In this document: in pieces, positions 1 to 55,283 of the stretch
How the letters are laid out: each line of letters opens with the position of its first letter
Position numbering within the stretch: the stretch's first letter is position 1
From: a virus
IMG/VR virus record: IMGVR_UViG_3300025640_000003
Coordinates: 1 to 55,283 of that record
Length of the DNA: 55,283 nt
Reading direction: 5' to 3' (one strand)
The notes under the pieces: model-generated
What the model saw: the letters and a program-made list of their open reading frames with translations, nothing else
Database searches by the model: none
Told to the model about the DNA's origin: nothing
Made by a program: the position numbers and the translations under genes

Positions 1-74
1 GCCTATCGTATGGGGCTGGAAGATGCGGCTACTGTCATGGACCACCGCGCATATGGTTGCAGAATTACTGTAGG
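1..74. repeat. Terminal direct repeat, left copy (circular overlap)
   Basis: Bases 1-74 are identical to 55210-55283. Translation of the gene starting at 55096 continues in frame through this repeat into 1-180, so the simplest reading is that the contig is circular and was cut open here. A true short terminal redundancy of the virion DNA is possible but less likely, because the cut lies inside a gene. Confidence 0.95.
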
Positions 75-180
75 GATGGACCCACAAGGGCAGTGTGAGG
101 GTGGGGCAGAGGACATCCGCGCCATCCTCACACCCACAGACCTTGTGGAACGGGCAATGAAGGAGATGGACAATGAATGA
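1..180 (+). CDS. Hypothetical protein, C-terminal part (gene begins at 55096)
   Basis: Frame 1 is open from the first base to TGA at 178-180. Joined to the piece at 55096-55283 it gives one protein of about 97 residues. The N-terminus (ILKEADELINGERQ) resembles the start of small phage proteins of the DUF6378 kind, but the rest is not recognised. GC content is higher than in the genes that follow, as in the other small genes just before the join. Its stop overlaps the start of the next gene (ATG at 173), so translation is probably coupled. No function can be assigned. Confidence 0.8.
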   Translation, partial: AYRMGLEDAATVMDHRAYGCRITVGMDPQGQCEGGAEDIRAILTPTDLVERAMKEMDNE

Positions 181-505
181 ATATACACCTGCCAGTTGGG
201 TAGTAATTAAGATCGACGGAGATGACCCCCATTATCGTGTACTTGGTGGTTGGTCAGGCGGTTATTTGACAGGAGACTCTTGGAGACTTAATAGCGGTAT
301 CGTCAAGGCAGAATTTGATGGAGACTATTGGTGTTTCTATGGGTCTAGTGGTAGTTGCTACAAGTGTTACGTTGATAACTATGGTCTTAAAATGTCTAAT
401 GCACCTGTATACAACCAACTAAAAGAGAAATACGGTGATGACATAACACTATTAAAAGACCAAGAGTGGGTGCAAAAAGACTGGGACTGGTTGATAGATG
501 AATGA
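173..505 (+). CDS. Hypothetical protein, 110 aa
   Basis: ATG at 173 overlaps the stop of the preceding gene, as expected in a tightly packed phage operon. The protein is rich in Trp, Tyr, Gly and Asp, with a Cys pair in the middle (SCYKC), and has no signal peptide or membrane segment. Such aromatic, acidic small proteins are common in phage early regions. I do not recognise a family. The following gene begins at 498, inside its last codons. Confidence 0.75.
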   Translation: MNEYTPASWVVIKIDGDDPHYRVLGGWSGGYLTGDSWRLNSGIVKAEFDGDYWCFYGSSGSCYKCYVDNYGLKMSNAPVYNQLKEKYGDDITLLKDQEWVQKDWDWLIDE

Positions 506-659
506 AGAACTAAAACAAAAGCTTAGAGACATGAGTACATTAAGTGACTCTAGGACACCTAAGGATGCACTTAAGTATATTGAGTCTCTAGAAAGTGAAC
601 TATTTGAACTTAAGAACGCACCGATACAATTTTTACTAGATCATGGAAAGGGAGAATGA
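498..659 (+). CDS. Hypothetical small protein, 53 aa
   Basis: ATG at 498 sits in the last codons of the previous gene, and TGA at 657-659 overlaps the next start. The sequence is charged and probably helical (MNEELKQKLRDM, then YIESLESELFELKN), suggesting a short coiled coil. The back-to-back overlaps support it as a real gene. Function unknown. Confidence 0.6.
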   Translation: MNEELKQKLRDMSTLSDSRTPKDALKYIESLESELFELKNAPIQFLLDHGKGE

Positions 660-1063
660 TGACTGACTACACAACAACAAAAAACGTGGCTGAGAGTGTC
701 ACAAAAAACTATTCGGAATTGTTGAAAGGATTGAGCGTGGACACGGAAGCAGCTTGGAAGAAACTGTTTGAAGCCTCACTGGAGGAGACAGACAATGTAC
801 GCAGTAGACTGATTAGCCTTGTGGATTCCCTTGTAAAAACTGTGCTTGGAGAAGACTATGATGAGTATGTAACCTCTCTTGTCGTCAAAGAGCTTAAATG
901 GTCTATAGAAAACTTTGAAGAGGGTAATGACCGTTGGGAGACACCTGATAACAGTGCTCATGATCTTGCCTCAATGTACCGTGCACTTGCATACCACATG
1001 GTTCCATCAGAATACAAAGAGTATGTTCAACAGCGTCGAGAGGTGAAGAACAATGAAGTTTAG
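659..1063 (+). CDS. Hypothetical protein, 134 aa
   Basis: The frame also offers ATG at 656, but the AAGGGAG ribosome site at 648-654 is only one base from it and four from ATG 659, so 659 is preferred. The protein is mainly alpha-helical and acidic, with no Cys motif or membrane segment. It overlaps the next gene at 1053. I do not recognise a family. Its place directly upstream of the primase-helicase suggests an early or replication-period accessory role (inference). Confidence 0.7.
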   Translation: MTDYTTTKNVAESVTKNYSELLKGLSVDTEAAWKKLFEASLEETDNVRSRLISLVDSLVKTVLGEDYDEYVTSLVVKELKWSIENFEEGNDRWETPDNSAHDLASMYRALAYHMVPSEYKEYVQQRREVKNNEV

Positions 1064-1217
1064 TGAGAATAGGGTGGATGGTTTTAAGGTTGAATTTGAA
1101 GTACCTAGTTGCTACACAAGCGAAGAGGTCCTAGAAGAGTTTAAGAACTTCCTACGTGCGTGTGGCTATGTAATAGAGTATGATGATGTCTCACCTAAAG
1201 AGGAGTTCTATGAGTAG
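1053..1217 (+). CDS. Hypothetical small protein, 54 aa
   Basis: Starts inside the end of the previous gene (ATG 1053) and ends at TAG 1215-1217, overlapping the primase-helicase start at 1210. The sequence (MKFSENRVDGF, then SEEVLEEFKNFLRACGY) is acidic with a likely helix. It is supported only by its overlaps, and no function is recognised. Confidence 0.6.
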   Translation: MKFSENRVDGFKVEFEVPSCYTSEEVLEEFKNFLRACGYVIEYDDVSPKEEFYE

Positions 1218-2778
1218 TAACCCACACCAACCTTGTCCATATGAAAGCTGTGGCTCAAGTGACGCATTTAACTGGGATGATGGTGGCTTCGGTTTCTGTC
1301 ATGCCTGTAGTCAGTCCTATCCCCAGAAGGGTATGGGTAACACATTTGATTGGGTAGAAGATACATACCCTCTGCCAAAAAGGATAAACCCTATGACTGT
1401 AGAAATTGGAGGCTTTACGTATGACGGTATCCGTTCCATCTCACCTGACGTGTGTAAACTTTACGGTATTCAACTCCAAAAAGATACTGATGGTAATCCT
1501 GTACGGTATGCCTTTAAGTACCCTAGCAACGTAAAGTATCGTGGGTACGACGAAAAGAAGTTCTGGTCTAAGGACAAAGGTTCCTTGCTTGATCTGTTTG
1601 GTCCAGAGTTTAATGCAGGCACAAGTAAGCGTATCTACCTGACTGAGGGGGAGTTTGATGCAGCCTCTTTGTATGAAGTTCTTGGTCAGTCTTACCCCGT
1701 TAAGGGTATCCCCGGTGCAGGTATCGGTGAGAAGTTTATTAAGGCTAACCACGCATACCTAAACTCTTTCAGTGAGATCGTATACGCTGGGGAGTTAGAT
1801 CAAGCAGGTAAGGGTGCTGCTGAGAAGCTCTTCGAGGTATTCCCAGAGAAGTTCTACTTTGTACCTATGACCAAACACAAGGACGCTAACGAGTTCCTTA
1901 TGGCTGGTGATAGTGCAGACCTTAAGTGGGCAGCAGTTAAACCTCAGCGATACTCACCGGATAACTTCTTTTGTTCTGACCAAGACGTAGAGGATGCTAT
2001 CCGTAAGGAGAACCCATACGAGTATGTACCCACAGGTCTTTCAGGTTGGGATGACAAACTACGGGGTCTGGTTAAAGGTGGCATTACTTTCATTAAAGCT
2101 AAGCGTGGACTAGGTAAGACAGAGCTTATTCGTTTCTTTGAGACAGCCATGCTTAAGGATGAGACATGTCGTATTGCTTTACTTCACGCAGAGGAGATGA
2201 AGTCTACAACCTATCGCGCTATGGCATCTTACGAGTTGGGTATTAACGTACGTACAAAGGATGATGCTAAGGCTAATGGTATCCCTGAGGATAAAGTTGT
2301 GGAGGCAGCTAAGAGGGCTACAAAGGGGGAGCGTACAATTATCTTTGAGATGCGTTCTCACGATGATCCTATGAAAATCCTTGAGTATATCCGACTAGCG
2401 GCCACTGTGTATGGTGCAGACTTTATCTTTATCGACCACATCCAACGACTTGCTTATCTCTCTCAGAGTGGTGTTGATGGTGCTACATCTATGCTCACTG
2501 CCCTAGGTTCACGTTCAGCCCAGCTTGCAAAAGAGTTGAACATTGGTGTCGTATTTATCAGTCAAACAAATGACGACGGGCGGACAAAATATGCATCAGC
2601 ACTTGAGGAGGAGGCAATCATCTGTGTTAAGCTTGAACGTGATCTTGAGTCAGAGGATGAGGTAGAGCAAAACACTACAGAGTTCGTGATCGACAAGAAC
2701 CGTCCATTCTCAAAGCTTGGCAGTGCTGGTACCGTCTACTACGATCCTGATACAACTCTATTGACGGAGTCTACCTAA
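1210..2778 (+). CDS. T7 gp4-type DNA primase-helicase
   Basis: Bifunctional replisome protein that makes RNA primers and unwinds DNA at the fork. It has an N-terminal zinc ribbon (Cys 9, 14, 30, 33), then a TOPRIM domain with the acidic LTEGEFD motif near residue 147 and ELDQAG near 195, then a DnaB/RecA-like helicase domain with Walker A AKRGLGKTE at about 297-305, Walker B DFIFIDH at about 404-410, and the SQTNDDGR motif. Length 522 aa is near the 566 aa of T7 gp4. ATG 1210 is chosen over upstream ATGs because AAAGAGGAG lies just before it. It is followed by DNA polymerase, SSB and exonuclease genes, forming a replication module. Confidence 0.95.
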   Translation: MSSNPHQPCPYESCGSSDAFNWDDGGFGFCHACSQSYPQKGMGNTFDWVEDTYPLPKRINPMTVEIGGFTYDGIRSISPDVCKLYGIQLQKDTDGNPVRYAFKYPSNVKYRGYDEKKFWSKDKGSLLDLFGPEFNAGTSKRIYLTEGEFDAASLYEVLGQSYPVKGIPGAGIGEKFIKANHAYLNSFSEIVYAGELDQAGKGAAEKLFEVFPEKFYFVPMTKHKDANEFLMAGDSADLKWAAVKPQRYSPDNFFCSDQDVEDAIRKENPYEYVPTGLSGWDDKLRGLVKGGITFIKAKRGLGKTELIRFFETAMLKDETCRIALLHAEEMKSTTYRAMASYELGINVRTKDDAKANGIPEDKVVEAAKRATKGERTIIFEMRSHDDPMKILEYIRLAATVYGADFIFIDHIQRLAYLSQSGVDGATSMLTALGSRSAQLAKELNIGVVFISQTNDDGRTKYASALEEEAIICVKLERDLESEDEVEQNTTEFVIDKNRPFSKLGSAGTVYYDPDTTLLTEST

Positions 2779-2813
2779 TGACTTAACATTAACTTTTTAC
2801 AAGAGGAGATACA

Positions 2814-4700
2814 ATGACAGCCTACATCTTTGACCTTGAGTCTGACGGTCTTCTCGACACTGTCACAAAGATACACTGTGTGTCTTATACTGAACCTAAC
2901 GGCAAAGAGGTAAAGACTGCTACTACCAAAGAGGGCATAAAAGAGTTTCTTGATAAAGCCACAACACTCATAGGCCACAATATTATTCGCTATGATGTCG
3001 TAGTCCTTGAGAAGATACTTGGGGTTAAGATCAAGCACAAGCTCTATGACACATTACCAATGTCTTGGGTATTCAACCCCAGTAGAGCTAAGCATGGCCT
3101 TGATTCATTCTTTCCTGACTATGGTATTGAGAAACCTAAGATCACGGACTGGGAGAACCTTACCCTACCTGAGTATGTCAACCGCTGTGAAGAAGATGTT
3201 AAGATTAACCAAGCTTTGTGGTTAGACCTTACTAAACGTGCTAACTTTATCTACAAAGACAAGAAAGAGTTGGACAGGTTCTTACAGTATCTTACTTTCA
3301 AGATGAAGTGTGCAGCAAAACAAGAGGAGCTAAAATGGAAAATCGATAAAGACCTTGTCACAAAGTGTGTTGAGACCCTACGACAACAACAAGAAGAGAA
3401 GATCGAAGAGCTAACCAACGTCATGCCTTTACAAAAAGTTTACGCTAAGAGAGGTAAACCTAAGGTTATGGAGAAGAAGGATGGCTCTATGTCTGCTAAC
3501 GCAGAGAAGTGGTTTGAGTTGTTAGAGTCAGAAGGGTTGCCAAAGGACCACAAAGGCCCTGTGAGTGTCCTTAAAGAGCTTAAGCAGGCTAACCCCAAGT
3601 CCTCTGATCAGGTTAAAGAGTGGTTGTTTAGTCTGGGTTGGGTTCCTTGTACCTTTGACTACAAAAAGAATGAGGATGGAACTGAGCGAACTGTACCTCA
3701 GGTACGTAAAGATGGGGAACTCACTAGATCAGTCAAGCTTCTTATCGATAAAGACCCTGCGGTAGAAGTTCTTGATGGTCTTACTGTTATTCAACACAGG
3801 TTGTCTATCTTTGAGGGTTTGCTTGATGCAGAGGTTGATGGCTATGTTAAGGCAGAGGTTGGGGGTCTTACAAACACCTTTAGGTTCAAACACAATAAGC
3901 CTTTGGTTAATCTCCCCGGTGTTGACAAGCCTTGGGGTAAAGAGATTAGAGGTTCCTTGATAGCCCCTGAGGGTTACGTATTGTGTGGCTCAGACATGGT
4001 CTCTCTTGAGTCAACAACTAAGCGTCACTTTATCTACCCCTATGACCCAGAGTATGTTGCAGAGATGTCACAAGAAGGTTTTGACGAGCACCTAGACCTA
4101 GCGGTTAAAGCGGGACATCTTAGCTCAGAGGACTACGACTTTTATACAAGATCAGATGAGGAGACAGTGAATGATGTAGCTAGGTTTAAGGGTATCAAGA
4201 AGGTACGTAAAAAGTTCAAGCCAGTAAATTACAGCGCAGTGTATGGTGTCAGGGAGCTTAAACTTTCTAGAACCACTGGCATGGGTAAAGCAGAGGCAAG
4301 AGATATGTTAGCTGCATACTGGAGACGCAACTGGGCGGTCAACAAGTTTGCTACTGATAGAGAGGCCGGGGTACGTACAATCGCAGGTCAGATGTGGATA
4401 CAAAACCCAGTGAGTAAGTTCTGGCACCCGCTGAGGTTCAAGAAGGATATCTTTTCTACACTGAATCAAGGTACTGGTGTGTTCTGTTTTGACACTTGGA
4501 TTGCCTTCTATTCTTCTCGTCGTCCGGATATCCTAGGGCAGTTTCATGACGAGACAATTAACCCCGTCAAGATCGGAAAGGAGGAAGATCATGAGGCTAC
4601 ACTTCGTTGGGCTATCGCCATGACAAACAAGAAACTCAAGCTTAACATTGACTTAGACATCGATGTACAATTTGGGTCTAACTATGCACAAATCCATTGA
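2814..4700 (+). CDS. Family A (T7-like) DNA polymerase with 3'-5' exonuclease
   Basis: Replicative polymerase of 628 aa, shorter than T7 gp5 (704). Exonuclease motifs: Exo I FDLES (D7, E9), Exo II GHNIIRYD (N56, D61), Exo III Y121-x3-E-x2-D128. Polymerase motif A contains GSDMVSLES (D394). Motif B follows R465-x3-K469-x3-Y473-x3-Y477-G478. Motif C is FHDE (H578, D579, E580). Tyr473 corresponds to E. coli Pol I Phe762 and T7 Tyr526. An AGAGGAGA ribosome site precedes ATG 2814. It probably works with the primase-helicase, SSB and host thioredoxin-like factors; the last is inference. Confidence 0.95.
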   Translation: MTAYIFDLESDGLLDTVTKIHCVSYTEPNGKEVKTATTKEGIKEFLDKATTLIGHNIIRYDVVVLEKILGVKIKHKLYDTLPMSWVFNPSRAKHGLDSFFPDYGIEKPKITDWENLTLPEYVNRCEEDVKINQALWLDLTKRANFIYKDKKELDRFLQYLTFKMKCAAKQEELKWKIDKDLVTKCVETLRQQQEEKIEELTNVMPLQKVYAKRGKPKVMEKKDGSMSANAEKWFELLESEGLPKDHKGPVSVLKELKQANPKSSDQVKEWLFSLGWVPCTFDYKKNEDGTERTVPQVRKDGELTRSVKLLIDKDPAVEVLDGLTVIQHRLSIFEGLLDAEVDGYVKAEVGGLTNTFRFKHNKPLVNLPGVDKPWGKEIRGSLIAPEGYVLCGSDMVSLESTTKRHFIYPYDPEYVAEMSQEGFDEHLDLAVKAGHLSSEDYDFYTRSDEETVNDVARFKGIKKVRKKFKPVNYSAVYGVRELKLSRTTGMGKAEARDMLAAYWRRNWAVNKFATDREAGVRTIAGQMWIQNPVSKFWHPLRFKKDIFSTLNQGTGVFCFDTWIAFYSSRRPDILGQFHDETINPVKIGKEEDHEATLRWAIAMTNKKLKLNIDLDIDVQFGSNYAQIH

Positions 4701-4751
4701 CACATACAGTCAAAACGTGCGACAATTCAATTATGGTAAGGAGTAAGACAT

Positions 4752-4892
4752 ATGGGTTTCAATAAGAAGACTTGGGACAAAGACTATACTGGATCAAAAG
4801 GTCTACGGCAATTGTCCAGAGAAGATGCAGCACTAAAGGGGTACTCCTCTAAGAAAACTGTAAAGAAGACAAAAGAAAAGGAAAGCAAATAA
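4752..4892 (+). CDS. Hypothetical basic small protein, 46 aa
   Basis: ATG 4752 follows GGTAAGGAG at a suitable distance. The stop TAA (4890-4892) overlaps the ATG of the SSB gene at 4892. The product is lysine-rich at its C-terminus (KKTVKKTKEKESK) and may bind nucleic acid, but no family is recognised. The 51 bases between the polymerase stop and this start hold no other convincing gene. Confidence 0.6.
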   Translation: MGFNKKTWDKDYTGSKGLRQLSREDAALKGYSSKKTVKKTKEKESK

Positions 4893-5443
4893 TGGCTACT
4901 CGTAAAGTAAAACTGACAGGTCTTGGGTATTGGGCTAAAGTGTTTGAGGATAACCGCGATCTGACAGGCTTTGAGGATGCACTTAAAGATGTTGGTGGGC
5001 AGACCACTATCGACATGGACCTTGATGGGGACATGATGGACAAGCTTCGTGCATCCAAGTCCATGAAGAAAGGTTCAGATAGTCTAGACAATGATGGCCT
5101 GACACGGGTTAAGTTTACTCGTAAGTGGGAAGAGAACTACGGGGGTGGTGCACCTAAGGTGGTTAAGTCAGATGGTTCTGTCTGGGACTTTGATGAAGAC
5201 GGTCCTATCGGTAACGGTTCTGTGGTTGAAGTTATTTTGTCTGTGTACGATACCTCTCGTAAGTCTATCGTAGGTACACGACTTGATAAGGTTAAAGTGC
5301 TTGAGCACGTTAAGTACGAACCTGACGAAGACGACGAGGATGATCGACCTGCACCACCCAAACAAGATCGGCAACCAACATCGGCACCAAAGACAAAAGT
5401 TTTGCCTGTAGATGATCTTGAGGAGGACGAAATTCCTTTTTGA
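4892..5443 (+). CDS. ssb: Single-stranded DNA-binding protein
   Basis: 183-aa protein with a mixed N-terminal OB-fold-sized domain (residues 1-135) and a disordered acidic tail ending DDLEEDEIPF. That tail closely resembles the protein-recruiting tip of bacterial SSBs (DDDIPF). Phage SSBs with such a tail coat single strands at the fork and recruit replication and recombination partners. It lies between the polymerase and the PD-(D/E)XK exonuclease, which fits this role. Assignment rests on the tail, size and position, since the OB fold itself is not obvious by eye. Confidence 0.85.
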   Translation: MATRKVKLTGLGYWAKVFEDNRDLTGFEDALKDVGGQTTIDMDLDGDMMDKLRASKSMKKGSDSLDNDGLTRVKFTRKWEENYGGGAPKVVKSDGSVWDFDEDGPIGNGSVVEVILSVYDTSRKSIVGTRLDKVKVLEHVKYEPDEDDEDDRPAPPKQDRQPTSAPKTKVLPVDDLEEDEIPF

Positions 5444-5457
5444 TGTGAGGCACCAAC

Positions 5458-5485
5458 AGTACCCCTGAGTGATCTTGGGGGTACT
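5458..5485 (+). other. Stem-loop between ssb and exonuclease genes
   Basis: AGTACCCC (5458-5465) pairs perfectly with GGGGTACT (5478-5485) around a 12-base loop. No T-run follows, so it is a weak terminator at best. It may be a processing or mRNA-stability element that uncouples SSB levels from the genes downstream. Confidence 0.6.
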
Positions 5486-5506
5486 CCAACATAAAAAGGA
5501 TGTGAT

Positions 5507-6355
5507 ATGAAGACTCTAGACCAACTAATACCAGACATCTACAAGGTTATCGAAGGTAACGGTGGGTGGGATGCGACAGTAACCAAGTTCTTATCTGAGG
5601 GTATCTCAGAGGTAGCAGAGCAACGGTTCACAGGTGAGCAGAAACCACGCAACTACCTTAGCCTATCATCTCTGGGTACACCATGTAAACGTAAGCTATG
5701 GTACAAGATTAACGAGACAGAAAAGTCTGAGAAACTGACAGCAGAGAGCTTAGGTACTTTCTTTTACGGAGATTTGCTTGAGGTTCTCGTTATTGCTCTT
5801 GCAAAGGCAGCAGGGCATAAAGTTGAGGGTGCTCAAGACAGAGTTGACGTGCATGGCATTAAGGGCCACATGGACTGCATCATCGACGGTGTGGTTGTGG
5901 ATGTTAAGTCTGCTTCTAAGTACAGCTTTGAGAAGTTTAAGAAGCACGAGTTGAAAGAGAATGACCCTTTCGGTTATATCAGCCAGCTTAGTTCCTACCT
6001 TTACGCTTCAAAGAAAGATAAGAGGGTCATCAACAAACACGAGGCCTGCTTTCTTGTCGTCCAAAAAGATCGGTTCAAACTCTGTCTAGACCGCTACGAT
6101 TTCACAGAAGAGCTTAAGAATAAAGGACAAGAGATTGAAGATATCAAAGCTATGGTTGCAGGTCCGATCCCAGTTGATAGGATTCCTCCTGTACCTCAAT
6201 CTAAGACTTCACCTAATACTAAACTCGACATCCAGTGTCAATACTGTGAGTTTCGTAAACACTGCTATCCAGAGACCAGAACTTTTATATATTCTTCCGG
6301 ACCTTTGCACCTTGTTGACGTGAAGAAAACCCCTAATGTACCGGAGGTAACATGA
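5507..6355 (+). CDS. PD-(D/E)XK exonuclease, Cas4/RecB-like with iron-sulphur cysteines
   Basis: 282-aa nuclease. The core is GHMDCIIDG (D123) followed by VVVDVKSAS (D132, K134), matching the D...(D/E)xK motif. Four cysteines are placed as in Cas4/AddB iron-sulphur nucleases: C60 near the N-terminus (TPCKRKLW), and C244, C247 and C253 near the C-terminus (CQYCEFRKHC). In phage replication modules such proteins probably act in 5' end resection or recombination. ATG 5507 follows an AAAAAGGATG ribosome site. Its end overlaps the next start by one codon. Confidence 0.9.
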   Translation: MKTLDQLIPDIYKVIEGNGGWDATVTKFLSEGISEVAEQRFTGEQKPRNYLSLSSLGTPCKRKLWYKINETEKSEKLTAESLGTFFYGDLLEVLVIALAKAAGHKVEGAQDRVDVHGIKGHMDCIIDGVVVDVKSASKYSFEKFKKHELKENDPFGYISQLSSYLYASKKDKRVINKHEACFLVVQKDRFKLCLDRYDFTEELKNKGQEIEDIKAMVAGPIPVDRIPPVPQSKTSPNTKLDIQCQYCEFRKHCYPETRTFIYSSGPLHLVDVKKTPNVPEVT

Positions 6356-6525
6356 CTTATCTTGCTACTTGGATGTACCTGTTGGGTATGTACCTTACTT
6401 ACGAAGCGCCTTTAGATGCAGATGAAGCCTACCCAGAGTTAAGTTTCGCTGATTACCTAGCTCTGTTGTTCTGGCCCATCTCTCTACCAATCATCTTTAT
6501 CTACGCTTTTTTGTTCTATGAGTAG
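6352..6525 (+). CDS. Small predicted membrane protein, 57 aa
   Basis: ATG 6352 overlaps the exonuclease stop after the ribosome site GGAGGTAA, and TAG 6523-6525 overlaps the next gene. Two hydrophobic stretches (YLATWMYLLGMYLTY and YLALLFWPISLPIIF) flank an acidic loop, so it should span the inner membrane twice. No family recognised. A small early membrane protein could act in superinfection exclusion or host takeover, but that is speculation. Confidence 0.7.
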   Translation: MTYLATWMYLLGMYLTYEAPLDADEAYPELSFADYLALLFWPISLPIIFIYAFLFYE

Positions 6526-6865
6526 GGCAAGGGCAGCTAAGCAGAAGGGTAGACTAGGGCAGCAGGAAATACGTGATGCTATCCTTGAGAAGTTCCCAGA
6601 GCTTGAACCTGATGATGTGAAGTCTACAACAATGGGTGACGGTGGGGAAGACATTCAACTTTCTCCAGCAGCACGTAAACTTCTACCAATCACCATTGAG
6701 GTTAAGCGTAGGAAGTCCGGGATGAAAACTGCTTACGATTATATTAACCAAGCTAAGGCCCACAAGAAGGGTGAGCCAGTTGTATTTTTTCGTGCAGATA
6801 GACAAGAGTGGATAACCATGATAAGCTTGGACCATTACTTAGACCTTATTAGGAGACCTAAATGA
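6518..6865 (+). CDS. Putative PD-(D/E)XK endonuclease / resolvase-like
   Basis: 115-aa protein with an N-terminal KQKGRLGQQEIRDAI helix, a GGEDIQLSPAAR motif (about residues 48-58) and ITIEVKRR (E-V-K, about 64-66). This pattern matches the small phage endonucleases related to Holliday-junction resolvases. It probably trims or resolves branched replication intermediates, the role played by endonuclease I in T7. Start ATG 6518 overlaps the preceding membrane protein gene. Confidence 0.75.
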   Translation: MSRARAAKQKGRLGQQEIRDAILEKFPELEPDDVKSTTMGDGGEDIQLSPAARKLLPITIEVKRRKSGMKTAYDYINQAKAHKKGEPVVFFRADRQEWITMISLDHYLDLIRRPK

Positions 6866-7122
6866 ATTTTCTTAAGAAGCTTTTCAGAAAGAAACCTCCA
6901 GAGCTACCACCACTAAAACTCTGGGGTATCATAGAGGGACCATTTCACCGGGATGAAGTTGAAGGTGCATATGACGAAGAGTTAGAGTGGATGCTACTCA
7001 TGAAGGTTTCAGTCGGAGATGAGGTAAAAGATTCAGAAGTCTGGTTTGAAACCTATGAAGAAGTCTACAAGATCAAGAAGTACTTTGATAAAAATATTGA
7101 GCCTATGGAGGTTAAGAGATGA
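6862..7122 (+). CDS. Hypothetical protein, 86 aa
   Basis: The start overlaps the stop of the previous gene (ATGA type). A basic, proline-rich N-terminus (FLKKLFRKKPPELPPL) is followed by an acidic C-terminal part. There is no membrane segment or known motif. Overlapping starts and stops on both sides support it as a translated gene of the replication operon. Confidence 0.7.
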   Translation: MNFLKKLFRKKPPELPPLKLWGIIEGPFHRDEVEGAYDEELEWMLLMKVSVGDEVKDSEVWFETYEEVYKIKKYFDKNIEPMEVKR

Positions 7123-7436
7123 AAGAGCAAGAACTAATCGATGAGATCATGGACTGGTTTGATTTCGGTAAAGTAGCTAAGGTTATGGAAACACTGGAGT
7201 GGAAGTGGGCTAATCTTGATATTGGTTTTTATATACCAGTTGAGTCTGAGATTAGAAATATTGCACGTAAAAATTTGACTAAAGCAGTTAAGTATGGAAA
7301 AGGTCAGGGTAGACGCTATGTGATATCTACAGGGGGATTTACTTACACGTACGACCCTCAAGACAGTGAGCTTACTTTAGATTTTAATGTTTGTAGCCAC
7401 AGTGCATTCCCAAGACAGGATAACCTTTTTCAATGA
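7119..7436 (+). CDS. Hypothetical protein, 105 aa
   Basis: ATG 7119 overlaps the stop of the preceding gene, and the next gene begins at 7433. The N-terminus is an acidic helix and the C-terminal half is predicted beta-rich (RYVISTGGFTYTYDP). No conserved catalytic pattern is visible and no family is recognised. Confidence 0.7.
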   Translation: MKEQELIDEIMDWFDFGKVAKVMETLEWKWANLDIGFYIPVESEIRNIARKNLTKAVKYGKGQGRRYVISTGGFTYTYDPQDSELTLDFNVCSHSAFPRQDNLFQ

Positions 7437-8212
7437 CACGCACAACAGTAGTATTTTCATGCGCTCACACATCACCTGAGGTAAATAATAAAAGGTTTGA
7501 CTGGCTTGGTTCCTTTCTCTTTGACCTAAAACCTGACATGGTGATCGACCTTGGTGACGGTGCCGACATGAAGAGCCTCAATAGCTTTGACGAGCGATAC
7601 CCTAAAGAGATTGTAAACAATAACTATGCTCGGGATATCAACCACTACAATGAGGCACAAGATCGTCTAAGACTTAAGTTCCGTAAGAACAAAAAGAAGA
7701 GACCTTACTGGGTTGGTATGGAAGGTAACCATGAAAATAGAATCAAAAAAGCTATTGCACATAACCCACGAATCGAGGGAAAAGAGTACGGGGTATCCTT
7801 CGGCCATCTTCAAACAGACCACTGGTTCGACGACTACCACGAGTACCACAATTCTGCCCCCGCCATCTCTGATTATGATGGTGTATCTTATGCTCATTAC
7901 TTTGGTTCTGGTAACTACGGGACAGCTGTTTCTGGTGTTCACCATGCTTACTCCCTCCTCCAACTACGTAATCACAGCTCTACTTGTGGTCACAGCCATA
8001 AACGTGATGTTTACTTTAAAGACAGCGCACACCCTGTACCGATTATTGGCTTGGTCGCGGGCTGCTTCAAAGGCGGAGAAGAATCATGGGCGGGGCAGGC
8101 CAACCACGATTGGGCCCACGGGGTAGTTGTTAAACGTAACGTAAGTCAAGGACAGTATGATTTTGAGTGGGTTAGCATGAAAGCACTTGAGGACGCGTAT
8201 GGAAACGGGTAG
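7433..8212 (+). CDS. Calcineurin-like metallophosphoesterase
   Basis: 259-aa metallophosphoesterase. Visible motifs: GD near residues 41-42 (DLGDGAD), GNHE at 98-101, a histidine-rich middle, and GHSH in CGHSHKRD near residue 185. The first metal motif, usually DxH, appears as C10-A-H12, so one ligand is altered. Phage members of this superfamily may act as nucleases or phosphatases; the substrate here is unknown. A second, canonical member lies at 11568-12092. The following HNH gene starts inside its 3' end. Confidence 0.85.
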   Translation: MTRTTVVFSCAHTSPEVNNKRFDWLGSFLFDLKPDMVIDLGDGADMKSLNSFDERYPKEIVNNNYARDINHYNEAQDRLRLKFRKNKKKRPYWVGMEGNHENRIKKAIAHNPRIEGKEYGVSFGHLQTDHWFDDYHEYHNSAPAISDYDGVSYAHYFGSGNYGTAVSGVHHAYSLLQLRNHSSTCGHSHKRDVYFKDSAHPVPIIGLVAGCFKGGEESWAGQANHDWAHGVVVKRNVSQGQYDFEWVSMKALEDAYGNG

Positions 8213-8645
8213 AAAGTGTAACAGGTGCCTTATAGAAAAGTCTTGGGACTCTTTTGCTGTTAACAGTTGTGGCCTAAACGGAAGAAAAAGCATTTGCAAA
8301 GTTTGCTCTAATAAAGCTGAGACAGAAAGAAATAAAAAAGGGAGGGAAGAAAACCCTGAAAAGTTCTACCTAGCAAGAAGGGAGAAGATGCTTAAATTTA
8401 ACTACGGCCTTACATTCAAAGACTACGACGACATGTTAAAATCTCAAAATAGTTGCTGTGCTATATGTGAGACAGGTAGTAATAGGGTTGGTGATTACTT
8501 CTTTGTAGACCACTGTCACACCAATGGACACAACCGAGGTTTACTTTGTTATCACTGTAATACCCTTTTAGGTATGTGCTTTGATGACATTGAGATACTT
8601 AAAGCAGCTATTAAATATCTAGAAAAAGATAAGGATAAGAGTTAG
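8199..8645 (+). CDS. HNH endonuclease, endonuclease VII-like (homing type)
   Basis: 148 aa. The N-terminal CxxC zinc knuckles (CNRCL, CKVC) and the core CCAICETG...FVDHCHTNGHNRGLLCYHCN match the recombination endonuclease VII family, with DHCH as the metal motif. Such free-standing HNH genes in phages are usually homing endonucleases. ATG 8199 is chosen over a TTG at 8187 because GAGGA lies seven bases upstream. It overlaps the metallophosphoesterase 3' end. Its lower GC and lysine-rich content differ from its neighbours, suggesting insertion. Confidence 0.9.
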   Translation: METGRKCNRCLIEKSWDSFAVNSCGLNGRKSICKVCSNKAETERNKKGREENPEKFYLARREKMLKFNYGLTFKDYDDMLKSQNSCCAICETGSNRVGDYFFVDHCHTNGHNRGLLCYHCNTLLGMCFDDIEILKAAIKYLEKDKDKS

Positions 8646-8646
8646 A

Positions 8647-8823
8647 ATGGATGAACCCAGAGAAATTACTTCCGCATATCTTAATGAGTTTATCGATCTT
8701 ATAAAGTCTGGTTCAAGAGTTATATATGTGCAAGACAAGCAGTACCTAGCTGTTGAACACCCCACCAGAGGTTACCTTGTCTTAGAGATCAAAGATAAAG
8801 TTATTGACTCGGTTCCAAAATAA
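8647..8823 (+). CDS. Hypothetical small protein, 58 aa
   Basis: ATG 8647 lies just after the HNH stop. The protein (MDEPREITSAYLNEFIDLIKSG, in part) appears alpha/beta and acidic. It ends at TAA 8821-8823, and a predicted promoter overlaps its last codons. No family recognised. The position after the HNH gene suggests it belonged to the operon before that gene arrived. Confidence 0.6.
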   Translation: MDEPREITSAYLNEFIDLIKSGSRVIYVQDKQYLAVEHPTRGYLVLEIKDKVIDSVPK

Positions 8824-8831
8824 CGTATAAC
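8804..8831 (+). promoter_or_regulatory. Predicted sigma70-type promoter (TTGACT-N16-TATAAC)
   Basis: TTGACT at 8804-8809 and TATAAC at 8826-8831, spaced 16 bases, followed by TAGG. The same -10 extension (TATAACTA) occurs at 26763-26790 and 43046-43073 on the other strand. Transcription would start near 8838, only about seven bases before the ATG at 8845, and would drive the MazG-like and ribonucleotide reductase genes. Confidence 0.6.
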
Positions 8832-8844
8832 TAGGGGTTTTCAA

Positions 8845-9012
8845 ATGGAAGAATATGAAGTAAACTTAGTAATCAAGGTTGACCCAGAGTCTAACTTTTT
8901 CGAGTCAGATAAAGAGGTTAACGTACAGATTATGCTAGAGCTTATCAAGAATGTCCTTTACGATGTGGACGACATTAAGGTAAGTTATATTGAGGTTGAG
9001 AGGAGAGATTGA
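8845..9012 (+). CDS. Hypothetical small protein, 55 aa
   Basis: ATG 8845 lies just downstream of a predicted promoter. TGA 9010-9012 overlaps the next ATG. The protein is acidic with a beta-alpha-beta feel (MEEYEVNLVIKVDP, then VQIMLELIKNVLYDVDDIKV). Not recognised. If the promoter is right its leader is very short. Confidence 0.6.
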   Translation: MEEYEVNLVIKVDPESNFFESDKEVNVQIMLELIKNVLYDVDDIKVSYIEVERRD

Positions 9013-9407
9013 TGACAGAACAACTAGACATGTGGGACTACTTCGAGCCTCAGACAAAGACTACTATGGACATGGTGAGAGAGTTCGCCAAAATTACAGG
9101 TCAAGAGCCTAACCCTAAGATGTCCTCTAAGCTAATTGTAGAGGAGTTCAATGAGTGGTTTGCAGAAGCTTTTGACCTGAGGCCTACTGGATATGCAAGT
9201 GAACTTAAAGAGCTTTCTGATCTGCTTTACGTAGTCTATGGCTATGCTAATGCAAAAGGTTGGAACCTAGACGAAGCTGTACGTAGGGTTCACGAGAACA
9301 ATGTAGGTCGGTGCATTCAACCTGATGGTAGTATCAAACGCAGAGAAGACGGTAAGATTGAGAAGAACAAAGACTACCCAAAGGTTCAGCTAGAGGATTT
9401 GGTATGA
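9012..9407 (+). CDS. MazG-like nucleotide pyrophosphohydrolase
   Basis: 131-aa all-alpha NTP pyrophosphatase. The metal-binding pattern E45-x2-E48 (EEFNEWF) and E67-x2-D70 (ELSDLLYVVYG) is clear. The family hydrolyses (d)NTPs to monophosphates, and in marine phages it is thought to tune nucleotide or alarmone pools. ATG 9012 is preferred to TTG 9009 because GAGAGGAGAG precedes it. It lies in one operon with the ribonucleotide reductase, fitting a nucleotide-metabolism role. Confidence 0.85.
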   Translation: MTEQLDMWDYFEPQTKTTMDMVREFAKITGQEPNPKMSSKLIVEEFNEWFAEAFDLRPTGYASELKELSDLLYVVYGYANAKGWNLDEAVRRVHENNVGRCIQPDGSIKRREDGKIEKNKDYPKVQLEDLV

Positions 9408-9610
9408 GTTGGGTGGATGTGTATACTGTAGAGGAGACTGGTGATAGTACCTACGGAATCTTTAATGAGACAACTATTACAGGCCATGTTGTGTTTGAAC
9501 TACCAAGTTTTGATGCAGTTAACTTCTATAAAGATGTTATGAACGAAGTATACAACCAAGTGAAAAAAGATGTAGAAAGTGGCTACCTTAAAGTAAAGGA
9601 AAACAAATGA
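9404..9610 (+). CDS. Hypothetical protein, 68 aa
   Basis: Overlaps the MazG-like gene at its start (ATGA) and the reductase gene at its end. Short acidic protein with a beta-rich N-terminus and a C-terminal helix (NFYKDVMNEVYNQVKKDVES). No family recognised. Its coupling to the reductase suggests an accessory role in nucleotide metabolism, without direct evidence. Confidence 0.65.
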   Translation: MSWVDVYTVEETGDSTYGIFNETTITGHVVFELPSFDAVNFYKDVMNEVYNQVKKDVESGYLKVKENK

Positions 9611-11508
9611 GCAATCAACTACCTACAGAATTTCAAGAATTTATTGCACTGTCGCGCTATGCACGATGGTTGCCAGAGGAAAAACGTCGGGAAACTTGGG
9701 GAGAGACTGTAAGTCGCTACATTAATAATGTTATCCCAGACGGTACAGACCACCCAACGACGCACAACATTGAACAGGCTATCCTTTCACTTGAGGTGAT
9801 GCCTTCTATGCGCTCTATGATGACAGCAGGTCCAGCAGCGGAACGTGACAACACCTGTATGTACAACTGTAGCTACCTACCTGTCGATGACCCTAAATCC
9901 TTTGACGAAGCTATGTTTATCCTACTGTGTGGCACAGGTGTTGGCTTTAGTGTAGAGCGTCAATACATCTCTAAGCTTCCCGATGTTCCAGAGACTCTGT
10001 TCGACAGTGAAACAACCGTAGTAGTGAAGGACAGCAAAGAGGGTTGGGCTAAGGCTTACCGTCAGGTACTGTCCTTGCTGTGGGCTGGTGAAATTCCTAA
10101 GTGGGATGTCTCTAAGGTTCGTCCTGCAGGTGCTAAGCTTAAGACCTTTGGTGGTCGTGCATCAGGCCCAGCGCCTTTGATTGACCTGTTTAACTTTACC
10201 ATTGCTAAGTTCAAAGGTGCGGCTGGACGTAAGCTCTCCTCTATCGAATGCCACGATATTATGTGTAAGATTGGTGAGGTTGTTGTCGTAGGCGGTGTTC
10301 GTCGTTCTGCTATGATTTCTCTGTCTAACTTGAGTGATGACCGTATGCGCCATGCTAAGAGCGGTCAGTGGTGGGAGACACAAGGTCAGCGAGGTCTTGC
10401 TAACAACAGTGTGTGTTATACAGAAAAGCCTGAGGTAGAGACATTCCTTCGTGAGTGGACAGCTCTGGTAGAAAGTAAGTCCGGGGAACGTGGGGTATTC
10501 AACCGTACAGCATCAAAGAAGCAAGCTGAGAAGTACGGACGACGAGACCCTAATTTTGAGTTTGGCACGAATCCCTGCAGTGAGATTATCCTCCGCCCGT
10601 ATCAATTTTGCAATCTGTCGGAGGTGGTCGTACGCGCAACAGATACACTGAAAGACCTAGAACGTAAGGTCGAGTTGGCTACCATCTTAGGTACTGTCCA
10701 AAGCATGTATACAAATTTCCCCTACCTCCGCAAGATTTGGCAGAAGAATACAGAAGAAGAGCGGTTGCTTGGGGTGTCACTTACAGGCATCATGGATAAC
10801 CCTTTGATGACATCAAAAAATAATGGACTGGAGAAAACACTTGAGCATCTTAGACAAATTGCTGTTTCTACTAACGTGGAGTGGGCTGAGCGCCTTGGCA
10901 TCCCTGCTAGTGTTAGTATTACCTGTGTCAAACCTAGTGGTACTGTTTCTCAGCTTGTGGACAGTGCATCTGGTATTCATACTCGCCATTCTCCCTACTA
11001 TATTCGAACTGTTCGTGGGGACAGCAAAGACCCACTGACACAGCTCATGATCGACCAAGGGGTCCCTAACGAACCTTGTATTATGAAGCCAGATCAAACC
11101 ACCGTCTTTAGCTTCCCTATCAAGTCACCTGATGTGTGTGTCACACGGGACGATATGACAGCCGTAGAGCAGCTTGAGACATGGTTGATGTACCAACGTC
11201 ACTGGTGTGAACATAAGCCCTCTGTGACCGTCTCTGTGAAGGATGAAGAGTGGTTTGAGGTGGGTGCCTTTGTGTACAAACATTTTGATGAGATGTCAGG
11301 TGTTAGCTTCTTGCCACATGATGGAGGTAGCTATCAGCAGGCACCCTACCAAGAAGTTGATAAAGAGGGGTACGAAGAACTACTGGGACGTATGCCTACC
11401 TCTATTGATTGGTCTAAGTTGTCTGAATATGAGGAGGAAGATAACACTTCTGGTATGCAGACGATGGCTTGCAGTTCTGGTATCTGTGAGATCGTTGACC
11501 TAACCTAA
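9607..11508 (+). CDS. nrdJ: Adenosylcobalamin-dependent ribonucleoside-triphosphate reductase (class II)
   Basis: 633-aa monomeric class II reductase, which makes deoxynucleotides using a B12 radical and no oxygen. Catalytic cysteines fit the Lactobacillus enzyme: C84 (NTCMYNC) as first redox Cys, C324 (NPCSE) as the thiyl-radical Cys, C335 (FCNLSE) eleven residues on as in 408/419, and the C-terminal pair C622/C627 (ACSSGIC) spaced as 731/736. The substrate loop TCVKPSGTVSQLVDSASG is present. Use of B12 fits a marine alphaproteobacterial host. It forms a nucleotide module with MazG-like, ThyX and DUF3310 genes. Confidence 0.95.
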   Translation: MSNQLPTEFQEFIALSRYARWLPEEKRRETWGETVSRYINNVIPDGTDHPTTHNIEQAILSLEVMPSMRSMMTAGPAAERDNTCMYNCSYLPVDDPKSFDEAMFILLCGTGVGFSVERQYISKLPDVPETLFDSETTVVVKDSKEGWAKAYRQVLSLLWAGEIPKWDVSKVRPAGAKLKTFGGRASGPAPLIDLFNFTIAKFKGAAGRKLSSIECHDIMCKIGEVVVVGGVRRSAMISLSNLSDDRMRHAKSGQWWETQGQRGLANNSVCYTEKPEVETFLREWTALVESKSGERGVFNRTASKKQAEKYGRRDPNFEFGTNPCSEIILRPYQFCNLSEVVVRATDTLKDLERKVELATILGTVQSMYTNFPYLRKIWQKNTEEERLLGVSLTGIMDNPLMTSKNNGLEKTLEHLRQIAVSTNVEWAERLGIPASVSITCVKPSGTVSQLVDSASGIHTRHSPYYIRTVRGDSKDPLTQLMIDQGVPNEPCIMKPDQTTVFSFPIKSPDVCVTRDDMTAVEQLETWLMYQRHWCEHKPSVTVSVKDEEWFEVGAFVYKHFDEMSGVSFLPHDGGSYQQAPYQEVDKEGYEELLGRMPTSIDWSKLSEYEEEDNTSGMQTMACSSGICEIVDLT

Positions 11509-11567
11509 CACCTAAGTATGCACCTAAGCATGTGCTAAAACTGCTTAATAATACAGGAGAGAGTAGA

Positions 11568-12092
11568 GTGAAAAACATTTGGGTAATCTCTGACACACAC
11601 TTCGGGCACCAGAATATCCTAAACTTTAAGGATAAAGAAGGTAATCCTGTACGTAACTTCAACGACGTTCTTGAGATGAATGAGACTATGGTTGATCGTT
11701 GGAACAGAGTAGTAAAACCCGGAGACAAAGTCTATCATTTGGGGGACGTTTTCTTTGGTTCAAAAGAAGATTTTAAAAAACTGTGGCCTAGGCTTAATGG
11801 CTCTAAGAGGCTTGTCGTTGGAAACCATGATGACATTAAATTTCTATCCTCAGGTGGGTTCTTCAAAAAGGTTATGATGTGGAGAGTTTTTACTGAGTTT
11901 GGGCTTTTACTGACCCACACACCACAACACCCATCTGCTTTTACAAGTAACAGAAAAGGCTTAATCAACGTGCACGGACATATCCACCAGAACCCTTCAC
12001 CAGAAGGTCCTTACAAATGTGTCTGTGTAGAGCAGACTGACTACACCCCAGTGAACATTGAAGACTTAGGAGCTTATCGTGGCACCAAGTAA
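11568..12092 (+). CDS. Metallophosphoesterase, canonical calcineurin-like
   Basis: 174 aa with all five metal motifs: ISDTHFGH (DxH), HLGDVFF (GD), VVGNHDD (GNHD), LLTHTP (H) and NVHGHIHQN (GHxH). The start is placed at GTG 11568 because AGGAGA lies seven bases upstream; the longer frame from 11532 lacks a ribosome site. Its substrate is unknown, and phage relatives may process nucleic acid ends or cyclic nucleotides. Its 3' end overlaps the phoH start. Confidence 0.9.
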   Translation: MKNIWVISDTHFGHQNILNFKDKEGNPVRNFNDVLEMNETMVDRWNRVVKPGDKVYHLGDVFFGSKEDFKKLWPRLNGSKRLVVGNHDDIKFLSSGGFFKKVMMWRVFTEFGLLLTHTPQHPSAFTSNRKGLINVHGHIHQNPSPEGPYKCVCVEQTDYTPVNIEDLGAYRGTK

Positions 12093-12768
12093 AACAAAGC
12101 GTAACACAAACTACAAAGGAGCATCAGCTAAGCCTACATCAGGTATCGTACCTAAGACAGATAAACAGAAAGAACTTATTGATGCTATCAACCAAAGCAG
12201 TCAGGTTATAGTTCTTGGTTTTGCTGGCACAGGTAAGACGTATGTAACTGCTACAATGGCTGCTGATCTTTATACGACAAAGAAGATAGATAAGATTGTC
12301 ATCACAAGGCCTATGGTCTCTGTAGGTAAAGACATTGGTATCCTCCCCGGTGATCTTGGTGAGAAGGTAGCTCCTTGGGCTTTACCAGTTCTTGATGTGT
12401 TAGAGAAACATTGGGGTAAGGGGATGCTTGAGACAGCCATTAAGAATGGTAACGTAGAGATGGCACCTCTGTCTATGATGCGTGGTCGTTCCTTTGAGAG
12501 TGCTTTTGTCATTGCTGATGAAGCTCAAAATATTACTCTTGCAGAACTAAAAATGCTCTTGACTCGTATCGGTGAAGGGTCTACAATCGTCCTTAATGGA
12601 GATGTTATGCAGTCTGACCTCAAGAGTGGGGATGGTCTGAGTAAAGTCTCTCACCTAGCAAAGAAACACCTACTACCTATCCCTATTATTGAATTTGGAC
12701 TAGAGGACATTGTGAGGTCTGATATCTGTAAACAATGGGTTAAGGTATTCTACGAGGAGAAAGTATGA
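12079..12768 (+). CDS. phoH: PhoH-like ATPase
   Basis: 229-aa PhoH family protein with Walker A GFAGTGKT (47-54), the VITRPMV motif, and Walker B FVIADEAQN (D147, E148). It starts with GTG 12079 preceded by AGGAG. PhoH is widespread in marine phages and is linked to phosphate stress or RNA metabolism; its exact role is unsettled. It overlaps the preceding phosphoesterase by 14 bases and is followed by the DUF3310 gene with overlapping ends. Confidence 0.92.
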   Translation: MAPSKTKRNTNYKGASAKPTSGIVPKTDKQKELIDAINQSSQVIVLGFAGTGKTYVTATMAADLYTTKKIDKIVITRPMVSVGKDIGILPGDLGEKVAPWALPVLDVLEKHWGKGMLETAIKNGNVEMAPLSMMRGRSFESAFVIADEAQNITLAELKMLLTRIGEGSTIVLNGDVMQSDLKSGDGLSKVSHLAKKHLLPIPIIEFGLEDIVRSDICKQWVKVFYEEKV

Positions 12769-12998
12769 CAGACAATGTTAATAGCCCACCTCACTACAAC
12801 TCTACTGGTATTGAATGTATCGACTACATCCATCAAGTACTTGGCGATGAGGGCTTTGTAGCTTACTGCCGAGGGAATATGATTAAGTACAACCACAGAG
12901 CATTTCATAAAGGGAAGGCGATAGAAGATTTAAAGAAAGCAGAATGGTACAACAACAGAGCTAACCAAGTGTTGAGCAAATTGAATGAGTCTGTATGA
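12765..12998 (+). CDS. DUF3310 protein (T7 gp1.7-related)
   Basis: 77 aa with the full DUF3310 pattern: VNSPPHYNSTGIECIDYI, a central GNMIKYNHRA and a C-terminal EDLKKAEWYNNR. T7 gp1.7, a nucleoside monophosphate kinase, carries this domain, so a role in nucleotide handling is plausible but not shown for short versions. It is coupled by overlap to phoH and to the next small gene. Confidence 0.85.
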   Translation: MTDNVNSPPHYNSTGIECIDYIHQVLGDEGFVAYCRGNMIKYNHRAFHKGKAIEDLKKAEWYNNRANQVLSKLNESV

Positions 12999-13167
12999 TG
13001 ACATAGACCCTTTTATGGTGTGCATGAGCGCACTGGCACTTGGTTTAATCTCTGGACTTGACGAAGAGAGTTTCTGGATTGCTTGTAATATCGCAGATAA
13101 TCCCGCCTCTTTTGACACAGCGATACTTGCAGCATGTAGACTTAAAGAGCTAGTGGAGGAGCACTAA
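12985..13167 (+). CDS. Hypothetical protein, 60 aa
   Basis: Overlaps the DUF3310 gene start-to-end, and its stop (13165-13167) touches the next ATG at 13167. Acidic, mostly alpha-helical and moderately hydrophobic (CMSALALGLISGLDEESFWIA). No recognised family. Confidence 0.6.
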   Translation: MSLYDDIDPFMVCMSALALGLISGLDEESFWIACNIADNPASFDTAILAACRLKELVEEH

Positions 13168-13391
13168 TGGCAACACAAAGAAAATCCAACAAAAAGATAA
13201 CTCTCGAAGAGGAGGCAAAGACCTTCAAACAAAAAAGAAATCCCCCATCTAAACCAAAACCTATGACTTCTAGGGTGTATCTAACAGGGCAAGCTCTGTC
13301 AGGACTCCTAGCAAGAACACAAGGTCCGGTTCGGATGGAGGATATAAAAAGAGAGGCAGAAGCATGGGCTGACTTCATGCTTAAGGACTAA
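13167..13391 (+). CDS. Hypothetical basic protein, 74 aa, last gene of the rightward operon
   Basis: A lysine-rich N-terminus (TQRKSNKKITLEEEAKTFK) and a proline stretch (PPSKPKP) precede a helical C-terminus. It ends at 13391, six bases before the terminator hairpin. No family recognised. Confidence 0.65.
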   Translation: MATQRKSNKKITLEEEAKTFKQKRNPPSKPKPMTSRVYLTGQALSGLLARTQGPVRMEDIKREAEAWADFMLKD

Positions 13392-13396
13392 CTTAT

Positions 13397-13421
13397 GGGC
13401 TACCTTCGGGTGGCCCTTTTT
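13397..13421 (+). terminator. Rho-independent terminator closing the rightward operon
   Basis: GGGCTACC (13397-13404), loop TTCG, GGTGGCCC (13409-13416), then TTTTT. An eight-pair stem with a UUCG tetraloop and a T-run is a strong terminator on the plus strand. It lies in the 32-base gap between convergent blocks. There is no matching A-run upstream, so it is not clearly bidirectional. Confidence 0.92.
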
Positions 13422-13423
13422 AT

Positions 13424-16400
13424 TTAATCTAGAGAGATAGGCCCCCTAAAGATATCGTCGTAGTTGTCTAGCAAGTATTGAATTTTCTGGAGTCTCTCAT
13501 GTGCATCATCTTGCTCAAGGATAGTCTCCAAAGGTTCTTCACCAATAAACTCAATAATCTTAGACACTTCCCTACGATTTCTACCAGACAGTACACGGAA
13601 CAACTCAAGTGATCTAGGTACAGCACCACCCTTCATCTGCTCCAGAACGTCTGCAGAAACCTTAGAGCCAATAAAAGATATCACATCTTCTTTCTCTTGT
13701 TGACCCAGCTCAAAGTATCCGGGATTAGCTCTAAGGTAGTTGTTAGCATACATCTCAAACAAAGGTGCAGCCATAGCATCCATTGTGTTCTTGACCTCTG
13801 GTGGCCCCGAGAAAGTTACAGCATTCCAACTAGACACACCAGCCGAGTTTAGCATCCTTTCATACAGTACAGGCTCACTGAGGCCCCTAACACCGAGTAT
13901 CTGTTTACCAGCGTCTGTACCACTAAGTCTGCCTCTTGTAGCTGTAGCACGTACTGGAAGCTCCTCAGAGACCCCTGTCAAGTTGTCTATGTAACGCAAA
14001 GCACTATACAGGTTGCCCGGACCTTGCCGTAGATCGGGGTTCATATTACTGTCAGTAAAGAGGCCATACAGTTGGTCAACAGGTTCTAGTGGTCTTGTAA
14101 CACCCTGAAAAACTCTAGCAGGAAAAGCAGAAAGAATCTCTCCCAACTCTCTTAAGTCGCCATTTGTAAGTGCAGAAGCAGCTGTTTGTACAGAGCGGGT
14201 GACATCGTCAACATCTCTAACAATCTGACCGCCAAGCTGTACACCCACCTGTGCCCAAACATCTCTAGGGATTCTATCCAAGAAACCTGTAATTTCTTCT
14301 GGGTCTGTCATAGTGACCAAGTCAGTCAAGGGACGACCATCAAGACCGTGAGCAATAGCTTGAGAGATAACCTGAATACCAGCATTAAAACCGTCGTACT
14401 GAGTGTCTTCAATACTACCATCATTTTTAACATTTTGGTTGTAGGTATAACCCTGATCTACTTTATCTTTAGCACCAAGAGTACTACCAACACCATGATA
14501 AGCCATAGCGATAGCACCCCAACCAACGACAGCCTTACCTATAGCTTCTGCACCTTCCTCTGTAACAAAGTCTAACTCTTGGCCTGCCATCTTCCTAGCA
14601 AGAAAACGTAGTGCATTGACACCAGTAAGGTCACCAACAACAGCAAGGTTAGTGTTCATAAAGTTACCAAAAGGTAGCATATAACCAGAGATAGGGTTGT
14701 TACTGATCCTAGAGACACCCTTAGCCAAACCCCTCATCACACTCTTACCGGGCAGAGTACTCCAGTTGATAGAGGCAGTCTCCTTCATAGTCCTAAAGAG
14801 GGCTTTATCTAGCACTGCAGTTTTAAACCTATCACTGGACATCTCTAAGGCAGCATCAGGTCTCTTAAAGAACTCGTTTGGAAGCACCCCATACTCTCTT
14901 ATAAGAGCTTGATCTACGTTGTTACCAAAAGCCCACAACTTAGTGATCTCATCTTGAAGGATACCACCTGTCATTGTCTGAGCAGCTTTTGTGACACTGT
15001 CAGCGCCTTTGTACAGTTTATTAGCTTCATCTAAGTTGTACAGCTCTAGGGCATCTCTTGCCCCACCTTCACCTGCAATCTCCCTAAACAACTCAGCCTT
15101 TGTCTCTAGGTTTTCATCAAGTATTTTGATAGCGTAGTTGTACTCTAGGTCTGGTGAAAAGACAGAAGTTCCCCTACGAAGTGCACCAAGTGCAGAACCA
15201 TAGGACCTGTTCATGAACTTCTCAGCCTGAGCAGCATCCCCCTTAAGGAATTTATAGTAGCTACCTTGGCTCAAGTTAATAGCAGCAACAGCAAAGTCAG
15301 CCGCAGTGTTGTAAACTGTAGAAAGACCAAAGCCCTTAATGTTTGTACCTGTAGTAGACAGAGAAGAGGTCAAGAGTCTCTTGTACAACGACAAGCCAAA
15401 CTGTGCTCTTGCAGGGGCTGCAGCATCTTCTGCGGCTTCATTGGTTAGCTGACTTGCGGCGTCTTTTGCATTCTTAGACAGATTACTAAGTCTAGAGTTA
15501 ATCCAGTTGGCCTGACCTGCAGTGGTCGCATTGTGGATAAAGTGAGCAGACAAACCTTCAGAGGTCTTAGTAACACCTAGATCAACCCCAGCACCTTTCT
15601 CAAAACTGGTAATAATCTTAGCAGCTTGTTCGTCCGACAAAAACTTAAGCGCTTGACCGAAAGAACCTGCAACACCAAACTCCTCTTTCATAGAAGGTGT
15701 GATACGAAAACCAGCATCTTTAAGAGTTTGGAAGTAACCAGTCTTTGCACCCTTATCAGCGCCAAACCAAAGGTGTCTGTAAAAAGCATTCTGAGCAAAT
15801 AGGTTGTTACTCATTTCATCTGCAAATTCAAGACCAGATTTAGCCTTTTTCTTAGCATCAGCCCACGACAACCAGTTCTTAGACGTACCTACGACATCTC
15901 CAAACTGCTCGTCAACGTAGTCTACAATAAGATTACGCTTAACAAGTCTCTGGTTCTGTCTTAAAGCATCTGGACCACTCAATCGAATAACGTCCATATT
16001 AAGGTCAGTACCCTCAAAGTACTTACTAGTATTTCTAAGTGCTTTTACACCTGTCGCACCAACTTGTAGTGCAGGGATAACCATACCACCAACAGCGGCT
16101 AGAGCAGTCTGAGCACGACTATACTCTTCTTGCGCACCTGTCTCTATAAGCTGAGTCTGGTACAAAGCGTCAACACCCATAGAGATAACAGCATCAGGTG
16201 CAGCATAAGGGGCTACACGTACAGCAGCACCTACAGTAGCTCTTGCAGCAGTATTAGTTACACCCTTGTTAATAGCCTGAGTGTAACCTGCAATAAGTGT
16301 TGATCTAAGTGCAGTTGTAGCAGCTTTAGTACCACCAGCAGAGAGGGCTTTACCAATACCAAACGACAAAAGGGTGCTTGGGTCCCAGATAGCAGCTTTA

Positions 16401-17050
16401 GTGTAGTCTAGAAAGGCATCCCCAGCCTCAGCCCAAGAACCCTCACCAGTAAAGGCGTTATCCATAGAATCGAAGAGAAGATACCCAGCACCTAACTTAG
16501 CTTTTGTTGTGTCGTCAGCATTAAGGCCATACACAACTTCATTAGCAGATGTTACAGATTGACCCCCAGCAAAAGACCGTTGCCAGTTCTGCCAGATTTC
16601 AAAAACCTTCTCATTCTCCATGCTGCGATAATCACGACCAGAAAGACCCCCTACATTACCTCCAGCTATACCAGCAGCAGCACTACCCACACCACTTGCA
16701 AGCGTAGCAGGTTTATACCTTGACTCTAGACTTGAACGTACAATCTCCATAAGTCTTGGATCAGAGACAATATCTTCTTTAACCAAACTGTCTTGATAAT
16801 CTTCTAAGATAGTGTAAAGATTGGGGTCACCAAACTCAGTGCCTGTTGTAGGTGGCGTAAAAGTATCAAGCTCTCGTATAGACACACTAGGGCTTCCAAG
16901 GTTTGGTTCTGCAAATACATCAAGCTCCCCCAAGGAAACTCTTGAGGGGGGTGCAAGTTCTGGGGCCTGAGGTTCAATACCTAAACCTTCAAACTGGTCT
17001 AGTTGGCTAAGAGAGACTGTCTGCCTTTGAAGTACTTCATCTTCTTCCAA
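13424..17050 (-). CDS. Large internal virion / structural protein, 1208 aa
   Basis: Last gene of the leftward late operon. By size and position it is comparable to the internal virion protein of T7-like phages (gp16, 1318 aa) that is ejected into the cell. It starts with TTG at 17050, since no ATG lies in the first 140 residues and a GGAGAATAGG site sits directly upstream. Three copies of a VSLxELDxF-like motif lie at residues 12-20, 38-46 and 56-64. Ala/Gly-rich hydrophobic segments (for example near residues 115-135 and 225-345) could be membrane-active. No lytic transglycosylase motif was seen. Confidence 0.8.
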   Translation of the reverse strand: MEEDEVLQRQTVSLSQLDQFEGLGIEPQAPELAPPSRVSLGELDVFAEPNLGSPSVSIRELDTFTPPTTGTEFGDPNLYTILEDYQDSLVKEDIVSDPRLMEIVRSSLESRYKPATLASGVGSAAAGIAGGNVGGLSGRDYRSMENEKVFEIWQNWQRSFAGGQSVTSANEVVYGLNADDTTKAKLGAGYLLFDSMDNAFTGEGSWAEAGDAFLDYTKAAIWDPSTLLSFGIGKALSAGGTKAATTALRSTLIAGYTQAINKGVTNTAARATVGAAVRVAPYAAPDAVISMGVDALYQTQLIETGAQEEYSRAQTALAAVGGMVIPALQVGATGVKALRNTSKYFEGTDLNMDVIRLSGPDALRQNQRLVKRNLIVDYVDEQFGDVVGTSKNWLSWADAKKKAKSGLEFADEMSNNLFAQNAFYRHLWFGADKGAKTGYFQTLKDAGFRITPSMKEEFGVAGSFGQALKFLSDEQAAKIITSFEKGAGVDLGVTKTSEGLSAHFIHNATTAGQANWINSRLSNLSKNAKDAASQLTNEAAEDAAAPARAQFGLSLYKRLLTSSLSTTGTNIKGFGLSTVYNTAADFAVAAINLSQGSYYKFLKGDAAQAEKFMNRSYGSALGALRRGTSVFSPDLEYNYAIKILDENLETKAELFREIAGEGGARDALELYNLDEANKLYKGADSVTKAAQTMTGGILQDEITKLWAFGNNVDQALIREYGVLPNEFFKRPDAALEMSSDRFKTAVLDKALFRTMKETASINWSTLPGKSVMRGLAKGVSRISNNPISGYMLPFGNFMNTNLAVVGDLTGVNALRFLARKMAGQELDFVTEEGAEAIGKAVVGWGAIAMAYHGVGSTLGAKDKVDQGYTYNQNVKNDGSIEDTQYDGFNAGIQVISQAIAHGLDGRPLTDLVTMTDPEEITGFLDRIPRDVWAQVGVQLGGQIVRDVDDVTRSVQTAASALTNGDLRELGEILSAFPARVFQGVTRPLEPVDQLYGLFTDSNMNPDLRQGPGNLYSALRYIDNLTGVSEELPVRATATRGRLSGTDAGKQILGVRGLSEPVLYERMLNSAGVSSWNAVTFSGPPEVKNTMDAMAAPLFEMYANNYLRANPGYFELGQQEKEDVISFIGSKVSADVLEQMKGGAVPRSLELFRVLSGRNRREVSKIIEFIGEEPLETILEQDDAHERLQKIQYLLDNYDDIFRGPISLD

Positions 17051-17053
17051 AGC

Positions 17054-18157
17054 CTATTCTCCGCTGATTTGAATTTCATTAAAAGACTGTGTCTGAGGGT
17101 TGTACACCTGCCAAACATCACCCTCACTTACAAGACCTAGCTGTTTAAGTATCGCAAGTTCTTCCATAGAGTTAGCACGTTTAGGTGCTGCAGGTTTAAT
17201 TTCCTCAAACACCGGACTTAGGATTGCACCCTCAAATCTTGGCTGAGACTCAAACATCCGTTGAAAAAACTCATTCCCATAAAGGTCTACAAGACCATAG
17301 GGGTTGCCACCCTCAGCAGATTTTTGAGCCTCAGAGATTTGAAGCTGACGACCTAGAACCCAATTTTTAGCAGCTTGAACCCTTGCAAGTCTTTCAGGGT
17401 CTCTGGTGTTTTCTTCTGCAGCCCTGATCTGGTTAAGTGCAGAGTTGAGGTTTCTACTTTCAATAGAAGCTCTTTGAGTTACATCATTTAAAGCACGTTC
17501 TTCAAGCTCGTTGATTTCCTTGATCTCAGGTGGCTGTACAAAAGTAGCAGGGGGGATGTAAGTACTTCCGGGAGTTATTTGATTACGTTGCAGCATTTCT
17601 CTTTGGAGTGGGTCAAGAGCTTCGCCTACGTACTCTTCGATCATTGTGAAATCAAAAGGCTCTTGGCGTGATGGTGTAATAACCATAGTGTCTACAATGC
17701 TTGCCACCTGACTTTGTGGAAACTCTAGACCTTGCTCTTGAAAGCTCGCTCTCTGAGAAGTTAGGGTATCAACCAGAGAACTAAGACCTTGAGTCCCAGC
17801 TACAGCTACCTCTTGAATAGCTTCATCACTTAACCCAAAGCTTGTTTTAAGTACTTGTGCGTAGTGTTCAATTGAGTCCTCTCCAGAGTCACCAGCAGCA
17901 CCCCCACGAGGGCTACCACCATACTCCATCCCAAACTGGAAAGCTAATTCTCTACGACGTTCTAAAAGCTCTCGTTCATACTGATCCCGTTGAGCCTGAC
18001 GGTTCGCTTCACTCTCTTCCCGACGGAAGGTAAAGTCTTCTTCTCGTTCTTCTTTACGAAGCCTTACAGCCTCTTCACGTTCAGTCTTAGCGTCTTTTCT
18101 AGCCTGTACATCTTGATATCCAGCAAGGATACCTCTCCACATACCTGTCTGAGCCAT
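17054..18157 (-). CDS. Putative internal virion protein with coiled-coil N-terminus, 367 aa
   Basis: A strongly charged helical N-terminus, rich in Arg, Glu and Gln (about residues 14-72), predicts a long coiled coil. The rest is Gln/Glu-rich and probably helical. It lies between the 1208-aa protein and a cluster with a tail lysozyme, where T7-like phages encode internal core proteins. No family recognised by eye. Its start overlaps the end of the preceding gene at 18157. Confidence 0.7.
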   Translation of the reverse strand: MAQTGMWRGILAGYQDVQARKDAKTEREEAVRLRKEEREEDFTFRREESEANRQAQRDQYERELLERRRELAFQFGMEYGGSPRGGAAGDSGEDSIEHYAQVLKTSFGLSDEAIQEVAVAGTQGLSSLVDTLTSQRASFQEQGLEFPQSQVASIVDTMVITPSRQEPFDFTMIEEYVGEALDPLQREMLQRNQITPGSTYIPPATFVQPPEIKEINELEERALNDVTQRASIESRNLNSALNQIRAAEENTRDPERLARVQAAKNWVLGRQLQISEAQKSAEGGNPYGLVDLYGNEFFQRMFESQPRFEGAILSPVFEEIKPAAPKRANSMEELAILKQLGLVSEGDVWQVYNPQTQSFNEIQISGE

Positions 18158-18675
18158 TATGCATTCCTCCGAGCCATAAGGCCTCTAGGTTTCATGTCCA
18201 TCTCTTCCATCACTGGCTCTTCGTCCATAGGCATTGGAGCATCTTCTACAGCCTCAGCAGACTTCTTAGGTTCAGCTTTAATCTTGGCTAGAGCTTTTTT
18301 GGCACGAGTAGAGTTAAGAGCATAATCAAGCTTACGATCTTCTTCGTCCCTCTCAAAACCTTCTTTGTACTCGACACCAATCATATCAGCAGTGGTTTTA
18401 ATGTATTCGTGTACAGCAGGGGCAATAATCATACTGACATCAACAGAGTGGATACCGTCTACAACAGCCTTACGAAGAACACCCTCAGTGATAGTACGGA
18501 TATCAAGACCTTCCTCCATAAGGAGTACAGCAGCCTTCATACGACGCTCATCAGTCAACCTATCTGTATGATAGATCAATGCATCCTCAGGGTCATTCAA
18601 CTCTGGGGGACGTTCATAAGCTGCGTTTTTAGGTTCACGAGTCAGGGACTCTCCGGGGATAGGTGCATTAAACAT
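18157..18675 (-). CDS. Hypothetical virion-region protein, 172 aa
   Basis: Acidic and largely helical, with a basic Ala/Lys segment (STRAKKALAKIKAEPKK) and a Met/Pro/Glu-rich tail (APMPMDEEPVMEEMDM). It sits between the tail lysozyme and the coiled-coil virion protein, with overlapping ends on both sides, so it is co-translated with structural genes. No family recognised. Confidence 0.7.
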   Translation of the reverse strand: MFNAPIPGESLTREPKNAAYERPPELNDPEDALIYHTDRLTDERRMKAAVLLMEEGLDIRTITEGVLRKAVVDGIHSVDVSMIIAPAVHEYIKTTADMIGVEYKEGFERDEEDRKLDYALNSTRAKKALAKIKAEPKKSAEAVEDAPMPMDEEPVMEEMDMKPRGLMARRNA

Positions 18676-19370
18676 TAAAAATTACCTTCTAAGTATCCAG
18701 AGGACCTTCTAATACGACTTCCTAGGTTTGGTTTACCCGGACGAAGAAATTTCTCAGATACGATTGTTGCTGCATCGGTGACATTAGCAGCGTTTCTAAG
18801 TGGATCAAGGACAGAACCTTCAGAGGTGTTTTCTAGCTCATGCCTTAGATAACCATAATTAGCTTCGTAAGAGTCTAGAGGTAGGTTGTTCTCTTCTGCC
18901 CAAGCTTCAAAGGCCCTACGTCTTGGACCAGTCCACTGAGCAAAGCCATAACCACCTCTTGAACCGGGTACGACAGGCTCAATCTCTTGCATGAACTTAA
19001 AGCCACCTGTCTCGTGATCTAGGTTACCTACAAAACCAGCTGCCTGCTCTCTTGTAAGGCCAAAGTCTCTCATCAGGTCTTGGGTCAATCTTTTACCTGT
19101 GTCTGAAGACATATCACCCCGAGAAGTAGGCCTCATCTCACCTTCTGGTAGTGTAAAAGAAGTCTCTGACATAGCCCTAGTGTCAACACCCTCATCAATG
19201 GTAACTGAGTCTTGATACCGTTGGATATGCTCAAGCATTGAGGTGGCTGCATTGTAAGGTCTTTGCGCTGCTTCCATACGTGCTTTACGCATTAAGCCTG
19301 AGGTTTTTTGAATTGGGGCAACTTGAACTTGAGTGTTCAGGCTTTCCCTAATGTCTGGCATACTGTACAT
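18675..19370 (-). CDS. Virion-associated tail lysozyme
   Basis: 231 aa. Residues from about 95 match the phage tail lysozyme domain: LTREQAAGFVGNLDHETGG with likely catalytic E120, then SRGGYGFAQWTGPRRRAFE. The enzyme should cut peptidoglycan locally during DNA entry rather than cause final lysis, which the M15 peptidase at 42357-42800 would do. The N-terminal 90 residues are polar and may anchor it in the virion. Confidence 0.88.
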   Translation of the reverse strand: MYSMPDIRESLNTQVQVAPIQKTSGLMRKARMEAAQRPYNAATSMLEHIQRYQDSVTIDEGVDTRAMSETSFTLPEGEMRPTSRGDMSSDTGKRLTQDLMRDFGLTREQAAGFVGNLDHETGGFKFMQEIEPVVPGSRGGYGFAQWTGPRRRAFEAWAEENNLPLDSYEANYGYLRHELENTSEGSVLDPLRNAANVTDAATIVSEKFLRPGKPNLGSRIRRSSGYLEGNF

Positions 19371-19391
19371 TGTTATTAATCCTAGAAAAAG

Positions 19392-20942
19392 TTAGCCCAT
19401 AAGAACAGTTGCAGCGAGTTGGAACTTAGCAGCGGTATCTGCAGCCTTATCAGATTTAGCAAGTGCATCAGCCTCTTTATCTGCCAATAACAAACTAAGA
19501 GCACGATTAGCCTCACCTTCAGATACAGTCAAAGCAGCACTCATGATGTCACGTTCTCTTTGCCAAATCTGATCAATAGTTGTTTGTGTCATCCCGTTAG
19601 CAACCTTAGCTGCGGTCATGTTAGCTTCGTTCTGTGCAGCAGTATCAAGTGTAGCAATATTCTGTCGCCACTGAGCATTAGCCTGAGCGATGACAAGAGA
19701 GTTACTTGCGTTAAACTGATCTCTTAGGTTCTTTAGTTGAGTGTTGAACTTCTCTGCAGCATTAGTCTCACCAGCATTAAACTGACGAATAGCATTAACC
19801 TGCTCAGCGTTATACCTAGATACTGTAGTTTTTAACTCTGAAAAGAATTGATTGGTTTGGTTTTCACTAGCAGCATTAAACTGTTTTGCAGCATTCTCAG
19901 CAGCTTGATCAGACAGAAGAGCATTTGCACGTGTTTGTGTCTTAAAGATCAAAGTCTGTTGTTCGTTGTTGAGGTTCTGCATCTCAAACTGTGCGACAGT
20001 AGCAGCATCCCGTTCAGCAATGCTTATAGCAGACTCCATAGCGGCCTGTACAACAGCTTGACCAGCCATAGAGGAGGCACCTAGCCCACGAGCCTGCATG
20101 ACGCTCATAGCCCGTCTCATAGCTCCTGAGGCCCAAGGTGGTGTCCCATCCTTCTCGAAGTCATCCATAAGGATTTCAAGTTGACCTTTAACAGTCCCCT
20201 CTGCAGACACCTCACCCTTAGCTGCTTCAAGGTTGTCTAGTTCTTCTTTAGCCTTGTCAGAAATAAGAGTTGCATCAATAACAGCAGCGTCAGTCTCTTT
20301 AGGTTCTTCTACCTTAGCAACTTCTTCTACTTTTGTTACCTGAGCATCAGGACGGTCTTGAACCTGACCAGTACCTTCTTGAAGGAGGGTCTCTGGGGTC
20401 TCTGGAATCTTGGCAACCTCAGCCTGCGTGACGACAGACATAGGATCAGTGATAGAAGACTCCATAAGCTCTTTAGTTACAGGTTCAACAAACTGTTGTG
20501 CAAGAGTGTTCTTACGGTTAAGTTCTTCAAGTGCTTTCTGAGTTGTCTCTACCTGAGTCTTTAGTGCCTCATCTTCTGGAGCAGCTTCAAGTGCTTTCTG
20601 AGCTTCACTAAGGTCAACCGTAGTTGTTTTAATTTGATCTTGAGTTTGAGAGACAAAAGCATTAGGGTCAGCCTTAATCTGTTCGGCAAGAGTAGTAGGT
20701 TGGTCTGGAGTAGTTGTAGCTGTAGTCTCTACGGTACCACCCTCAGCCATAGCTTGAGTTTGCATAGGCTTACCTGCCAATCTCTGTTGAGCAATTTGAG
20801 TATATTCACCCATCTTACTAGCAGCAGAAGGAGAGGCAGCAAGGAATTTATCCATAGACGCCTTATCCAATGGACCCTTGTAACCTTGCTTGACTAGCAG
20901 CATGTATTGTTGTTGAGGAGTAAACCCTGCAAACTTCTTCAT
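19392..20942 (-). CDS. Coiled-coil virion protein with QFNA repeats, 516 aa
   Basis: The first 280 residues are rich in Glu, Thr, Gln and Ala, with the start resembling a marine podophage protein (FTPQQQYMLLVKQGYKGPLDK). The C-terminal half contains repeated (Q/K)FNA-type heptad-like units (KQFNAASENQ, RQFNAGETNA, KFNTQLKN, QFNASNSL), pointing to a long helical bundle. It lies next to the tail lysozyme and probably belongs to the internal core. No enzyme motif seen. Confidence 0.75.
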   Translation of the reverse strand: MKKFAGFTPQQQYMLLVKQGYKGPLDKASMDKFLAASPSAASKMGEYTQIAQQRLAGKPMQTQAMAEGGTVETTATTTPDQPTTLAEQIKADPNAFVSQTQDQIKTTTVDLSEAQKALEAAPEDEALKTQVETTQKALEELNRKNTLAQQFVEPVTKELMESSITDPMSVVTQAEVAKIPETPETLLQEGTGQVQDRPDAQVTKVEEVAKVEEPKETDAAVIDATLISDKAKEELDNLEAAKGEVSAEGTVKGQLEILMDDFEKDGTPPWASGAMRRAMSVMQARGLGASSMAGQAVVQAAMESAISIAERDAATVAQFEMQNLNNEQQTLIFKTQTRANALLSDQAAENAAKQFNAASENQTNQFFSELKTTVSRYNAEQVNAIRQFNAGETNAAEKFNTQLKNLRDQFNASNSLVIAQANAQWRQNIATLDTAAQNEANMTAAKVANGMTQTTIDQIWQRERDIMSAALTVSEGEANRALSLLLADKEADALAKSDKAADTAAKFQLAATVLMG

Positions 20943-20954
20943 CTGTTCTTATCC

Positions 20955-21305
20955 TTAAGGCTTAGTAGGCCAGTTGATATCTGTAGGGAACCCATCTTGG
21001 TCTGGCACATCACGCAAAGCCTGCCGATAGGTGGCCCATGCCGCTTGGTCTACAGGTGCGTCTGCTACTTGTGTCCAGTCGGACTGTGTGAGCAGGGTGT
21101 TGCGCTTGGTGCGGGCTTCGGCTGCTAGTAGGTCAGCCTCGCTTGGTGGTGCGGGAGGTTGGTACGCAACGACTTCACCAAACTCACCGGATAGTGCGCG
21201 GGCATGATCTGTCGTATCTGGGTCAAGGTAAACAGAAGAACCGTCAGGCCGATCAACAACAATACCGCCAATTTCGTTCATTACTTTAGGGCTTAGATAC
21301 GTCAT
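20955..21305 (-). CDS. Tail assembly chaperone-like protein (PF16778 type)
   Basis: 116 aa. The C-terminus RNTLLTQSDWTQVADAP...WATYRQALRDVP...GFPTDINWP is the hallmark of phage tail assembly chaperone domains found next to tail fibres. GC is visibly higher than in the surrounding genes. It directly follows the fibre gene with overlapping ends, so the pair looks like an exchangeable host-range cassette. Confidence 0.85.
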   Translation of the reverse strand: MTYLSPKVMNEIGGIVVDRPDGSSVYLDPDTTDHARALSGEFGEVVAYQPPAPPSEADLLAAEARTKRNTLLTQSDWTQVADAPVDQAAWATYRQALRDVPDQDGFPTDINWPTKP

Positions 21306-22699
21306 ACTGAAACGTCCTCAATTCCAATGGTGAATAAGGGCCAGATTGGGTCTCCCGTAGTTTGGAAACGTATTAGCTGCACTTGGCTTTGATTGATGTT
21401 ATCATCAGAGTGCCTGTGCTGAATTGCAATGTCGTCACCAATAGAAACAGAAATATCAAGACTTCTACTCACAAAAGAAGTTGATGAAGTTGACCAACTT
21501 TGCGCCAGAACGTCATTTTTGTATACCTCAACAATAGACGAACCAGTAAATCCGCCACGGGATTGCTCAAGTGTCAACCTAACCGATCCGCTCTGGAAAA
21601 TACCAACTTTTACTAGCTGGGCAAATGTGTCTTCTTCCCTAGATGATAAGCTATCCTTGCTTAACTTCACATCAGTGCCAGCCGCTATAGTTCCAAGAGC
21701 CGCAAACCCTATTGTCTGTGAATCAAACCCCTGCGCCAACCTCTGACCTGACACTAAACCGAACACCGTGGACGTGTCGTCTTCTGCTTGGACTTGAGTC
21801 AACTCATTGTCTGGAGCCTTAGCATCAAGCTGGGTTTGAATGTTTGAAGTTACACCGTCTGTGTAGTTTAGTTCAGTTACGGTAGCAGTAATCCCATCAA
21901 GGGTATTTAACTCAGCAGCAGTGGCAGTAAGACCTAGGTTAGTCAGAGCACTAGCAGCAGTAGAAGCACCTGTACCACCATCAGCAACAGCAAGGTCAGT
22001 GATACCTGTGATAGAACCACCAGTAATAGACACAGAGTCAGAGTCTTGAGTAGCAATAGAGCCAAGTCCAAGAGTAGCTCTTGCAGTAGTTGCATCAGCG
22101 TCATCAACCAAAGTAGCACCGTAGGTACTGATAGTCGTGTTAGCAGGAAGACTAAGAGTCTTAATGTCAGCGTCTACTTCACTGTCCATCAAAGCACCAG
22201 CAGCAGTTACGTTAGCTGTGTCAGTCACATCTGCTAGGGCTTCAATACCAGCAAGCTTTGTTTCCTCTGCTGTCGTGTAACTTGCAGTGGTGTTATCAAG
22301 GATTGTTGACCAAGCTTGTACATCAGAACCAATAGCGACACCTAGTGCAGTACGTGCAGCAGAGTCACTGGTAGCCCCTGTACCACCCTGAGCAATAGGT
22401 AAGGCATTGGTTAGTACAAGGTCGTCTAGGTAGCCTGTAGACCACCTCAGTGTCGTTGTACCAAGCTCATAGGCAGAGTCTGTCTTAGGTGCAATAGAAC
22501 CAGAACCCACAACAACATCCTGAGCGGGGCCTACGACAGTAATAGGTGCACCTTCAGCTGTAGACCCATCATGGGTATGACCAGTAGAAGCACTAAAGGC
22601 CCCTGCAACAGCATCAAATTCATTATCTAGGTCATCTGCATCCACAACAGAACCGTTGGCAATGTTATTGGAGACATCTTGACGTACGTATCCAGCCAT
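21302..22699 (-). CDS. Tail fibre / receptor-binding protein, 465 aa
   Basis: The N-terminus (GYVRQDVSNNIANGSVVDADDLDNEF) matches the virion-attachment part of marine podophage fibres, followed by a THDG...TEGAPI collar-like motif. The middle has fibre-like repeats (PIAQGGTGATSDSAARTALG, VADGGTGASTAASALTNLG). The last about 130 residues differ in composition and probably form the receptor-binding tip. The position next to the tail tube and a chaperone supports the role. Confidence 0.88.
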   Translation of the reverse strand: MAGYVRQDVSNNIANGSVVDADDLDNEFDAVAGAFSASTGHTHDGSTAEGAPITVVGPAQDVVVGSGSIAPKTDSAYELGTTTLRWSTGYLDDLVLTNALPIAQGGTGATSDSAARTALGVAIGSDVQAWSTILDNTTASYTTAEETKLAGIEALADVTDTANVTAAGALMDSEVDADIKTLSLPANTTISTYGATLVDDADATTARATLGLGSIATQDSDSVSITGGSITGITDLAVADGGTGASTAASALTNLGLTATAAELNTLDGITATVTELNYTDGVTSNIQTQLDAKAPDNELTQVQAEDDTSTVFGLVSGQRLAQGFDSQTIGFAALGTIAAGTDVKLSKDSLSSREEDTFAQLVKVGIFQSGSVRLTLEQSRGGFTGSSIVEVYKNDVLAQSWSTSSTSFVSRSLDISVSIGDDIAIQHRHSDDNINQSQVQLIRFQTTGDPIWPLFTIGIEDVSV

Positions 22700-22703
22700 C
22701 TAA

Positions 22704-24242
22704 TTACTTTCTCTCGTTAGTTCTAAACTCTAAAACAGCAGTGTCTAAGCTGAAAGAGGGGTTAGTTGTTTTATCTTCAATACGGAAAGAGACAGTCTTA
22801 CCACTACCGATTACATTTGTGTTGTAGACATTGTCCAAAGGAGCACCATACACAGCTGTACCATAAAGGGTGTTAGGGGCACCGTAGATAAAGACACCTG
22901 CACTGGTACTTCCAAGACTAATTGTGTTAGCCAGACCCCCTGTGTAGTTGTCCACCTTAAACAAGTCAAAGTCTAGGTTTAGGTCAACAGCAAAGGTACC
23001 TGCAGTCTCAACATACAAAGACATCTTGTAGAATGTTTTACGTACTTGAGGGTCGTTGATTGGCATGAAAGGAGACTTATAAATCGCCTCAATAATACTG
23101 CCATCTCTACTACTGCCTGTCTCTGCTCTATAGACATAACCATCATCATTAGCAAAGACTGTAAGCTCTTGACCGGGGACATAACGACCGTCAGACACAT
23201 AGACCTTAAAACCACTTGTGGTAGCCCAGTTAATCTGAGAAGCACCTTGGTCAGAAAACTTAGTGCCAATAATACCCTTAGCTACGTCAGTGCCAACAGA
23301 AGGGCTGTAAGCAAACACCCTGTACTGAGCTTTCTCTCTTAACACATAACTAGAAAAAGTCTGAGTGCTGTTAATAAAAGCTAGGGCATCTTTATTAATT
23401 GGAGCAGAAGCAACCTCAAGACCAAAGTCACCAATCCGTTCAGTTGCACTAAGAAGTCTAAGACCATCAGCGGCCATGAACATAACATCACCACCAACCT
23501 CTTGAATAGTCTCACCGTGTAGGCAACCAATATCTTCTGCAATAGGTACAAGCTGGAAGTCTGCAACACTGCTACCAACAAGTCTTTGGATTTTATTACG
23601 ACTAAAAATAATCAGCTGATCTCTAAAGACAATAAGACCTGTGATAGTATGTCCTACATTAACTACTCCAGCACCATTAGCAGGGGTAAAGTCAGTTTCA
23701 TCGTAAGGGGCAGAGAAGTGTAGGTTAGCTCCATTAGCTAGGAAGATAGCCTTCTTGTAAGAAGACACATGAGCAGAACCAGTGAGATCAGAGGGCAGTG
23801 TTGGGAATGTGAGAGTGTTTGTCGTGTCATTAAGTACAGCAGGAGAGTTAACCCCATCTACAAAGACAATCTTATGGTTTCCATCAAAGTTAAAGTCTAC
23901 CGCCTTAATGCGACCACCAAGCAAAGCTGCTGAACCCAAGGAAGACCAAGTGGCACCAGAGTTAATAAAGTACTCCGATACGTTACTGGCATTCTCTCTT
24001 ACTGCAACTACCTCACCTGCATTAACGACCTTAACACCAAGCATAGGTCCTGAACCAGCTACTTGACCTGCAATATACTTTTCATACCCGAGTACTTTTT
24101 TATAACCACCCTCTTTAGATGGCTCAAAGTTCTGAAGAAAAGTTGCTGATCCCACCATATTGGTACCCTGCTGGAGAGGGTTCATGTTAGAGATAAGACC
24201 ACCTCTAAACTCAACAGGAAAGGTTTGCCATTGTGAAGGCAT
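22704..24242 (-). CDS. Tail tubular protein B (T7 gp12-like)
   Basis: 512 aa, beta-rich. The N-terminus FPVEFRGGLISNMNPLQQGT matches the T7-like tubular protein B start, where the protein forms the tail nozzle. It directly follows tubular protein A, with the start overlapping that gene's stop, the conserved order in podophages. Shorter than T7 gp12 (794), as in marine relatives. Confidence 0.88.
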   Translation of the reverse strand: MPSQWQTFPVEFRGGLISNMNPLQQGTNMVGSATFLQNFEPSKEGGYKKVLGYEKYIAGQVAGSGPMLGVKVVNAGEVVAVRENASNVSEYFINSGATWSSLGSAALLGGRIKAVDFNFDGNHKIVFVDGVNSPAVLNDTTNTLTFPTLPSDLTGSAHVSSYKKAIFLANGANLHFSAPYDETDFTPANGAGVVNVGHTITGLIVFRDQLIIFSRNKIQRLVGSSVADFQLVPIAEDIGCLHGETIQEVGGDVMFMAADGLRLLSATERIGDFGLEVASAPINKDALAFINSTQTFSSYVLREKAQYRVFAYSPSVGTDVAKGIIGTKFSDQGASQINWATTSGFKVYVSDGRYVPGQELTVFANDDGYVYRAETGSSRDGSIIEAIYKSPFMPINDPQVRKTFYKMSLYVETAGTFAVDLNLDFDLFKVDNYTGGLANTISLGSTSAGVFIYGAPNTLYGTAVYGAPLDNVYNTNVIGSGKTVSFRIEDKTTNPSFSLDTAVLEFRTNERK

Positions 24243-24934
24243 TAAAAGGACCTTACAGTAGAACGAAGATATTCATAACGGTTTACGTAGATGCTTCTGA
24301 GAGACTTGAGACCCTCTTTAAACTTCATATTGCTAAGTTGAGCACTTTCATTGTCCCCACGGAATGCATGAGCATGTACCATAGCACCGTCAATGATAAC
24401 ATAACGAAACTCTTCTGGGACACTTGGCACATCTGAGTGGAGTTCTAGTGGTTGTGGGTTAGTATAATACTCAAAAGCAATCGTGTAGGCTTTGTCTGGA
24501 GAAGGCACAACACCATACTCTAGAGAAGGGGTACGAAATACATACTCAGGGATAGTGTTGATTCCCTCGCTGTTATTGTACTCGTAGTCTAAATACTTGT
24601 CAAGATACTCTTCATAAGAAATAAGCTTTAGTCTTTTTGTGTCGTTACCAAGAGTATCATCACGTTTGATCCTAAAGGAGTCCATGTCCAAGGTTTTAGT
24701 GTCGCTTTGGATATCATACCGGACTTGACCTACAACAGCAGTATCTTCTTGGGTAACGTGGTTAAAGGGCCACTCAAAGTGCTCTTGGTTAACATCCCTA
24801 AGAGAAGAGTTAACTGCATCCTTAGCGGTGGCATAAAAGCCTACAGAGGTAGCAAAATTAGCTTGAGTTAGTTCCACCTCATTGAGGCGACGGTTAACGT
24901 CATTCACTAGACCTAAAAAGTTGTAATCAGCCAT
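24242..24934 (-). CDS. Tail tubular protein A (T7 gp11-like)
   Basis: 230 aa. LVNDVNRRLNEVELTQANF, the central W-x-F (EWPFNH), and LKLISYEEYLDKY match the gp11-like gatekeeper that joins the portal to the nozzle. It lies downstream of the capsid gene and upstream of tubular protein B. A strong terminator separates it from the decoration-like gene. Confidence 0.88.
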   Translation of the reverse strand: MADYNFLGLVNDVNRRLNEVELTQANFATSVGFYATAKDAVNSSLRDVNQEHFEWPFNHVTQEDTAVVGQVRYDIQSDTKTLDMDSFRIKRDDTLGNDTKRLKLISYEEYLDKYLDYEYNNSEGINTIPEYVFRTPSLEYGVVPSPDKAYTIAFEYYTNPQPLELHSDVPSVPEEFRYVIIDGAMVHAHAFRGDNESAQLSNMKFKEGLKSLRSIYVNRYEYLRSTVRSF

Positions 24935-24946
24935 CTCTACCTCAAA

Positions 24947-24978
24947 TAAAAAGAGACTACCCCCGTAAGGATAGCCTC
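24947..24978 (-). terminator. Rho-independent terminator downstream of the capsid-region genes
   Basis: On the minus strand GAGGCTATCC pairs with GGGGTAGTCTC (two wobble pairs) around a short loop, followed by TTTTT. It would cut transcription after the capsid and its 135-aa neighbour, giving higher capsid expression than tail genes. Confidence 0.8.
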
Positions 24979-24990
24979 AGAGTTTCTAGC

Positions 24991-25398
24991 TTAAGCCAGT
25001 GTGTCGCGGTCTACTTCGGCAGGGCCACGAGTTGCTTGATTTACGTCTACGACAATAGCCCAAACACGAGCAGTTGAACCCGCAGTTGTACCACTGATAA
25101 CCGTAACAGCGTCAATGGTGTCAGCAGCAGTAATACCCAGAGTCTGTGAACCAAAGGCAAAGTCACCTGCAGCACCATCATCTACACTAGTAGCAGCCAT
25201 GAATGTAGTTGTGTCATCAGCAACAGCAACAGTGAAAGTAGTAACGTCTTCTACCGCGTCGATCAGTTCAACACCAGCAGCAAGGACAAGAGTACCAGCA
25301 CCAACAGCAGGGCCTTCGACCGTACCAGATGCAGTACCCAGATTGATCGTCTTTTCAACCATATAGGCTTTAGACGTCAGGGAAGTTGAGAGAGCCAT
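24991..25398 (-). CDS. Putative head decoration protein, 135 aa
   Basis: Ala, Thr, Val, Asp and Gly-rich, beta-strand protein without Cys. It directly follows the major capsid gene and is closed by a terminator, so it is likely made in large amounts together with capsid. That position and composition suggest a capsid-decorating or fibre-like protein. Family not recognised. Confidence 0.65.
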   Translation of the reverse strand: MALSTSLTSKAYMVEKTINLGTASGTVEGPAVGAGTLVLAAGVELIDAVEDVTTFTVAVADDTTTFMAATSVDDGAAGDFAFGSQTLGITAADTIDAVTVISGTTAGSTARVWAIVVDVNQATRGPAEVDRDTLA

Positions 25399-25432
25399 AT
25401 TAAGATTCCTTCCTATGAGTTATGGCAGCTTA

Positions 25433-25454
25433 GGGTACCCCCGAAGGGATACCC
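25433..25454 (-). other. Stem-loop between capsid and decoration-like genes
   Basis: On the minus strand GGGTATCCC-TTCG-GGGGTACCC forms nine pairs (one wobble) with a stable UUCG loop. No T-run follows, so it may act as a partial terminator or an mRNA 3' stabiliser for the capsid message. Confidence 0.65.
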
Positions 25455-25470
25455 AATGTAAACCTACTTA

Positions 25471-26544
25471 TCAGGCAAGGTTATATTTAGCTGTTACGAG
25501 AGCTTCTGGACGCAGAATCTTACGACCGTACAGGTGCATACCACGTACAATGTCAGCAAAGGAGTCTGGGTCACGGTAAGTCTCGGTCTTGTTGATTTGC
25601 TCAGCGGTTGCAACAGCAGAATCATGACCACCAACAATAACACCGAAGTTAGCGTTCTGGTTAGCCGTACCAGTTGTAGCAGCGCCAGTACCAACTTGTG
25701 GAGTGTTGTTGGATACGTATACCCGGAAACCATTCCAGTTGTTGATGACCAGACCATTACGAAGGGCACCGGAATCACCGTAGTCAGAGTTCAAGAAGCG
25801 CGAGTCTTCATCCTGCAAAACTTCCATCATGACTGGGTCAATGACAATCCAGCGACCTGCTTTATCAACGTTCTGTTGGTCCAAAAGACGGCCCATACGG
25901 TTGATCAGCATGACTGGAGAGACATAAGCTGTTGGAAGAGCAGTAGCACCGGGCAAACGTGCAGCAACAGGGATCGAGTGGTTCCCAGCAGAAGCAGTTG
26001 TGATGTTACCGAAGTCACCCTTTTTAAGCTTCATGGAACCCAAGAGTTCGTCAGAGCCAGCGGTGTCTACAGCTTTAGTGCCATTGACTTGGTCGTTAAC
26101 TGTGTCAGCGTTTGCATGAAGAGCAGTCTGCTTGTAGCCCGACAGGTAACCCAGAACTTCTTGGTCGTACTGATCAGCCAGACGGTAGGCAGCACGGTTA
26201 GTTGCGAGGTCCATGAAGTTTACATGCGAGTGCTTCTCTTCGATGTCATCTACCTTAAATGCAAAGTAGTTAGACTTGTCAATAACCAGCGAGAAATCTT
26301 CATCGTCGAGGTCTTGAGCGTTAACCTGAGTACCACGAGCATAAGGGCTTACTGTGATTTCTGGCTCTTTGATGATCTTTACAGAGTCACCTTGGGCAGA
26401 GATTTCACCGAAGTAATCAGAGTTAGTAATGTCACCAGCAATAGTGGACTTACGGAATGCGAGTTGAACTTTCTTGGAATAAATTACCGAAGAGAAGTTA
26501 CCGTTTGGCAGGTTGTTGTGGCCTGCAGCGGATTGGAAAGCCAT
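25471..26544 (-). CDS. Major capsid protein
   Basis: 357 aa. It starts MAFQSAAGHNNLPNGNFSSVIYSKKVQ, with LAFRKSTIAGDITNSDYFGEI and a central YDQEVLGYLSGYKQT, a pattern typical of marine podophage coat proteins of the HK97 fold. Lower rare-codon use and a strong AGGAGG ribosome site fit a highly expressed gene. It lies after the scaffold gene and has its own upstream promoter at 26763-26790. Confidence 0.92.
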   Translation of the reverse strand: MAFQSAAGHNNLPNGNFSSVIYSKKVQLAFRKSTIAGDITNSDYFGEISAQGDSVKIIKEPEITVSPYARGTQVNAQDLDDEDFSLVIDKSNYFAFKVDDIEEKHSHVNFMDLATNRAAYRLADQYDQEVLGYLSGYKQTALHANADTVNDQVNGTKAVDTAGSDELLGSMKLKKGDFGNITTASAGNHSIPVAARLPGATALPTAYVSPVMLINRMGRLLDQQNVDKAGRWIVIDPVMMEVLQDEDSRFLNSDYGDSGALRNGLVINNWNGFRVYVSNNTPQVGTGAATTGTANQNANFGVIVGGHDSAVATAEQINKTETYRDPDSFADIVRGMHLYGRKILRPEALVTAKYNLA

Positions 26545-26715
26545 GAGAAATCCTCCTGTGATATGTTTTGGCTTTATAATGAGCTAAACATGGTTCAAAG
26601 AGGCTAAACGTCTTTAGGGTGCAAAAGTATCTCAGGTCGGCCAACCTTTGAAACCTTGGGCCTATGCGCTCAGGTAGTTCTTATCTTGTTTAAGCTTTGG
26701 GGGGTTTTAGTCTTT

Positions 26716-26752
26716 AACCCCGAGGTAGTACTATAATAGCAGGCTCGGGGTT
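26716..26752. other. Hairpin in the capsid mRNA leader
   Basis: AACCCCGAG (26716-26724) and CTCGGGGTT (26744-26752) form a nine-pair stem with a 19-base loop. It lies in the roughly 210-base leader between the predicted promoter and the capsid start. No T-run on either side, so it is more likely a stabilising or regulatory leader structure than a terminator. Confidence 0.6.
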
Positions 26753-26762
26753 ATTGACGTTA

Positions 26763-26790
26763 GTTATATGTAAAACAGTTTAACTGTCAA
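26763..26790 (-). promoter_or_regulatory. Predicted capsid promoter (TTGACA-N16-TATAAC)
   Basis: Minus strand: TTGACA at 26790-26785, 16-base spacer, TATAAC at 26768-26763, then TAACG. It lies in the 249-base gap between scaffold and capsid genes and shares the TATAACTA form with two other predicted promoters. Expected start near 26756. Confidence 0.7.
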
Positions 26791-26793
26791 GGA

Positions 26794-27684
26794 CTATCTT
26801 GCACCACCAGTAACATCATAGATAAAGTTACCAGTACGTTGTGCTTCTAAGATAGCCTCCATATTCTTTTCAAACTCTTTGTCAGACATCTTACTTACTT
26901 GAGACTCACGGAACTTCTTAGAGTTCTCATCTGGGTCAATAGCAGAAGGTGCCCCACGTGGAGTTGCTTTTGCAGCTGCCTTAACTTTTTCTTTCTTAGC
27001 AGAAGGTGTAAGGCCATTATCTACTTTGTACAAATCGAGTACTCGGATGACAGAAGCAGGATCGTCAGAGTTTTCGTACAGGGCATCTTGGACCCACTTA
27101 GGTTGTTCATCTACCCAACCGTGGAATGTGTCTGAGTCTTTCAGTTCATCAAAATCACTGTGAGCTTTACGGATGACATTCTCTGCTTTAACTCGGTCAG
27201 CTTCAAACTTCGCCTCATCCAGTTCTTGAAAGCGTTGGTCAGCCTTCTCAAACATCTCTTTAGCTTTCTTTGTCGCAATAGTCTCTACGATAGAAGCTAC
27301 ATCGGGGTACTTAGCTGCCCAATCTTTAAGGTCTTCATCAGACTTTGGTGGGGCTACATTAGGGTCTTTGTCTTCAAGAGCATTAAGTTTATCGTTCCAC
27401 TCTTTCTCTTTCTTTTGCATATGACGACGGAGATCACCATAACGCTTCTTAAAAGACTTCTCTTCTGCAGAGGTGGGTTCAGGTTCTTCTGGAGTTTCTA
27501 CTTCTTCTGTAGGGGCCTCCTCTTGAACCTGTTCTTGAACCTCTTCCTCTTCTTCTGGTTTCTCTTCTACTTCTCCACGCATTTGTGCTTCAAGTTCAGC
27601 AAGTTCTTTTTCTTCCTGTTCCATCTTAGCTTGTTTACGTGCATGGTTATAACCACGGTCTACGAAAGTTTTATTGTCAGCCAT
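26794..27684 (-). CDS. Capsid scaffolding protein
   Basis: 296 aa, highly charged and helical. It has a very acidic Glu/Pro region (about residues 38-75), then coiled-coil stretches (KSFKKRYGDLRRHMQKKEKEW) and a basic Lys/Ala patch near 230-240. The YGDLRRHMQKKEKE signature is common to marine podophage scaffolds. It directly precedes the capsid gene in the late operon, as expected for the internal assembly scaffold. Confidence 0.88.
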   Translation of the reverse strand: MADNKTFVDRGYNHARKQAKMEQEEKELAELEAQMRGEVEEKPEEEEEVQEQVQEEAPTEEVETPEEPEPTSAEEKSFKKRYGDLRRHMQKKEKEWNDKLNALEDKDPNVAPPKSDEDLKDWAAKYPDVASIVETIATKKAKEMFEKADQRFQELDEAKFEADRVKAENVIRKAHSDFDELKDSDTFHGWVDEQPKWVQDALYENSDDPASVIRVLDLYKVDNGLTPSAKKEKVKAAAKATPRGAPSAIDPDENSKKFRESQVSKMSDKEFEKNMEAILEAQRTGNFIYDVTGGAR

Positions 27685-27753
27685 TTTATTTTCCTTATGT
27701 TGGGGCCAGCATTATGCTGAGTAGCCTTATTGGTTGCTTTATTACAACAGTTA

Positions 27754-30700
27754 TTATTTTGTCTTTTTCTTTTTAGGTTTTTGTACAAGTCCACCAGTAG
27801 CTCGTCCAGTGCCACTATAAGCAGCGGTTGTACCTAAACTACTTGCAGCCCTATCTGCTCTTTCTCTAGCCTCTTTAGCCTTTTCTGCAGATGACTGTCT
27901 CTCTTCTGTAACATCTCTACCAGTCCAAGGACGAGCAGTTGGTCTTACACTTGGAGCACTTGGTGCTGCAGACCCTGTAGTTACACGAGAAGAGTAGGTG
28001 CTGTCGTCATCGCTGTTACTTCTTTGAGTGTAGTTAACCCCACCAGAAGTTACCTGACGCTCACTGCCACTAGAACTGCCTGTAGGGATAGCTTGTACCG
28101 TCTGAGGTGTCATAGCGGCGCTTCTAGCGTAGTTTTCCCCAGTAGCAAAACCAAGAGCTTGACCAATAGTGTTAAGGATTTTGCCAGCCCCACTAAGGTT
28201 ATCAAGCTCTCTATCCAACTCTTCTCTAAGTTTTTTGTAGTCTTCAGTGCCTTCAAGGTTTTGATCCTCAGCAACACGTAAAGCTGCTCTTGCCCTAGCA
28301 ACATTTTCAAGCTCAAAACCACCTCCAACACCAGCACCAAGTACCATTCCCGGAGCACCTGCAACAACGGAACCTGCACCACCTAGGCGTTTAGCATTAA
28401 GGGTTTCATCACCTCTGATAGATTCCATACCAAAGCTAAGTGGATTTTCCTGTAGCTTTTGTTGGTCCTCTTCACTGAGCTTAAATCCACCAAAGCCCTC
28501 TCCATCTTCGCCACCTTGTGCAGTAACAGAAGGGGTACGAGGGCCTCTATCACGATCCCTGTCACCAGAAGTTTGTGTTGGTTCTTCCTGAGCCATAGAT
28601 GCACGGTTCTCTGGAGTCGCCTCTACAAAACCTTCTGGGATAGGTGTGATAGGCTGTCCGTTGACAAAGAGAATGCTTCTAATCTCACCAGCAGCATTAG
28701 TATAGACCTTTGAAATTGTGCCACCTGTTGCTTGTCCTTGGTTCGTACCAAAAGAGAAACCGGGTTGATATTGTTGAGGATTAAAAGTAGAAGCTACAGA
28801 ACCCCCCTCAGCCATCTCAACAGGTGTATCTTCTACAGTCTGGAGTTCTTCATCTTTAAAAGGTAGATCGTCTTTCATAGGAGAGGGTTCACCGCCAATA
28901 CGACCATCAGCTTCCATCTTCTCTAGGCCAGCTTTAGCCTTATTCCGGAGTTTCTCAAAGTACTCTACACCAAAGAAACGAACAACATCGGCAGGTACAA
29001 CATACTCACCTGAGGAAAGTTTAGCATCTACATCATCTCGTACTTCCTCAGCAAGAGAACCTGCAGGGATTTCATTACCACTCACTGGGTCACGGTTCAT
29101 ACCATCATCCTTAATGCCACCCTCGGCCCTCATTGTTTTCATTTCTTCATCCACTGCTAATCCACCTTTATTGTAATTACTAGGCTCACCCCATTGATAG
29201 GGTCTAGGCATCCTTGGGTCCTCTGTAGACTCTGGAGAAGTTTTTAATCTCTCCTCAAGAGTCATAGACATTCTGTCCGCAGCATTCCTTGCCTCTACCT
29301 CACCTCTTTTTCTTTCATAGGTGCGAAAGAGTACTGAGGTATCAGGTGAACCTCCGGGAGGGGGTAGGTCAGGGAGACTTGGCGCTGGTGTTGGTATAAA
29401 GTACTCTAGAATGTCAGAGCTACCCCCCGGTTTAAAAACTACAGGGTTTACATTTAGTGTCTCTTCTAAAATGTCCGCATCTTGGTCACCTGCAAGCGAG
29501 TTAGCCTTTTTTAAAAGACCAGAAACACGTCCAGAAAGGTAGTCAAAATGATCTGGGTTAGCTGAGTCCAGAGTTTCTAAAATGTTTTCAACTTCCTCTA
29601 CATCAGAAATCAGGTTTAGCTGTACTGGAAGTTCAGAATCTCTACCCCGCAACCTTCTAGAGACCCTTTGCAACATCCGAGGTTCCCTAAGCAAAAAGTC
29701 GTTTCTTGCAGCAAAAGATTCGTAAAAACTTTTTAGTCTTTGGAGAGGCTCAACTAAGTTTTCATTTTTTCTGTAGTTAGCTAAGTCTTGGTTATACTCC
29801 GCCCAAGCTTGAGTGTTTTCTGGGGAGTCTATTTCCCCTCTAGCAAAAGCCAACACATCTCTGTTTTCCGGAGAAGTGCCTTGTGCAAAACCCTCTCTTG
29901 CTTGTATAAGATGTTGAATTTCGTGTATTAAGGTTTTTTTAAACTCTTCTGGAGGTTTTTGCAAAAAGTCAGAGTTTAAAGCTATAACATTGTTACTGTA
30001 GGCAGAGCCACGGTGGCTAGGGTCAAAAGAAGAGTTAAAAACTATTGGAGTATTTTGGATATCTGGATATTGATAAAACAATTCATCTGCTACCATAACA
30101 TCCCCAAGGGTGCTTATGTTTGAGTTAGTTGGGATTTTAGGGGTAGCTCTAGGGTTAAATTGAACTATAGTAACATTGGAAGGTACGACAGATATATTAG
30201 AGTCATCCATTTCAAAACGATATTTACCATCAGCACCCGTAGACTCAGGCGCTTTACGACCACTCTGAGTGTATCCGGGGTCAGTAGCGCCAAGACCTCC
30301 AAAGATGTTTACTCTGGTTGGATCATACTCTGGCATAGCATCAAGCACATCACCAGTGGCCATACGGACTCCAGTGGAAGCTTGACTTGCAGTAGGTAGA
30401 GGTACACCAGCGTTTACACCAAAGACGTTACCTGCAAATGCCTCAGGAACAGAGCTTACATCACGAGTAAAACGTCTTTCTTGATTTCTATCCATCCCCG
30501 GAACAAGCTCAGAAGCAAGCCCCACGGAGTATTTCCAAGCAGCGTCAGAAGCCTCAAGACCTGCAAGACCCATATCGGCTGCATAACCAAGGCCTGTTGT
30601 AAAGGTGTTCAGGACTCCACTATCTGCTTCTGGAAATGCACCTGCAGCACCTTCTTCTGTGCCACGAACTTGAAAACGACGTTTAGCTTCCTCCCAAGCA

Positions 30701-30867
30701 TCTTTAGCTGCCCACTCCGCAGTGTCACCAAAACGGTTTTCTTGTACTGGAGCCTCTTCTCCGGGGATGTCATAAGGCATTGGGAGCATTTGGTCCGCAG
30801 CCCGTTGATTAGCCTCCTCCATTTGTGCTCGTGTCATACCAAAAGCTTCTAAGGTGTTCTCAGCCAT
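27754..30867 (-). CDS. Large virion-region protein with zincin-like peptidase motif, 1037 aa
   Basis: An HEIQH zinc-protease motif sits at residues 315-319, followed by LIQAREGFAQG, matching the metallopeptidase-like domain seen in large polyvalent phage proteins (LPD23 type). Residues about 560-700 hold a separate conserved region (SSGEYVVPADVVRFFGVEYFEKLR and KAGLEKMEADGRIGGEPS). The C-terminus is low-complexity, ending KPKKKKTK. It lies between portal and scaffold genes. It could be a head-maturation protease or an ejected protein; the choice is inference. Confidence 0.8.
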   Translation of the reverse strand: MAENTLEAFGMTRAQMEEANQRAADQMLPMPYDIPGEEAPVQENRFGDTAEWAAKDAWEEAKRRFQVRGTEEGAAGAFPEADSGVLNTFTTGLGYAADMGLAGLEASDAAWKYSVGLASELVPGMDRNQERRFTRDVSSVPEAFAGNVFGVNAGVPLPTASQASTGVRMATGDVLDAMPEYDPTRVNIFGGLGATDPGYTQSGRKAPESTGADGKYRFEMDDSNISVVPSNVTIVQFNPRATPKIPTNSNISTLGDVMVADELFYQYPDIQNTPIVFNSSFDPSHRGSAYSNNVIALNSDFLQKPPEEFKKTLIHEIQHLIQAREGFAQGTSPENRDVLAFARGEIDSPENTQAWAEYNQDLANYRKNENLVEPLQRLKSFYESFAARNDFLLREPRMLQRVSRRLRGRDSELPVQLNLISDVEEVENILETLDSANPDHFDYLSGRVSGLLKKANSLAGDQDADILEETLNVNPVVFKPGGSSDILEYFIPTPAPSLPDLPPPGGSPDTSVLFRTYERKRGEVEARNAADRMSMTLEERLKTSPESTEDPRMPRPYQWGEPSNYNKGGLAVDEEMKTMRAEGGIKDDGMNRDPVSGNEIPAGSLAEEVRDDVDAKLSSGEYVVPADVVRFFGVEYFEKLRNKAKAGLEKMEADGRIGGEPSPMKDDLPFKDEELQTVEDTPVEMAEGGSVASTFNPQQYQPGFSFGTNQGQATGGTISKVYTNAAGEIRSILFVNGQPITPIPEGFVEATPENRASMAQEEPTQTSGDRDRDRGPRTPSVTAQGGEDGEGFGGFKLSEEDQQKLQENPLSFGMESIRGDETLNAKRLGGAGSVVAGAPGMVLGAGVGGGFELENVARARAALRVAEDQNLEGTEDYKKLREELDRELDNLSGAGKILNTIGQALGFATGENYARSAAMTPQTVQAIPTGSSSGSERQVTSGGVNYTQRSNSDDDSTYSSRVTTGSAAPSAPSVRPTARPWTGRDVTEERQSSAEKAKEARERADRAASSLGTTAAYSGTGRATGGLVQKPKKKKTK

Positions 30868-31054
30868 TAACTTTATCCCTTAGTCTTTTTAGTGCGTGAA
30901 GAGCATGAAGCTCCCCTTGGGTTCTGTAGATGTCATAAGGTTCTACAGTCTGCTCTAGGCGTTTATGCTTATCTTTAATCCGTTCGTCCAGTTCCCCTAG
31001 GAATGCTCCCCAAAGCTCTGGGTTATTCACGAACATCTTTAGCTTGCTACTCAC
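30860..31054 (-). CDS. Hypothetical small protein, 64 aa
   Basis: Helical, charged protein (PELWGAFLGELDERIKDKH then ALHALKRLRDKVNG) encoded between portal and the 1037-aa gene, with overlaps at both ends. Small proteins at this site are common in podophages and may assist portal or head assembly. No family recognised. Confidence 0.75.
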   Translation of the reverse strand: MSSKLKMFVNNPELWGAFLGELDERIKDKHKRLEQTVEPYDIYRTQGELHALHALKRLRDKVNG

Positions 31055-33153
31055 TGCATACCTCCGGTGTTACCAGAGAAGCCTTGTTCACCCGGTGTAG
31101 GAGCCGTACCAGTGCCTATCTGACCCCCTCCGCTACCTTGGGTATCCTGAACCTGTACACCCGCTGGAGCACCCCCTGTAGCGCCTGCCTGAGGTACTGC
31201 TGGAGCACCTTCTTGAGGCATCTCAGGTTGAGGGTTTGCAGCTTGGAACTGTTTAAGGATTTCAGCCTGAACTGCAGCCTTCTGCATAGAGTTGGTTACT
31301 TTGTCTGGGTCAAGGTCCATACTCTTGGCAATCTCACGGATGATATAATCCATCTTAGCAAAAGGAGCGAGGACTGGGTTTTGTACCACACCAAGGAATT
31401 GCATAAGCCGCTGACTGCGAACTTCATTAGCCATCAAGCTTTCTGTGCCCTCAGCCTTAACCTCCAAGTCACCTTTAATTTCTTCGTCGTAGTCAAACTG
31501 CATATTGAAAGCAAAGAAGGCACGACCCAAAGGAGCTAGGAGATAGTCGTCAATGTTTTTAACTACAGTACGAATAGAGCCGTTAGCAGCGGACATCAGC
31601 ATAGAGATACCGGAAGCTGTACGACCTACACCAGAGACACCTGTTTGACCGTGAGCAAAGGAGGGGAACCCTGTGGATTCATCTGCAAGCACTCTGGCTT
31701 TGTCAAACATTTGCATATTTTCGTTAGACACGTTAGGGAACTTAGTCCCGAAGATAGCCTGACCCGGAGCACCACCTTGACGTCTAAAGACTTTGCCGGG
31801 GTAAACAGAAAGGTCTTGACCCGGAGTAAGGTTAGTTTCATCTACTTCCAAGATCAAGTTACCTGACAAAGCAGCGTTATCAACAGCCATACGCATAAAG
31901 CCATTCATAAGCAGTTGAGTGTCAGCCATGTTTTCTGCAATACCGATACCAAACATAGAGTAAGGATTAACTTCGTAAGGTACAACGTAGTAAGGAACAA
32001 TCTTAGGTGTAAAAGGGTTCATAACCAAGCGAAGTACTTGTCCGTTACAAATCCAGATGTTTACAGACAGCTCATCTTCTTTACTGAGGTTTTTAGGGAT
32101 ATCAATGTCATGGTCTTCAAGAACACTCTTATCTACGTTACCCCAAAACTCAAGAACCTCAAACCTTTCAGTGGCCACCTCTTGGTTGTCGTCTTCCATG
32201 ACCTGCTCCCACCACTCTTTCTGGAAATCTTCTCCCATAGAGACAGCAGTATCGATAGCATTATCACGAAAGAAAGGCCTACGCTTAAGCGCTCGAAGTT
32301 GAGACTTAGACATCTTATGGCGTTCAATTACGTATTCTGCTTCTTCCATATTATTGGCGTCTGGATCAGGGTAGAAGTTCCAAAGAGAGACAGAAGTAAT
32401 TTGAGGTATAGTCTTAACCTTAGGTGCGTAGTCACCCTCATCATTCCAGTTAGGGTATTCCTTGTCTACAGCAAAAGGACCTTTCATGATTCCTGTACCA
32501 AACAATGCACATTCAAAGGCTGCTGTACGTAGGTGTTTTTTACCCTTAGACTCTTCAATCTGATCGTGGATTTTCTTTTCCATCTTCTTGGCAGAGATCA
32601 TAGCAGGCTCAAAAGTAACCTGAGTTGGACCTGTACCGGGACCTGCTTTAAGGTCTTTCTCTACGGGCTGTAGAGCTACTTTAAGTCCACCAAGACGCTC
32701 TTTAAGGTCTTGCATTGTCTCCCCCGGAAGGAGAGTGGGCATTGCACCTTCAGCTTCTTTAACCTTTGGGTTAGTCTCTAGGTGTACACTTTCTTCCACC
32801 CCATCTGGCAGGGTAGTAGGGTTTACACTAAGGGGGAACTTGTTGTTCCCAAAGAGAACCTCAATGATTTGACCATAAGCAGCAAGAACTTTTGTCTTAG
32901 TTACTTTTACAAAAACTTGAGACTTTTCAGTGTCTGTAAACTGCACATCAGGGCCATAGATACCACGATAGTTACGGTAAGACTCTAGCCAACGACGCTC
33001 TTCTGTCTCCCTAGCTGTCTCTGCCTTATTAAACCGCTCTTTTACATAAGCTTCAATACGGCCAACCTTGGGGTCAACCAATTGCTCTTCTTTGGCATCT
33101 TCAACAGCTTCCATCTCGAAACCGTCTTCACCATTGAAATCTTCTTCTTCCAT
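31051..33153 (-). CDS. Portal (head-tail connector) protein
   Basis: 700 aa. The N-terminal part has WLESYRNYRGIYGP and VFVKVTKTKVLAAYGQIIEVLF, the middle has WNFYPDPDANNMEEAEYVIERH, and the C-terminal part is Gln/Gly/Pro-rich. These are features of the large portal proteins of marine podophages. ATG 33153 is preferred to TTG 33156. It immediately follows the large terminase gene, the standard packaging order. Confidence 0.92.
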   Translation of the reverse strand: MEEEDFNGEDGFEMEAVEDAKEEQLVDPKVGRIEAYVKERFNKAETARETEERRWLESYRNYRGIYGPDVQFTDTEKSQVFVKVTKTKVLAAYGQIIEVLFGNNKFPLSVNPTTLPDGVEESVHLETNPKVKEAEGAMPTLLPGETMQDLKERLGGLKVALQPVEKDLKAGPGTGPTQVTFEPAMISAKKMEKKIHDQIEESKGKKHLRTAAFECALFGTGIMKGPFAVDKEYPNWNDEGDYAPKVKTIPQITSVSLWNFYPDPDANNMEEAEYVIERHKMSKSQLRALKRRPFFRDNAIDTAVSMGEDFQKEWWEQVMEDDNQEVATERFEVLEFWGNVDKSVLEDHDIDIPKNLSKEDELSVNIWICNGQVLRLVMNPFTPKIVPYYVVPYEVNPYSMFGIGIAENMADTQLLMNGFMRMAVDNAALSGNLILEVDETNLTPGQDLSVYPGKVFRRQGGAPGQAIFGTKFPNVSNENMQMFDKARVLADESTGFPSFAHGQTGVSGVGRTASGISMLMSAANGSIRTVVKNIDDYLLAPLGRAFFAFNMQFDYDEEIKGDLEVKAEGTESLMANEVRSQRLMQFLGVVQNPVLAPFAKMDYIIREIAKSMDLDPDKVTNSMQKAAVQAEILKQFQAANPQPEMPQEGAPAVPQAGATGGAPAGVQVQDTQGSGGGQIGTGTAPTPGEQGFSGNTGGMQ

Positions 33154-33156
33154 CAA

Positions 33157-35739
33157 TTAGTATCCCATAATTTTGTCAGCGGGCTGAAACTTACTATTTT
33201 GTCCTGTAGGGTCGTAGTCAAAAAGATTACTCTTAGGACGACTCATTAGGCCATATCTAAGGGCGTCATAAAGGTGATCTTCTGATTTTGTGTCTACGTC
33301 TTCAGGGTTGTTTTTATCGAGAGGTAGGGCAGGTAGTTGAGAGATAAGGTTACGACAAGTATTAAAGATCACCATCCTAGGTTCTTCTGTGTACTCATCT
33401 ACCTGAAGTCTCCTGTGTACTTCGTTCTTACCAGCAACACGAGAGCCTCTAGAGCGATCCGCAGGTCTCCAACGACAACCACGCATGATCATCTGTTCTG
33501 CCAGTGAAGGTCCTGTATCACCTCGATTGTGCCACAGAGAAGAGTCAAGAACACCGTAGCGCATTTTTTCCCCTGACTCTACTTCAAGGATCATGTCAGC
33601 TAAGTCTACTGCCGTAACCCTGTGAGTATACATCTCCCTGTATACAACCAATTGTTCTGTATGGGGTACAACAGCAAACCAAAGCACACCAGAATGAGAA
33701 CCGTAACCGTAGTCAGCAGCTCTAAACTTTGTCCAGCTAGAGGGGATGTCAAAAGGTTCTACTGTATGTATTGCAGAACTAAACTCAGAAAAGGCAGCAC
33801 CCTCAGATACGCTCCAGTCACCTTCAAGCAGTTGCCTACGTTGGTGTTCTGGGAGAGAAAGAAGGTTTGCCTCATACATCCCGTCATCAGAAAGGTGCGG
33901 GTTATCAAAGAGGGTAGCAGGAATAAACCTACGCTTAAAGAGTGGCTCACCTGCACGACTATGTCCTTTAGGCCAGCAGATAGTTTCCCCTGAGTCAATA
34001 TCGGTAGCCCAGAAAGATTCATTATAAGGTGCAGGGTCTACGAAAGTTTTTTTAACCCACGAGTGCCCACTACCGCCGGGGTTAGATGTAGCTCTTTGAT
34101 AAAGGTCTAGACCAGAACCTTTAGCAGTACGTAGACGAGACCTCATATAGTTCCAAGCAAAAGGTGTAGGCCATTGAGTCAGTTCGTCAAAACCAATCCA
34201 ACAGTTCTTATTGACAAGCCCAGACTCTGTGATATAATTATTAGATAAGTTTACAGTTAAATCATACACACTAGAAAGGGGTTCAGACAATGGCTCAACA
34301 CGAACAATGCATAATTCCAAAGGAACTTTTAATTCGCGCTGCTCTTCAGTATAGGGGTGGGTATACTTCTCAACGAGGTAACGGTTACATTCGGGAGTAC
34401 AACCCATTTCATCCAAACGGGGATCGTAGGGGCCTTGTACTTCAGCATCGACTTGTGATGGAGAGACATCTTGATCGGATACTGGACTCGAAAGAAGTGG
34501 TTCATCACATTGACAACTGCAAGAGTAATAACAACCTTGAGAACCTTCAACTTTTTGCATCCCAATCTGAACATTTGAAACATCACCACAAGACTGATGG
34601 GAACACAAAGAGGTATGACCCTCATTTTGTAGAAAAAGTCCGTCAAGCTGCAGAGGACCCAGAGGTCTCTTTAAAGTCTCTGTATGCAAGCCCTCAGACT
34701 GTCCTTGATGTTTGCAAGCTGCACGACATTGAGTGGAAGCATGGCCTTCACTTGACTGAAGAGGAGGTACGAAACGCACTGCAGGGTAGAACAACCCGAG
34801 AGGCTGCTGAGATTCTTGGATGTCATCCTCAGACACTCTACAACCGTTTTGACCATCTTCTTGAGAAAAGAAAGGCTCCGGGTTTTCTTGATTCTCAGAT
34901 TGAAGCTGTTTATAAGAAAGCCACTGAAGAGGGTATCTGTGAAACTGCGAGATACTTTGAGACAAATCGGATAACTGTTGGTAAGGCTTTGAAGAAAGCA
35001 AACCTATGGGATGACTATCAGGCTGTATCTGCTCAGATAAAAGGTGGCCGTCAGAGGAAAAAACAGAGACCTTAACACACTTCTTTTTTAGTTTTTCAGA
35101 TTTCCATAAGATTTGTTGAGGGCCTTCAAGTGTCTGTACAGACTCCCCCACTTGGAGGTCTTCAATCTTTTTTAGGTTGTTGTCACCAACTCGTACTTTA
35201 GTACCTTCAGCTACACAAAAAGCCTGACCTTGGTAACGAGAAACATCATCGTCCCTATCTAGGTAAGATAACCAGAGAGTTGCACCAGAAGGAGCCACCC
35301 AAGTTTTGTCTCTTTCAAGAAATTTAATACCCGGAATAGCTTTAGGGTAAAGTTGTTTGCTTACTGAGATAAGCTCTCTAAGTTCTTCTGTAGACCTGCG
35401 AACAAGCAACATTTTAGCTAGAGGATTATTAAAGTAACGCACTGGGTCAGCCAACATTGCGTAGCTTTTACCACCGCCAGCTGCTCCGCCATAGAGGACT
35501 TCTTGCTCACTTGAACTTAGAAAGTCTGTTTGAGGTCCGGGGTTAGGTTGGAAAATAACTTCTTGAGCTTTCTCCACACTAATTGGCACCGGGAGTGACT
35601 CAGCTGGAGTCTTTAGGCTCTCTGACTTTTCTACCACCGAGTCTGGCTTCTTCGAGCTTTTTGGCTTTTTCGAGGGCTTCTTTGTACCTTTCGGCAAGGA
35701 ACCTTTGATTTGAAGCTTCTGTCTGACGTCGTTCTTCAA
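33157..35739 (-). CDS. terL: Terminase large subunit interrupted by an intein
   Basis: 860-aa precursor. The N-extein has Walker A GGAAGGGKS (84-92). The C-extein begins with Cys513 and has Walker B WIGFDEL, then RNase H-like nuclease acidic residues in AADYGYG, GVLDSS and DHLYDALRY. Between them, residues 175-512 are an intein, so the mature packaging motor would be 522 aa. The listed start is TTG 35739, overlapping the previous gene by about 140 bases. GTG at 35637 is an alternative, since the Lys/Ser/Pro-rich first 34 residues look unlike a conserved domain. Confidence 0.92.
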   Translation of the reverse strand: MKNDVRQKLQIKGSLPKGTKKPSKKPKSSKKPDSVVEKSESLKTPAESLPVPISVEKAQEVIFQPNPGPQTDFLSSSEQEVLYGGAAGGGKSYAMLADPVRYFNNPLAKMLLVRRSTEELRELISVSKQLYPKAIPGIKFLERDKTWVAPSGATLWLSYLDRDDDVSRYQGQAFCVAEGTKVRVGDNNLKKIEDLQVGESVQTLEGPQQILWKSEKLKKKCVKVSVFSSDGHLLSEQIQPDSHPIGLLSSKPYQQLSDLSQSISQFHRYPLQWLSYKQLQSENQENPEPFFSQEDGQNGCRVSEDDIQESQQPLGLFYPAVRFVPPLQSSEGHASTQCRAACKHQGQSEGLHTETLKRPLGPLQLDGLFLQNEGHTSLCSHQSCGDVSNVQIGMQKVEGSQGCYYSCSCQCDEPLLSSPVSDQDVSPSQVDAEVQGPYDPRLDEMGCTPECNRYLVEKYTHPYTEEQRELKVPLELCIVRVEPLSEPLSSVYDLTVNLSNNYITESGLVNKNCWIGFDELTQWPTPFAWNYMRSRLRTAKGSGLDLYQRATSNPGGSGHSWVKKTFVDPAPYNESFWATDIDSGETICWPKGHSRAGEPLFKRRFIPATLFDNPHLSDDGMYEANLLSLPEHQRRQLLEGDWSVSEGAAFSEFSSAIHTVEPFDIPSSWTKFRAADYGYGSHSGVLWFAVVPHTEQLVVYREMYTHRVTAVDLADMILEVESGEKMRYGVLDSSLWHNRGDTGPSLAEQMIMRGCRWRPADRSRGSRVAGKNEVHRRLQVDEYTEEPRMVIFNTCRNLISQLPALPLDKNNPEDVDTKSEDHLYDALRYGLMSRPKSNLFDYDPTGQNSKFQPADKIMGY
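34211..34238 (+). promoter_or_regulatory. Consensus promoter for the antisense HNH gene
   Basis: TTGACA at 34211-34216 and TATAAT at 34233-34238, spaced 16 bases, 51 bases before the HNH ATG. The same bases, read on the minus strand, encode the intein end NYITESGLVN. A ribosome site AAAGGGG (34275-34281) follows eight bases before the ATG. A perfect two-box match inside constrained codons is unlikely by chance. Confidence 0.8.
34290..35075 (+). CDS. HNH homing endonuclease encoded antisense within the terminase intein
   Basis: 261 aa. The core is RRGLVLQHRLVMERHL (H53), then EVVHHIDNCKSNNNLENLQLF (H72, H73, D75, N82, N85) and SEHLKHH, a standard HNH_3 homing nuclease. The C-terminal half has two helix-turn-helix-like segments (TREAAEILGCHPQTLYNRF and ICETARYFETNRITVGKAL) for DNA recognition. 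It lies wholly inside the intein on the opposite strand. Its last about 27 codons are antisense to intein block B and its first ones to the beginning of Hint-C. It should cut intein-free terminase genes to drive homing (inference). Confidence 0.9.
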   Translation: MAQHEQCIIPKELLIRAALQYRGGYTSQRGNGYIREYNPFHPNGDRRGLVLQHRLVMERHLDRILDSKEVVHHIDNCKSNNNLENLQLFASQSEHLKHHHKTDGNTKRYDPHFVEKVRQAAEDPEVSLKSLYASPQTVLDVCKLHDIEWKHGLHLTEEEVRNALQGRTTREAAEILGCHPQTLYNRFDHLLEKRKAPGFLDSQIEAVYKKATEEGICETARYFETNRITVGKALKKANLWDDYQAVSAQIKGGRQRKKQRP

Positions 35740-36010
35740 GCTTAACCCTATTTCTCAATCCCACGTAAGAGATACTTCTACCACTTTCATGACTTAGCCA
35801 ATCTGCCACTGCCCTAAGACTGTACTTCTTTAAGTGAGTTTTAGCTTGTTCAAGTAAGTCTAGCTCTTCTTTAATAGGTAAAAGTATATCAGGGTCATCA
35901 GGGTCTTGTTTATAACCAAAAGGGATTACCCTACCTACACGTACTACAGGGTGGTAAATGTAGTCCCCATCTAGGTTCTCAGGCTTAGGCAGTTTCCAGT
36001 CTTTTTTCAT
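35600..36010 (-). CDS. Putative packaging-associated DNA-binding protein, 136 aa
   Basis: Starts at ATG 36010 (MKKDWKLPKPENLDGDY), preceded by AAAGGTGT. The middle (HLKKYSLRAVADWLSHESGRSISYVGLRNRV) reads as a helix-turn-helix, and the C-terminus is a charged coiled coil. It lies between the small and large terminase genes and overlaps the latter by about 140 bases. A role in recognising packaging DNA or as a second terminase accessory subunit is likely but inferred. Confidence 0.75.
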   Translation of the reverse strand: MKKDWKLPKPENLDGDYIYHPVVRVGRVIPFGYKQDPDDPDILLPIKEELDLLEQAKTHLKKYSLRAVADWLSHESGRSISYVGLRNRVKLEERRQTEASNQRFLAERYKEALEKAKKLEEARLGGRKVREPKDSS

Positions 36011-36016
36011 ACACCT

Positions 36017-36045
36017 TTTATACCTTAAAACAAAACTTGTGTCAA
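36017..36045 (-). promoter_or_regulatory. Predicted promoter before the terminase-associated gene (TTGACA-N17-TATAAA)
   Basis: Minus strand TTGACA at 36045-36040, 17-base spacer, TATAAA at 36022-36017. The -35 box overlaps the last codons of the small terminase gene. Predicted transcription start falls on or next to the ATG at 36010, so the message may be leaderless. Confidence 0.6.
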
Positions 36046-36404
36046 GAGTCCTGAGACTTTTTTTCTGGTAAAATAAACAAAGGGCTTTGAGTGCTAACTT
36101 CAACTTTGTCTGTAGCCTTAAAACCAGCACGATCAAGGAAGTCTTTAGCTACTGCCATCTTCTCTTTGTTGCCGAGGTCTGTAGGGTTATCCATAATGTC
36201 CATCATAGCCCAAACAGCTTTAGGTCCATTCTCAGAGATAAAGTTACGAGTACGGATACTAATTTCTTCACGCAGAGGCTCAACAACCTGAGAAGTAGCT
36301 ACAGTGTCTGCGTAACCTGCCATCTTCTTTGCTTGGACAAAGCTACCTTTAGCAGGCCCAAACAGTGCCTCAAGAAACATAGTCTGTTTTTCTGTAAGTG
36401 CCAT
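36042..36404 (-). CDS. terS: Terminase small subunit
   Basis: 120 aa. The N-terminal LTEKQTMFLEALFGPAKGSFVQAKKMAGYAD is the typical helix-turn-helix start of phage small terminases, followed by a helical oligomerisation region and an acidic tail ending LPEKKSQDS. It should bind the packaging site and load the large subunit. It lies two genes upstream of terL in the late operon. Confidence 0.88.
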   Translation of the reverse strand: MALTEKQTMFLEALFGPAKGSFVQAKKMAGYADTVATSQVVEPLREEISIRTRNFISENGPKAVWAMMDIMDNPTDLGNKEKMAVAKDFLDRAGFKATDKVEVSTQSPLFILPEKKSQDS

Positions 36405-36661
36405 TACCTATATTTCCCTGTCTTCTTAGCAATCTTTTTTGGTTGAGAGGAAAACTGCTTACCTGCTTTAGTGTCTTTACGTTTTTTAGCAGAGGTGGCT
36501 TTATACTCAGCTTTTGTCAGTGCCTCTCGTGCTTTCTTAGGGAGATACCTTTCCCCTGTAGCTTTAGAGCCTTGAGTAGAAGGTTTACCTGACTTAGTTC
36601 CCCACTGTTCTTTGTGCCATTTGTCGAGAGACTTTTGAGGTGCTTTCTTAGCCATTACCAT
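36404..36661 (-). CDS. Basic marine-phage protein, DUF5872-like, 85 aa
   Basis: Strongly basic. QKSLDKWHKEQWGTKSGKPS and TGERYLPKKAREALTKAEY followed by KQFSSQPKKIAKKTGKYR match small proteins widespread in marine phages. The role is unknown; such basic proteins may bind DNA. ATG 36661 has AAAGGG four bases upstream, and ATG 36655 is an alternative. It overlaps the endonuclease gene on its 5' side. Confidence 0.8.
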   Translation of the reverse strand: MVMAKKAPQKSLDKWHKEQWGTKSGKPSTQGSKATGERYLPKKAREALTKAEYKATSAKKRKDTKAGKQFSSQPKKIAKKTGKYR

Positions 36662-37094
36662 AATACCCTTTAGTTTTTAAATACTTTTTAGCTCTGCCCA
36701 AAACTTTTGGGTCGTCTTTCAGTAAACCTAAAGCTCTGTTACAAGTCTTACAGAGGATACCTCTAACCTCACCTGTGGAGTGGTTATGATCAATTGCAGA
36801 GTCTTCTGCCTTAATAGGGTCTTCACAAATAGGGCAGGTACCATCTTGATCTTCGTACAAAGACCAAAAGTTTTCAACAGAAATGTTATGTCGGTTACAA
36901 CGTTTTTTAAGTGTCCAAGGGTCTTTAGCCCTATACTGACGAACTTTATCTGGATTGTTCTTGACCCAAGACTTATGGTCTTTTTTGCGACAATTATTAC
37001 ACCAACTATTTAAGAGGTGTTTTTGAGAGCCTCCCCGTGACCTATAACAACTTAAGTCTCTGACCTCTTTACACTTTGTGCAGGTTTTAGTCAC
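36648..37094 (-). CDS. HNH endonuclease, endonuclease VII-like (homing type)
   Basis: 148 aa. N-terminal zinc knuckles CTKCKE and CNNC, and the core CPICEDPIKAEDSAIDHNHSTGEVRGILCKTCNRALG, are those of the recombination endonuclease VII family. It is lodged between two related basic DUF5872-like genes and overlaps both, the pattern of a mobile gene inserted in a packed operon. It shares family and layout with the HNH gene at 8199-8645. Confidence 0.9.
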   Translation of the reverse strand: MTKTCTKCKEVRDLSCYRSRGGSQKHLLNSWCNNCRKKDHKSWVKNNPDKVRQYRAKDPWTLKKRCNRHNISVENFWSLYEDQDGTCPICEDPIKAEDSAIDHNHSTGEVRGILCKTCNRALGLLKDDPKVLGRAKKYLKTKGYYGNG

Positions 37095-37263
37095 GGTACT
37101 TACCGCCTTTAGCTTTATACTCTTTAGCTAGCATCGCAGCTTTTCTGGCCGACCACTGCCCAGCTTTACCACCCTTACTGCCTGCCTTAATCTTATTGAA
37201 AAGATTCTTACGCATTGTAGGCTTAGTGTAGTTGCCAGCTTCGTTTACTTTTGATTTTGTCAT
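37087..37263 (-). CDS. Basic small protein, 58 aa, DUF5872-like
   Basis: Sequence features KVNEAGNYTKPTMRKNLF, GGKAGQWSARKAAMLAKEY and KGGKYRD match a family of small basic marine-phage proteins. Its stop overlaps the start of the HNH gene. High Lys/Gly content suggests nucleic-acid binding. It is probably a partner of the 85-aa protein on the far side of the HNH insertion. Confidence 0.75.
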   Translation of the reverse strand: MTKSKVNEAGNYTKPTMRKNLFNKIKAGSKGGKAGQWSARKAAMLAKEYKAKGGKYRD

Positions 37264-37266
37264 TTT

Positions 37267-37611
37267 TTACCCTACCGGAATAAACATTTCTTCTGCAGTG
37301 CAAAGGGCATCAACATCAACTGTAGAACCTGTACAAGTGAAGACTAATTGATCTCCGGGTTCAAGTACAATGTAACCATCAGACAGTTGCAAAGACTCTC
37401 CAGTCGAAAAGTTTTTACCAGCTACAATATAAAAGTAAGAGTCAGACTCAGCCTTATAGATTTCAAAAGTAATAGTTACGTTACCATTAACATTAACAAT
37501 ATAGACCAGAGGAATCTTTGCACGGCAGTTGGGAGGGCAAGTATAAAAGGTAGTACGAGTTGCACTAACCTCACACTTAACAATAGGTGTCCTTGCCCTC
37601 ACTTCTTTCAT
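37267..37611 (-). CDS. Hypothetical beta-rich protein, 114 aa
   Basis: Predicted all-beta with two spaced cysteines near the N-terminus (KCEV, TCPPNC) and a jelly-roll-like pattern (NVTITFEIYKAESDSYFYIV, then GDQLVFTCTGSTVDV). Small beta proteins of this kind in late operons are often virion decoration or neck proteins. Located next to the repeat protein. Function not established. Confidence 0.7.
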   Translation of the reverse strand: MKEVRARTPIVKCEVSATRTTFYTCPPNCRAKIPLVYIVNVNGNVTITFEIYKAESDSYFYIVAGKNFSTGESLQLSDGYIVLEPGDQLVFTCTGSTVDVDALCTAEEMFIPVG

Positions 37612-38246
37612 TTCTTAGTGCCTTTTTGAGTAGGTTTCATGGATGCACCACAGTTAGCTTTAACCATGCCGCCTTTAGCGTAGCCACGAGCAGCAGAACC
37701 ACCGGGACGAGTACGACGAGAGGTTGTAGTGTTACCAGAAGTACCCTCAAGCATTTTTCGAGCCGCGCCACGGTTATTTGGCAAGCCCAGCTCTCTGCGT
37801 TGTGCAGGTGACATTCTTGCCCAATCTTCAAGAGTTACATCTTTTAGATTTCTAGGTGTTGCAGGGCTATTGTTAGGCCGTGAAGTTGGACCTGAAGAAG
37901 ACCTTGAAGTCCGACTTGCACCGGGTGCGTTACGAGGGCGTGAAGTTGGGCCTGAAGAAGTTGTTGAAGTTCTACTTGCACCCGGTGCGTTACGAGGGCG
38001 TGAAGTTGGGCCCTTACGAGAGTTATTCTCATCTTCACCGCGTTGAATAGCACGTTGGGCACGAGTTACAACTTCATCCCGAGCACGAGGTCTTTCAGAG
38101 GTTCTAGGTGCCTGACGAGTCCCTGTCTCTTCTTTGTAGTTAGTTGAATAGGAGTTACCCTTCCAAGTAAAAGTTTTACCTTTACCTTTTTCTTTTCGAG
38201 CAGCAGCAAATGCCTTACCAAAGCTCATATCGTCATATCCAGCCAT
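37608..38246 (-). CDS. Disordered basic protein with SRPRNAPGASRTS repeats, 212 aa
   Basis: The N-terminus MSFGKAFAAARKEKGKGKTFTWKG is found at the start of many marine phage proteins, and the C-terminus (GGMVKANCGASMKPTQKG) is also typical. The centre holds three tandem copies of a 16-residue GPTSRPRNAPGASRTS-type repeat. The chain is Arg/Ser/Pro-rich and probably unfolded, perhaps packaged with DNA. Overlaps the next gene by four bases. Confidence 0.78.
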   Translation of the reverse strand: MAGYDDMSFGKAFAAARKEKGKGKTFTWKGNSYSTNYKEETGTRQAPRTSERPRARDEVVTRAQRAIQRGEDENNSRKGPTSRPRNAPGASRTSTTSSGPTSRPRNAPGASRTSRSSSGPTSRPNNSPATPRNLKDVTLEDWARMSPAQRRELGLPNNRGAARKMLEGTSGNTTTSRRTRPGGSAARGYAKGGMVKANCGASMKPTQKGTKK

Positions 38247-38257
38247 TATTCAGTTCC

Positions 38258-38647
38258 TTATAGCCATACCCGTGCAGGGTTGTTAGGTGTTACACCGTGT
38301 GTTTCGTTTAGCGCCTCAACAGTGTCCCGCATAGCGTCACCAATCAGCCTGATGTTCACATGCCAACCGTCCAGCGGGGCTTGTTCGGGGTACTCGTTGC
38401 CATCGTCGTCGGTCAGCATGTTGCCTGTGGGCCGATAGATCACACCTACCACGTCAATGGCGTAGTCAGCGGTGTGCGGCACAAGGTACGGGTTGCCTTC
38501 AACCTGTGTGCTTTCCTCGCCAGTCTCAGGGTCAACGATGGTCGTGTAGTCCTGCTTGTAGAAAGCACTCAGCGCCGTTGGCATGTCAGCCTCAGACGCC
38601 AGCTTCAGGAAGAAGTCGTTGCGGGGTGCTGTGGGTTCTTCGGTCAT
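38258..38647 (-). CDS. Tail-fibre-associated protein, 129 aa
   Basis: Acidic protein (NPYLVPHTADYAIDVVGVIY, then DGWHVNIRL and GVTPNNPARVWL) of a type often found beside tail fibre genes of Rhodobacteraceae phages. GC is clearly above the genome average and codon use differs from neighbours. It overlaps the 540-aa fibre gene upstream, so the two form one cassette. Probably a chaperone or fibre tip component. Confidence 0.7.
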   Translation of the reverse strand: MTEEPTAPRNDFFLKLASEADMPTALSAFYKQDYTTIVDPETGEESTQVEGNPYLVPHTADYAIDVVGVIYRPTGNMLTDDDGNEYPEQAPLDGWHVNIRLIGDAMRDTVEALNETHGVTPNNPARVWL

Positions 38648-40266
38648 GCGCTTGCCTCCGCAATCCCAACATCGCCCAAATCCTCAGCCCATACACGCAG
38701 CTTGCCAATATTCCCCATGAAGGTAGGGGCAATGTCAAAGTCCGTAGTGGATAGGTCAGGCAGGGCTGTGGGTGTTGTGTTGGTTGTCAGGGATGTTCCG
38801 TCAACCGCTCCGTTGATGAAGGTAGAGCCGTGGCGGGATGCGATGTTGAACGGGACGTTTTGGCCGGGGGAGTATGCGGCACCGCTTACGCTGTCCGCAG
38901 TTGTACCATCTCTCTGCCAGAAAAACATTCTACCAATGTTTGACCCGTTAGTGGCCAACTGCTGCTGTATATATTCCCCGCCATTCACCCAGTCTACGAA
39001 TTTTATTTCGGCACCAAGATCGTTATCACTATACGTCATCGCACCATCCATCTGGATGCTTACGGCGGTTGTGTACGCAGGCATATCAGCAGCGGCGACA
39101 TCAAGTGTTTCGGCTGCACGGGTGACTTCCCCAGATGCGGCAAGGTTCGGGATATACGATGAAGGTGTAGACCCAACCTCAAGCTGGGCGTCGGTCACTG
39201 TTCCTGATACCGTAAGTGTCAGGCTTGCCGCCGTTGGTGTGAACGTCAAAGACACACGGTTTTCTTCACCCGTACCTGTGCCGACAAGAGGTCCAGATGT
39301 GGACGCACCTGAAAGCGTAACTGTTCCAGTTCCAGTGAAATGCAGCGTATGCGGTACGGCTGTCACGGTCTTGCTTTGCGTCACAAGAGCATTGGTTGTG
39401 TGCAGCAGTTGTGTCCGCGCTTCACTCTCAAGCAGCAAGCCTTTGTTCACCCACTCATCGCCGTTGTAGACGTGGTTGCCTACACGGGGGAGGTAACGTG
39501 CGCTGTCAGTCGTAGGAACGTAGCTGTTGCCCGTCGCAGGGTTATCCACCATGCCACCAAGGTCAGAGCGGTAGAGGTGTGGATTTCTAACATCAATTGC
39601 GCCATCACCAACTGTTACACGAAAGCGCCCATCATCCAACGTAACACCCGACACAGATATCAAATACCATCCGTCACCCATAGCTGTAGAAGTAACCGGG
39701 AGACCTGCTGCGTCCCCGTATGCCGAAATGACCGTTCCATCAGTCATATCAATCATAGTGTTCGTTCTTAAGGCTGTTCCGAAAGTATCAAAACCAATGT
39801 TGTTTGTTGTTGAGGGTCTTGCCTCTACTTCAAGTGTTCCGGTAGCCCCCGTTATTGTTGGGATACCGCCATAACGGTGCAAAAATGCACCGTTAAATAC
39901 ATCATCATCGCCCGTGATAGTGTAAGTCCCATCGCCGTTGTCAACGTAACCGTTCAGATTGGTTGTGGACCAGCCGTCAGCTACAGTGATTGAGGCGCTT
40001 TGAACCAGCAAATTATGCGGTGCCCACTTCAGCACCCCATCGCTATCCACCATCGTGGCGTTACCAGCACGGCTAAAGTTCAGCGCATCGTCAAACGTAG
40101 AGGCAGACCCACCAGTGCGGTAGTAATCCTCGATGAAGTCAAGAACGAGGGGTGGCTCAAGGCTGTTGATTGCGTATACTGAAAGTGCCCCAATAGCCTT
40201 TGGGAGTACTGCGAAGCCGGAGATACCTCTACTGAAGTTATCCCAAAGATATATTGAGTTTGTCAT
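38644..40266 (-). CDS. Second tail fibre / adhesin-like protein, 540 aa
   Basis: Beta-rich, Thr/Gly/Asp-rich and GC-rich. Features include FSRAGNATMVDSDGVLKWAPHNLL, a middle lectin-like part (DGTYTITGDDD), and a C-terminal segment reminiscent of concanavalin/LamG folds (TFMGNIGKLRVWAEDLGD). It is likely a receptor-binding fibre separate from the one at 21302-22699. ATG 40266 is preferred to TTG 40269. Composition suggests acquisition from a host-like source. Confidence 0.8.
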   Translation of the reverse strand: MTNSIYLWDNFSRGISGFAVLPKAIGALSVYAINSLEPPLVLDFIEDYYRTGGSASTFDDALNFSRAGNATMVDSDGVLKWAPHNLLVQSASITVADGWSTTNLNGYVDNGDGTYTITGDDDVFNGAFLHRYGGIPTITGATGTLEVEARPSTTNNIGFDTFGTALRTNTMIDMTDGTVISAYGDAAGLPVTSTAMGDGWYLISVSGVTLDDGRFRVTVGDGAIDVRNPHLYRSDLGGMVDNPATGNSYVPTTDSARYLPRVGNHVYNGDEWVNKGLLLESEARTQLLHTTNALVTQSKTVTAVPHTLHFTGTGTVTLSGASTSGPLVGTGTGEENRVSLTFTPTAASLTLTVSGTVTDAQLEVGSTPSSYIPNLAASGEVTRAAETLDVAAADMPAYTTAVSIQMDGAMTYSDNDLGAEIKFVDWVNGGEYIQQQLATNGSNIGRMFFWQRDGTTADSVSGAAYSPGQNVPFNIASRHGSTFINGAVDGTSLTTNTTPTALPDLSTTDFDIAPTFMGNIGKLRVWAEDLGDVGIAEASA

Positions 40267-40269
40267 CAA

Positions 40270-40509
40270 TTATACGCCTACAGAAAAGACAGCGCCAGCA
40301 CCCTGAGGGAAAGATACACTTACAGTCTTATCTGTGCCAATGACAGCAACAGACCCAACAGGTACAGCAATACCATCAGCAAGGTCAAGGCTCCCAGTGG
40401 CTACAGTTGTAAGGTACATGACGGTACCACCACGGTTTTGAAAAGCTGTATCTTCTGTCGTAGTTGCAACTTCAGTCCAAACAGCTGCTGGTACGTTTGT
40501 GATAGCCAT
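40270..40509 (-). CDS. Hypothetical beta-rich protein, 79 aa
   Basis: Small Thr/Val/Gly-rich protein (MAITNVPAAVWTEVATTTED...) resembling short head or fibre-linked proteins encoded before fibre genes. An AAGGAACTAAACA site precedes ATG 40509. No family assigned. The 191 bases upstream, to 40700, hold no convincing gene. Confidence 0.65.
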   Translation of the reverse strand: MAITNVPAAVWTEVATTTEDTAFQNRGGTVMYLTTVATGSLDLADGIAVPVGSVAVIGTDKTVSVSFPQGAGAVFSVGV

Positions 40510-40700
40510 TGTTTAGTTCCTTTAATTTTAAATAGTTTGTTAAGAGACCTTGATGGTTACTTCAACTACAGTAGAGCTAGAGATGGCAGGAGATTGAGGG
40601 TAAGTGTATATTGCCACCTAATTCACCACTTCTTCCCATTTAGGGTCAATTTTCATGTTAATTTACCATTTTTCACGATTAGTGTAACGCTTTGTTCTTG

Positions 40701-40994
40701 CTACCACTTACTTTTATTGGACCAATACGCAGCACTCATCTTACCTTTAGCGATGTTTTTACTGTGTCTGGCTTTAAAACTTGCACGTTTCTTTTTCATC
40801 TTGTCTGATTCACCAGCTTTAGGTTTACCAGCAGTCTTTGCACCTTGCTCTCCAAAGCGGATCGTCTTAATCTTTCCATTTTCTTTAGCGACAACAATGT
40901 GAGACTTCTTAGGGTGATTAGGTGTACGCTTTGGCTTATTGTAACCACTCACACCAGCACGGGCTAGACGAGGGTCTTTCTTGGATTCAGCCAT
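40701..40994 (-). CDS. DUF6321 protein, 97 aa
   Basis: KKDPRLARAGVSGYNKPKRTPNHPKKSHIVVAKE and SFKARHSKNIAKGKMSAAYWSNKSKW match DUF6321, a small basic family in marine phages. Function unknown; high Lys content points to DNA or RNA contact. It is coupled by overlap to the HNH-like gene upstream and usually lies near packaging genes. Confidence 0.85.
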   Translation of the reverse strand: MAESKKDPRLARAGVSGYNKPKRTPNHPKKSHIVVAKENGKIKTIRFGEQGAKTAGKPKAGESDKMKKKRASFKARHSKNIAKGKMSAAYWSNKSKW

Positions 40995-41257
40995 TACTTT
41001 TTACCTGCTTTGGAGTTTCTGGGGAAAGACCTGTTAATCTTCTTACTGACAACTCTTAGGTTCTTTTTAGAGTTGTCCTTAGGGTTTCCATTCTTATGGT
41101 CAACGTCTTTTCCGTCACCCTTACGGACTTTACCAGCAGCTTCCATCTTTCGCCTAGCAGCCTTACGAGCATCATTACGCTTGCGCTGGGCAGGGGTGCC
41201 TTGGTAGTTCTTATACTCTTTTTTTAAATCACGTGGCACTGAACCAACCTCTAACAT
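40994..41257 (-). CDS. Small HNH-like protein, 87 aa (packaging-region type)
   Basis: Basic protein with KGDGKDVDHKNGNPKDNSKKNLRVVSKKINRSF, a compact HNH-like core (D-H, N, N) as found in small marine-phage HNH proteins encoded near packaging genes. It may nick DNA during packaging, or it may be a degenerate homing nuclease. Overlaps the lipoprotein gene at 41229 and DUF6321 at 40994. Confidence 0.75.
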   Translation of the reverse strand: MLEVGSVPRDLKKEYKNYQGTPAQRKRNDARKAARRKMEAAGKVRKGDGKDVDHKNGNPKDNSKKNLRVVSKKINRSFPRNSKAGKK

Positions 41258-41645
41258 TTCTACCTATTTCACTAGGACTTGGAAACAACCAACCGACGAC
41301 AAGAAGTAGGATAACCCATACAGGTACTTCATTTACAACCACAGTCTGGACTTCAGTGGCATTAACTTTGTTAGTCTGACCTTGAGAGGTATTAACCTTT
41401 TCCGCTGTCGTAGTCTGAGTCCCGAAGTCCTGCACGGTCGATGTGCCAATGGTCTGGTTGTTCTGTTGACCTAGTTGGGTGTTCGCTGCTACGTTGGTTC
41501 CGCCCCCGGGAAGAAGTGAAAGTGGGGACATTCCGCATCCCGTTGTTGTTAGAATAAACATCAAGGCCAAAGGCCAAACCAACAAACGAGAAAATAGGCC
41601 AAACCAAGACCTCAACCATGCTAACATCATCTGTGTATACAACAT
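41229..41645 (-). CDS. Candidate unimolecular spanin / lysis lipoprotein, 138 aa
   Basis: An N-terminal signal-like stretch ends at a possible lipobox (FILTTTGCG, Cys37), then a polar Asn/Gln/Thr linker (NVAANTQLGQQNNQTIG), then a C-terminal membrane helix (VPVWVILLLVVGWLF). A lipoprotein with a terminal membrane anchor is the layout of u-spanins, which fuse inner and outer membranes at lysis. The first half overlaps another membrane gene in a different frame. The lipobox is not ideal (Thr at -3). Confidence 0.65.
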   Translation of the reverse strand: MLYTQMMLAWLRSWFGLFSRLLVWPLALMFILTTTGCGMSPLSLLPGGGTNVAANTQLGQQNNQTIGTSTVQDFGTQTTTAEKVNTSQGQTNKVNATEVQTVVVNEVPVWVILLLVVGWLFPSPSEIGRNVRGWFSAT

Positions 41646-41706
41646 AGCTAAGTCCTAACAAGAGTAAAGCAGCGGTCTCTCTTTTAAAGGTTTTAGGCTT
41701 ACTCAT
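41392..41706 (-). CDS. Small membrane protein of the lysis region, 104 aa
   Basis: KPKTFKRETAALLLLGLSYVVYTDDVSMVEVLVWPIFSFVGLAFGLDVY, in outline, gives two membrane helices of a kind frequent in marine phage lysis regions. The last 45 residues are polar and overlap the lipoprotein gene in another frame. It may be a holin or a spanin partner. Its ATG overlaps the stop of the 90-aa gene upstream. Confidence 0.65.
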   Translation of the reverse strand: MSKPKTFKRETAALLLLGLSYVVYTDDVSMVEVLVWPIFSFVGLAFGLDVYSNNNGMRNVPTFTSSRGRNQRSSEHPTRSTEQPDHWHIDRAGLRDSDYDSGKG

Positions 41707-41975
41707 CTACTTGTCTGTGCTCTAACAAGGTTTTCTATCATACTACGAATGGCTTGAATATTCTCATCCATACGAGCTGCAGAAACTGCCTGACTTTGAA
41801 CTGCTGTCTCAAGTGATTGAATACGTGTCTCGTGTCTTACCAGCTCTTTTGAGTTAGCTTCTACAGACCCATTAAGTCCGGAGATAAACCAAACAAGAGC
41901 GACAGTCTGCATTAAAATAGCAAAAATAAAACTAATAGGGACAGACTTACTTAGGTGCCAAGGTTCGTTACTCAT
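41703..41975 (-). CDS. Membrane-anchored coiled-coil protein, 90 aa (holin- or spanin-like)
   Basis: One N-terminal membrane helix (ISFIFAILMQTVALVWFISG) is followed by a periplasmic-type coiled coil (RHETRIQSLETAVQSQAVSAARMDENIQ, in outline). Proteins like this sit next to endolysins in marine phages and are often annotated as holin-like. Its layout also resembles an inner-membrane spanin. It is split from the endolysin by an HNH gene. Confidence 0.75.
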   Translation of the reverse strand: MSNEPWHLSKSVPISFIFAILMQTVALVWFISGLNGSVEANSKELVRHETRIQSLETAVQSQAVSAARMDENIQAIRSMIENLVRAQTSR

Positions 41976-42364
41976 TTAGGGTACTTCTCTAAGTTTAATT
42001 GGAAGTCTTCTGAAGCGCCTTTAGCTACGTTAAGTACCCCGGCTAATAGTTGAAGATTTTTAGTATCGTGTTCCCCACCCTTAGAAAGTGGTTTTATGTG
42101 ATCCACGTGCATTTCTACACCAGTAATCTTTGATAGTTTTTGTGCCAAGTTGTACATACATATGACTCCCTCCCTATCATAATTATCATACTCTGCTTTT
42201 TTAACCTTTAACTCTTTGTTCCCTGAGAGTTTACTGTGGTACCTAGCAAGATTAGTTTTTGCTTGGCAGGGTTTGCAATCAGACTGCACTCCAGATTTTG
42301 CCGTAGAGTTTTTGTAAAAATCTGTTTCTTCTTTTAGTTCTTTACAGAGCCTGCATCTAATCAT
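41972..42364 (-). CDS. HNH endonuclease inserted in the lysis cassette
   Basis: 130 aa. Zinc knuckle CRLCKE...CKPC, and an HNH core EMHVDHIKPLSKGGEHDTKNLQLL (DH, N). ATG 42364 is preferred to 42370 because AAGGGG is eight bases upstream of it. It overlaps the endolysin stop and the membrane protein start, as expected for a free-standing homing endonuclease that has invaded a compact operon. Confidence 0.9.
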   Translation of the reverse strand: MIRCRLCKELKEETDFYKNSTAKSGVQSDCKPCQAKTNLARYHSKLSGNKELKVKKAEYDNYDREGVICMYNLAQKLSKITGVEMHVDHIKPLSKGGEHDTKNLQLLAGVLNVAKGASEDFQLNLEKYPK

Positions 42365-42800
42365 AACCATAACCCCTTGGAAGCTCTAGGTGTGGAGCAT
42401 CTGGAAAGTTCCCAGTGTAGTCTTGGTTGATAGAGTAAGCACTACCCTGAGAGGTACGCAAGTCGTTAATACGCCAGTTGCCACCCCATCTTAAAGGGAC
42501 ACCAAGTTCTTTGCAAGCAACAATCATAGCATCAGCAATAGGGTAAAAGTAATCCCAGTCCCAAGAAACAGGATAAGGAACTAGATCAACAGCATGGCCA
42601 GTAAGGTGCCTAGAGTTCATTGTGGTGCTCTTACCTTTAGCCACCAACTCTCTTTGTCGATCTACTGTACGAAGTCCTTCAATGACAGAGAAGTCTTGAT
42701 CAGTGACCTGAATAGCACGTCTCACAACAGCCACCAAGTCAGGGTGAACCCCTTCAAGTTTGCTTAAGCTTCTGTTCCCAAGGTTGAACATTCTTCCCAA
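42357..42800 (-). CDS. Endolysin, M15-type L,D-/D,D-peptidase
   Basis: 147 aa. Zinc ligands H65 and D72 in SRHLTGHAVDLVP and H137 in DAPHLEL, with E139 as probable catalytic base, fit the M15 (VanY / L-alanyl-D-glutamate) peptidases. It has no signal peptide, so a holin or similar is needed for release. The adjacent membrane-protein genes are candidates. Confidence 0.9.
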   Translation of the reverse strand: MGRMFNLGNRSLSKLEGVHPDLVAVVRRAIQVTDQDFSVIEGLRTVDRQRELVAKGKSTTMNSRHLTGHAVDLVPYPVSWDWDYFYPIADAMIVACKELGVPLRWGGNWRINDLRTSQGSAYSINQDYTGNFPDAPHLELPRGYGYD

Positions 42801-43033
42801 TCTCTTGTCGTATTTGGTTCAAAGACATCAGAAGCCCTAAGGTGCCCTTCAAGGAACATAGCCCTCTCTACATGGTCCAGAGAGTATTTCACCCCAGTGT
42901 CTTGGTAGATAGCTTCTCTAACATAAAAAACATCAGAACGAGGTATGTGAATACGCCTAAGTGCCCTGTCGTTACCTGAGGCTAGGGCCTTGTAGAACTC
43001 TTCGATCACATCGTCACTGATGTAGTATTTCAT
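42764..43033 (-). CDS. Hypothetical protein, 89 aa, first gene of the late operon
   Basis: Acidic-basic mixed helical protein (MKYYISDDVIEEFYKALASG, then RRIHIPRSDVFYVREAIY). No recognised family. It overlaps the endolysin start. A predicted promoter places the transcription start about six bases before its ATG, so translation may be nearly leaderless or driven from a farther promoter at 43366-43394. Confidence 0.65.
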   Translation of the reverse strand: MKYYISDDVIEEFYKALASGNDRALRRIHIPRSDVFYVREAIYQDTGVKYSLDHVERAMFLEGHLRASDVFEPNTTRDWEECSTLGTEA

Positions 43034-43045
43034 ATTGTTGTCCTA

Positions 43046-43073
43046 GTTATATCTTTAGGCTCCTTGATGTCAA
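43046..43073 (-). promoter_or_regulatory. Predicted late promoter (TTGACA-N16-TATAAC)
   Basis: Minus strand TTGACA at 43073-43068, 16-base spacer, TATAAC at 43051-43046, continuing TAGG. Nearly identical in form to the capsid promoter and to the one at 8804-8831. Drives the lysis-to-structural operon. Confidence 0.7.
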
Positions 43074-43165
43074 GGTAAACCTTGTTAAGGGGACGACAAA
43101 AAATAATTTTACCTCCTCCTCTTGAAAAATTTGTTCTTAGTCCTAAATAAATACATTATGGTATA

Positions 43166-43183
43166 CATAGAGTGCACTCTATG
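43166..43183. promoter_or_regulatory. Perfect 18-bp palindrome, operator candidate
   Basis: CATAGAGTGCACTCTATG is its own reverse complement. Flanks extend the symmetry imperfectly (ACATTATGGTA to the left, TACATAATGG to the right). It lies in the leader between the two leftward promoters, where a dimeric repressor or activator could bind. Confidence 0.7.
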
Positions 43184-43228
43184 GTACATAATGGTTATAC
43201 TTTAAGAATTATAACTCTATAAAAGAAA

Positions 43229-43280
43229 TAATAATATACTTAAGTAATACCTTAAGGTTACTTAAAGGTACATTAAGTAC
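43229..43280. repeat. TTAAG-rich repeat cluster, copy A
   Basis: Contains ACTTAAGTAATACCTTAAG, then GGTTACTTAAAGG and TACATTAAGTACC. The units ATACCTTAAGGTTA and TAAAGGTACATTAAGTA recur with small changes at 52091-52149, just before the integrase. A shared DNA-binding protein is the simplest explanation. Confidence 0.6.
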
Positions 43281-43365
43281 CTACACGATGAGATACATAA
43301 TGGACATCCTCAAGGACTGACTAACGAAGTTCATCGTAGTAGTTACTTAAGCAGGACTACGTCCT

Positions 43366-43394
43366 ATTTTAATACTTATGCCCGCCCCTGTCAA
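43366..43394 (-). promoter_or_regulatory. Predicted upstream late promoter (TTGACA-N17-TAAAAT)
   Basis: Minus strand TTGACA at 43394-43389, 17-base spacer, TAAAAT at 43371-43366. It would give a leader of about 325 bases carrying the palindrome and the repeat cluster before the first late gene. Its -35 box lies inside the left arm of a plus-strand terminator. Confidence 0.65.
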
Positions 43395-43420
43395 GAGCTG
43401 ATGGGGGTTTTTTATTTTAT
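43385..43420 (+). terminator. Plus-strand rho-independent terminator in the control region
   Basis: CCCCTGTCA pairs with TGATGGGGG (nine pairs, two wobble) around AGAGC, followed by TTTTTT and an AT-rich stretch. No gene is visible upstream on the plus strand, so it may end a small untranslated RNA or insulate the early promoter region. Confidence 0.65.
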
Positions 43421-44509
43421 TTATAGTTTTTATAGACCTGAATCAATTCTACAGTTAGTAACACCTCCCTAAACCTACCTGTATCCTCTCAGAGGCGCTG
43501 TAAGGGGGTCTAGAAGCTCATCTTAGTGTATTGGTAGGTAAGGGTAGCCTACAGCCCCTAGAGGCTCTCTAAGGCCCCTCACAGCTTCTTAAACAAAGAC
43601 AGTCCCCAAAACGAGTGATCAGTGTGGTTTCCTTATAGGGACGTGTCCCTTTAAGCATCTGCCCCTTGTTTATCTTAAGTAGTTAACACCTTTAAAAACC
43701 TCCCCGCTGTCAAGAGTGGTATATAACGTACGGTACCACCCCCCCTGTCCCATGCACCCCCTTAGTTATATGGGAAATATAGCTTTGATCCTTGGCTGTC
43801 GTCAAAACGTAGGGGAATCTCTATGCTATCCCGTTGATATCATTAGGTTTAATATAGAATAGATCATTCAGATGTCCAAAAAGAGGTTCACCGATTGAAC
43901 AAATATGAACACCATTCACAAAAGTAGGTAAGTTATGCATACCTATCCCATACCTTAGGAAAACAGTAAGGATTATACCTGATCAAAACACTAGGGAATC
44001 CATTTTGTTTTGTATATAGATCACACACGACGCGCGCGGGTTCTTATACTCAAAAAAGGGACAACACATTCCAAAACATAAATATCAAAAACATTATTCA
44101 ATAAAAACAAACACTTAGATAATCCTATTAGATAACCTATTGAAAACATTAGAAAACTTTTCTATTGCAATCGGATTCGTTATCGGGCTAAAACTTATTC
44201 ATCGAAAGCGACAAGGCAACGAAGCACAAGGTTAAGACCTAGCACGATGCCAGCGTCCTTAAGACAAGTCCGGTGAAAGGCCCGACAAGTTTATTGTTGA
44301 CAAGGGTTTGCGAGTGTGCAAGTCTGAATGTGTAGAGAGTTACTTGGTTACGGTATAGGCTAAATTTGTGTCATACAGGGGCGTTTGTTCACCTGTAAAC
44401 GGATAAAGCTTGCCACGCTGTTTATCATCGTTGTTTAGTCTGCATGGATAGGTGTAAGCCGATCATTCCCTAAGCGCAGAGTTTATGGTCCCTAACCAAT
44501 GGGATGCTG

Positions 44510-44583
44510 GCTCTACCGTTATGTCCTTAGTGTGAGGATGCAGACTTATCTGTAGCACTACACCCGCTCTACCATTGTGTCCT
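44510..44583 (-). repeat. Pair of tRNA D-arm-like 18-bp repeats
   Basis: Minus strand AGGACATAACGGTAGAGC (44527-44510) and AGGACACAATGGTAGAGC (44583-44566) differ at two bases. GGTAGAGC is the D-arm signature of tRNAs, but no T-arm or full cloverleaf follows. They may be tRNA remnants or a structured leader. Confidence 0.5.
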
Positions 44584-44698
44584 ATATACCACACTTGGGT
44601 GTCTAAAATAAAAGTTTACTGAGCCTAGGTAGACGGGCTATGCGAAATTGAGATGCCCTAGATGTGTGGATGTGATGCACCTATAGCACACGTGTGTG

Positions 44699-44707
44699 TG
44701 TTATAAT
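44699..44707 (+). promoter_or_regulatory. Extended -10 promoter for the rightward early block
   Basis: TGTTATAAT at 44699-44707 is a perfect -10 with the TGN extension; no good -35 is needed or seen. Transcription would start near 44714, giving a 25-base leader to the ATG at 44739. It supports that start over the upstream GTG 44694 and ATG 44706. Confidence 0.7.
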
Positions 44708-44738
44708 GTCTCACATTATCAAAGCAAGGGTGAATGAT

Positions 44739-45272
44739 ATGACTAAAACCGTAGAACGTGATCTGGTGGCCTCATGGATGGGGTCTGTGCGTGGGTCTGA
44801 GTATGGCTTTCTGAAAGCCGTGGTGTATGCCTTGGAACAATTCGAACACAAGAATAATAAGCCGTTGACTGCAATGGTGGCTATCTGTAATGGTAAGCAA
44901 TTCACAGGGTATAAGATTGTGGATGGTGATCGTCTGCCCTATGCTGCACCCTTGAAGCGGATACTTGCACAAGCGTTGTCGGGGTGTGAGTTGCGTCTTA
45001 AAGATGGTAAGGCCAAGTGGAAAGTGTCTGACAATGGTGGTGTGAACCGTGATATTCTTGATGGCTTGCGTGTTCTTGTGTCCAATGACAAGTCGTGTTC
45101 TGTGCGGTCTACTGCCTTTAAAGAAATGTTCCCTGTGGTCAAGAAAGCACCCACTAAGCCTGTGGTAGAGCTTGCCCAATCACGTGCTGCATCCTTACGT
45201 AAGTGGTGTGCTGAGAATGGTTTTGACCGTAAGACTATGGCTGCTATGTTGCTGAATGAGCCAAGCCACTAA
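44739..45272 (+). CDS. Hypothetical early protein, 177 aa
   Basis: First gene after the early promoter. ATG 44739 follows AAGGGTG. The protein is basic (VKKAPTKPVVELAQSRAASLR near the end), with a C-terminal segment (AASLRKWCAENGFDRKTMAAMLL) that could be a small DNA-binding helical domain. No family recognised. As the leading early gene it may target host functions, without evidence. Confidence 0.7.
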   Translation: MTKTVERDLVASWMGSVRGSEYGFLKAVVYALEQFEHKNNKPLTAMVAICNGKQFTGYKIVDGDRLPYAAPLKRILAQALSGCELRLKDGKAKWKVSDNGGVNRDILDGLRVLVSNDKSCSVRSTAFKEMFPVVKKAPTKPVVELAQSRAASLRKWCAENGFDRKTMAAMLLNEPSH

Positions 45273-45293
45273 ACACGAGTGAGGATTAGAACT

Positions 45294-45494
45294 ATGTGGA
45301 AGCAAGAGTATGTAGAACGTGCGGTGTCTATCTCGTGTATGGAATGGGATAGCTTGGAACGTGGTAAGGCGTGGGATGACCTACAAGATGATATCCTTGG
45401 CAAGTTGTCTTTGGAGGAGTGTGCCGCTTTAGATCAATACTGTGAGTCTGTGCCGTCTATTGGTGCAATGATGATTCGCTTAATTATGCCGTGA
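45294..45494 (+). CDS. Hypothetical early protein, 66 aa
   Basis: ATG 45294 is chosen because GAGGATTAG lies just before it; the longer frame from GTG 45279 would start inside that ribosome site. Acidic helical protein (ERAVSISCMEWDSLERGKAW). No family recognised. Confidence 0.6.
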   Translation: MWKQEYVERAVSISCMEWDSLERGKAWDDLQDDILGKLSLEECAALDQYCESVPSIGAMMIRLIMP

Positions 45495-45506
45495 AAGGAT
45501 GAAACT

Positions 45507-45602
45507 ATGTGGAAAGAAATCTTAACTGACCTTGTGTGTGTCTTGTGTATTGCCATTATTACATGGGGCTTTCTTGTCATCGGATATGGGATGGGGTTGT
45601 GA
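45507..45602 (+). CDS. Tiny predicted membrane protein, 31 aa
   Basis: ATG 45507 after AAAGGATGAAA. Almost the whole chain is one membrane helix (DLVCVLCIAIITWGFLVIGY). TGA 45600-45602 overlaps the next ATG. The translational coupling supports it; function unknown. Confidence 0.55.
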   Translation: MWKEILTDLVCVLCIAIITWGFLVIGYGMGL

Positions 45603-45856
45603 TGAAAACGTATACGATTGAGAAACGTGATAGGATTCTTGTACCTACCTCTGGGTCACAACGCAGGTGTTACAATGGGTGCTTTCCGTCCAGCGATTGG
45701 GAACACGGTTGGTCTGCTTGGGACTGGCTCAACTTGAATGTGCCTGAAGATGCAGTAACGGCTAAACTTACATTCTGGAGAGAGTTGACAGAATACTCTT
45801 TGTCTGTAGGCGGTAAAACTGTCTCTGAGTATCGTGCCGTAGAAAATGAAAGTTAG
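45602..45856 (+). CDS. Hypothetical early protein, 84 aa
   Basis: ATG 45602 overlaps the stop of the 31-aa gene; the longer frame from 45536 overlaps that gene entirely and has no ribosome site. Trp-rich acidic protein (SSDWEHGWSAWDWLNLNVPED). No family recognised. Confidence 0.6.
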   Translation: MKTYTIEKRDRILVPTSGSQRRCYNGCFPSSDWEHGWSAWDWLNLNVPEDAVTAKLTFWRELTEYSLSVGGKTVSEYRAVENES

Positions 45857-45878
45857 TACTATGGACATGATCGAATAT

Positions 45879-45899
45879 GAAGCACAAGGAGATGTGTAA
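45879..45899 (+). repeat. Repeated translation-start cassette, copy 1
   Basis: A 21-base segment containing GAAGCACAAGGAG is identical to 46438-46458. Each copy supplies the ribosome site of the following gene (45901 and 46458). The first 11 bases also occur at 44221-44231. Confidence 0.8.
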
Positions 45900-45900
45900 G

Positions 45901-46431
45901 ATGATTGTTTCAGGTTATAAGATTGAGCCTAATGCTCACCTTAGGGGTGCTGAACTTAGGTATGCTCACCTTAGGGGTGCTGAACTTAGGTATGCTAACC
46001 TTAGGGGTGCTAACCTTAGGGATGCTAACCTTAGGGATGCTGACATTAGGGATGCTGACCTTAGGTATGCTGACCTTAGGGATGCTGACCTTAGGTATGC
46101 TGACCTTAGGGGTGCTAGACTCCCACACTTTCAAATTTGCCCTCAGGAGGGTTCTTTCTGTGGGTATAAGAAAACCACCTTAGGTGTCGTAAGATTACTT
46201 ATCCCAAAAGGTGCAAAAAGGACTAACAGTCTTGTGGGTCGTAAGTGTAGGGCCTCTGAGGTTTTTGTGTTGGATGGGGAAGGTTTAGGGGGTACAGGCA
46301 CTCACTACTCTGGTATTACCTATGACAGAGGATTTATACTCTGTAAAACCTATGATGGGGACATTCGTGTGGAGTGTACCCAAGGTATCCACTTCTTTAT
46401 GACCCGTGAAGAAGCCGAAGAGTGGTCTTAA
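45901..46431 (+). CDS. Pentapeptide-repeat protein with C-terminal DUF5758-like domain
   Basis: 176 aa. Residues about 12-70 are tandem A(D/N/H)LRx repeats that form a right-handed beta-helix. The rest (VVRLLIPKGAKR, GRKCRASEVFVLD, VECTQGIHFFMTREEAEEW) matches the DUF5758 domain often fused to such repeats. Pentapeptide proteins can mimic DNA and inhibit gyrase or restriction, so an anti-host role is possible. At DNA level 15-base units repeat almost exactly (45931-46115), allowing length change. ATG 45901 fits the repeated ribosome-site cassette better than ATG 45877. Confidence 0.85.
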   Translation: MIVSGYKIEPNAHLRGAELRYAHLRGAELRYANLRGANLRDANLRDADIRDADLRYADLRDADLRYADLRGARLPHFQICPQEGSFCGYKKTTLGVVRLLIPKGAKRTNSLVGRKCRASEVFVLDGEGLGGTGTHYSGITYDRGFILCKTYDGDIRVECTQGIHFFMTREEAEEWS

Positions 46432-46437
46432 CTTAGA

Positions 46438-46458
46438 GAAGCACAAGGAGATGTGTAA
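46438..46458 (+). repeat. Repeated translation-start cassette, copy 2
   Basis: Identical 21 bases to 45879-45899, ending at the first base of the ATG at 46458. Suggests duplication of an early gene start or a selected leader sequence. Confidence 0.8.
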
Positions 46459-46868
46459 TGCAGTTCGTAATTTTTTCAATCGACAATGTGGATAACCTTC
46501 ACACCCTGTCAAAGTTCCTACGTCATATGGATACTATGCGGGCTATGGGTAAACTCAAAGGTTCCTTCCGCCCAATGGTGGGTAGCTACAAGGGTGTGTT
46601 GGAGTATGCCTTTGGGTGTCGTAAAGAGGACTTTGACGCTCATGTGCAGGGCTTTGGGTTCATCGACAATCAAGAGAGTGTGTTGGAGTTGACTGTCACT
46701 AATAACGGTCGTACTGCACCACGTACACTAGCCAAGTTGGTGTATTCTAGCGGTGATGTGGTGTCCTTGGGTAACTTCAAGGAGGTGACAAAGGGTGTGG
46801 CTATGGGTCTGGATGCTTGGACCTATGACCCTAAAGTTGATGTGTATTTTGCAGCGGAAGGAGAATAG
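46458..46868 (+). CDS. Hypothetical early protein, 136 aa
   Basis: Alpha/beta protein (MQFVIFSIDNVDNLHTLSKF, then GSYKGVLEYAFGCRKEDF). It looks soluble and compact and uses the same leader cassette as the pentapeptide gene. No family recognised by eye. Confidence 0.65.
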   Translation: MQFVIFSIDNVDNLHTLSKFLRHMDTMRAMGKLKGSFRPMVGSYKGVLEYAFGCRKEDFDAHVQGFGFIDNQESVLELTVTNNGRTAPRTLAKLVYSSGDVVSLGNFKEVTKGVAMGLDAWTYDPKVDVYFAAEGE

Positions 46869-46870
46869 TT

Positions 46871-47308
46871 ATGATCACTTATGAGCTTTTGGAGTCTCGT
46901 GGTGCTTGTGAGGGCCAAGTCAAGTTGTTTCGTGATACATTCCCAGAGGGTGTGGAGGTTTCAGTCGATCTTTGTGTAAAGTATGCAAGTAGGTTTGATT
47001 TTAACTGGGCTGGGTATGAATTACTGAAAGATACTGAGGCTTATAGGGATGCTAGGGCACCCTTGTGGAAGGCTTATGAGGATGCTAAGGCACCCTTGTG
47101 GAAGGCTTATGAGGATGCTAAGGCACCCTTGTGGAAGGCTTATGAGGATGCTGAGGCACCCTTGTGGAAGGCTTATGAGGATGCTGAGGCACCCTTGTGG
47201 AAGGCTTATGAGGATGCTAGGGCACCCTTGTTGAAGGCTTATAGGGAGGGTCTTGCAAAGGTTTTTGCTGAAATGTATCTAGAGGAGAATAGTTATGATC
47301 AAGTATGA
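46871..47308 (+). CDS. Tandem-repeat protein (APLWKAYEDAx), 145 aa
   Basis: Residues about 62-124 consist of five near-identical 11-residue units APLWKAYEDA(K/E/R) and a sixth diverged one. An 11-residue period suits a right-handed helical or coiled-coil rod, with Trp and Tyr at fixed places. The N-terminal 60 residues are a small non-repetitive domain (MITYELLESRGACEGQVKLF). It may act as a binding rod or mimic; function unknown. Confidence 0.75.
   Translation: MITYELLESRGACEGQVKLFRDTFPEGVEVSVDLCVKYASRFDFNWAGYELLKDTEAYRDARAPLWKAYEDAKAPLWKAYEDAKAPLWKAYEDAEAPLWKAYEDAEAPLWKAYEDARAPLLKAYREGLAKVFAEMYLEENSYDQV
47057..47242 (+). repeat. 33-bp tandem repeats within the gene at 46871
   Basis: Five full 33-bp units starting GCACCCTTGTGGAAGGC at 47057, 47090, 47123, 47156 and 47189, nearly identical at DNA level, plus a partial unit at 47222-47242. 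The low divergence implies recent expansion and probable copy-number variation. Confidence 0.9.
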
Positions 47309-47489
47309 GGTGCACGACTATGCGGGGGTGTGGAACGTCTTTGAGGATTATATGGAAGCTCTCGTGTGTGCTAACCAAATGTTCAATCGGGCCATGAAGT
47401 ATGGTGGTGATGAGTACATCAAGGTTATTGAAGTAACCAGAACAGAAAAAGATTGGGAGTCCGATGTGGATTCCCTCATGAACCAATAG
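47295..47489 (+). CDS. Hypothetical protein, 64 aa
   Basis: Starts inside the 3' end of the repeat gene. An 18-base start cassette (GGAGAATAGTTATGATCA) here at 47284-47301 is identical to that of the repeat gene at 46860-46877. The protein (KYEVHDYAGVWNVFEDYMEA) is acidic and alpha/beta. No family recognised. Confidence 0.6.
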   Translation: MIKYEVHDYAGVWNVFEDYMEALVCANQMFNRAMKYGGDEYIKVIEVTRTEKDWESDVDSLMNQ

Positions 47490-47499
47490 GAGATATACA

Positions 47500-47727
47500 A
47501 TGTTTGCAATCGTAGCCACTAAGCCCCTCAATGACAACACCAAGGGGTTCCGTTTCAATATCTTAGGTACCAAGGGTCTCACCCGTAAGCGTAAGGCTAT
47601 CAGTCGTGGGTATAAGATTGAGGTTGGTAAATGTATGACCGCCTATCACCTTGGCAAGCGTACCATCTATATCGAAAAAGATGAGAATACTGTAACAAAG
47701 CGCGTATTGCGCCACTTCGCGGGGTAA
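47500..47727 (+). CDS. Hypothetical basic protein, 75 aa
   Basis: ATG 47500 after AGGAGATATACA, a strong ribosome site. Basic, beta-rich (GFRFNILGTKGLTRKRKAIS, then HLGKRTIYIEKDENTVTKRV). No family recognised. Confidence 0.6.
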   Translation: MFAIVATKPLNDNTKGFRFNILGTKGLTRKRKAISRGYKIEVGKCMTAYHLGKRTIYIEKDENTVTKRVLRHFAG

Positions 47728-47731
47728 GTTC

Positions 47732-48343
47732 ATGTACCAGAGAGATTGCATAGAGATTAGTGAGTATGCTGAGGAGAGTCCCGACAACTTTTATGATGTG
47801 TTAGAGTTTGTGTTGTGTACCATCAACATGCCACTATCACGTGTAATCGATCAACGGGTCTCAATCAAGAAGGATGGCCTAAATAGTAAGTGGTTGAGTA
47901 AGGTCAAGGCCAGTGGTGTATACTATGGACAACAGAATAAGTCTGAATTGTTCGATACTACCTTTTCAATCAAGGCAAAACATGGTACCAAACTTGCTGG
48001 GAGTTACCGTGCGGTGGATAACTTAATGCAGATACCATCTATCGGTGTCGTAAAGGCTGGGTTCATTGCACAGATGTGTGGCTTTAATGTCGCATGTCTT
48101 GACCGTCATAACGTCCGGGAGTTTGGTATCAAGGAAAACATCTTGACTATCTCAAAGACACTCAACCCTGACCTCAAGCTTAAGAAGTGTAAGACCTACA
48201 CCCAACTGTGTCAACGTAAAGGTACAGAGTTCTGGTGGGACTTCTGGTGCAACTTCGTGGCTGAACGTGGCGGGATGAACAAAAGCCTACCGACTGGTGA
48301 TGCAGTCAGTGCATACCATGTAAAAGCAATCAAGGAGATTTAA
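47732..48343 (+). CDS. Helix-hairpin-helix, DNA-glycosylase-like protein, 203 aa
   Basis: LMQIPSIGVVKAGFIAQMCG (residues 98-117) is a helix-hairpin-helix motif, and 16 residues after its Lys comes CLDRHN (D124). The order matches the HhH-GPD base-excision glycosylase core, L-P-G-x-G...D-x-H, where the Asp is catalytic. The catalytic Lys of bifunctional members is not present. It may remove or sense modified bases, or simply bind DNA. It is part of the early block of unknown genes. Confidence 0.65.
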   Translation: MYQRDCIEISEYAEESPDNFYDVLEFVLCTINMPLSRVIDQRVSIKKDGLNSKWLSKVKASGVYYGQQNKSELFDTTFSIKAKHGTKLAGSYRAVDNLMQIPSIGVVKAGFIAQMCGFNVACLDRHNVREFGIKENILTISKTLNPDLKLKKCKTYTQLCQRKGTEFWWDFWCNFVAERGGMNKSLPTGDAVSAYHVKAIKEI

Positions 48344-48344
48344 T

Positions 48345-48521
48345 ATGACTGAACCAACGCAACTTGAGAACCTGCCAATGCTGGTGGATGACATTAAAGC
48401 TACGACAAAGAAACTTAACAGTCTTATTGGTCGTGTCTCAAAGGACCACGGTGTGGAGTTTTCTAACTCTGCTGATAGTAAGAGTGGTCATATCTCTATC
48501 GTTATGAGGAAGAAACTATGA
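48345..48521 (+). CDS. Hypothetical small protein, 58 aa
   Basis: ATG 48345 after AAGGAGATTTAAT. Helical N-terminus (LVDDIKATTKKLNSLIGRVS), and the stop overlaps the next ATG (48518). Not recognised. Confidence 0.6.
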   Translation: MTEPTQLENLPMLVDDIKATTKKLNSLIGRVSKDHGVEFSNSADSKSGHISIVMRKKL

Positions 48522-48766
48522 ATAAGCCTAAGATCGGTGATGTGAAAGTAACCCCAGTCTACTACAAAACCACAGGGTTCGTGGAGGTGCCTGAGGGTGA
48601 ACAAGACCTCTACAGTGTAAGTATCTACAAGGTTGCTAGAGGTTATGGGGAGGGTTGGTTCCCCTTATACGACTTTCAATCAGGTGTCCCAGCGGATGTT
48701 TACGGTTATATGTATAGGGACAAGAAAGTTGCTTTGATGGCAGCTTCATGTATGGAGTTACAGTAG
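48518..48766 (+). CDS. Hypothetical protein, 82 aa
   Basis: ATG overlaps the previous stop. Aromatic, beta-rich sequence (VKVTPVYYKTTGFVEVPEGE). The stop TAG 48764-48766 overlaps a GTG start of the next small gene. No family recognised. Confidence 0.6.
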   Translation: MNKPKIGDVKVTPVYYKTTGFVEVPEGEQDLYSVSIYKVARGYGEGWFPLYDFQSGVPADVYGYMYRDKKVALMAASCMELQ

Positions 48767-48900
48767 TGGACTTTGCAGAATACATAGAGTACATCAACAG
48801 TCTAACAGCACAGTGTATCCTTGATGTAGAATTTTGGGATGAAGTAGGCTCACACCTTGAGGGTTGCTGGGATACAATAGAAAGGAACAAAGACCAATGA
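48766..48900 (+). CDS. Hypothetical small acidic protein, 44 aa
   Basis: GTG 48766 overlaps the previous stop, and TGA 48898-48900 overlaps the rIIA-like ATG at 48897. Acidic helical protein (DFAEYIEYINSLTAQCILDV). Coupling at both ends argues that it is translated. Confidence 0.5.
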   Translation: MDFAEYIEYINSLTAQCILDVEFWDEVGSHLEGCWDTIERNKDQ

Positions 48901-50948
48901 TTAGTAATAAAACACAACGAGAAGTTGCATCTAACTCCGCAAACACAAAAGAGTTTAGCATCCAGAACTCCTCGAAGATGTTTCAAATGATCATCTCTGG
49001 GTTGTACTCAGATAAACCACAAAGTATCACTCGTGAAATCTGGGCCAATGCTTTCGATGCACACTGCATGGTGGGTACACCTGATAAGCCCTTTGAGATC
49101 ACCTTCCCATCTTCACTAACACCAACCTTTACTTGTCGTGACTTCGGGCCGGGTATCCACCATGATGACATGGAAGGTTTCTATACTGTTCTGGGTCACT
49201 CCACCAAAGAGGACACCAATGATGCAGTGGGTAAGTGGGGTGTGGGCCGTATGTCCCCTATGAGCTACACAGACAGCTTCTCAGTGACATCTTACCACAA
49301 AGGTATGGTAGGGTACTACAGCGTACAGCTTGGCCCTGACGGTGCCCCACAGCTTCACACAATGGTACCTCCATCCCCTACTGACAAACCGGATGGTCTT
49401 GAGGTTAGCTTCCCTGTACAACGTAAAGACATTGGGCTGTTTGCAGAAGCAGCTAAACGTGTGTCACTTGGTTTTGATATTAAGCCAGTGGTTCGGGGTC
49501 AACCTGACTTTGTGTGGCCAGAGATTGAGAAGTATTTTGAAGGTGACGGTTGGTATGCCTTTAGAAGCACTTACAAATCACCTCACCGTGGTACCTACGC
49601 TAAGATGGGCTGCGTCCTCTACCCGATTGACGTTGATACCATTAGAGGCTCCCTAACTCACGCCCAGTTAAAACTAATACGTTCTTGTAACTTTGTCATA
49701 GACTTTGATATTGGTGATCTTGAAGTTACAGCATCTCGTGAGGGGTTGTCGTATGGTCGCCTTGACCCCACCACAGACTCTATCAGAAAGAAGTTGGAGT
49801 GTATCTTAGGTAACATCAAAGATGTTGTGGAGGAAGCTATCAAAGAGTCCCCAACTTACTTCGATGCCCTTATCAAGAAGAACCAAACCAACATGTTCCC
49901 TAGTGGTACTATAGGTGACGTGTCTTGGCGTGGTGAGGTCCTGTCCCTACTCTCAGTCCTTACTGACGACATTAAAGCCTACAAGGGTTCCTACAAGAGT
50001 TCCTACGAGTTCCGTCGCCAAAGGTCCAAGGTCGGCTTCACGAGTAGTTTAACTGTTAGCTCTTCAACCCACGGTATCTACATTAGTGTCGTCGGTGGTA
50101 AAGAGCATGATGTACGTTCTGGTGAGCGTATTGCCAGTCACTATCATGGTTCTGGTAGTGGAAAAGACACCCTCTGGTTCAAGGTTGAGAGTCAGACTGA
50201 GGCTACCACCCTGCTGGGGCTTCTTAAGGCTCGTCTGGGTGACACACACACTTACACCCTAGTTAAAGATATACCCGACACAGGGCCTAGGGTTGGTACA
50301 CGTACTAAGACTAAGCTTAAGAGTCATAATATTGGTTCCCGTGGGACTTGGGGTGACTACACAATGGAGAGTGAGGAGTTTGACAAAGGTGGAGTTTACC
50401 TACCTATAATTAACAACAGCCCACTTGAGGGTAAGCACTTATATGGTGTTGTAGCTAAGTACCTAAAGCAAGCTAAGGTTATCACCAGTGACCACTTGAT
50501 TGTTGTACCAAAGACACACTGGAAGAAGTTCGAGGAGGCAACCAACTGGAAACCTTTGTGGGATGTGGCTAATGAGTATAAGATGAAAGGGCTTGCCAAG
50601 AAGAAGTCTTTTGCTATCTCTCAGCTACCACGTAAAGAGAGAGGTTCCGTGGCTCTTGCAGGTCTGTCCGAGCAGAACAGTCTGTTCAAGTCACTAAACT
50701 CTTTGATAACAAGACCAGAGGGCAGGCTCATTGACGGTATGAAAGCAGACGAGATGCACCACCTATTGAGTATTCTTGGTGTTGAACTTCCTAAGTCTTG
50801 CCCAAAAACAAAGGAGTTGATCAGTAAGATACTCACTAAGTACCCACTGCTGGAGTCAGGCCTTTACAGGAATCACATACCAAAACCTTACGTAGACTAT
50901 GTGGCAGGTATTGACCTACTCTCAGCTAAACAAACTATCGCAGCATAA
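48897..50948 (+). CDS. rIIA: rIIA-like GHKL ATPase
   Basis: 683 aa. Bergerat ATP-binding fold: N-box REIWANAFDAH (E47, N51, D54), DFGPG (D82, G84, G86), and the lid GKWGVGRMSPMSY (112-124). This is the pattern of T4 rIIA. With rIIB it guards T4 against the RexAB exclusion system by an unclear membrane-linked mechanism. ATG 48897 is chosen over 48864, which would overlap the 44-aa gene and lacks a ribosome site. rIIB follows ten bases later. Confidence 0.88.
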   Translation: MISNKTQREVASNSANTKEFSIQNSSKMFQMIISGLYSDKPQSITREIWANAFDAHCMVGTPDKPFEITFPSSLTPTFTCRDFGPGIHHDDMEGFYTVLGHSTKEDTNDAVGKWGVGRMSPMSYTDSFSVTSYHKGMVGYYSVQLGPDGAPQLHTMVPPSPTDKPDGLEVSFPVQRKDIGLFAEAAKRVSLGFDIKPVVRGQPDFVWPEIEKYFEGDGWYAFRSTYKSPHRGTYAKMGCVLYPIDVDTIRGSLTHAQLKLIRSCNFVIDFDIGDLEVTASREGLSYGRLDPTTDSIRKKLECILGNIKDVVEEAIKESPTYFDALIKKNQTNMFPSGTIGDVSWRGEVLSLLSVLTDDIKAYKGSYKSSYEFRRQRSKVGFTSSLTVSSSTHGIYISVVGGKEHDVRSGERIASHYHGSGSGKDTLWFKVESQTEATTLLGLLKARLGDTHTYTLVKDIPDTGPRVGTRTKTKLKSHNIGSRGTWGDYTMESEEFDKGGVYLPIINNSPLEGKHLYGVVAKYLKQAKVITSDHLIVVPKTHWKKFEEATNWKPLWDVANEYKMKGLAKKKSFAISQLPRKERGSVALAGLSEQNSLFKSLNSLITRPEGRLIDGMKADEMHHLLSILGVELPKSCPKTKELISKILTKYPLLESGLYRNHIPKPYVDYVAGIDLLSAKQTIAA

Positions 50949-50958
50949 GGAGATAAAC

Positions 50959-51753
50959 ATGCGCGTACCTTTTACTTTCTCTAATGACTCAATCTCAGTG
51001 TTCCTGTCCGGAAAGATGTTCACTGTACCAAGTTCTGATGCAAGCTTCGGAGAGCTTAAGGAGTACCTCAAGGAGCCTTCCCATGACCCAGAGTACCTTG
51101 AGGACCTCTTGGACAAACCTAAGATGCTTGCCAAGGCCTCTGCGGGTAAGGTTGTGGTCACTGATGGTCAGGTCACTTACGCTGGTGAGGTTATCCACAA
51201 CTCCCTCACTGACAAACTCTTGAACCTACTGTCTGAGGGTTTTGATGTAGAGCCTTGGGCAAGGTTCATGGACAACATGATGGAGAACCCGTCGTACAAC
51301 TCACGTACATGCCTCTACAACTTCCTCGACCACTTTCGTACTCCTATCACTGAGGATGGTCACTTCATCGCATTCAAGCGGGTACGTGATAACTATCTTG
51401 ATGTACACTCAGGTACTATGGACAATAGCCCCGGTAAAGTTGTTTCTATGCCTCGCTATAAGGTTGATGACAACCCAAACAATACCTGTTCTTCTGGACT
51501 CCATGCTTGTGCCGACGAGTATCTTAAGGGCTTTGCAACGGGTTCAAACTACCGTACGGTTGCAGTAAAGATCAACCCTAAGGATGTTGTTGCTGTGCCT
51601 GCTGACTATCACTTTAGTAAGATGCGAGTGTGTCAGTACACTGTCCTTGGGGATGTTAAGGAGAAAGAGATCGAGTCTATTCGTGAGTCTGACTATCTGG
51701 ATTATGACGACTACGATTGGGATACAGACTATTTCTCCTCAGACTTCGACTAA
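50959..51753 (+). CDS. rIIB: rIIB-like protein
   Basis: 264 aa. The C-terminal half contains NPSYNSRTCLYNFLDHF, EDGHFIAFKRVRDNYLDVHSG and CSSGLHACADEYLKGF, the conserved core of T4 rIIB. The N-terminus is more diverged, and the tail is very acidic (DYDDYDWDTDYFSSDFD). ATG 50959 has AGGAGA upstream. It directly follows rIIA, as in T-even phages, and ends at a stem-loop. Confidence 0.88.
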   Translation: MRVPFTFSNDSISVFLSGKMFTVPSSDASFGELKEYLKEPSHDPEYLEDLLDKPKMLAKASAGKVVVTDGQVTYAGEVIHNSLTDKLLNLLSEGFDVEPWARFMDNMMENPSYNSRTCLYNFLDHFRTPITEDGHFIAFKRVRDNYLDVHSGTMDNSPGKVVSMPRYKVDDNPNNTCSSGLHACADEYLKGFATGSNYRTVAVKINPKDVVAVPADYHFSKMRVCQYTVLGDVKEKEIESIRESDYLDYDDYDWDTDYFSSDFD

Positions 51754-51759
51754 ACTTAC

Positions 51760-51790
51760 AAGCCCCATCAGGAATATCTTGGTGGGGCTT
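51760..51790 (+). terminator. Stem-loop after rIIB, probable weak terminator
   Basis: AAGCCCCA (51760-51767) pairs perfectly with TGGGGCTT (51783-51790) around a 15-base loop. Only AACTTATAAC follows, so termination would be partial. Confidence 0.6.
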
Positions 51791-51813
51791 AACTTATAAC
51801 AAGGTGTTATGAC

Positions 51814-52038
51814 ATGGAAACTTACCTTACGACGATCAAGAACAGCGACGGGTATCTGGTCGAAGAAATTTACTCTGACTCATTCAACAAGGCGGTCTTT
51901 GAGGCTGGTGAAGCTGCCAGTGCTGGGGACAGGGTTACTATCTATGAGGGGGAGGAAGATGCATTAGGTTCGATATGTAACCCATTGATTATGATGGACT
52001 TTACACAAGATGCTTACAAAGATTATGATGGGGGTTGA
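51814..52038 (+). CDS. Hypothetical acidic protein, 74 aa
   Basis: ATG 51814 follows AAGGTGTTATGAC. Acidic protein (EEIYSDSFNKAVFEAGEAAS, DRVTIYEGEEDALG) with an alpha/beta pattern. It ends at a TTGACA at 52035, before the 130-base regulatory stretch upstream of the integrase. No family recognised. Confidence 0.65.
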   Translation: METYLTTIKNSDGYLVEEIYSDSFNKAVFEAGEAASAGDRVTIYEGEEDALGSICNPLIMMDFTQDAYKDYDGG

Positions 52039-52064
52039 CAGGTTTTAGAGCTTAGAGTACTCTC

Positions 52065-52168
52065 TCTTACATAATGTAATACTTAATGAATACTTAAGGT
52101 TATTACTTATCTATCTTTTAAAGATAGAAATCCTAAAGGAACATTAAGTATTACTTAAGGAGCACCTA
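52065..52168. promoter_or_regulatory. Repeat-rich regulatory region before the integrase
   Basis: Contains TACATAATG, several TACTTAAG/CTTAAGTA units, an 8-bp-arm inverted repeat CTATCTTT-T-AAAGATAG (52111-52127), and TAAAGGAACATTAAGTA. The units are shared with 43229-43280. Likely sites for an integrase, excision factor or regulator. TTGACA at 52035-52040 lacks a good -10. Confidence 0.6.
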
Positions 52169-52171
52169 AAG

Positions 52172-52261
52172 ATGGTTGATGACCCTACAGATGATTGGTC
52201 AAAAGACTTAGATAAATTGCCTAAGGAGCATGACAGGGATGAGGTACCTAAAAAGAGTTAA
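52172..52261 (+). CDS. Possible very small protein, 29 aa
   Basis: ATG 52172 is preceded by AAGGAG and gives a short charged peptide (MVDDPTDDWSKDLDKLPKEH, then a basic end) overlapping the integrase start. It could be a leader peptide controlling integrase translation. Only the ribosome site and overlap support it. Confidence 0.35.
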   Translation: MVDDPTDDWSKDLDKLPKEHDRDEVPKKS

Positions 52262-53330
52262 GACAAGTAAAGGTTCTTTTGAGTATAAGTTCAACCCACC
52301 TAGGTCAGCTATCAAGGCTGGTGTCGTCAAGGCAAGGACATTCAAAGATGGACGACAAGCAAGGTATGAAGTTCCACGTCTCATAGAAAAAGTAGATGCT
52401 TGGAAAAGGGGAGAGTTAGTTGCCGATAACATTGGACCTAAGAGTAGGTTAGTAGATATCTTCAATCACTATCTGAACACAGAACACTTCAAATCTTTGT
52501 CGTCTAATTCTCAAATTGCTTATGAGATAAATATCAAAAATCTCTTAAAGACAAAAACTAAACAAGGTAAGACTTTCGGTGATACTTGCTTGCATAACCT
52601 TACTGCTGTCTTTTGTTCTCATATCTATAATTCTTGGGTAAAGGACAACGGAGTTCCAACAGCAAACAAATGGGCCACACTGTTCGGTGTTCTTATGAGC
52701 TACGCCATGTCCCTAGACCTGATAACAAATAACCCAATGTCCAAGGTTAAGAAGCTTAAACACAAACCAAGGTCAGAGGTATGGTCTGAGGGACAAGTAG
52801 AGAAGTTCGTGGAGACAGCCTTCACAGAGTTCCGTTGGAGATCGATAGGCATCCTTGCACTTCTCTGCTATGAGTGGGCACAGAGACCTACAGACATAGC
52901 TAACCTCAAGTGGGACGCTGTAGACCTCCAGAGAGGCTCTGTAACGATCACACAGAGCAAGAGAGGGGCCACGGTGTACCTACCCCTAGCAAAGCACCTC
53001 AAGGCCCTCCTAGAGGCTCAGAATGAGGACTTAGGTTTCCAGCCATTAGTTGTACCTGATACACACAGACCTTCGGGTGGCTATGGACCGTTAACCGCAC
53101 AAAGAATGTCAGTACTTGTGAGGCAGGTTAAGGAGACATCTGGCACACCCGAAAACTTAAGGATTGGAGACTTAAGAAAATCTGCAATAACGGAGATGGT
53201 ATCTTCTGGGGTTGATACTTCTGCGATCATGTCTGTAACAGGGCATAAAAATATACAGTCTCTTAATCCCTACTTGAAAAACACAATAGAGGCAGCTACA
53301 TCTGCTTTAGAGAAAAGGAAGAAACTGTAG
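52239..53330 (+). CDS. int: Tyrosine recombinase integrase
   Basis: 363 aa from ATG 52239 (AAGGAG ten bases upstream); ATG 52230 is an alternative. Numbered from 52230, catalytic residues are R219 (AQRPTDIANLKW), K244 (TQSKRG), R316 (GDLRKS, where the usual His of HxLR is Gly313), H339 (TGHKN) and nucleophile Y348 (NPYLK). A SAM-like core-binding domain covers about 70-170. The tRNA-Arg-derived sequences that follow point to integration in a host tRNA-Arg(TCT) gene. Confidence 0.93.
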   Translation: MRYLKRVKTSKGSFEYKFNPPRSAIKAGVVKARTFKDGRQARYEVPRLIEKVDAWKRGELVADNIGPKSRLVDIFNHYLNTEHFKSLSSNSQIAYEINIKNLLKTKTKQGKTFGDTCLHNLTAVFCSHIYNSWVKDNGVPTANKWATLFGVLMSYAMSLDLITNNPMSKVKKLKHKPRSEVWSEGQVEKFVETAFTEFRWRSIGILALLCYEWAQRPTDIANLKWDAVDLQRGSVTITQSKRGATVYLPLAKHLKALLEAQNEDLGFQPLVVPDTHRPSGGYGPLTAQRMSVLVRQVKETSGTPENLRIGDLRKSAITEMVSSGVDTSAIMSVTGHKNIQSLNPYLKNTIEAATSALEKRKKL

Positions 53331-53340
53331 TACATAAATA

Positions 53341-53378
53341 CAACACAAGGTGATCTCTAAGAAGGTTGCCTTGTGTTG
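53341..53378. other. Stem-loop downstream of the integrase
   Basis: CAACACAAGG (53341-53350) pairs perfectly with CCTTGTGTTG (53369-53378). There is no T-run, so this may be a structural element of the att region rather than a terminator. Confidence 0.6.
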
Positions 53379-53408
53379 GTACGACACGTAAGATACAATT
53401 CACTTATT

Positions 53409-53435
53409 GGCTCCATAGCTCAACTGGATAGAGCA
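53409..53435 (+). tRNA. 5' half of a tRNA-Arg-like gene (split)
   Basis: GGCTCCA (acceptor), TA, GCTC-AACTGGATA-GAGC (perfect D-arm), A. Its acceptor pairs with the 3' half ending at 53970 in all seven positions (one G-U). No matching anticodon arm follows directly; instead an antisense HNH gene ends inside the D-arm. Confidence 0.6.
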
Positions 53436-53770
53436 TGTTCAATCGAATGACAATTAGCACAAAGGAGGTCACACTTATCAAGTTCTACTACAATCTTATC
53501 CCAAGACCTCAGTCTGAGCTTGTTCCACATAACATCCTTAGTGGTTGGGTCCATGTGGTGAAACTGTAGTGCTGCGTAATGATCATCATAACCACAACGA
53601 TTGCACTTACCCCCTTTGTAGTTGATGGCGTCTTTCTTCTTTTGTATCCATCTATCTACACAGTATCGGTTGAAGCAACTCTTGCAGGATGATGCTCCTT
53701 TCTTTCTATCAGCTTGTTTATAAAAATCAGATAAAGGTTTTTCTTTGTGACAAGTAGTACAAGTTTTCAT
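53420..53770 (-). CDS. HNH endonuclease on the opposite strand, lodged in the tRNA region
   Basis: 116 aa from ATG 53770 (the frame extends to 53803 without a start signal). N-terminal zinc knuckle CTTCHKEK...CKSC, then CNRCGY, LQFHHMDPTTK and CDLLCANCHSIEHA, a standard HNH fold. It is the only minus-strand gene in the rightward block apart from shadow frames. Its last five codons are antisense to the D-arm of the tRNA 5' half. Probably a homing endonuclease that inserted at the tRNA/att site. Confidence 0.88.
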   Translation of the reverse strand: MKTCTTCHKEKPLSDFYKQADRKKGASSCKSCFNRYCVDRWIQKKKDAINYKGGKCNRCGYDDHYAALQFHHMDPTTKDVMWNKLRLRSWDKIVVELDKCDLLCANCHSIEHALSS

Positions 53771-53786
53771 GTTTATTCTTTCATTA

Positions 53787-53874
53787 GGTTTCCGTCCCCA
53801 CAACAGTCTTCTAAACTGTTCACGTTAAAAAGGTGGGAAGGAGTGGAGAGGTTCGATTCCTCCGGGAACCTCCA
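53787..53874 (+). tRNA. Degenerate tRNA-like sequence with TCT anticodon loop
   Basis: Perfect anticodon arm ACAGT-CTTCTAA-ACTGT (53803-53819) gives anticodon TCT. A T-arm with GGTTCGATTCC and an acceptor GGGAACC-T-CCA end at 53874, and GGTTTCC at 53787 can pair with that acceptor. The D-arm is missing and 22 extra bases precede the T-arm, so it is unlikely to be functional. Confidence 0.45.
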
Positions 53875-53925
53875 TAGTTATACGCAGGTTGGATAGAAAG
53901 TCAAAGTCTAATACAAATATGGACT

Positions 53926-53970
53926 CTTCTAATCAGCAGGTTCGAGGTTCGAGTCCTCGTGGAGTCACCA
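53926..53970 (+). other. 3' half of tRNA-Arg(TCT): probable attP core
   Basis: From the anticodon loop CTTCTAA through the stem strand TCAGC, a perfect T-arm (CGAGG-TTCGAGT-CCTCG), the acceptor TGGAGTC, A and CCA. Bases just before it do not pair with TCAGC, so homology to a tRNA starts at the anticodon loop. A tRNA 3' half beside an integrase is the usual phage attachment site that restores the host tRNA on integration. Confidence 0.7.
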
Positions 53971-53986
53971 AATCAAGAGGTACTAA

Positions 53987-54652
53987 ATGACACAAATTCA
54001 AGCAACACTGATCGACCACATGGGTAGCGACTTATCGACAGTTAACGCAGCACGGGTTAGCTTTGGTAAGACAAGTCAGTGGGAGTTCAGTGAAGACCCA
54101 GATGATACAGGAACCCTATCAGAGCGTGACACTAAACTAATTAGGTACCTTGCCAAGCATAACCACCTGTCGCCTTTTGGTCATGCCTTTGCTTCGTTCC
54201 ATGTTAAAGCACCTCTATTCGTACACGCTCAACTTGTAAAACACAAATTCTTAAGGGTCAACACAATCAGTCGCCGTTACGTTGACGATAGCGTAGTACT
54301 TTATACACCTGACACATGGCGTGGACGTAGTGAAGACAAGAAACAAGGTTCTTCGGATGACATGGATTGGGAGCATACACCTTATTGCTACGAGACCTCT
54401 CTAAACAACTATAAGTTCTTGTTGGACACTGGTGTGGCTCCTGAGATGGCTAGGATGGTACTACCTCAAGCACTCATGACCGAGTTTTATTGGAGTGGTA
54501 GCCTTGATGCTTTTGCTGCCATGTGTGTACTACGTTGTGCCCCTGACACTCAATATGAGTCACGTGTTGTTGCTGACCAGATCAGTGAAGTGATGGGTAG
54601 GCTTTTTCCTGTTTCGTGGGAAGCTTTAATGAAAGGACAAACAAATGACTGA
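53987..54652 (+). CDS. thyX: FAD-dependent thymidylate synthase
   Basis: 221 aa ThyX, which makes dTMP from dUMP using folate and FAD. The fold signature is present around HNHLSPFGHAFASFHVKAP and the C-terminal LPQALMTEFYWSGSLDAF. The canonical RHRx7S motif reads KHK-FLRVNTI-S (85-95), with both Arg replaced by Lys. AAGAGGT precedes ATG 53987. It works with the NrdJ reductase and the MazG-like protein in nucleotide supply. Confidence 0.93.
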   Translation: MTQIQATLIDHMGSDLSTVNAARVSFGKTSQWEFSEDPDDTGTLSERDTKLIRYLAKHNHLSPFGHAFASFHVKAPLFVHAQLVKHKFLRVNTISRRYVDDSVVLYTPDTWRGRSEDKKQGSSDDMDWEHTPYCYETSLNNYKFLLDTGVAPEMARMVLPQALMTEFYWSGSLDAFAAMCVLRCAPDTQYESRVVADQISEVMGRLFPVSWEALMKGQTND

Positions 54653-54713
54653 CCTGATAGAGAGATTGCGCGAACTGGAAACCCATCTTGCTAAGGACGA
54701 CAGATATGTTTAG
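54645..54713 (+). CDS. Very small protein, 22 aa
   Basis: ATG 54645 overlaps the thyX stop after AAAGGAC, and TAG 54711-54713 overlaps the next start. One short amphipathic helix (MTDLIERLRELETHLAKDD). It may be a leader or the remnant of a longer gene. Confidence 0.4.
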   Translation: MTDLIERLRELETHLAKDDRYV

Positions 54714-54852
54714 GCATTTCAAAACACTGAAAGAAGCTAAGGCGCACATCGCGGCAAACCCGCATCGCGACCTTGTTTATAAAAAGCACAAAGGCAAGCG
54801 GCCTAAGCCTTATCAGGTCGGTTCACGCCTGTCTTTCTTGCACTTCACATAA
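54706..54852 (+). CDS. Hypothetical basic protein, 48 aa
   Basis: ATG 54706 after AAGGAC. Very basic (KTLKEAKAHIAANPHRDLVY, then HKGKRPKPYQVGSRL). GC is higher than in the core phage genes. May bind nucleic acid; not recognised. Confidence 0.6.
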   Translation: MFRHFKTLKEAKAHIAANPHRDLVYKKHKGKRPKPYQVGSRLSFLHFT

Positions 54853-54865
54853 GGACGCCAAAGAT

Positions 54866-55024
54866 ATGCACTGGATGGACAAAGCCGTAGAAGAACTTGA
54901 GACAGACCTTGAAAACGGCCTGATCAGTCAAGAAGAATTTCGCGCCCAAATGCGCGACCTGCAAGCCGAGCTGCGCGAGGCTCAATTTGAAGCCGCGCAA
55001 GAAGCCCACGACAACTACTATTAA
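54866..55024 (+). CDS. Hypothetical acidic helical protein, 52 aa
   Basis: ATG 54866, preceded by AAGGACG; the longer frame from 54773 overlaps the previous gene and lacks a ribosome site. One long helix rich in Glu, Ala and Gln (LQAELREAQFEAAQEAHD), likely coiled coil. GC-rich. Not recognised. Confidence 0.6.
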   Translation: MHWMDKAVEELETDLENGLISQEEFRAQMRDLQAELREAQFEAAQEAHDNYY

Positions 55025-55095
55025 AGGACCGTCTAGTAACCATCTGGCAGGCTTGGTGCCTGACGTCTGCCAACCAAACCGCAATGGAGAGTGAT

Positions 55096-55283
55096 ATGAA
55101 CACCAGAACCGACATTCTGAAAGAGGCCGACGAACTCATCAACGGCGAGCGGCAGTCAAATGCAATCCTTACCGATGAACTAGAAACCTACCACGCCGCC
55201 CTACCCCGCGCCTATCGTATGGGGCTGGAAGATGCGGCTACTGTCATGGACCACCGCGCATATGGTTGCAGAATTACTGTAGG
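55096..55283 (+). CDS. Hypothetical protein, N-terminal part (continues at position 1)
   Basis: ATG 55096 after GGAGAGTG. The frame is open to the window end and continues through the 74-base overlap to the stop at 178-180, giving about 97 aa. The N-terminal MNTRTDILKEADELINGERQ is reminiscent of DUF6378-like phage proteins. Function not assigned. Confidence 0.75.
   Translation, partial: MNTRTDILKEADELINGERQSNAILTDELETYHAALPRAYRMGLEDAATVMDHRAYGCRITV
55210..55283. repeat. Terminal direct repeat, right copy (circular overlap)
   Basis: Exact copy of bases 1-74. Removing one copy gives a circle of 55,209 bp and restores one uninterrupted reading frame. Confidence 0.95.

Follow-up and report, generated by a model that had tools for sequence, protein, structure and literature searches.

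The large terminase gene (terL) of this marine phage very probably carries a mobile intein whose homing endonuclease is a separate, independently expressed HNH gene, nested in antisense orientation between the N- and C-terminal parts of the HINT splicing domain. The window, meaning here the whole analysed stretch of 55,283 nt, comes from one IMG/VR virus record with kinship to Puniceispirillum phage HMO-2011 and the Roseobacter CRP phages. Because the same locus is repeated in two near-identical IMG/VR contigs, it is no assembly accident of one sample. The features of the locus are listed below in window coordinates.

33157-35739, minus strand: terL, precursor of the large terminase subunit, 860 aa, interrupted by the intein (tblastn and alignment)
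35218-35739 and 33157-34203, minus strand: terL exteins, flanking the intein
34204-35217, minus strand: intein, 338 aa, from C1 to N338, with Cys at +1 (eight empty alleles, AF2, Foldseek, profile match)
34888-35217, minus strand: N-terminal splicing part, intein residues 1-110, with Cys1 and block B His69 (high pLDDT; 28-intein alignment)
34378-34887, minus strand: insert, intein residues 111-280; the intein-frame peptide is mostly disordered and coding constraint lies on the opposite strand (pLDDT, substitutions)
34204-34377, minus strand: C-terminal splicing part, intein residues 281-338, with HPY motif, D319, NHYI block, penultimate Lys and terminal Asn (pLDDT 77-95; alignment)
34290-35075, plus strand: HNH homing-type endonuclease gene, 261 aa (Pfam HNH_3, PHROG, AF2, conservation in relatives)
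34443-34562, plus strand: HNH_3 catalytic domain, HNH residues 52-91 (Pfam)
34767-34853, plus strand: helix-turn-helix domain, probably for target-DNA recognition (Pfam HTH_23, 6.7e-5, just under the cut-off)
34888-35073, both strands: first dual-coding overlap, HNH C-terminus over the intein block B region, residues 49-110 (low, flattened rates at all three codon positions)
34291-34377, both strands: second dual-coding overlap, HNH N-terminus over the intein HPY region, residues 281-309 (flattened rates)
34211-34238, plus strand: sigma-70-type promoter-like site, TTGACA-N16-TATAAT with extended -10, in the last intein codons (12/12 consensus match)
34275-34281, plus strand: ribosome-binding-like site AAAGGGG, 8 nt 5' of the HNH ATG (sequence)

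The best terL match has 78% identity (tblastn; terL of Roseobacter, Puniceispirillum and Pelagibacter phages). Residues 175-512 of the terL product (338 aa) are absent from all eight related terminases that were aligned, including those of Roseobacter phage CRP-13 and HMO-2011, and the insertion point is exact, immediately before the Walker B motif (QGQAF^CWIGFDE). The first-pass annotation had drawn the intein at these residues and made its reading depend on the existence of terminases lacking them; 34204-35217 (-) is exactly the segment missing from the eight relatives, which carry empty sites. The terL frame is continuous over its 860 aa, and the host gene is not broken into two ORFs in the manner of split inteins and fractured genes.

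On sequence and modelling evidence, the 338-aa segment is an intein with a HINT splicing fold at both ends. Its AlphaFold (AF2) model is confident over residues 1-110 and 281-338 and has pLDDT below 50 over residues 155-279. Foldseek matches this model to the gp41-1 (E 9.5e-5), PI-SceI and Prp8 inteins, at E values of about 1e-4 to 1e-3, and the intein profile matches PI-SceI at 4.7e-6. In an alignment of 28 inteins, Cys1, His69, H287, P288, Y289, D319 and N338 are invariant, and the +1 residue is Ser, Thr or Cys in every intein member compared (55/55). The precise insertion absent from relatives and the HINT fold with Cys1, block B His, block F Asp, terminal Asn and +1 Cys/Ser/Thr are those of a class 1 intein. 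Block B of the window intein reads PxxH instead of TxxH, and 41 of the 55 members have Lys in place of the usual penultimate His. Pfam searches of the intein frame found no endonuclease domain, in agreement with the first-pass annotation, which sets the element apart from inteins with an in-frame endonuclease. Group I introns often house HNH genes, and the insert could on that ground be taken for an intron removed at the RNA level; the HINT fold, Cys1, the terminal Asn, the +1 Cys/Ser/Thr and the open frame across the insert speak against this, as does an Rfam search of the window for an intron, which gave no match, and the idea is barely credible.

The plus-strand ORF at 34290-35075, judged from sequence and structural modelling, is a genuine gene encoding a homing-type HNH endonuclease, nested in reverse within the intein. 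It matches Pfam HNH_3 at E=1.9e-7 (above the Pfam cut-off), with additional HTH matches, and many PHROG HNH families, down to 6.7e-18. It has the catalytic His and Asn of the HNH_3 family; in the alignment of relatives, H53, H72, H73, N81, N85 and H95 are invariant or nearly so. The AF2 model of the HNH protein has a mean pLDDT of 91.7, and Foldseek ranks I-HmuI first, with an E value of 0.74. Pfam, PHROG and conservation agree with the plus-strand HNH homing endonuclease proposed by the first-pass annotation, which had also suggested searching the two products separately: residues 175-512 gave PI-SceI/HINT-type matches and the 261-aa protein HNH_3 matches. Moreover, diverged carriers of this intein have kept the HNH frame, at 62% and about 40% identity, which the annotation had held necessary.

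The two frames lie in a single antisense register in all members, with the first codon positions of both frames paired. When the HNH codons of the window were permuted among synonymous positions (2000 shuffles), a mean of 12.8 antisense stops was expected and none of the shuffles was open (0/2000), compared with no stop observed. The open intein frame across the HNH gene, already pointed out by the first-pass annotation, is therefore not due to chance. Nearly all relatives behave like the window in this test, and HNH relatives outside inteins usually have stops in that antisense register. In 30 pairs that are 55-98% identical in the HNH, the differences counted at positions 1/2/3 of its codons are 1866/1465/3377, and over the same bases the intein-frame identity is lower than the HNH-frame identity in every pair (30/30). 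Differences at intein codon positions 1/2/3 were also taken by segment, from 12 pairs that are not all independent:

intein residues 1-48 (intein only): 0.28/0.20/0.61
intein residues 49-110 (both frames): 0.13/0.31/0.17
intein residues 111-280 (HNH with disordered intein): 0.24/0.46/0.14
intein residues 281-309 (both frames): 0.18/0.26/0.22
intein residues 310-338 (intein only): 0.19/0.12/0.50

In residues 111-280, the second position of the intein codons takes most of the substitutions; it coincides with the wobble position of the HNH codons. Three regimes are recognized from these substitution patterns, with the intein frame constrained at the ends, the HNH frame in the middle of the insert, and both frames in the overlaps. 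By the same measure, the intein and HNH proteins truly share coding sequence at both ends, a point missed by the first-pass annotation. Overlapping antisense ORFs are common artefacts and the intein frame is fully open, so that the HNH ORF might be regarded as a dead relic or as a spurious shadow of a real intein domain. This is highly improbable, given the conserved catalytic residues, the high-confidence fold and an HNH-frame substitution pattern that contradicts a shadow ORF; the peptide that the intein frame encodes here is disordered, and in 30 of 30 pairs it is the less conserved of the two.

Signals that could drive the HNH gene lie on its own strand. In the 55-kb window, the promoter-like site at 34211-34238 (+) is alone in matching 12/12 at a spacing of 16-18 (synonymous codon resampling, p=0.003), although the block G motif by itself already yields about 9/12 matches. 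An identical perfect site is present in one relative (L021); elsewhere the site is variable, and it is weak in several GC-rich members. Family-wide promoter statistics give a combined Z of 5.3, a value inflated by relatedness, and a strong promoter is therefore claimed for the window and L021 only. An SD-like core precedes the HNH start in 21 of 35 representatives. A search for intrinsic terminators near the HNH gene gave one candidate in the region, fewer than the shuffle mean. Through the promoter-like and ribosome-binding-like sites, the HNH is likely to be expressed independently of the terminase. The first-pass annotation had taken nuclease expression to be uncoupled from that of the terminase; from the signals on the HNH strand we infer the same. 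The strong promoter-like site is directed against terL, and an antisense transcript acting mainly as a regulatory RNA on terL, with the HNH secondary, could be imagined; strong protein-level constraint on the HNH and the variation of promoter strength among family members make such a role very unlikely. The -35 hexamer sits on the codons of the adjacent Asn, Val and Leu, and the notion that this box requires the penultimate Lys was therefore abandoned. At window position 50380 (+), within a large ORF (48864-50948), TTGACA and TATAAT occur together once more, 19 nt apart.

The arrangement extends well beyond this virus. A junction-pattern search returned diverged relatives with the same intein/HNH pair, one of them in a very different terminase. 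Scanning viral contigs with the HNH alignment gave 80 loci. The register is open in more than 60, and intein junctions within a terminase can be recognized in nearly all of these. To avoid circularity, viral contigs were also scanned independently of the HNH with the intein C-terminal motif alone (the N-terminal alignment is too variable to serve as a query). This second scan gave 71 loci: 67 have an antisense HNH in the same register, two are cut by contig ends and two are HNH-free mini-inteins. Both scans combined cover 97 distinct contigs, some of which perhaps represent the same virus from different samples. Further insertion sites are the terminase P-loops (L080, L093, L096) and a large helicase-like protein (L094), and the layout also occurs in a contig of a Phycisphaeraceae MAG (L100). 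The antisense-HNH intein is, as far as these contig sequences attest, a widespread class with several insertion sites, wider than the first-pass annotation could know. Among several annotated phages with HNH matches, searched for a cultured carrier, the layout was seen in none.

The two mini-inteins, L114 (178 aa) and L144 (147 aa), lack the HNH and have closed antisense frames. They sit at the same terL site and have lost the whole HNH region while keeping the HPY motif; they are possibly useful as compact splicing domains. Empty, full and mini terL alleles are thus all present in the HMO-2011-like group, and we interpret them, from sequence, as stages of a homing cycle. In some pairs of members the inteins resemble each other more closely than the exteins do (e.g. 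94% vs 79%), a pattern that transfer would produce. A weakly supported tree of the HNH core places the members from P-loop sites together with free-standing HNHs, a hint of more than one origin. Dual coding at the overlaps, stop avoidance, spread over diverse terminases and mini-intein derivatives are documented by these sequence comparisons.

The position of the HNH gene inside terL raises the question of whether the protein is a real nuclease that serves DNA packaging together with the terminase and not homing, all the more since HNH proteins reportedly partner phage packaging machines (work attributed to Kala et al., 2014, cited in PMC10448857). Related phages have empty or mini-intein terL without an HNH at this site, nearly every close HNH relative sits within an intein, the protein carries HTH DNA-binding domains, and its closest solved relative by sequence and fold is, weakly, I-HmuI. 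Altogether, a packaging role is unlikely, and the mobile intein with a nested homing gene is preferred. In the mechanism proposed for it, the terminase mRNA would be translated straight through, with the antisense-derived middle as a loop that is long and disordered. The HINT domain, whose splicing residues are intact, would excise itself and restore the terminase. The HNH would be made from its own promoter in the intein C-terminal codons and its own ribosome-binding site, and would cut intein-free terL near the Walker B codons in co-infected cells, where repair would copy the element in. Splicing and homing of the window element are what knowledge of these families leads one to expect. It is also conceivable, at slightly less than even chances, that inteins with antisense-nested homing genes make up a major and long-lived class in phage terminases. 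The promoter of the nuclease gene would then have its -35 and -10 boxes in the codons of the essential C-terminal splice motif, an arrangement that would tie splicing and homing to one piece of DNA although the two are expressed at different times.

Known systems share parts of this layout. Dassa et al. are said to have described, in 2009, split inteins of 'fractured genes', and the nearest intein N-terminal similarity among annotated phages is to the uvsX split inteins of Yersinia phage TG1 and Vibrio phage EniLVp02. These likewise have a separate homing gene between the intein halves, but on the same strand and with the host gene split in two, whereas the window gene is antisense and its intein frame whole. 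The TerL inteins of mycobacteriophages contain the endonuclease as one of their domains, and they are inserted in TerL ATPase motifs, with Walker B as one known site (PMC5050341). The window element resembles these and PI-SceI in its HINT domain, its insertion in a TerL ATPase motif and an endonuclease between the two halves; it differs in that the endonuclease is an HNH, encoded separately on the opposite strand and outside the intein protein. In the ShiLan insertion, an HNH is concealed on the same strand but in a different frame, and there is no splicing domain (PMC11855218). Shared with it are an HNH gene over an open host frame without stops, a disjunct distribution and a distantly related HNH; the ShiLan type is same-strand (as in phage Mantra), non-splicing and without an intein, while the window HNH is on the opposite strand with a HINT domain. 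Some nuclear group I introns are known to house an antisense homing gene that is expressed and active (Didymium L2066 / I-DsqI; PMC9548176). They, too, are self-splicing elements with an antisense homing endonuclease gene; L2066 is, however, an RNA intron in rDNA, so that dual protein coding is unneeded. No report of an intein with an antisense homing gene was found in the literature searched, which largely excluded subscription papers and preprints. The intein and the HNH homing gene are of known kinds; their widespread dual-coding antisense arrangement may be new, and the remark of the first-pass annotation that this is no standard intein architecture accords with that literature.

Beside in-frame fusion and gene fracture, the layout represents a third way to pair a homing nuclease with an intein, and it indicates how a free-standing homing gene can enter an intein with the host protein unbroken, provided that the antisense frame stays open. 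Its many natural examples of protein coding on both strands allow the constraint on either frame to be followed by segment. With empty, full and mini alleles in one phage group, the uncoupled nuclease also allows a direct test of how inteins gain, time and lose endonucleases. Annotation pipelines will usually overlook the nuclease, and the terminase may seem fused to a meaningless low-complexity insert.

Other terminases of the set show further interruptions. A 1010-aa terminase ORF (L142, on the same contig as L030) has a second intein, located in the nuclease domain; the +1 frame of the same strand matches HNH there, and inteins may hide homing genes on both strands. An anti-strand ORF of 1459 aa (L026) is a terminase apparently with four inteins, only one of which has an antisense HNH, and the terminases of L025, L038 and L061 also look multiply interrupted. 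Elsewhere in the window are tandem repeats (15, 33 and 60 bp, each a multiple of three), at 45932-46116, 47037-47242 and 37875-38012; they overlap or adjoin predicted ORFs.
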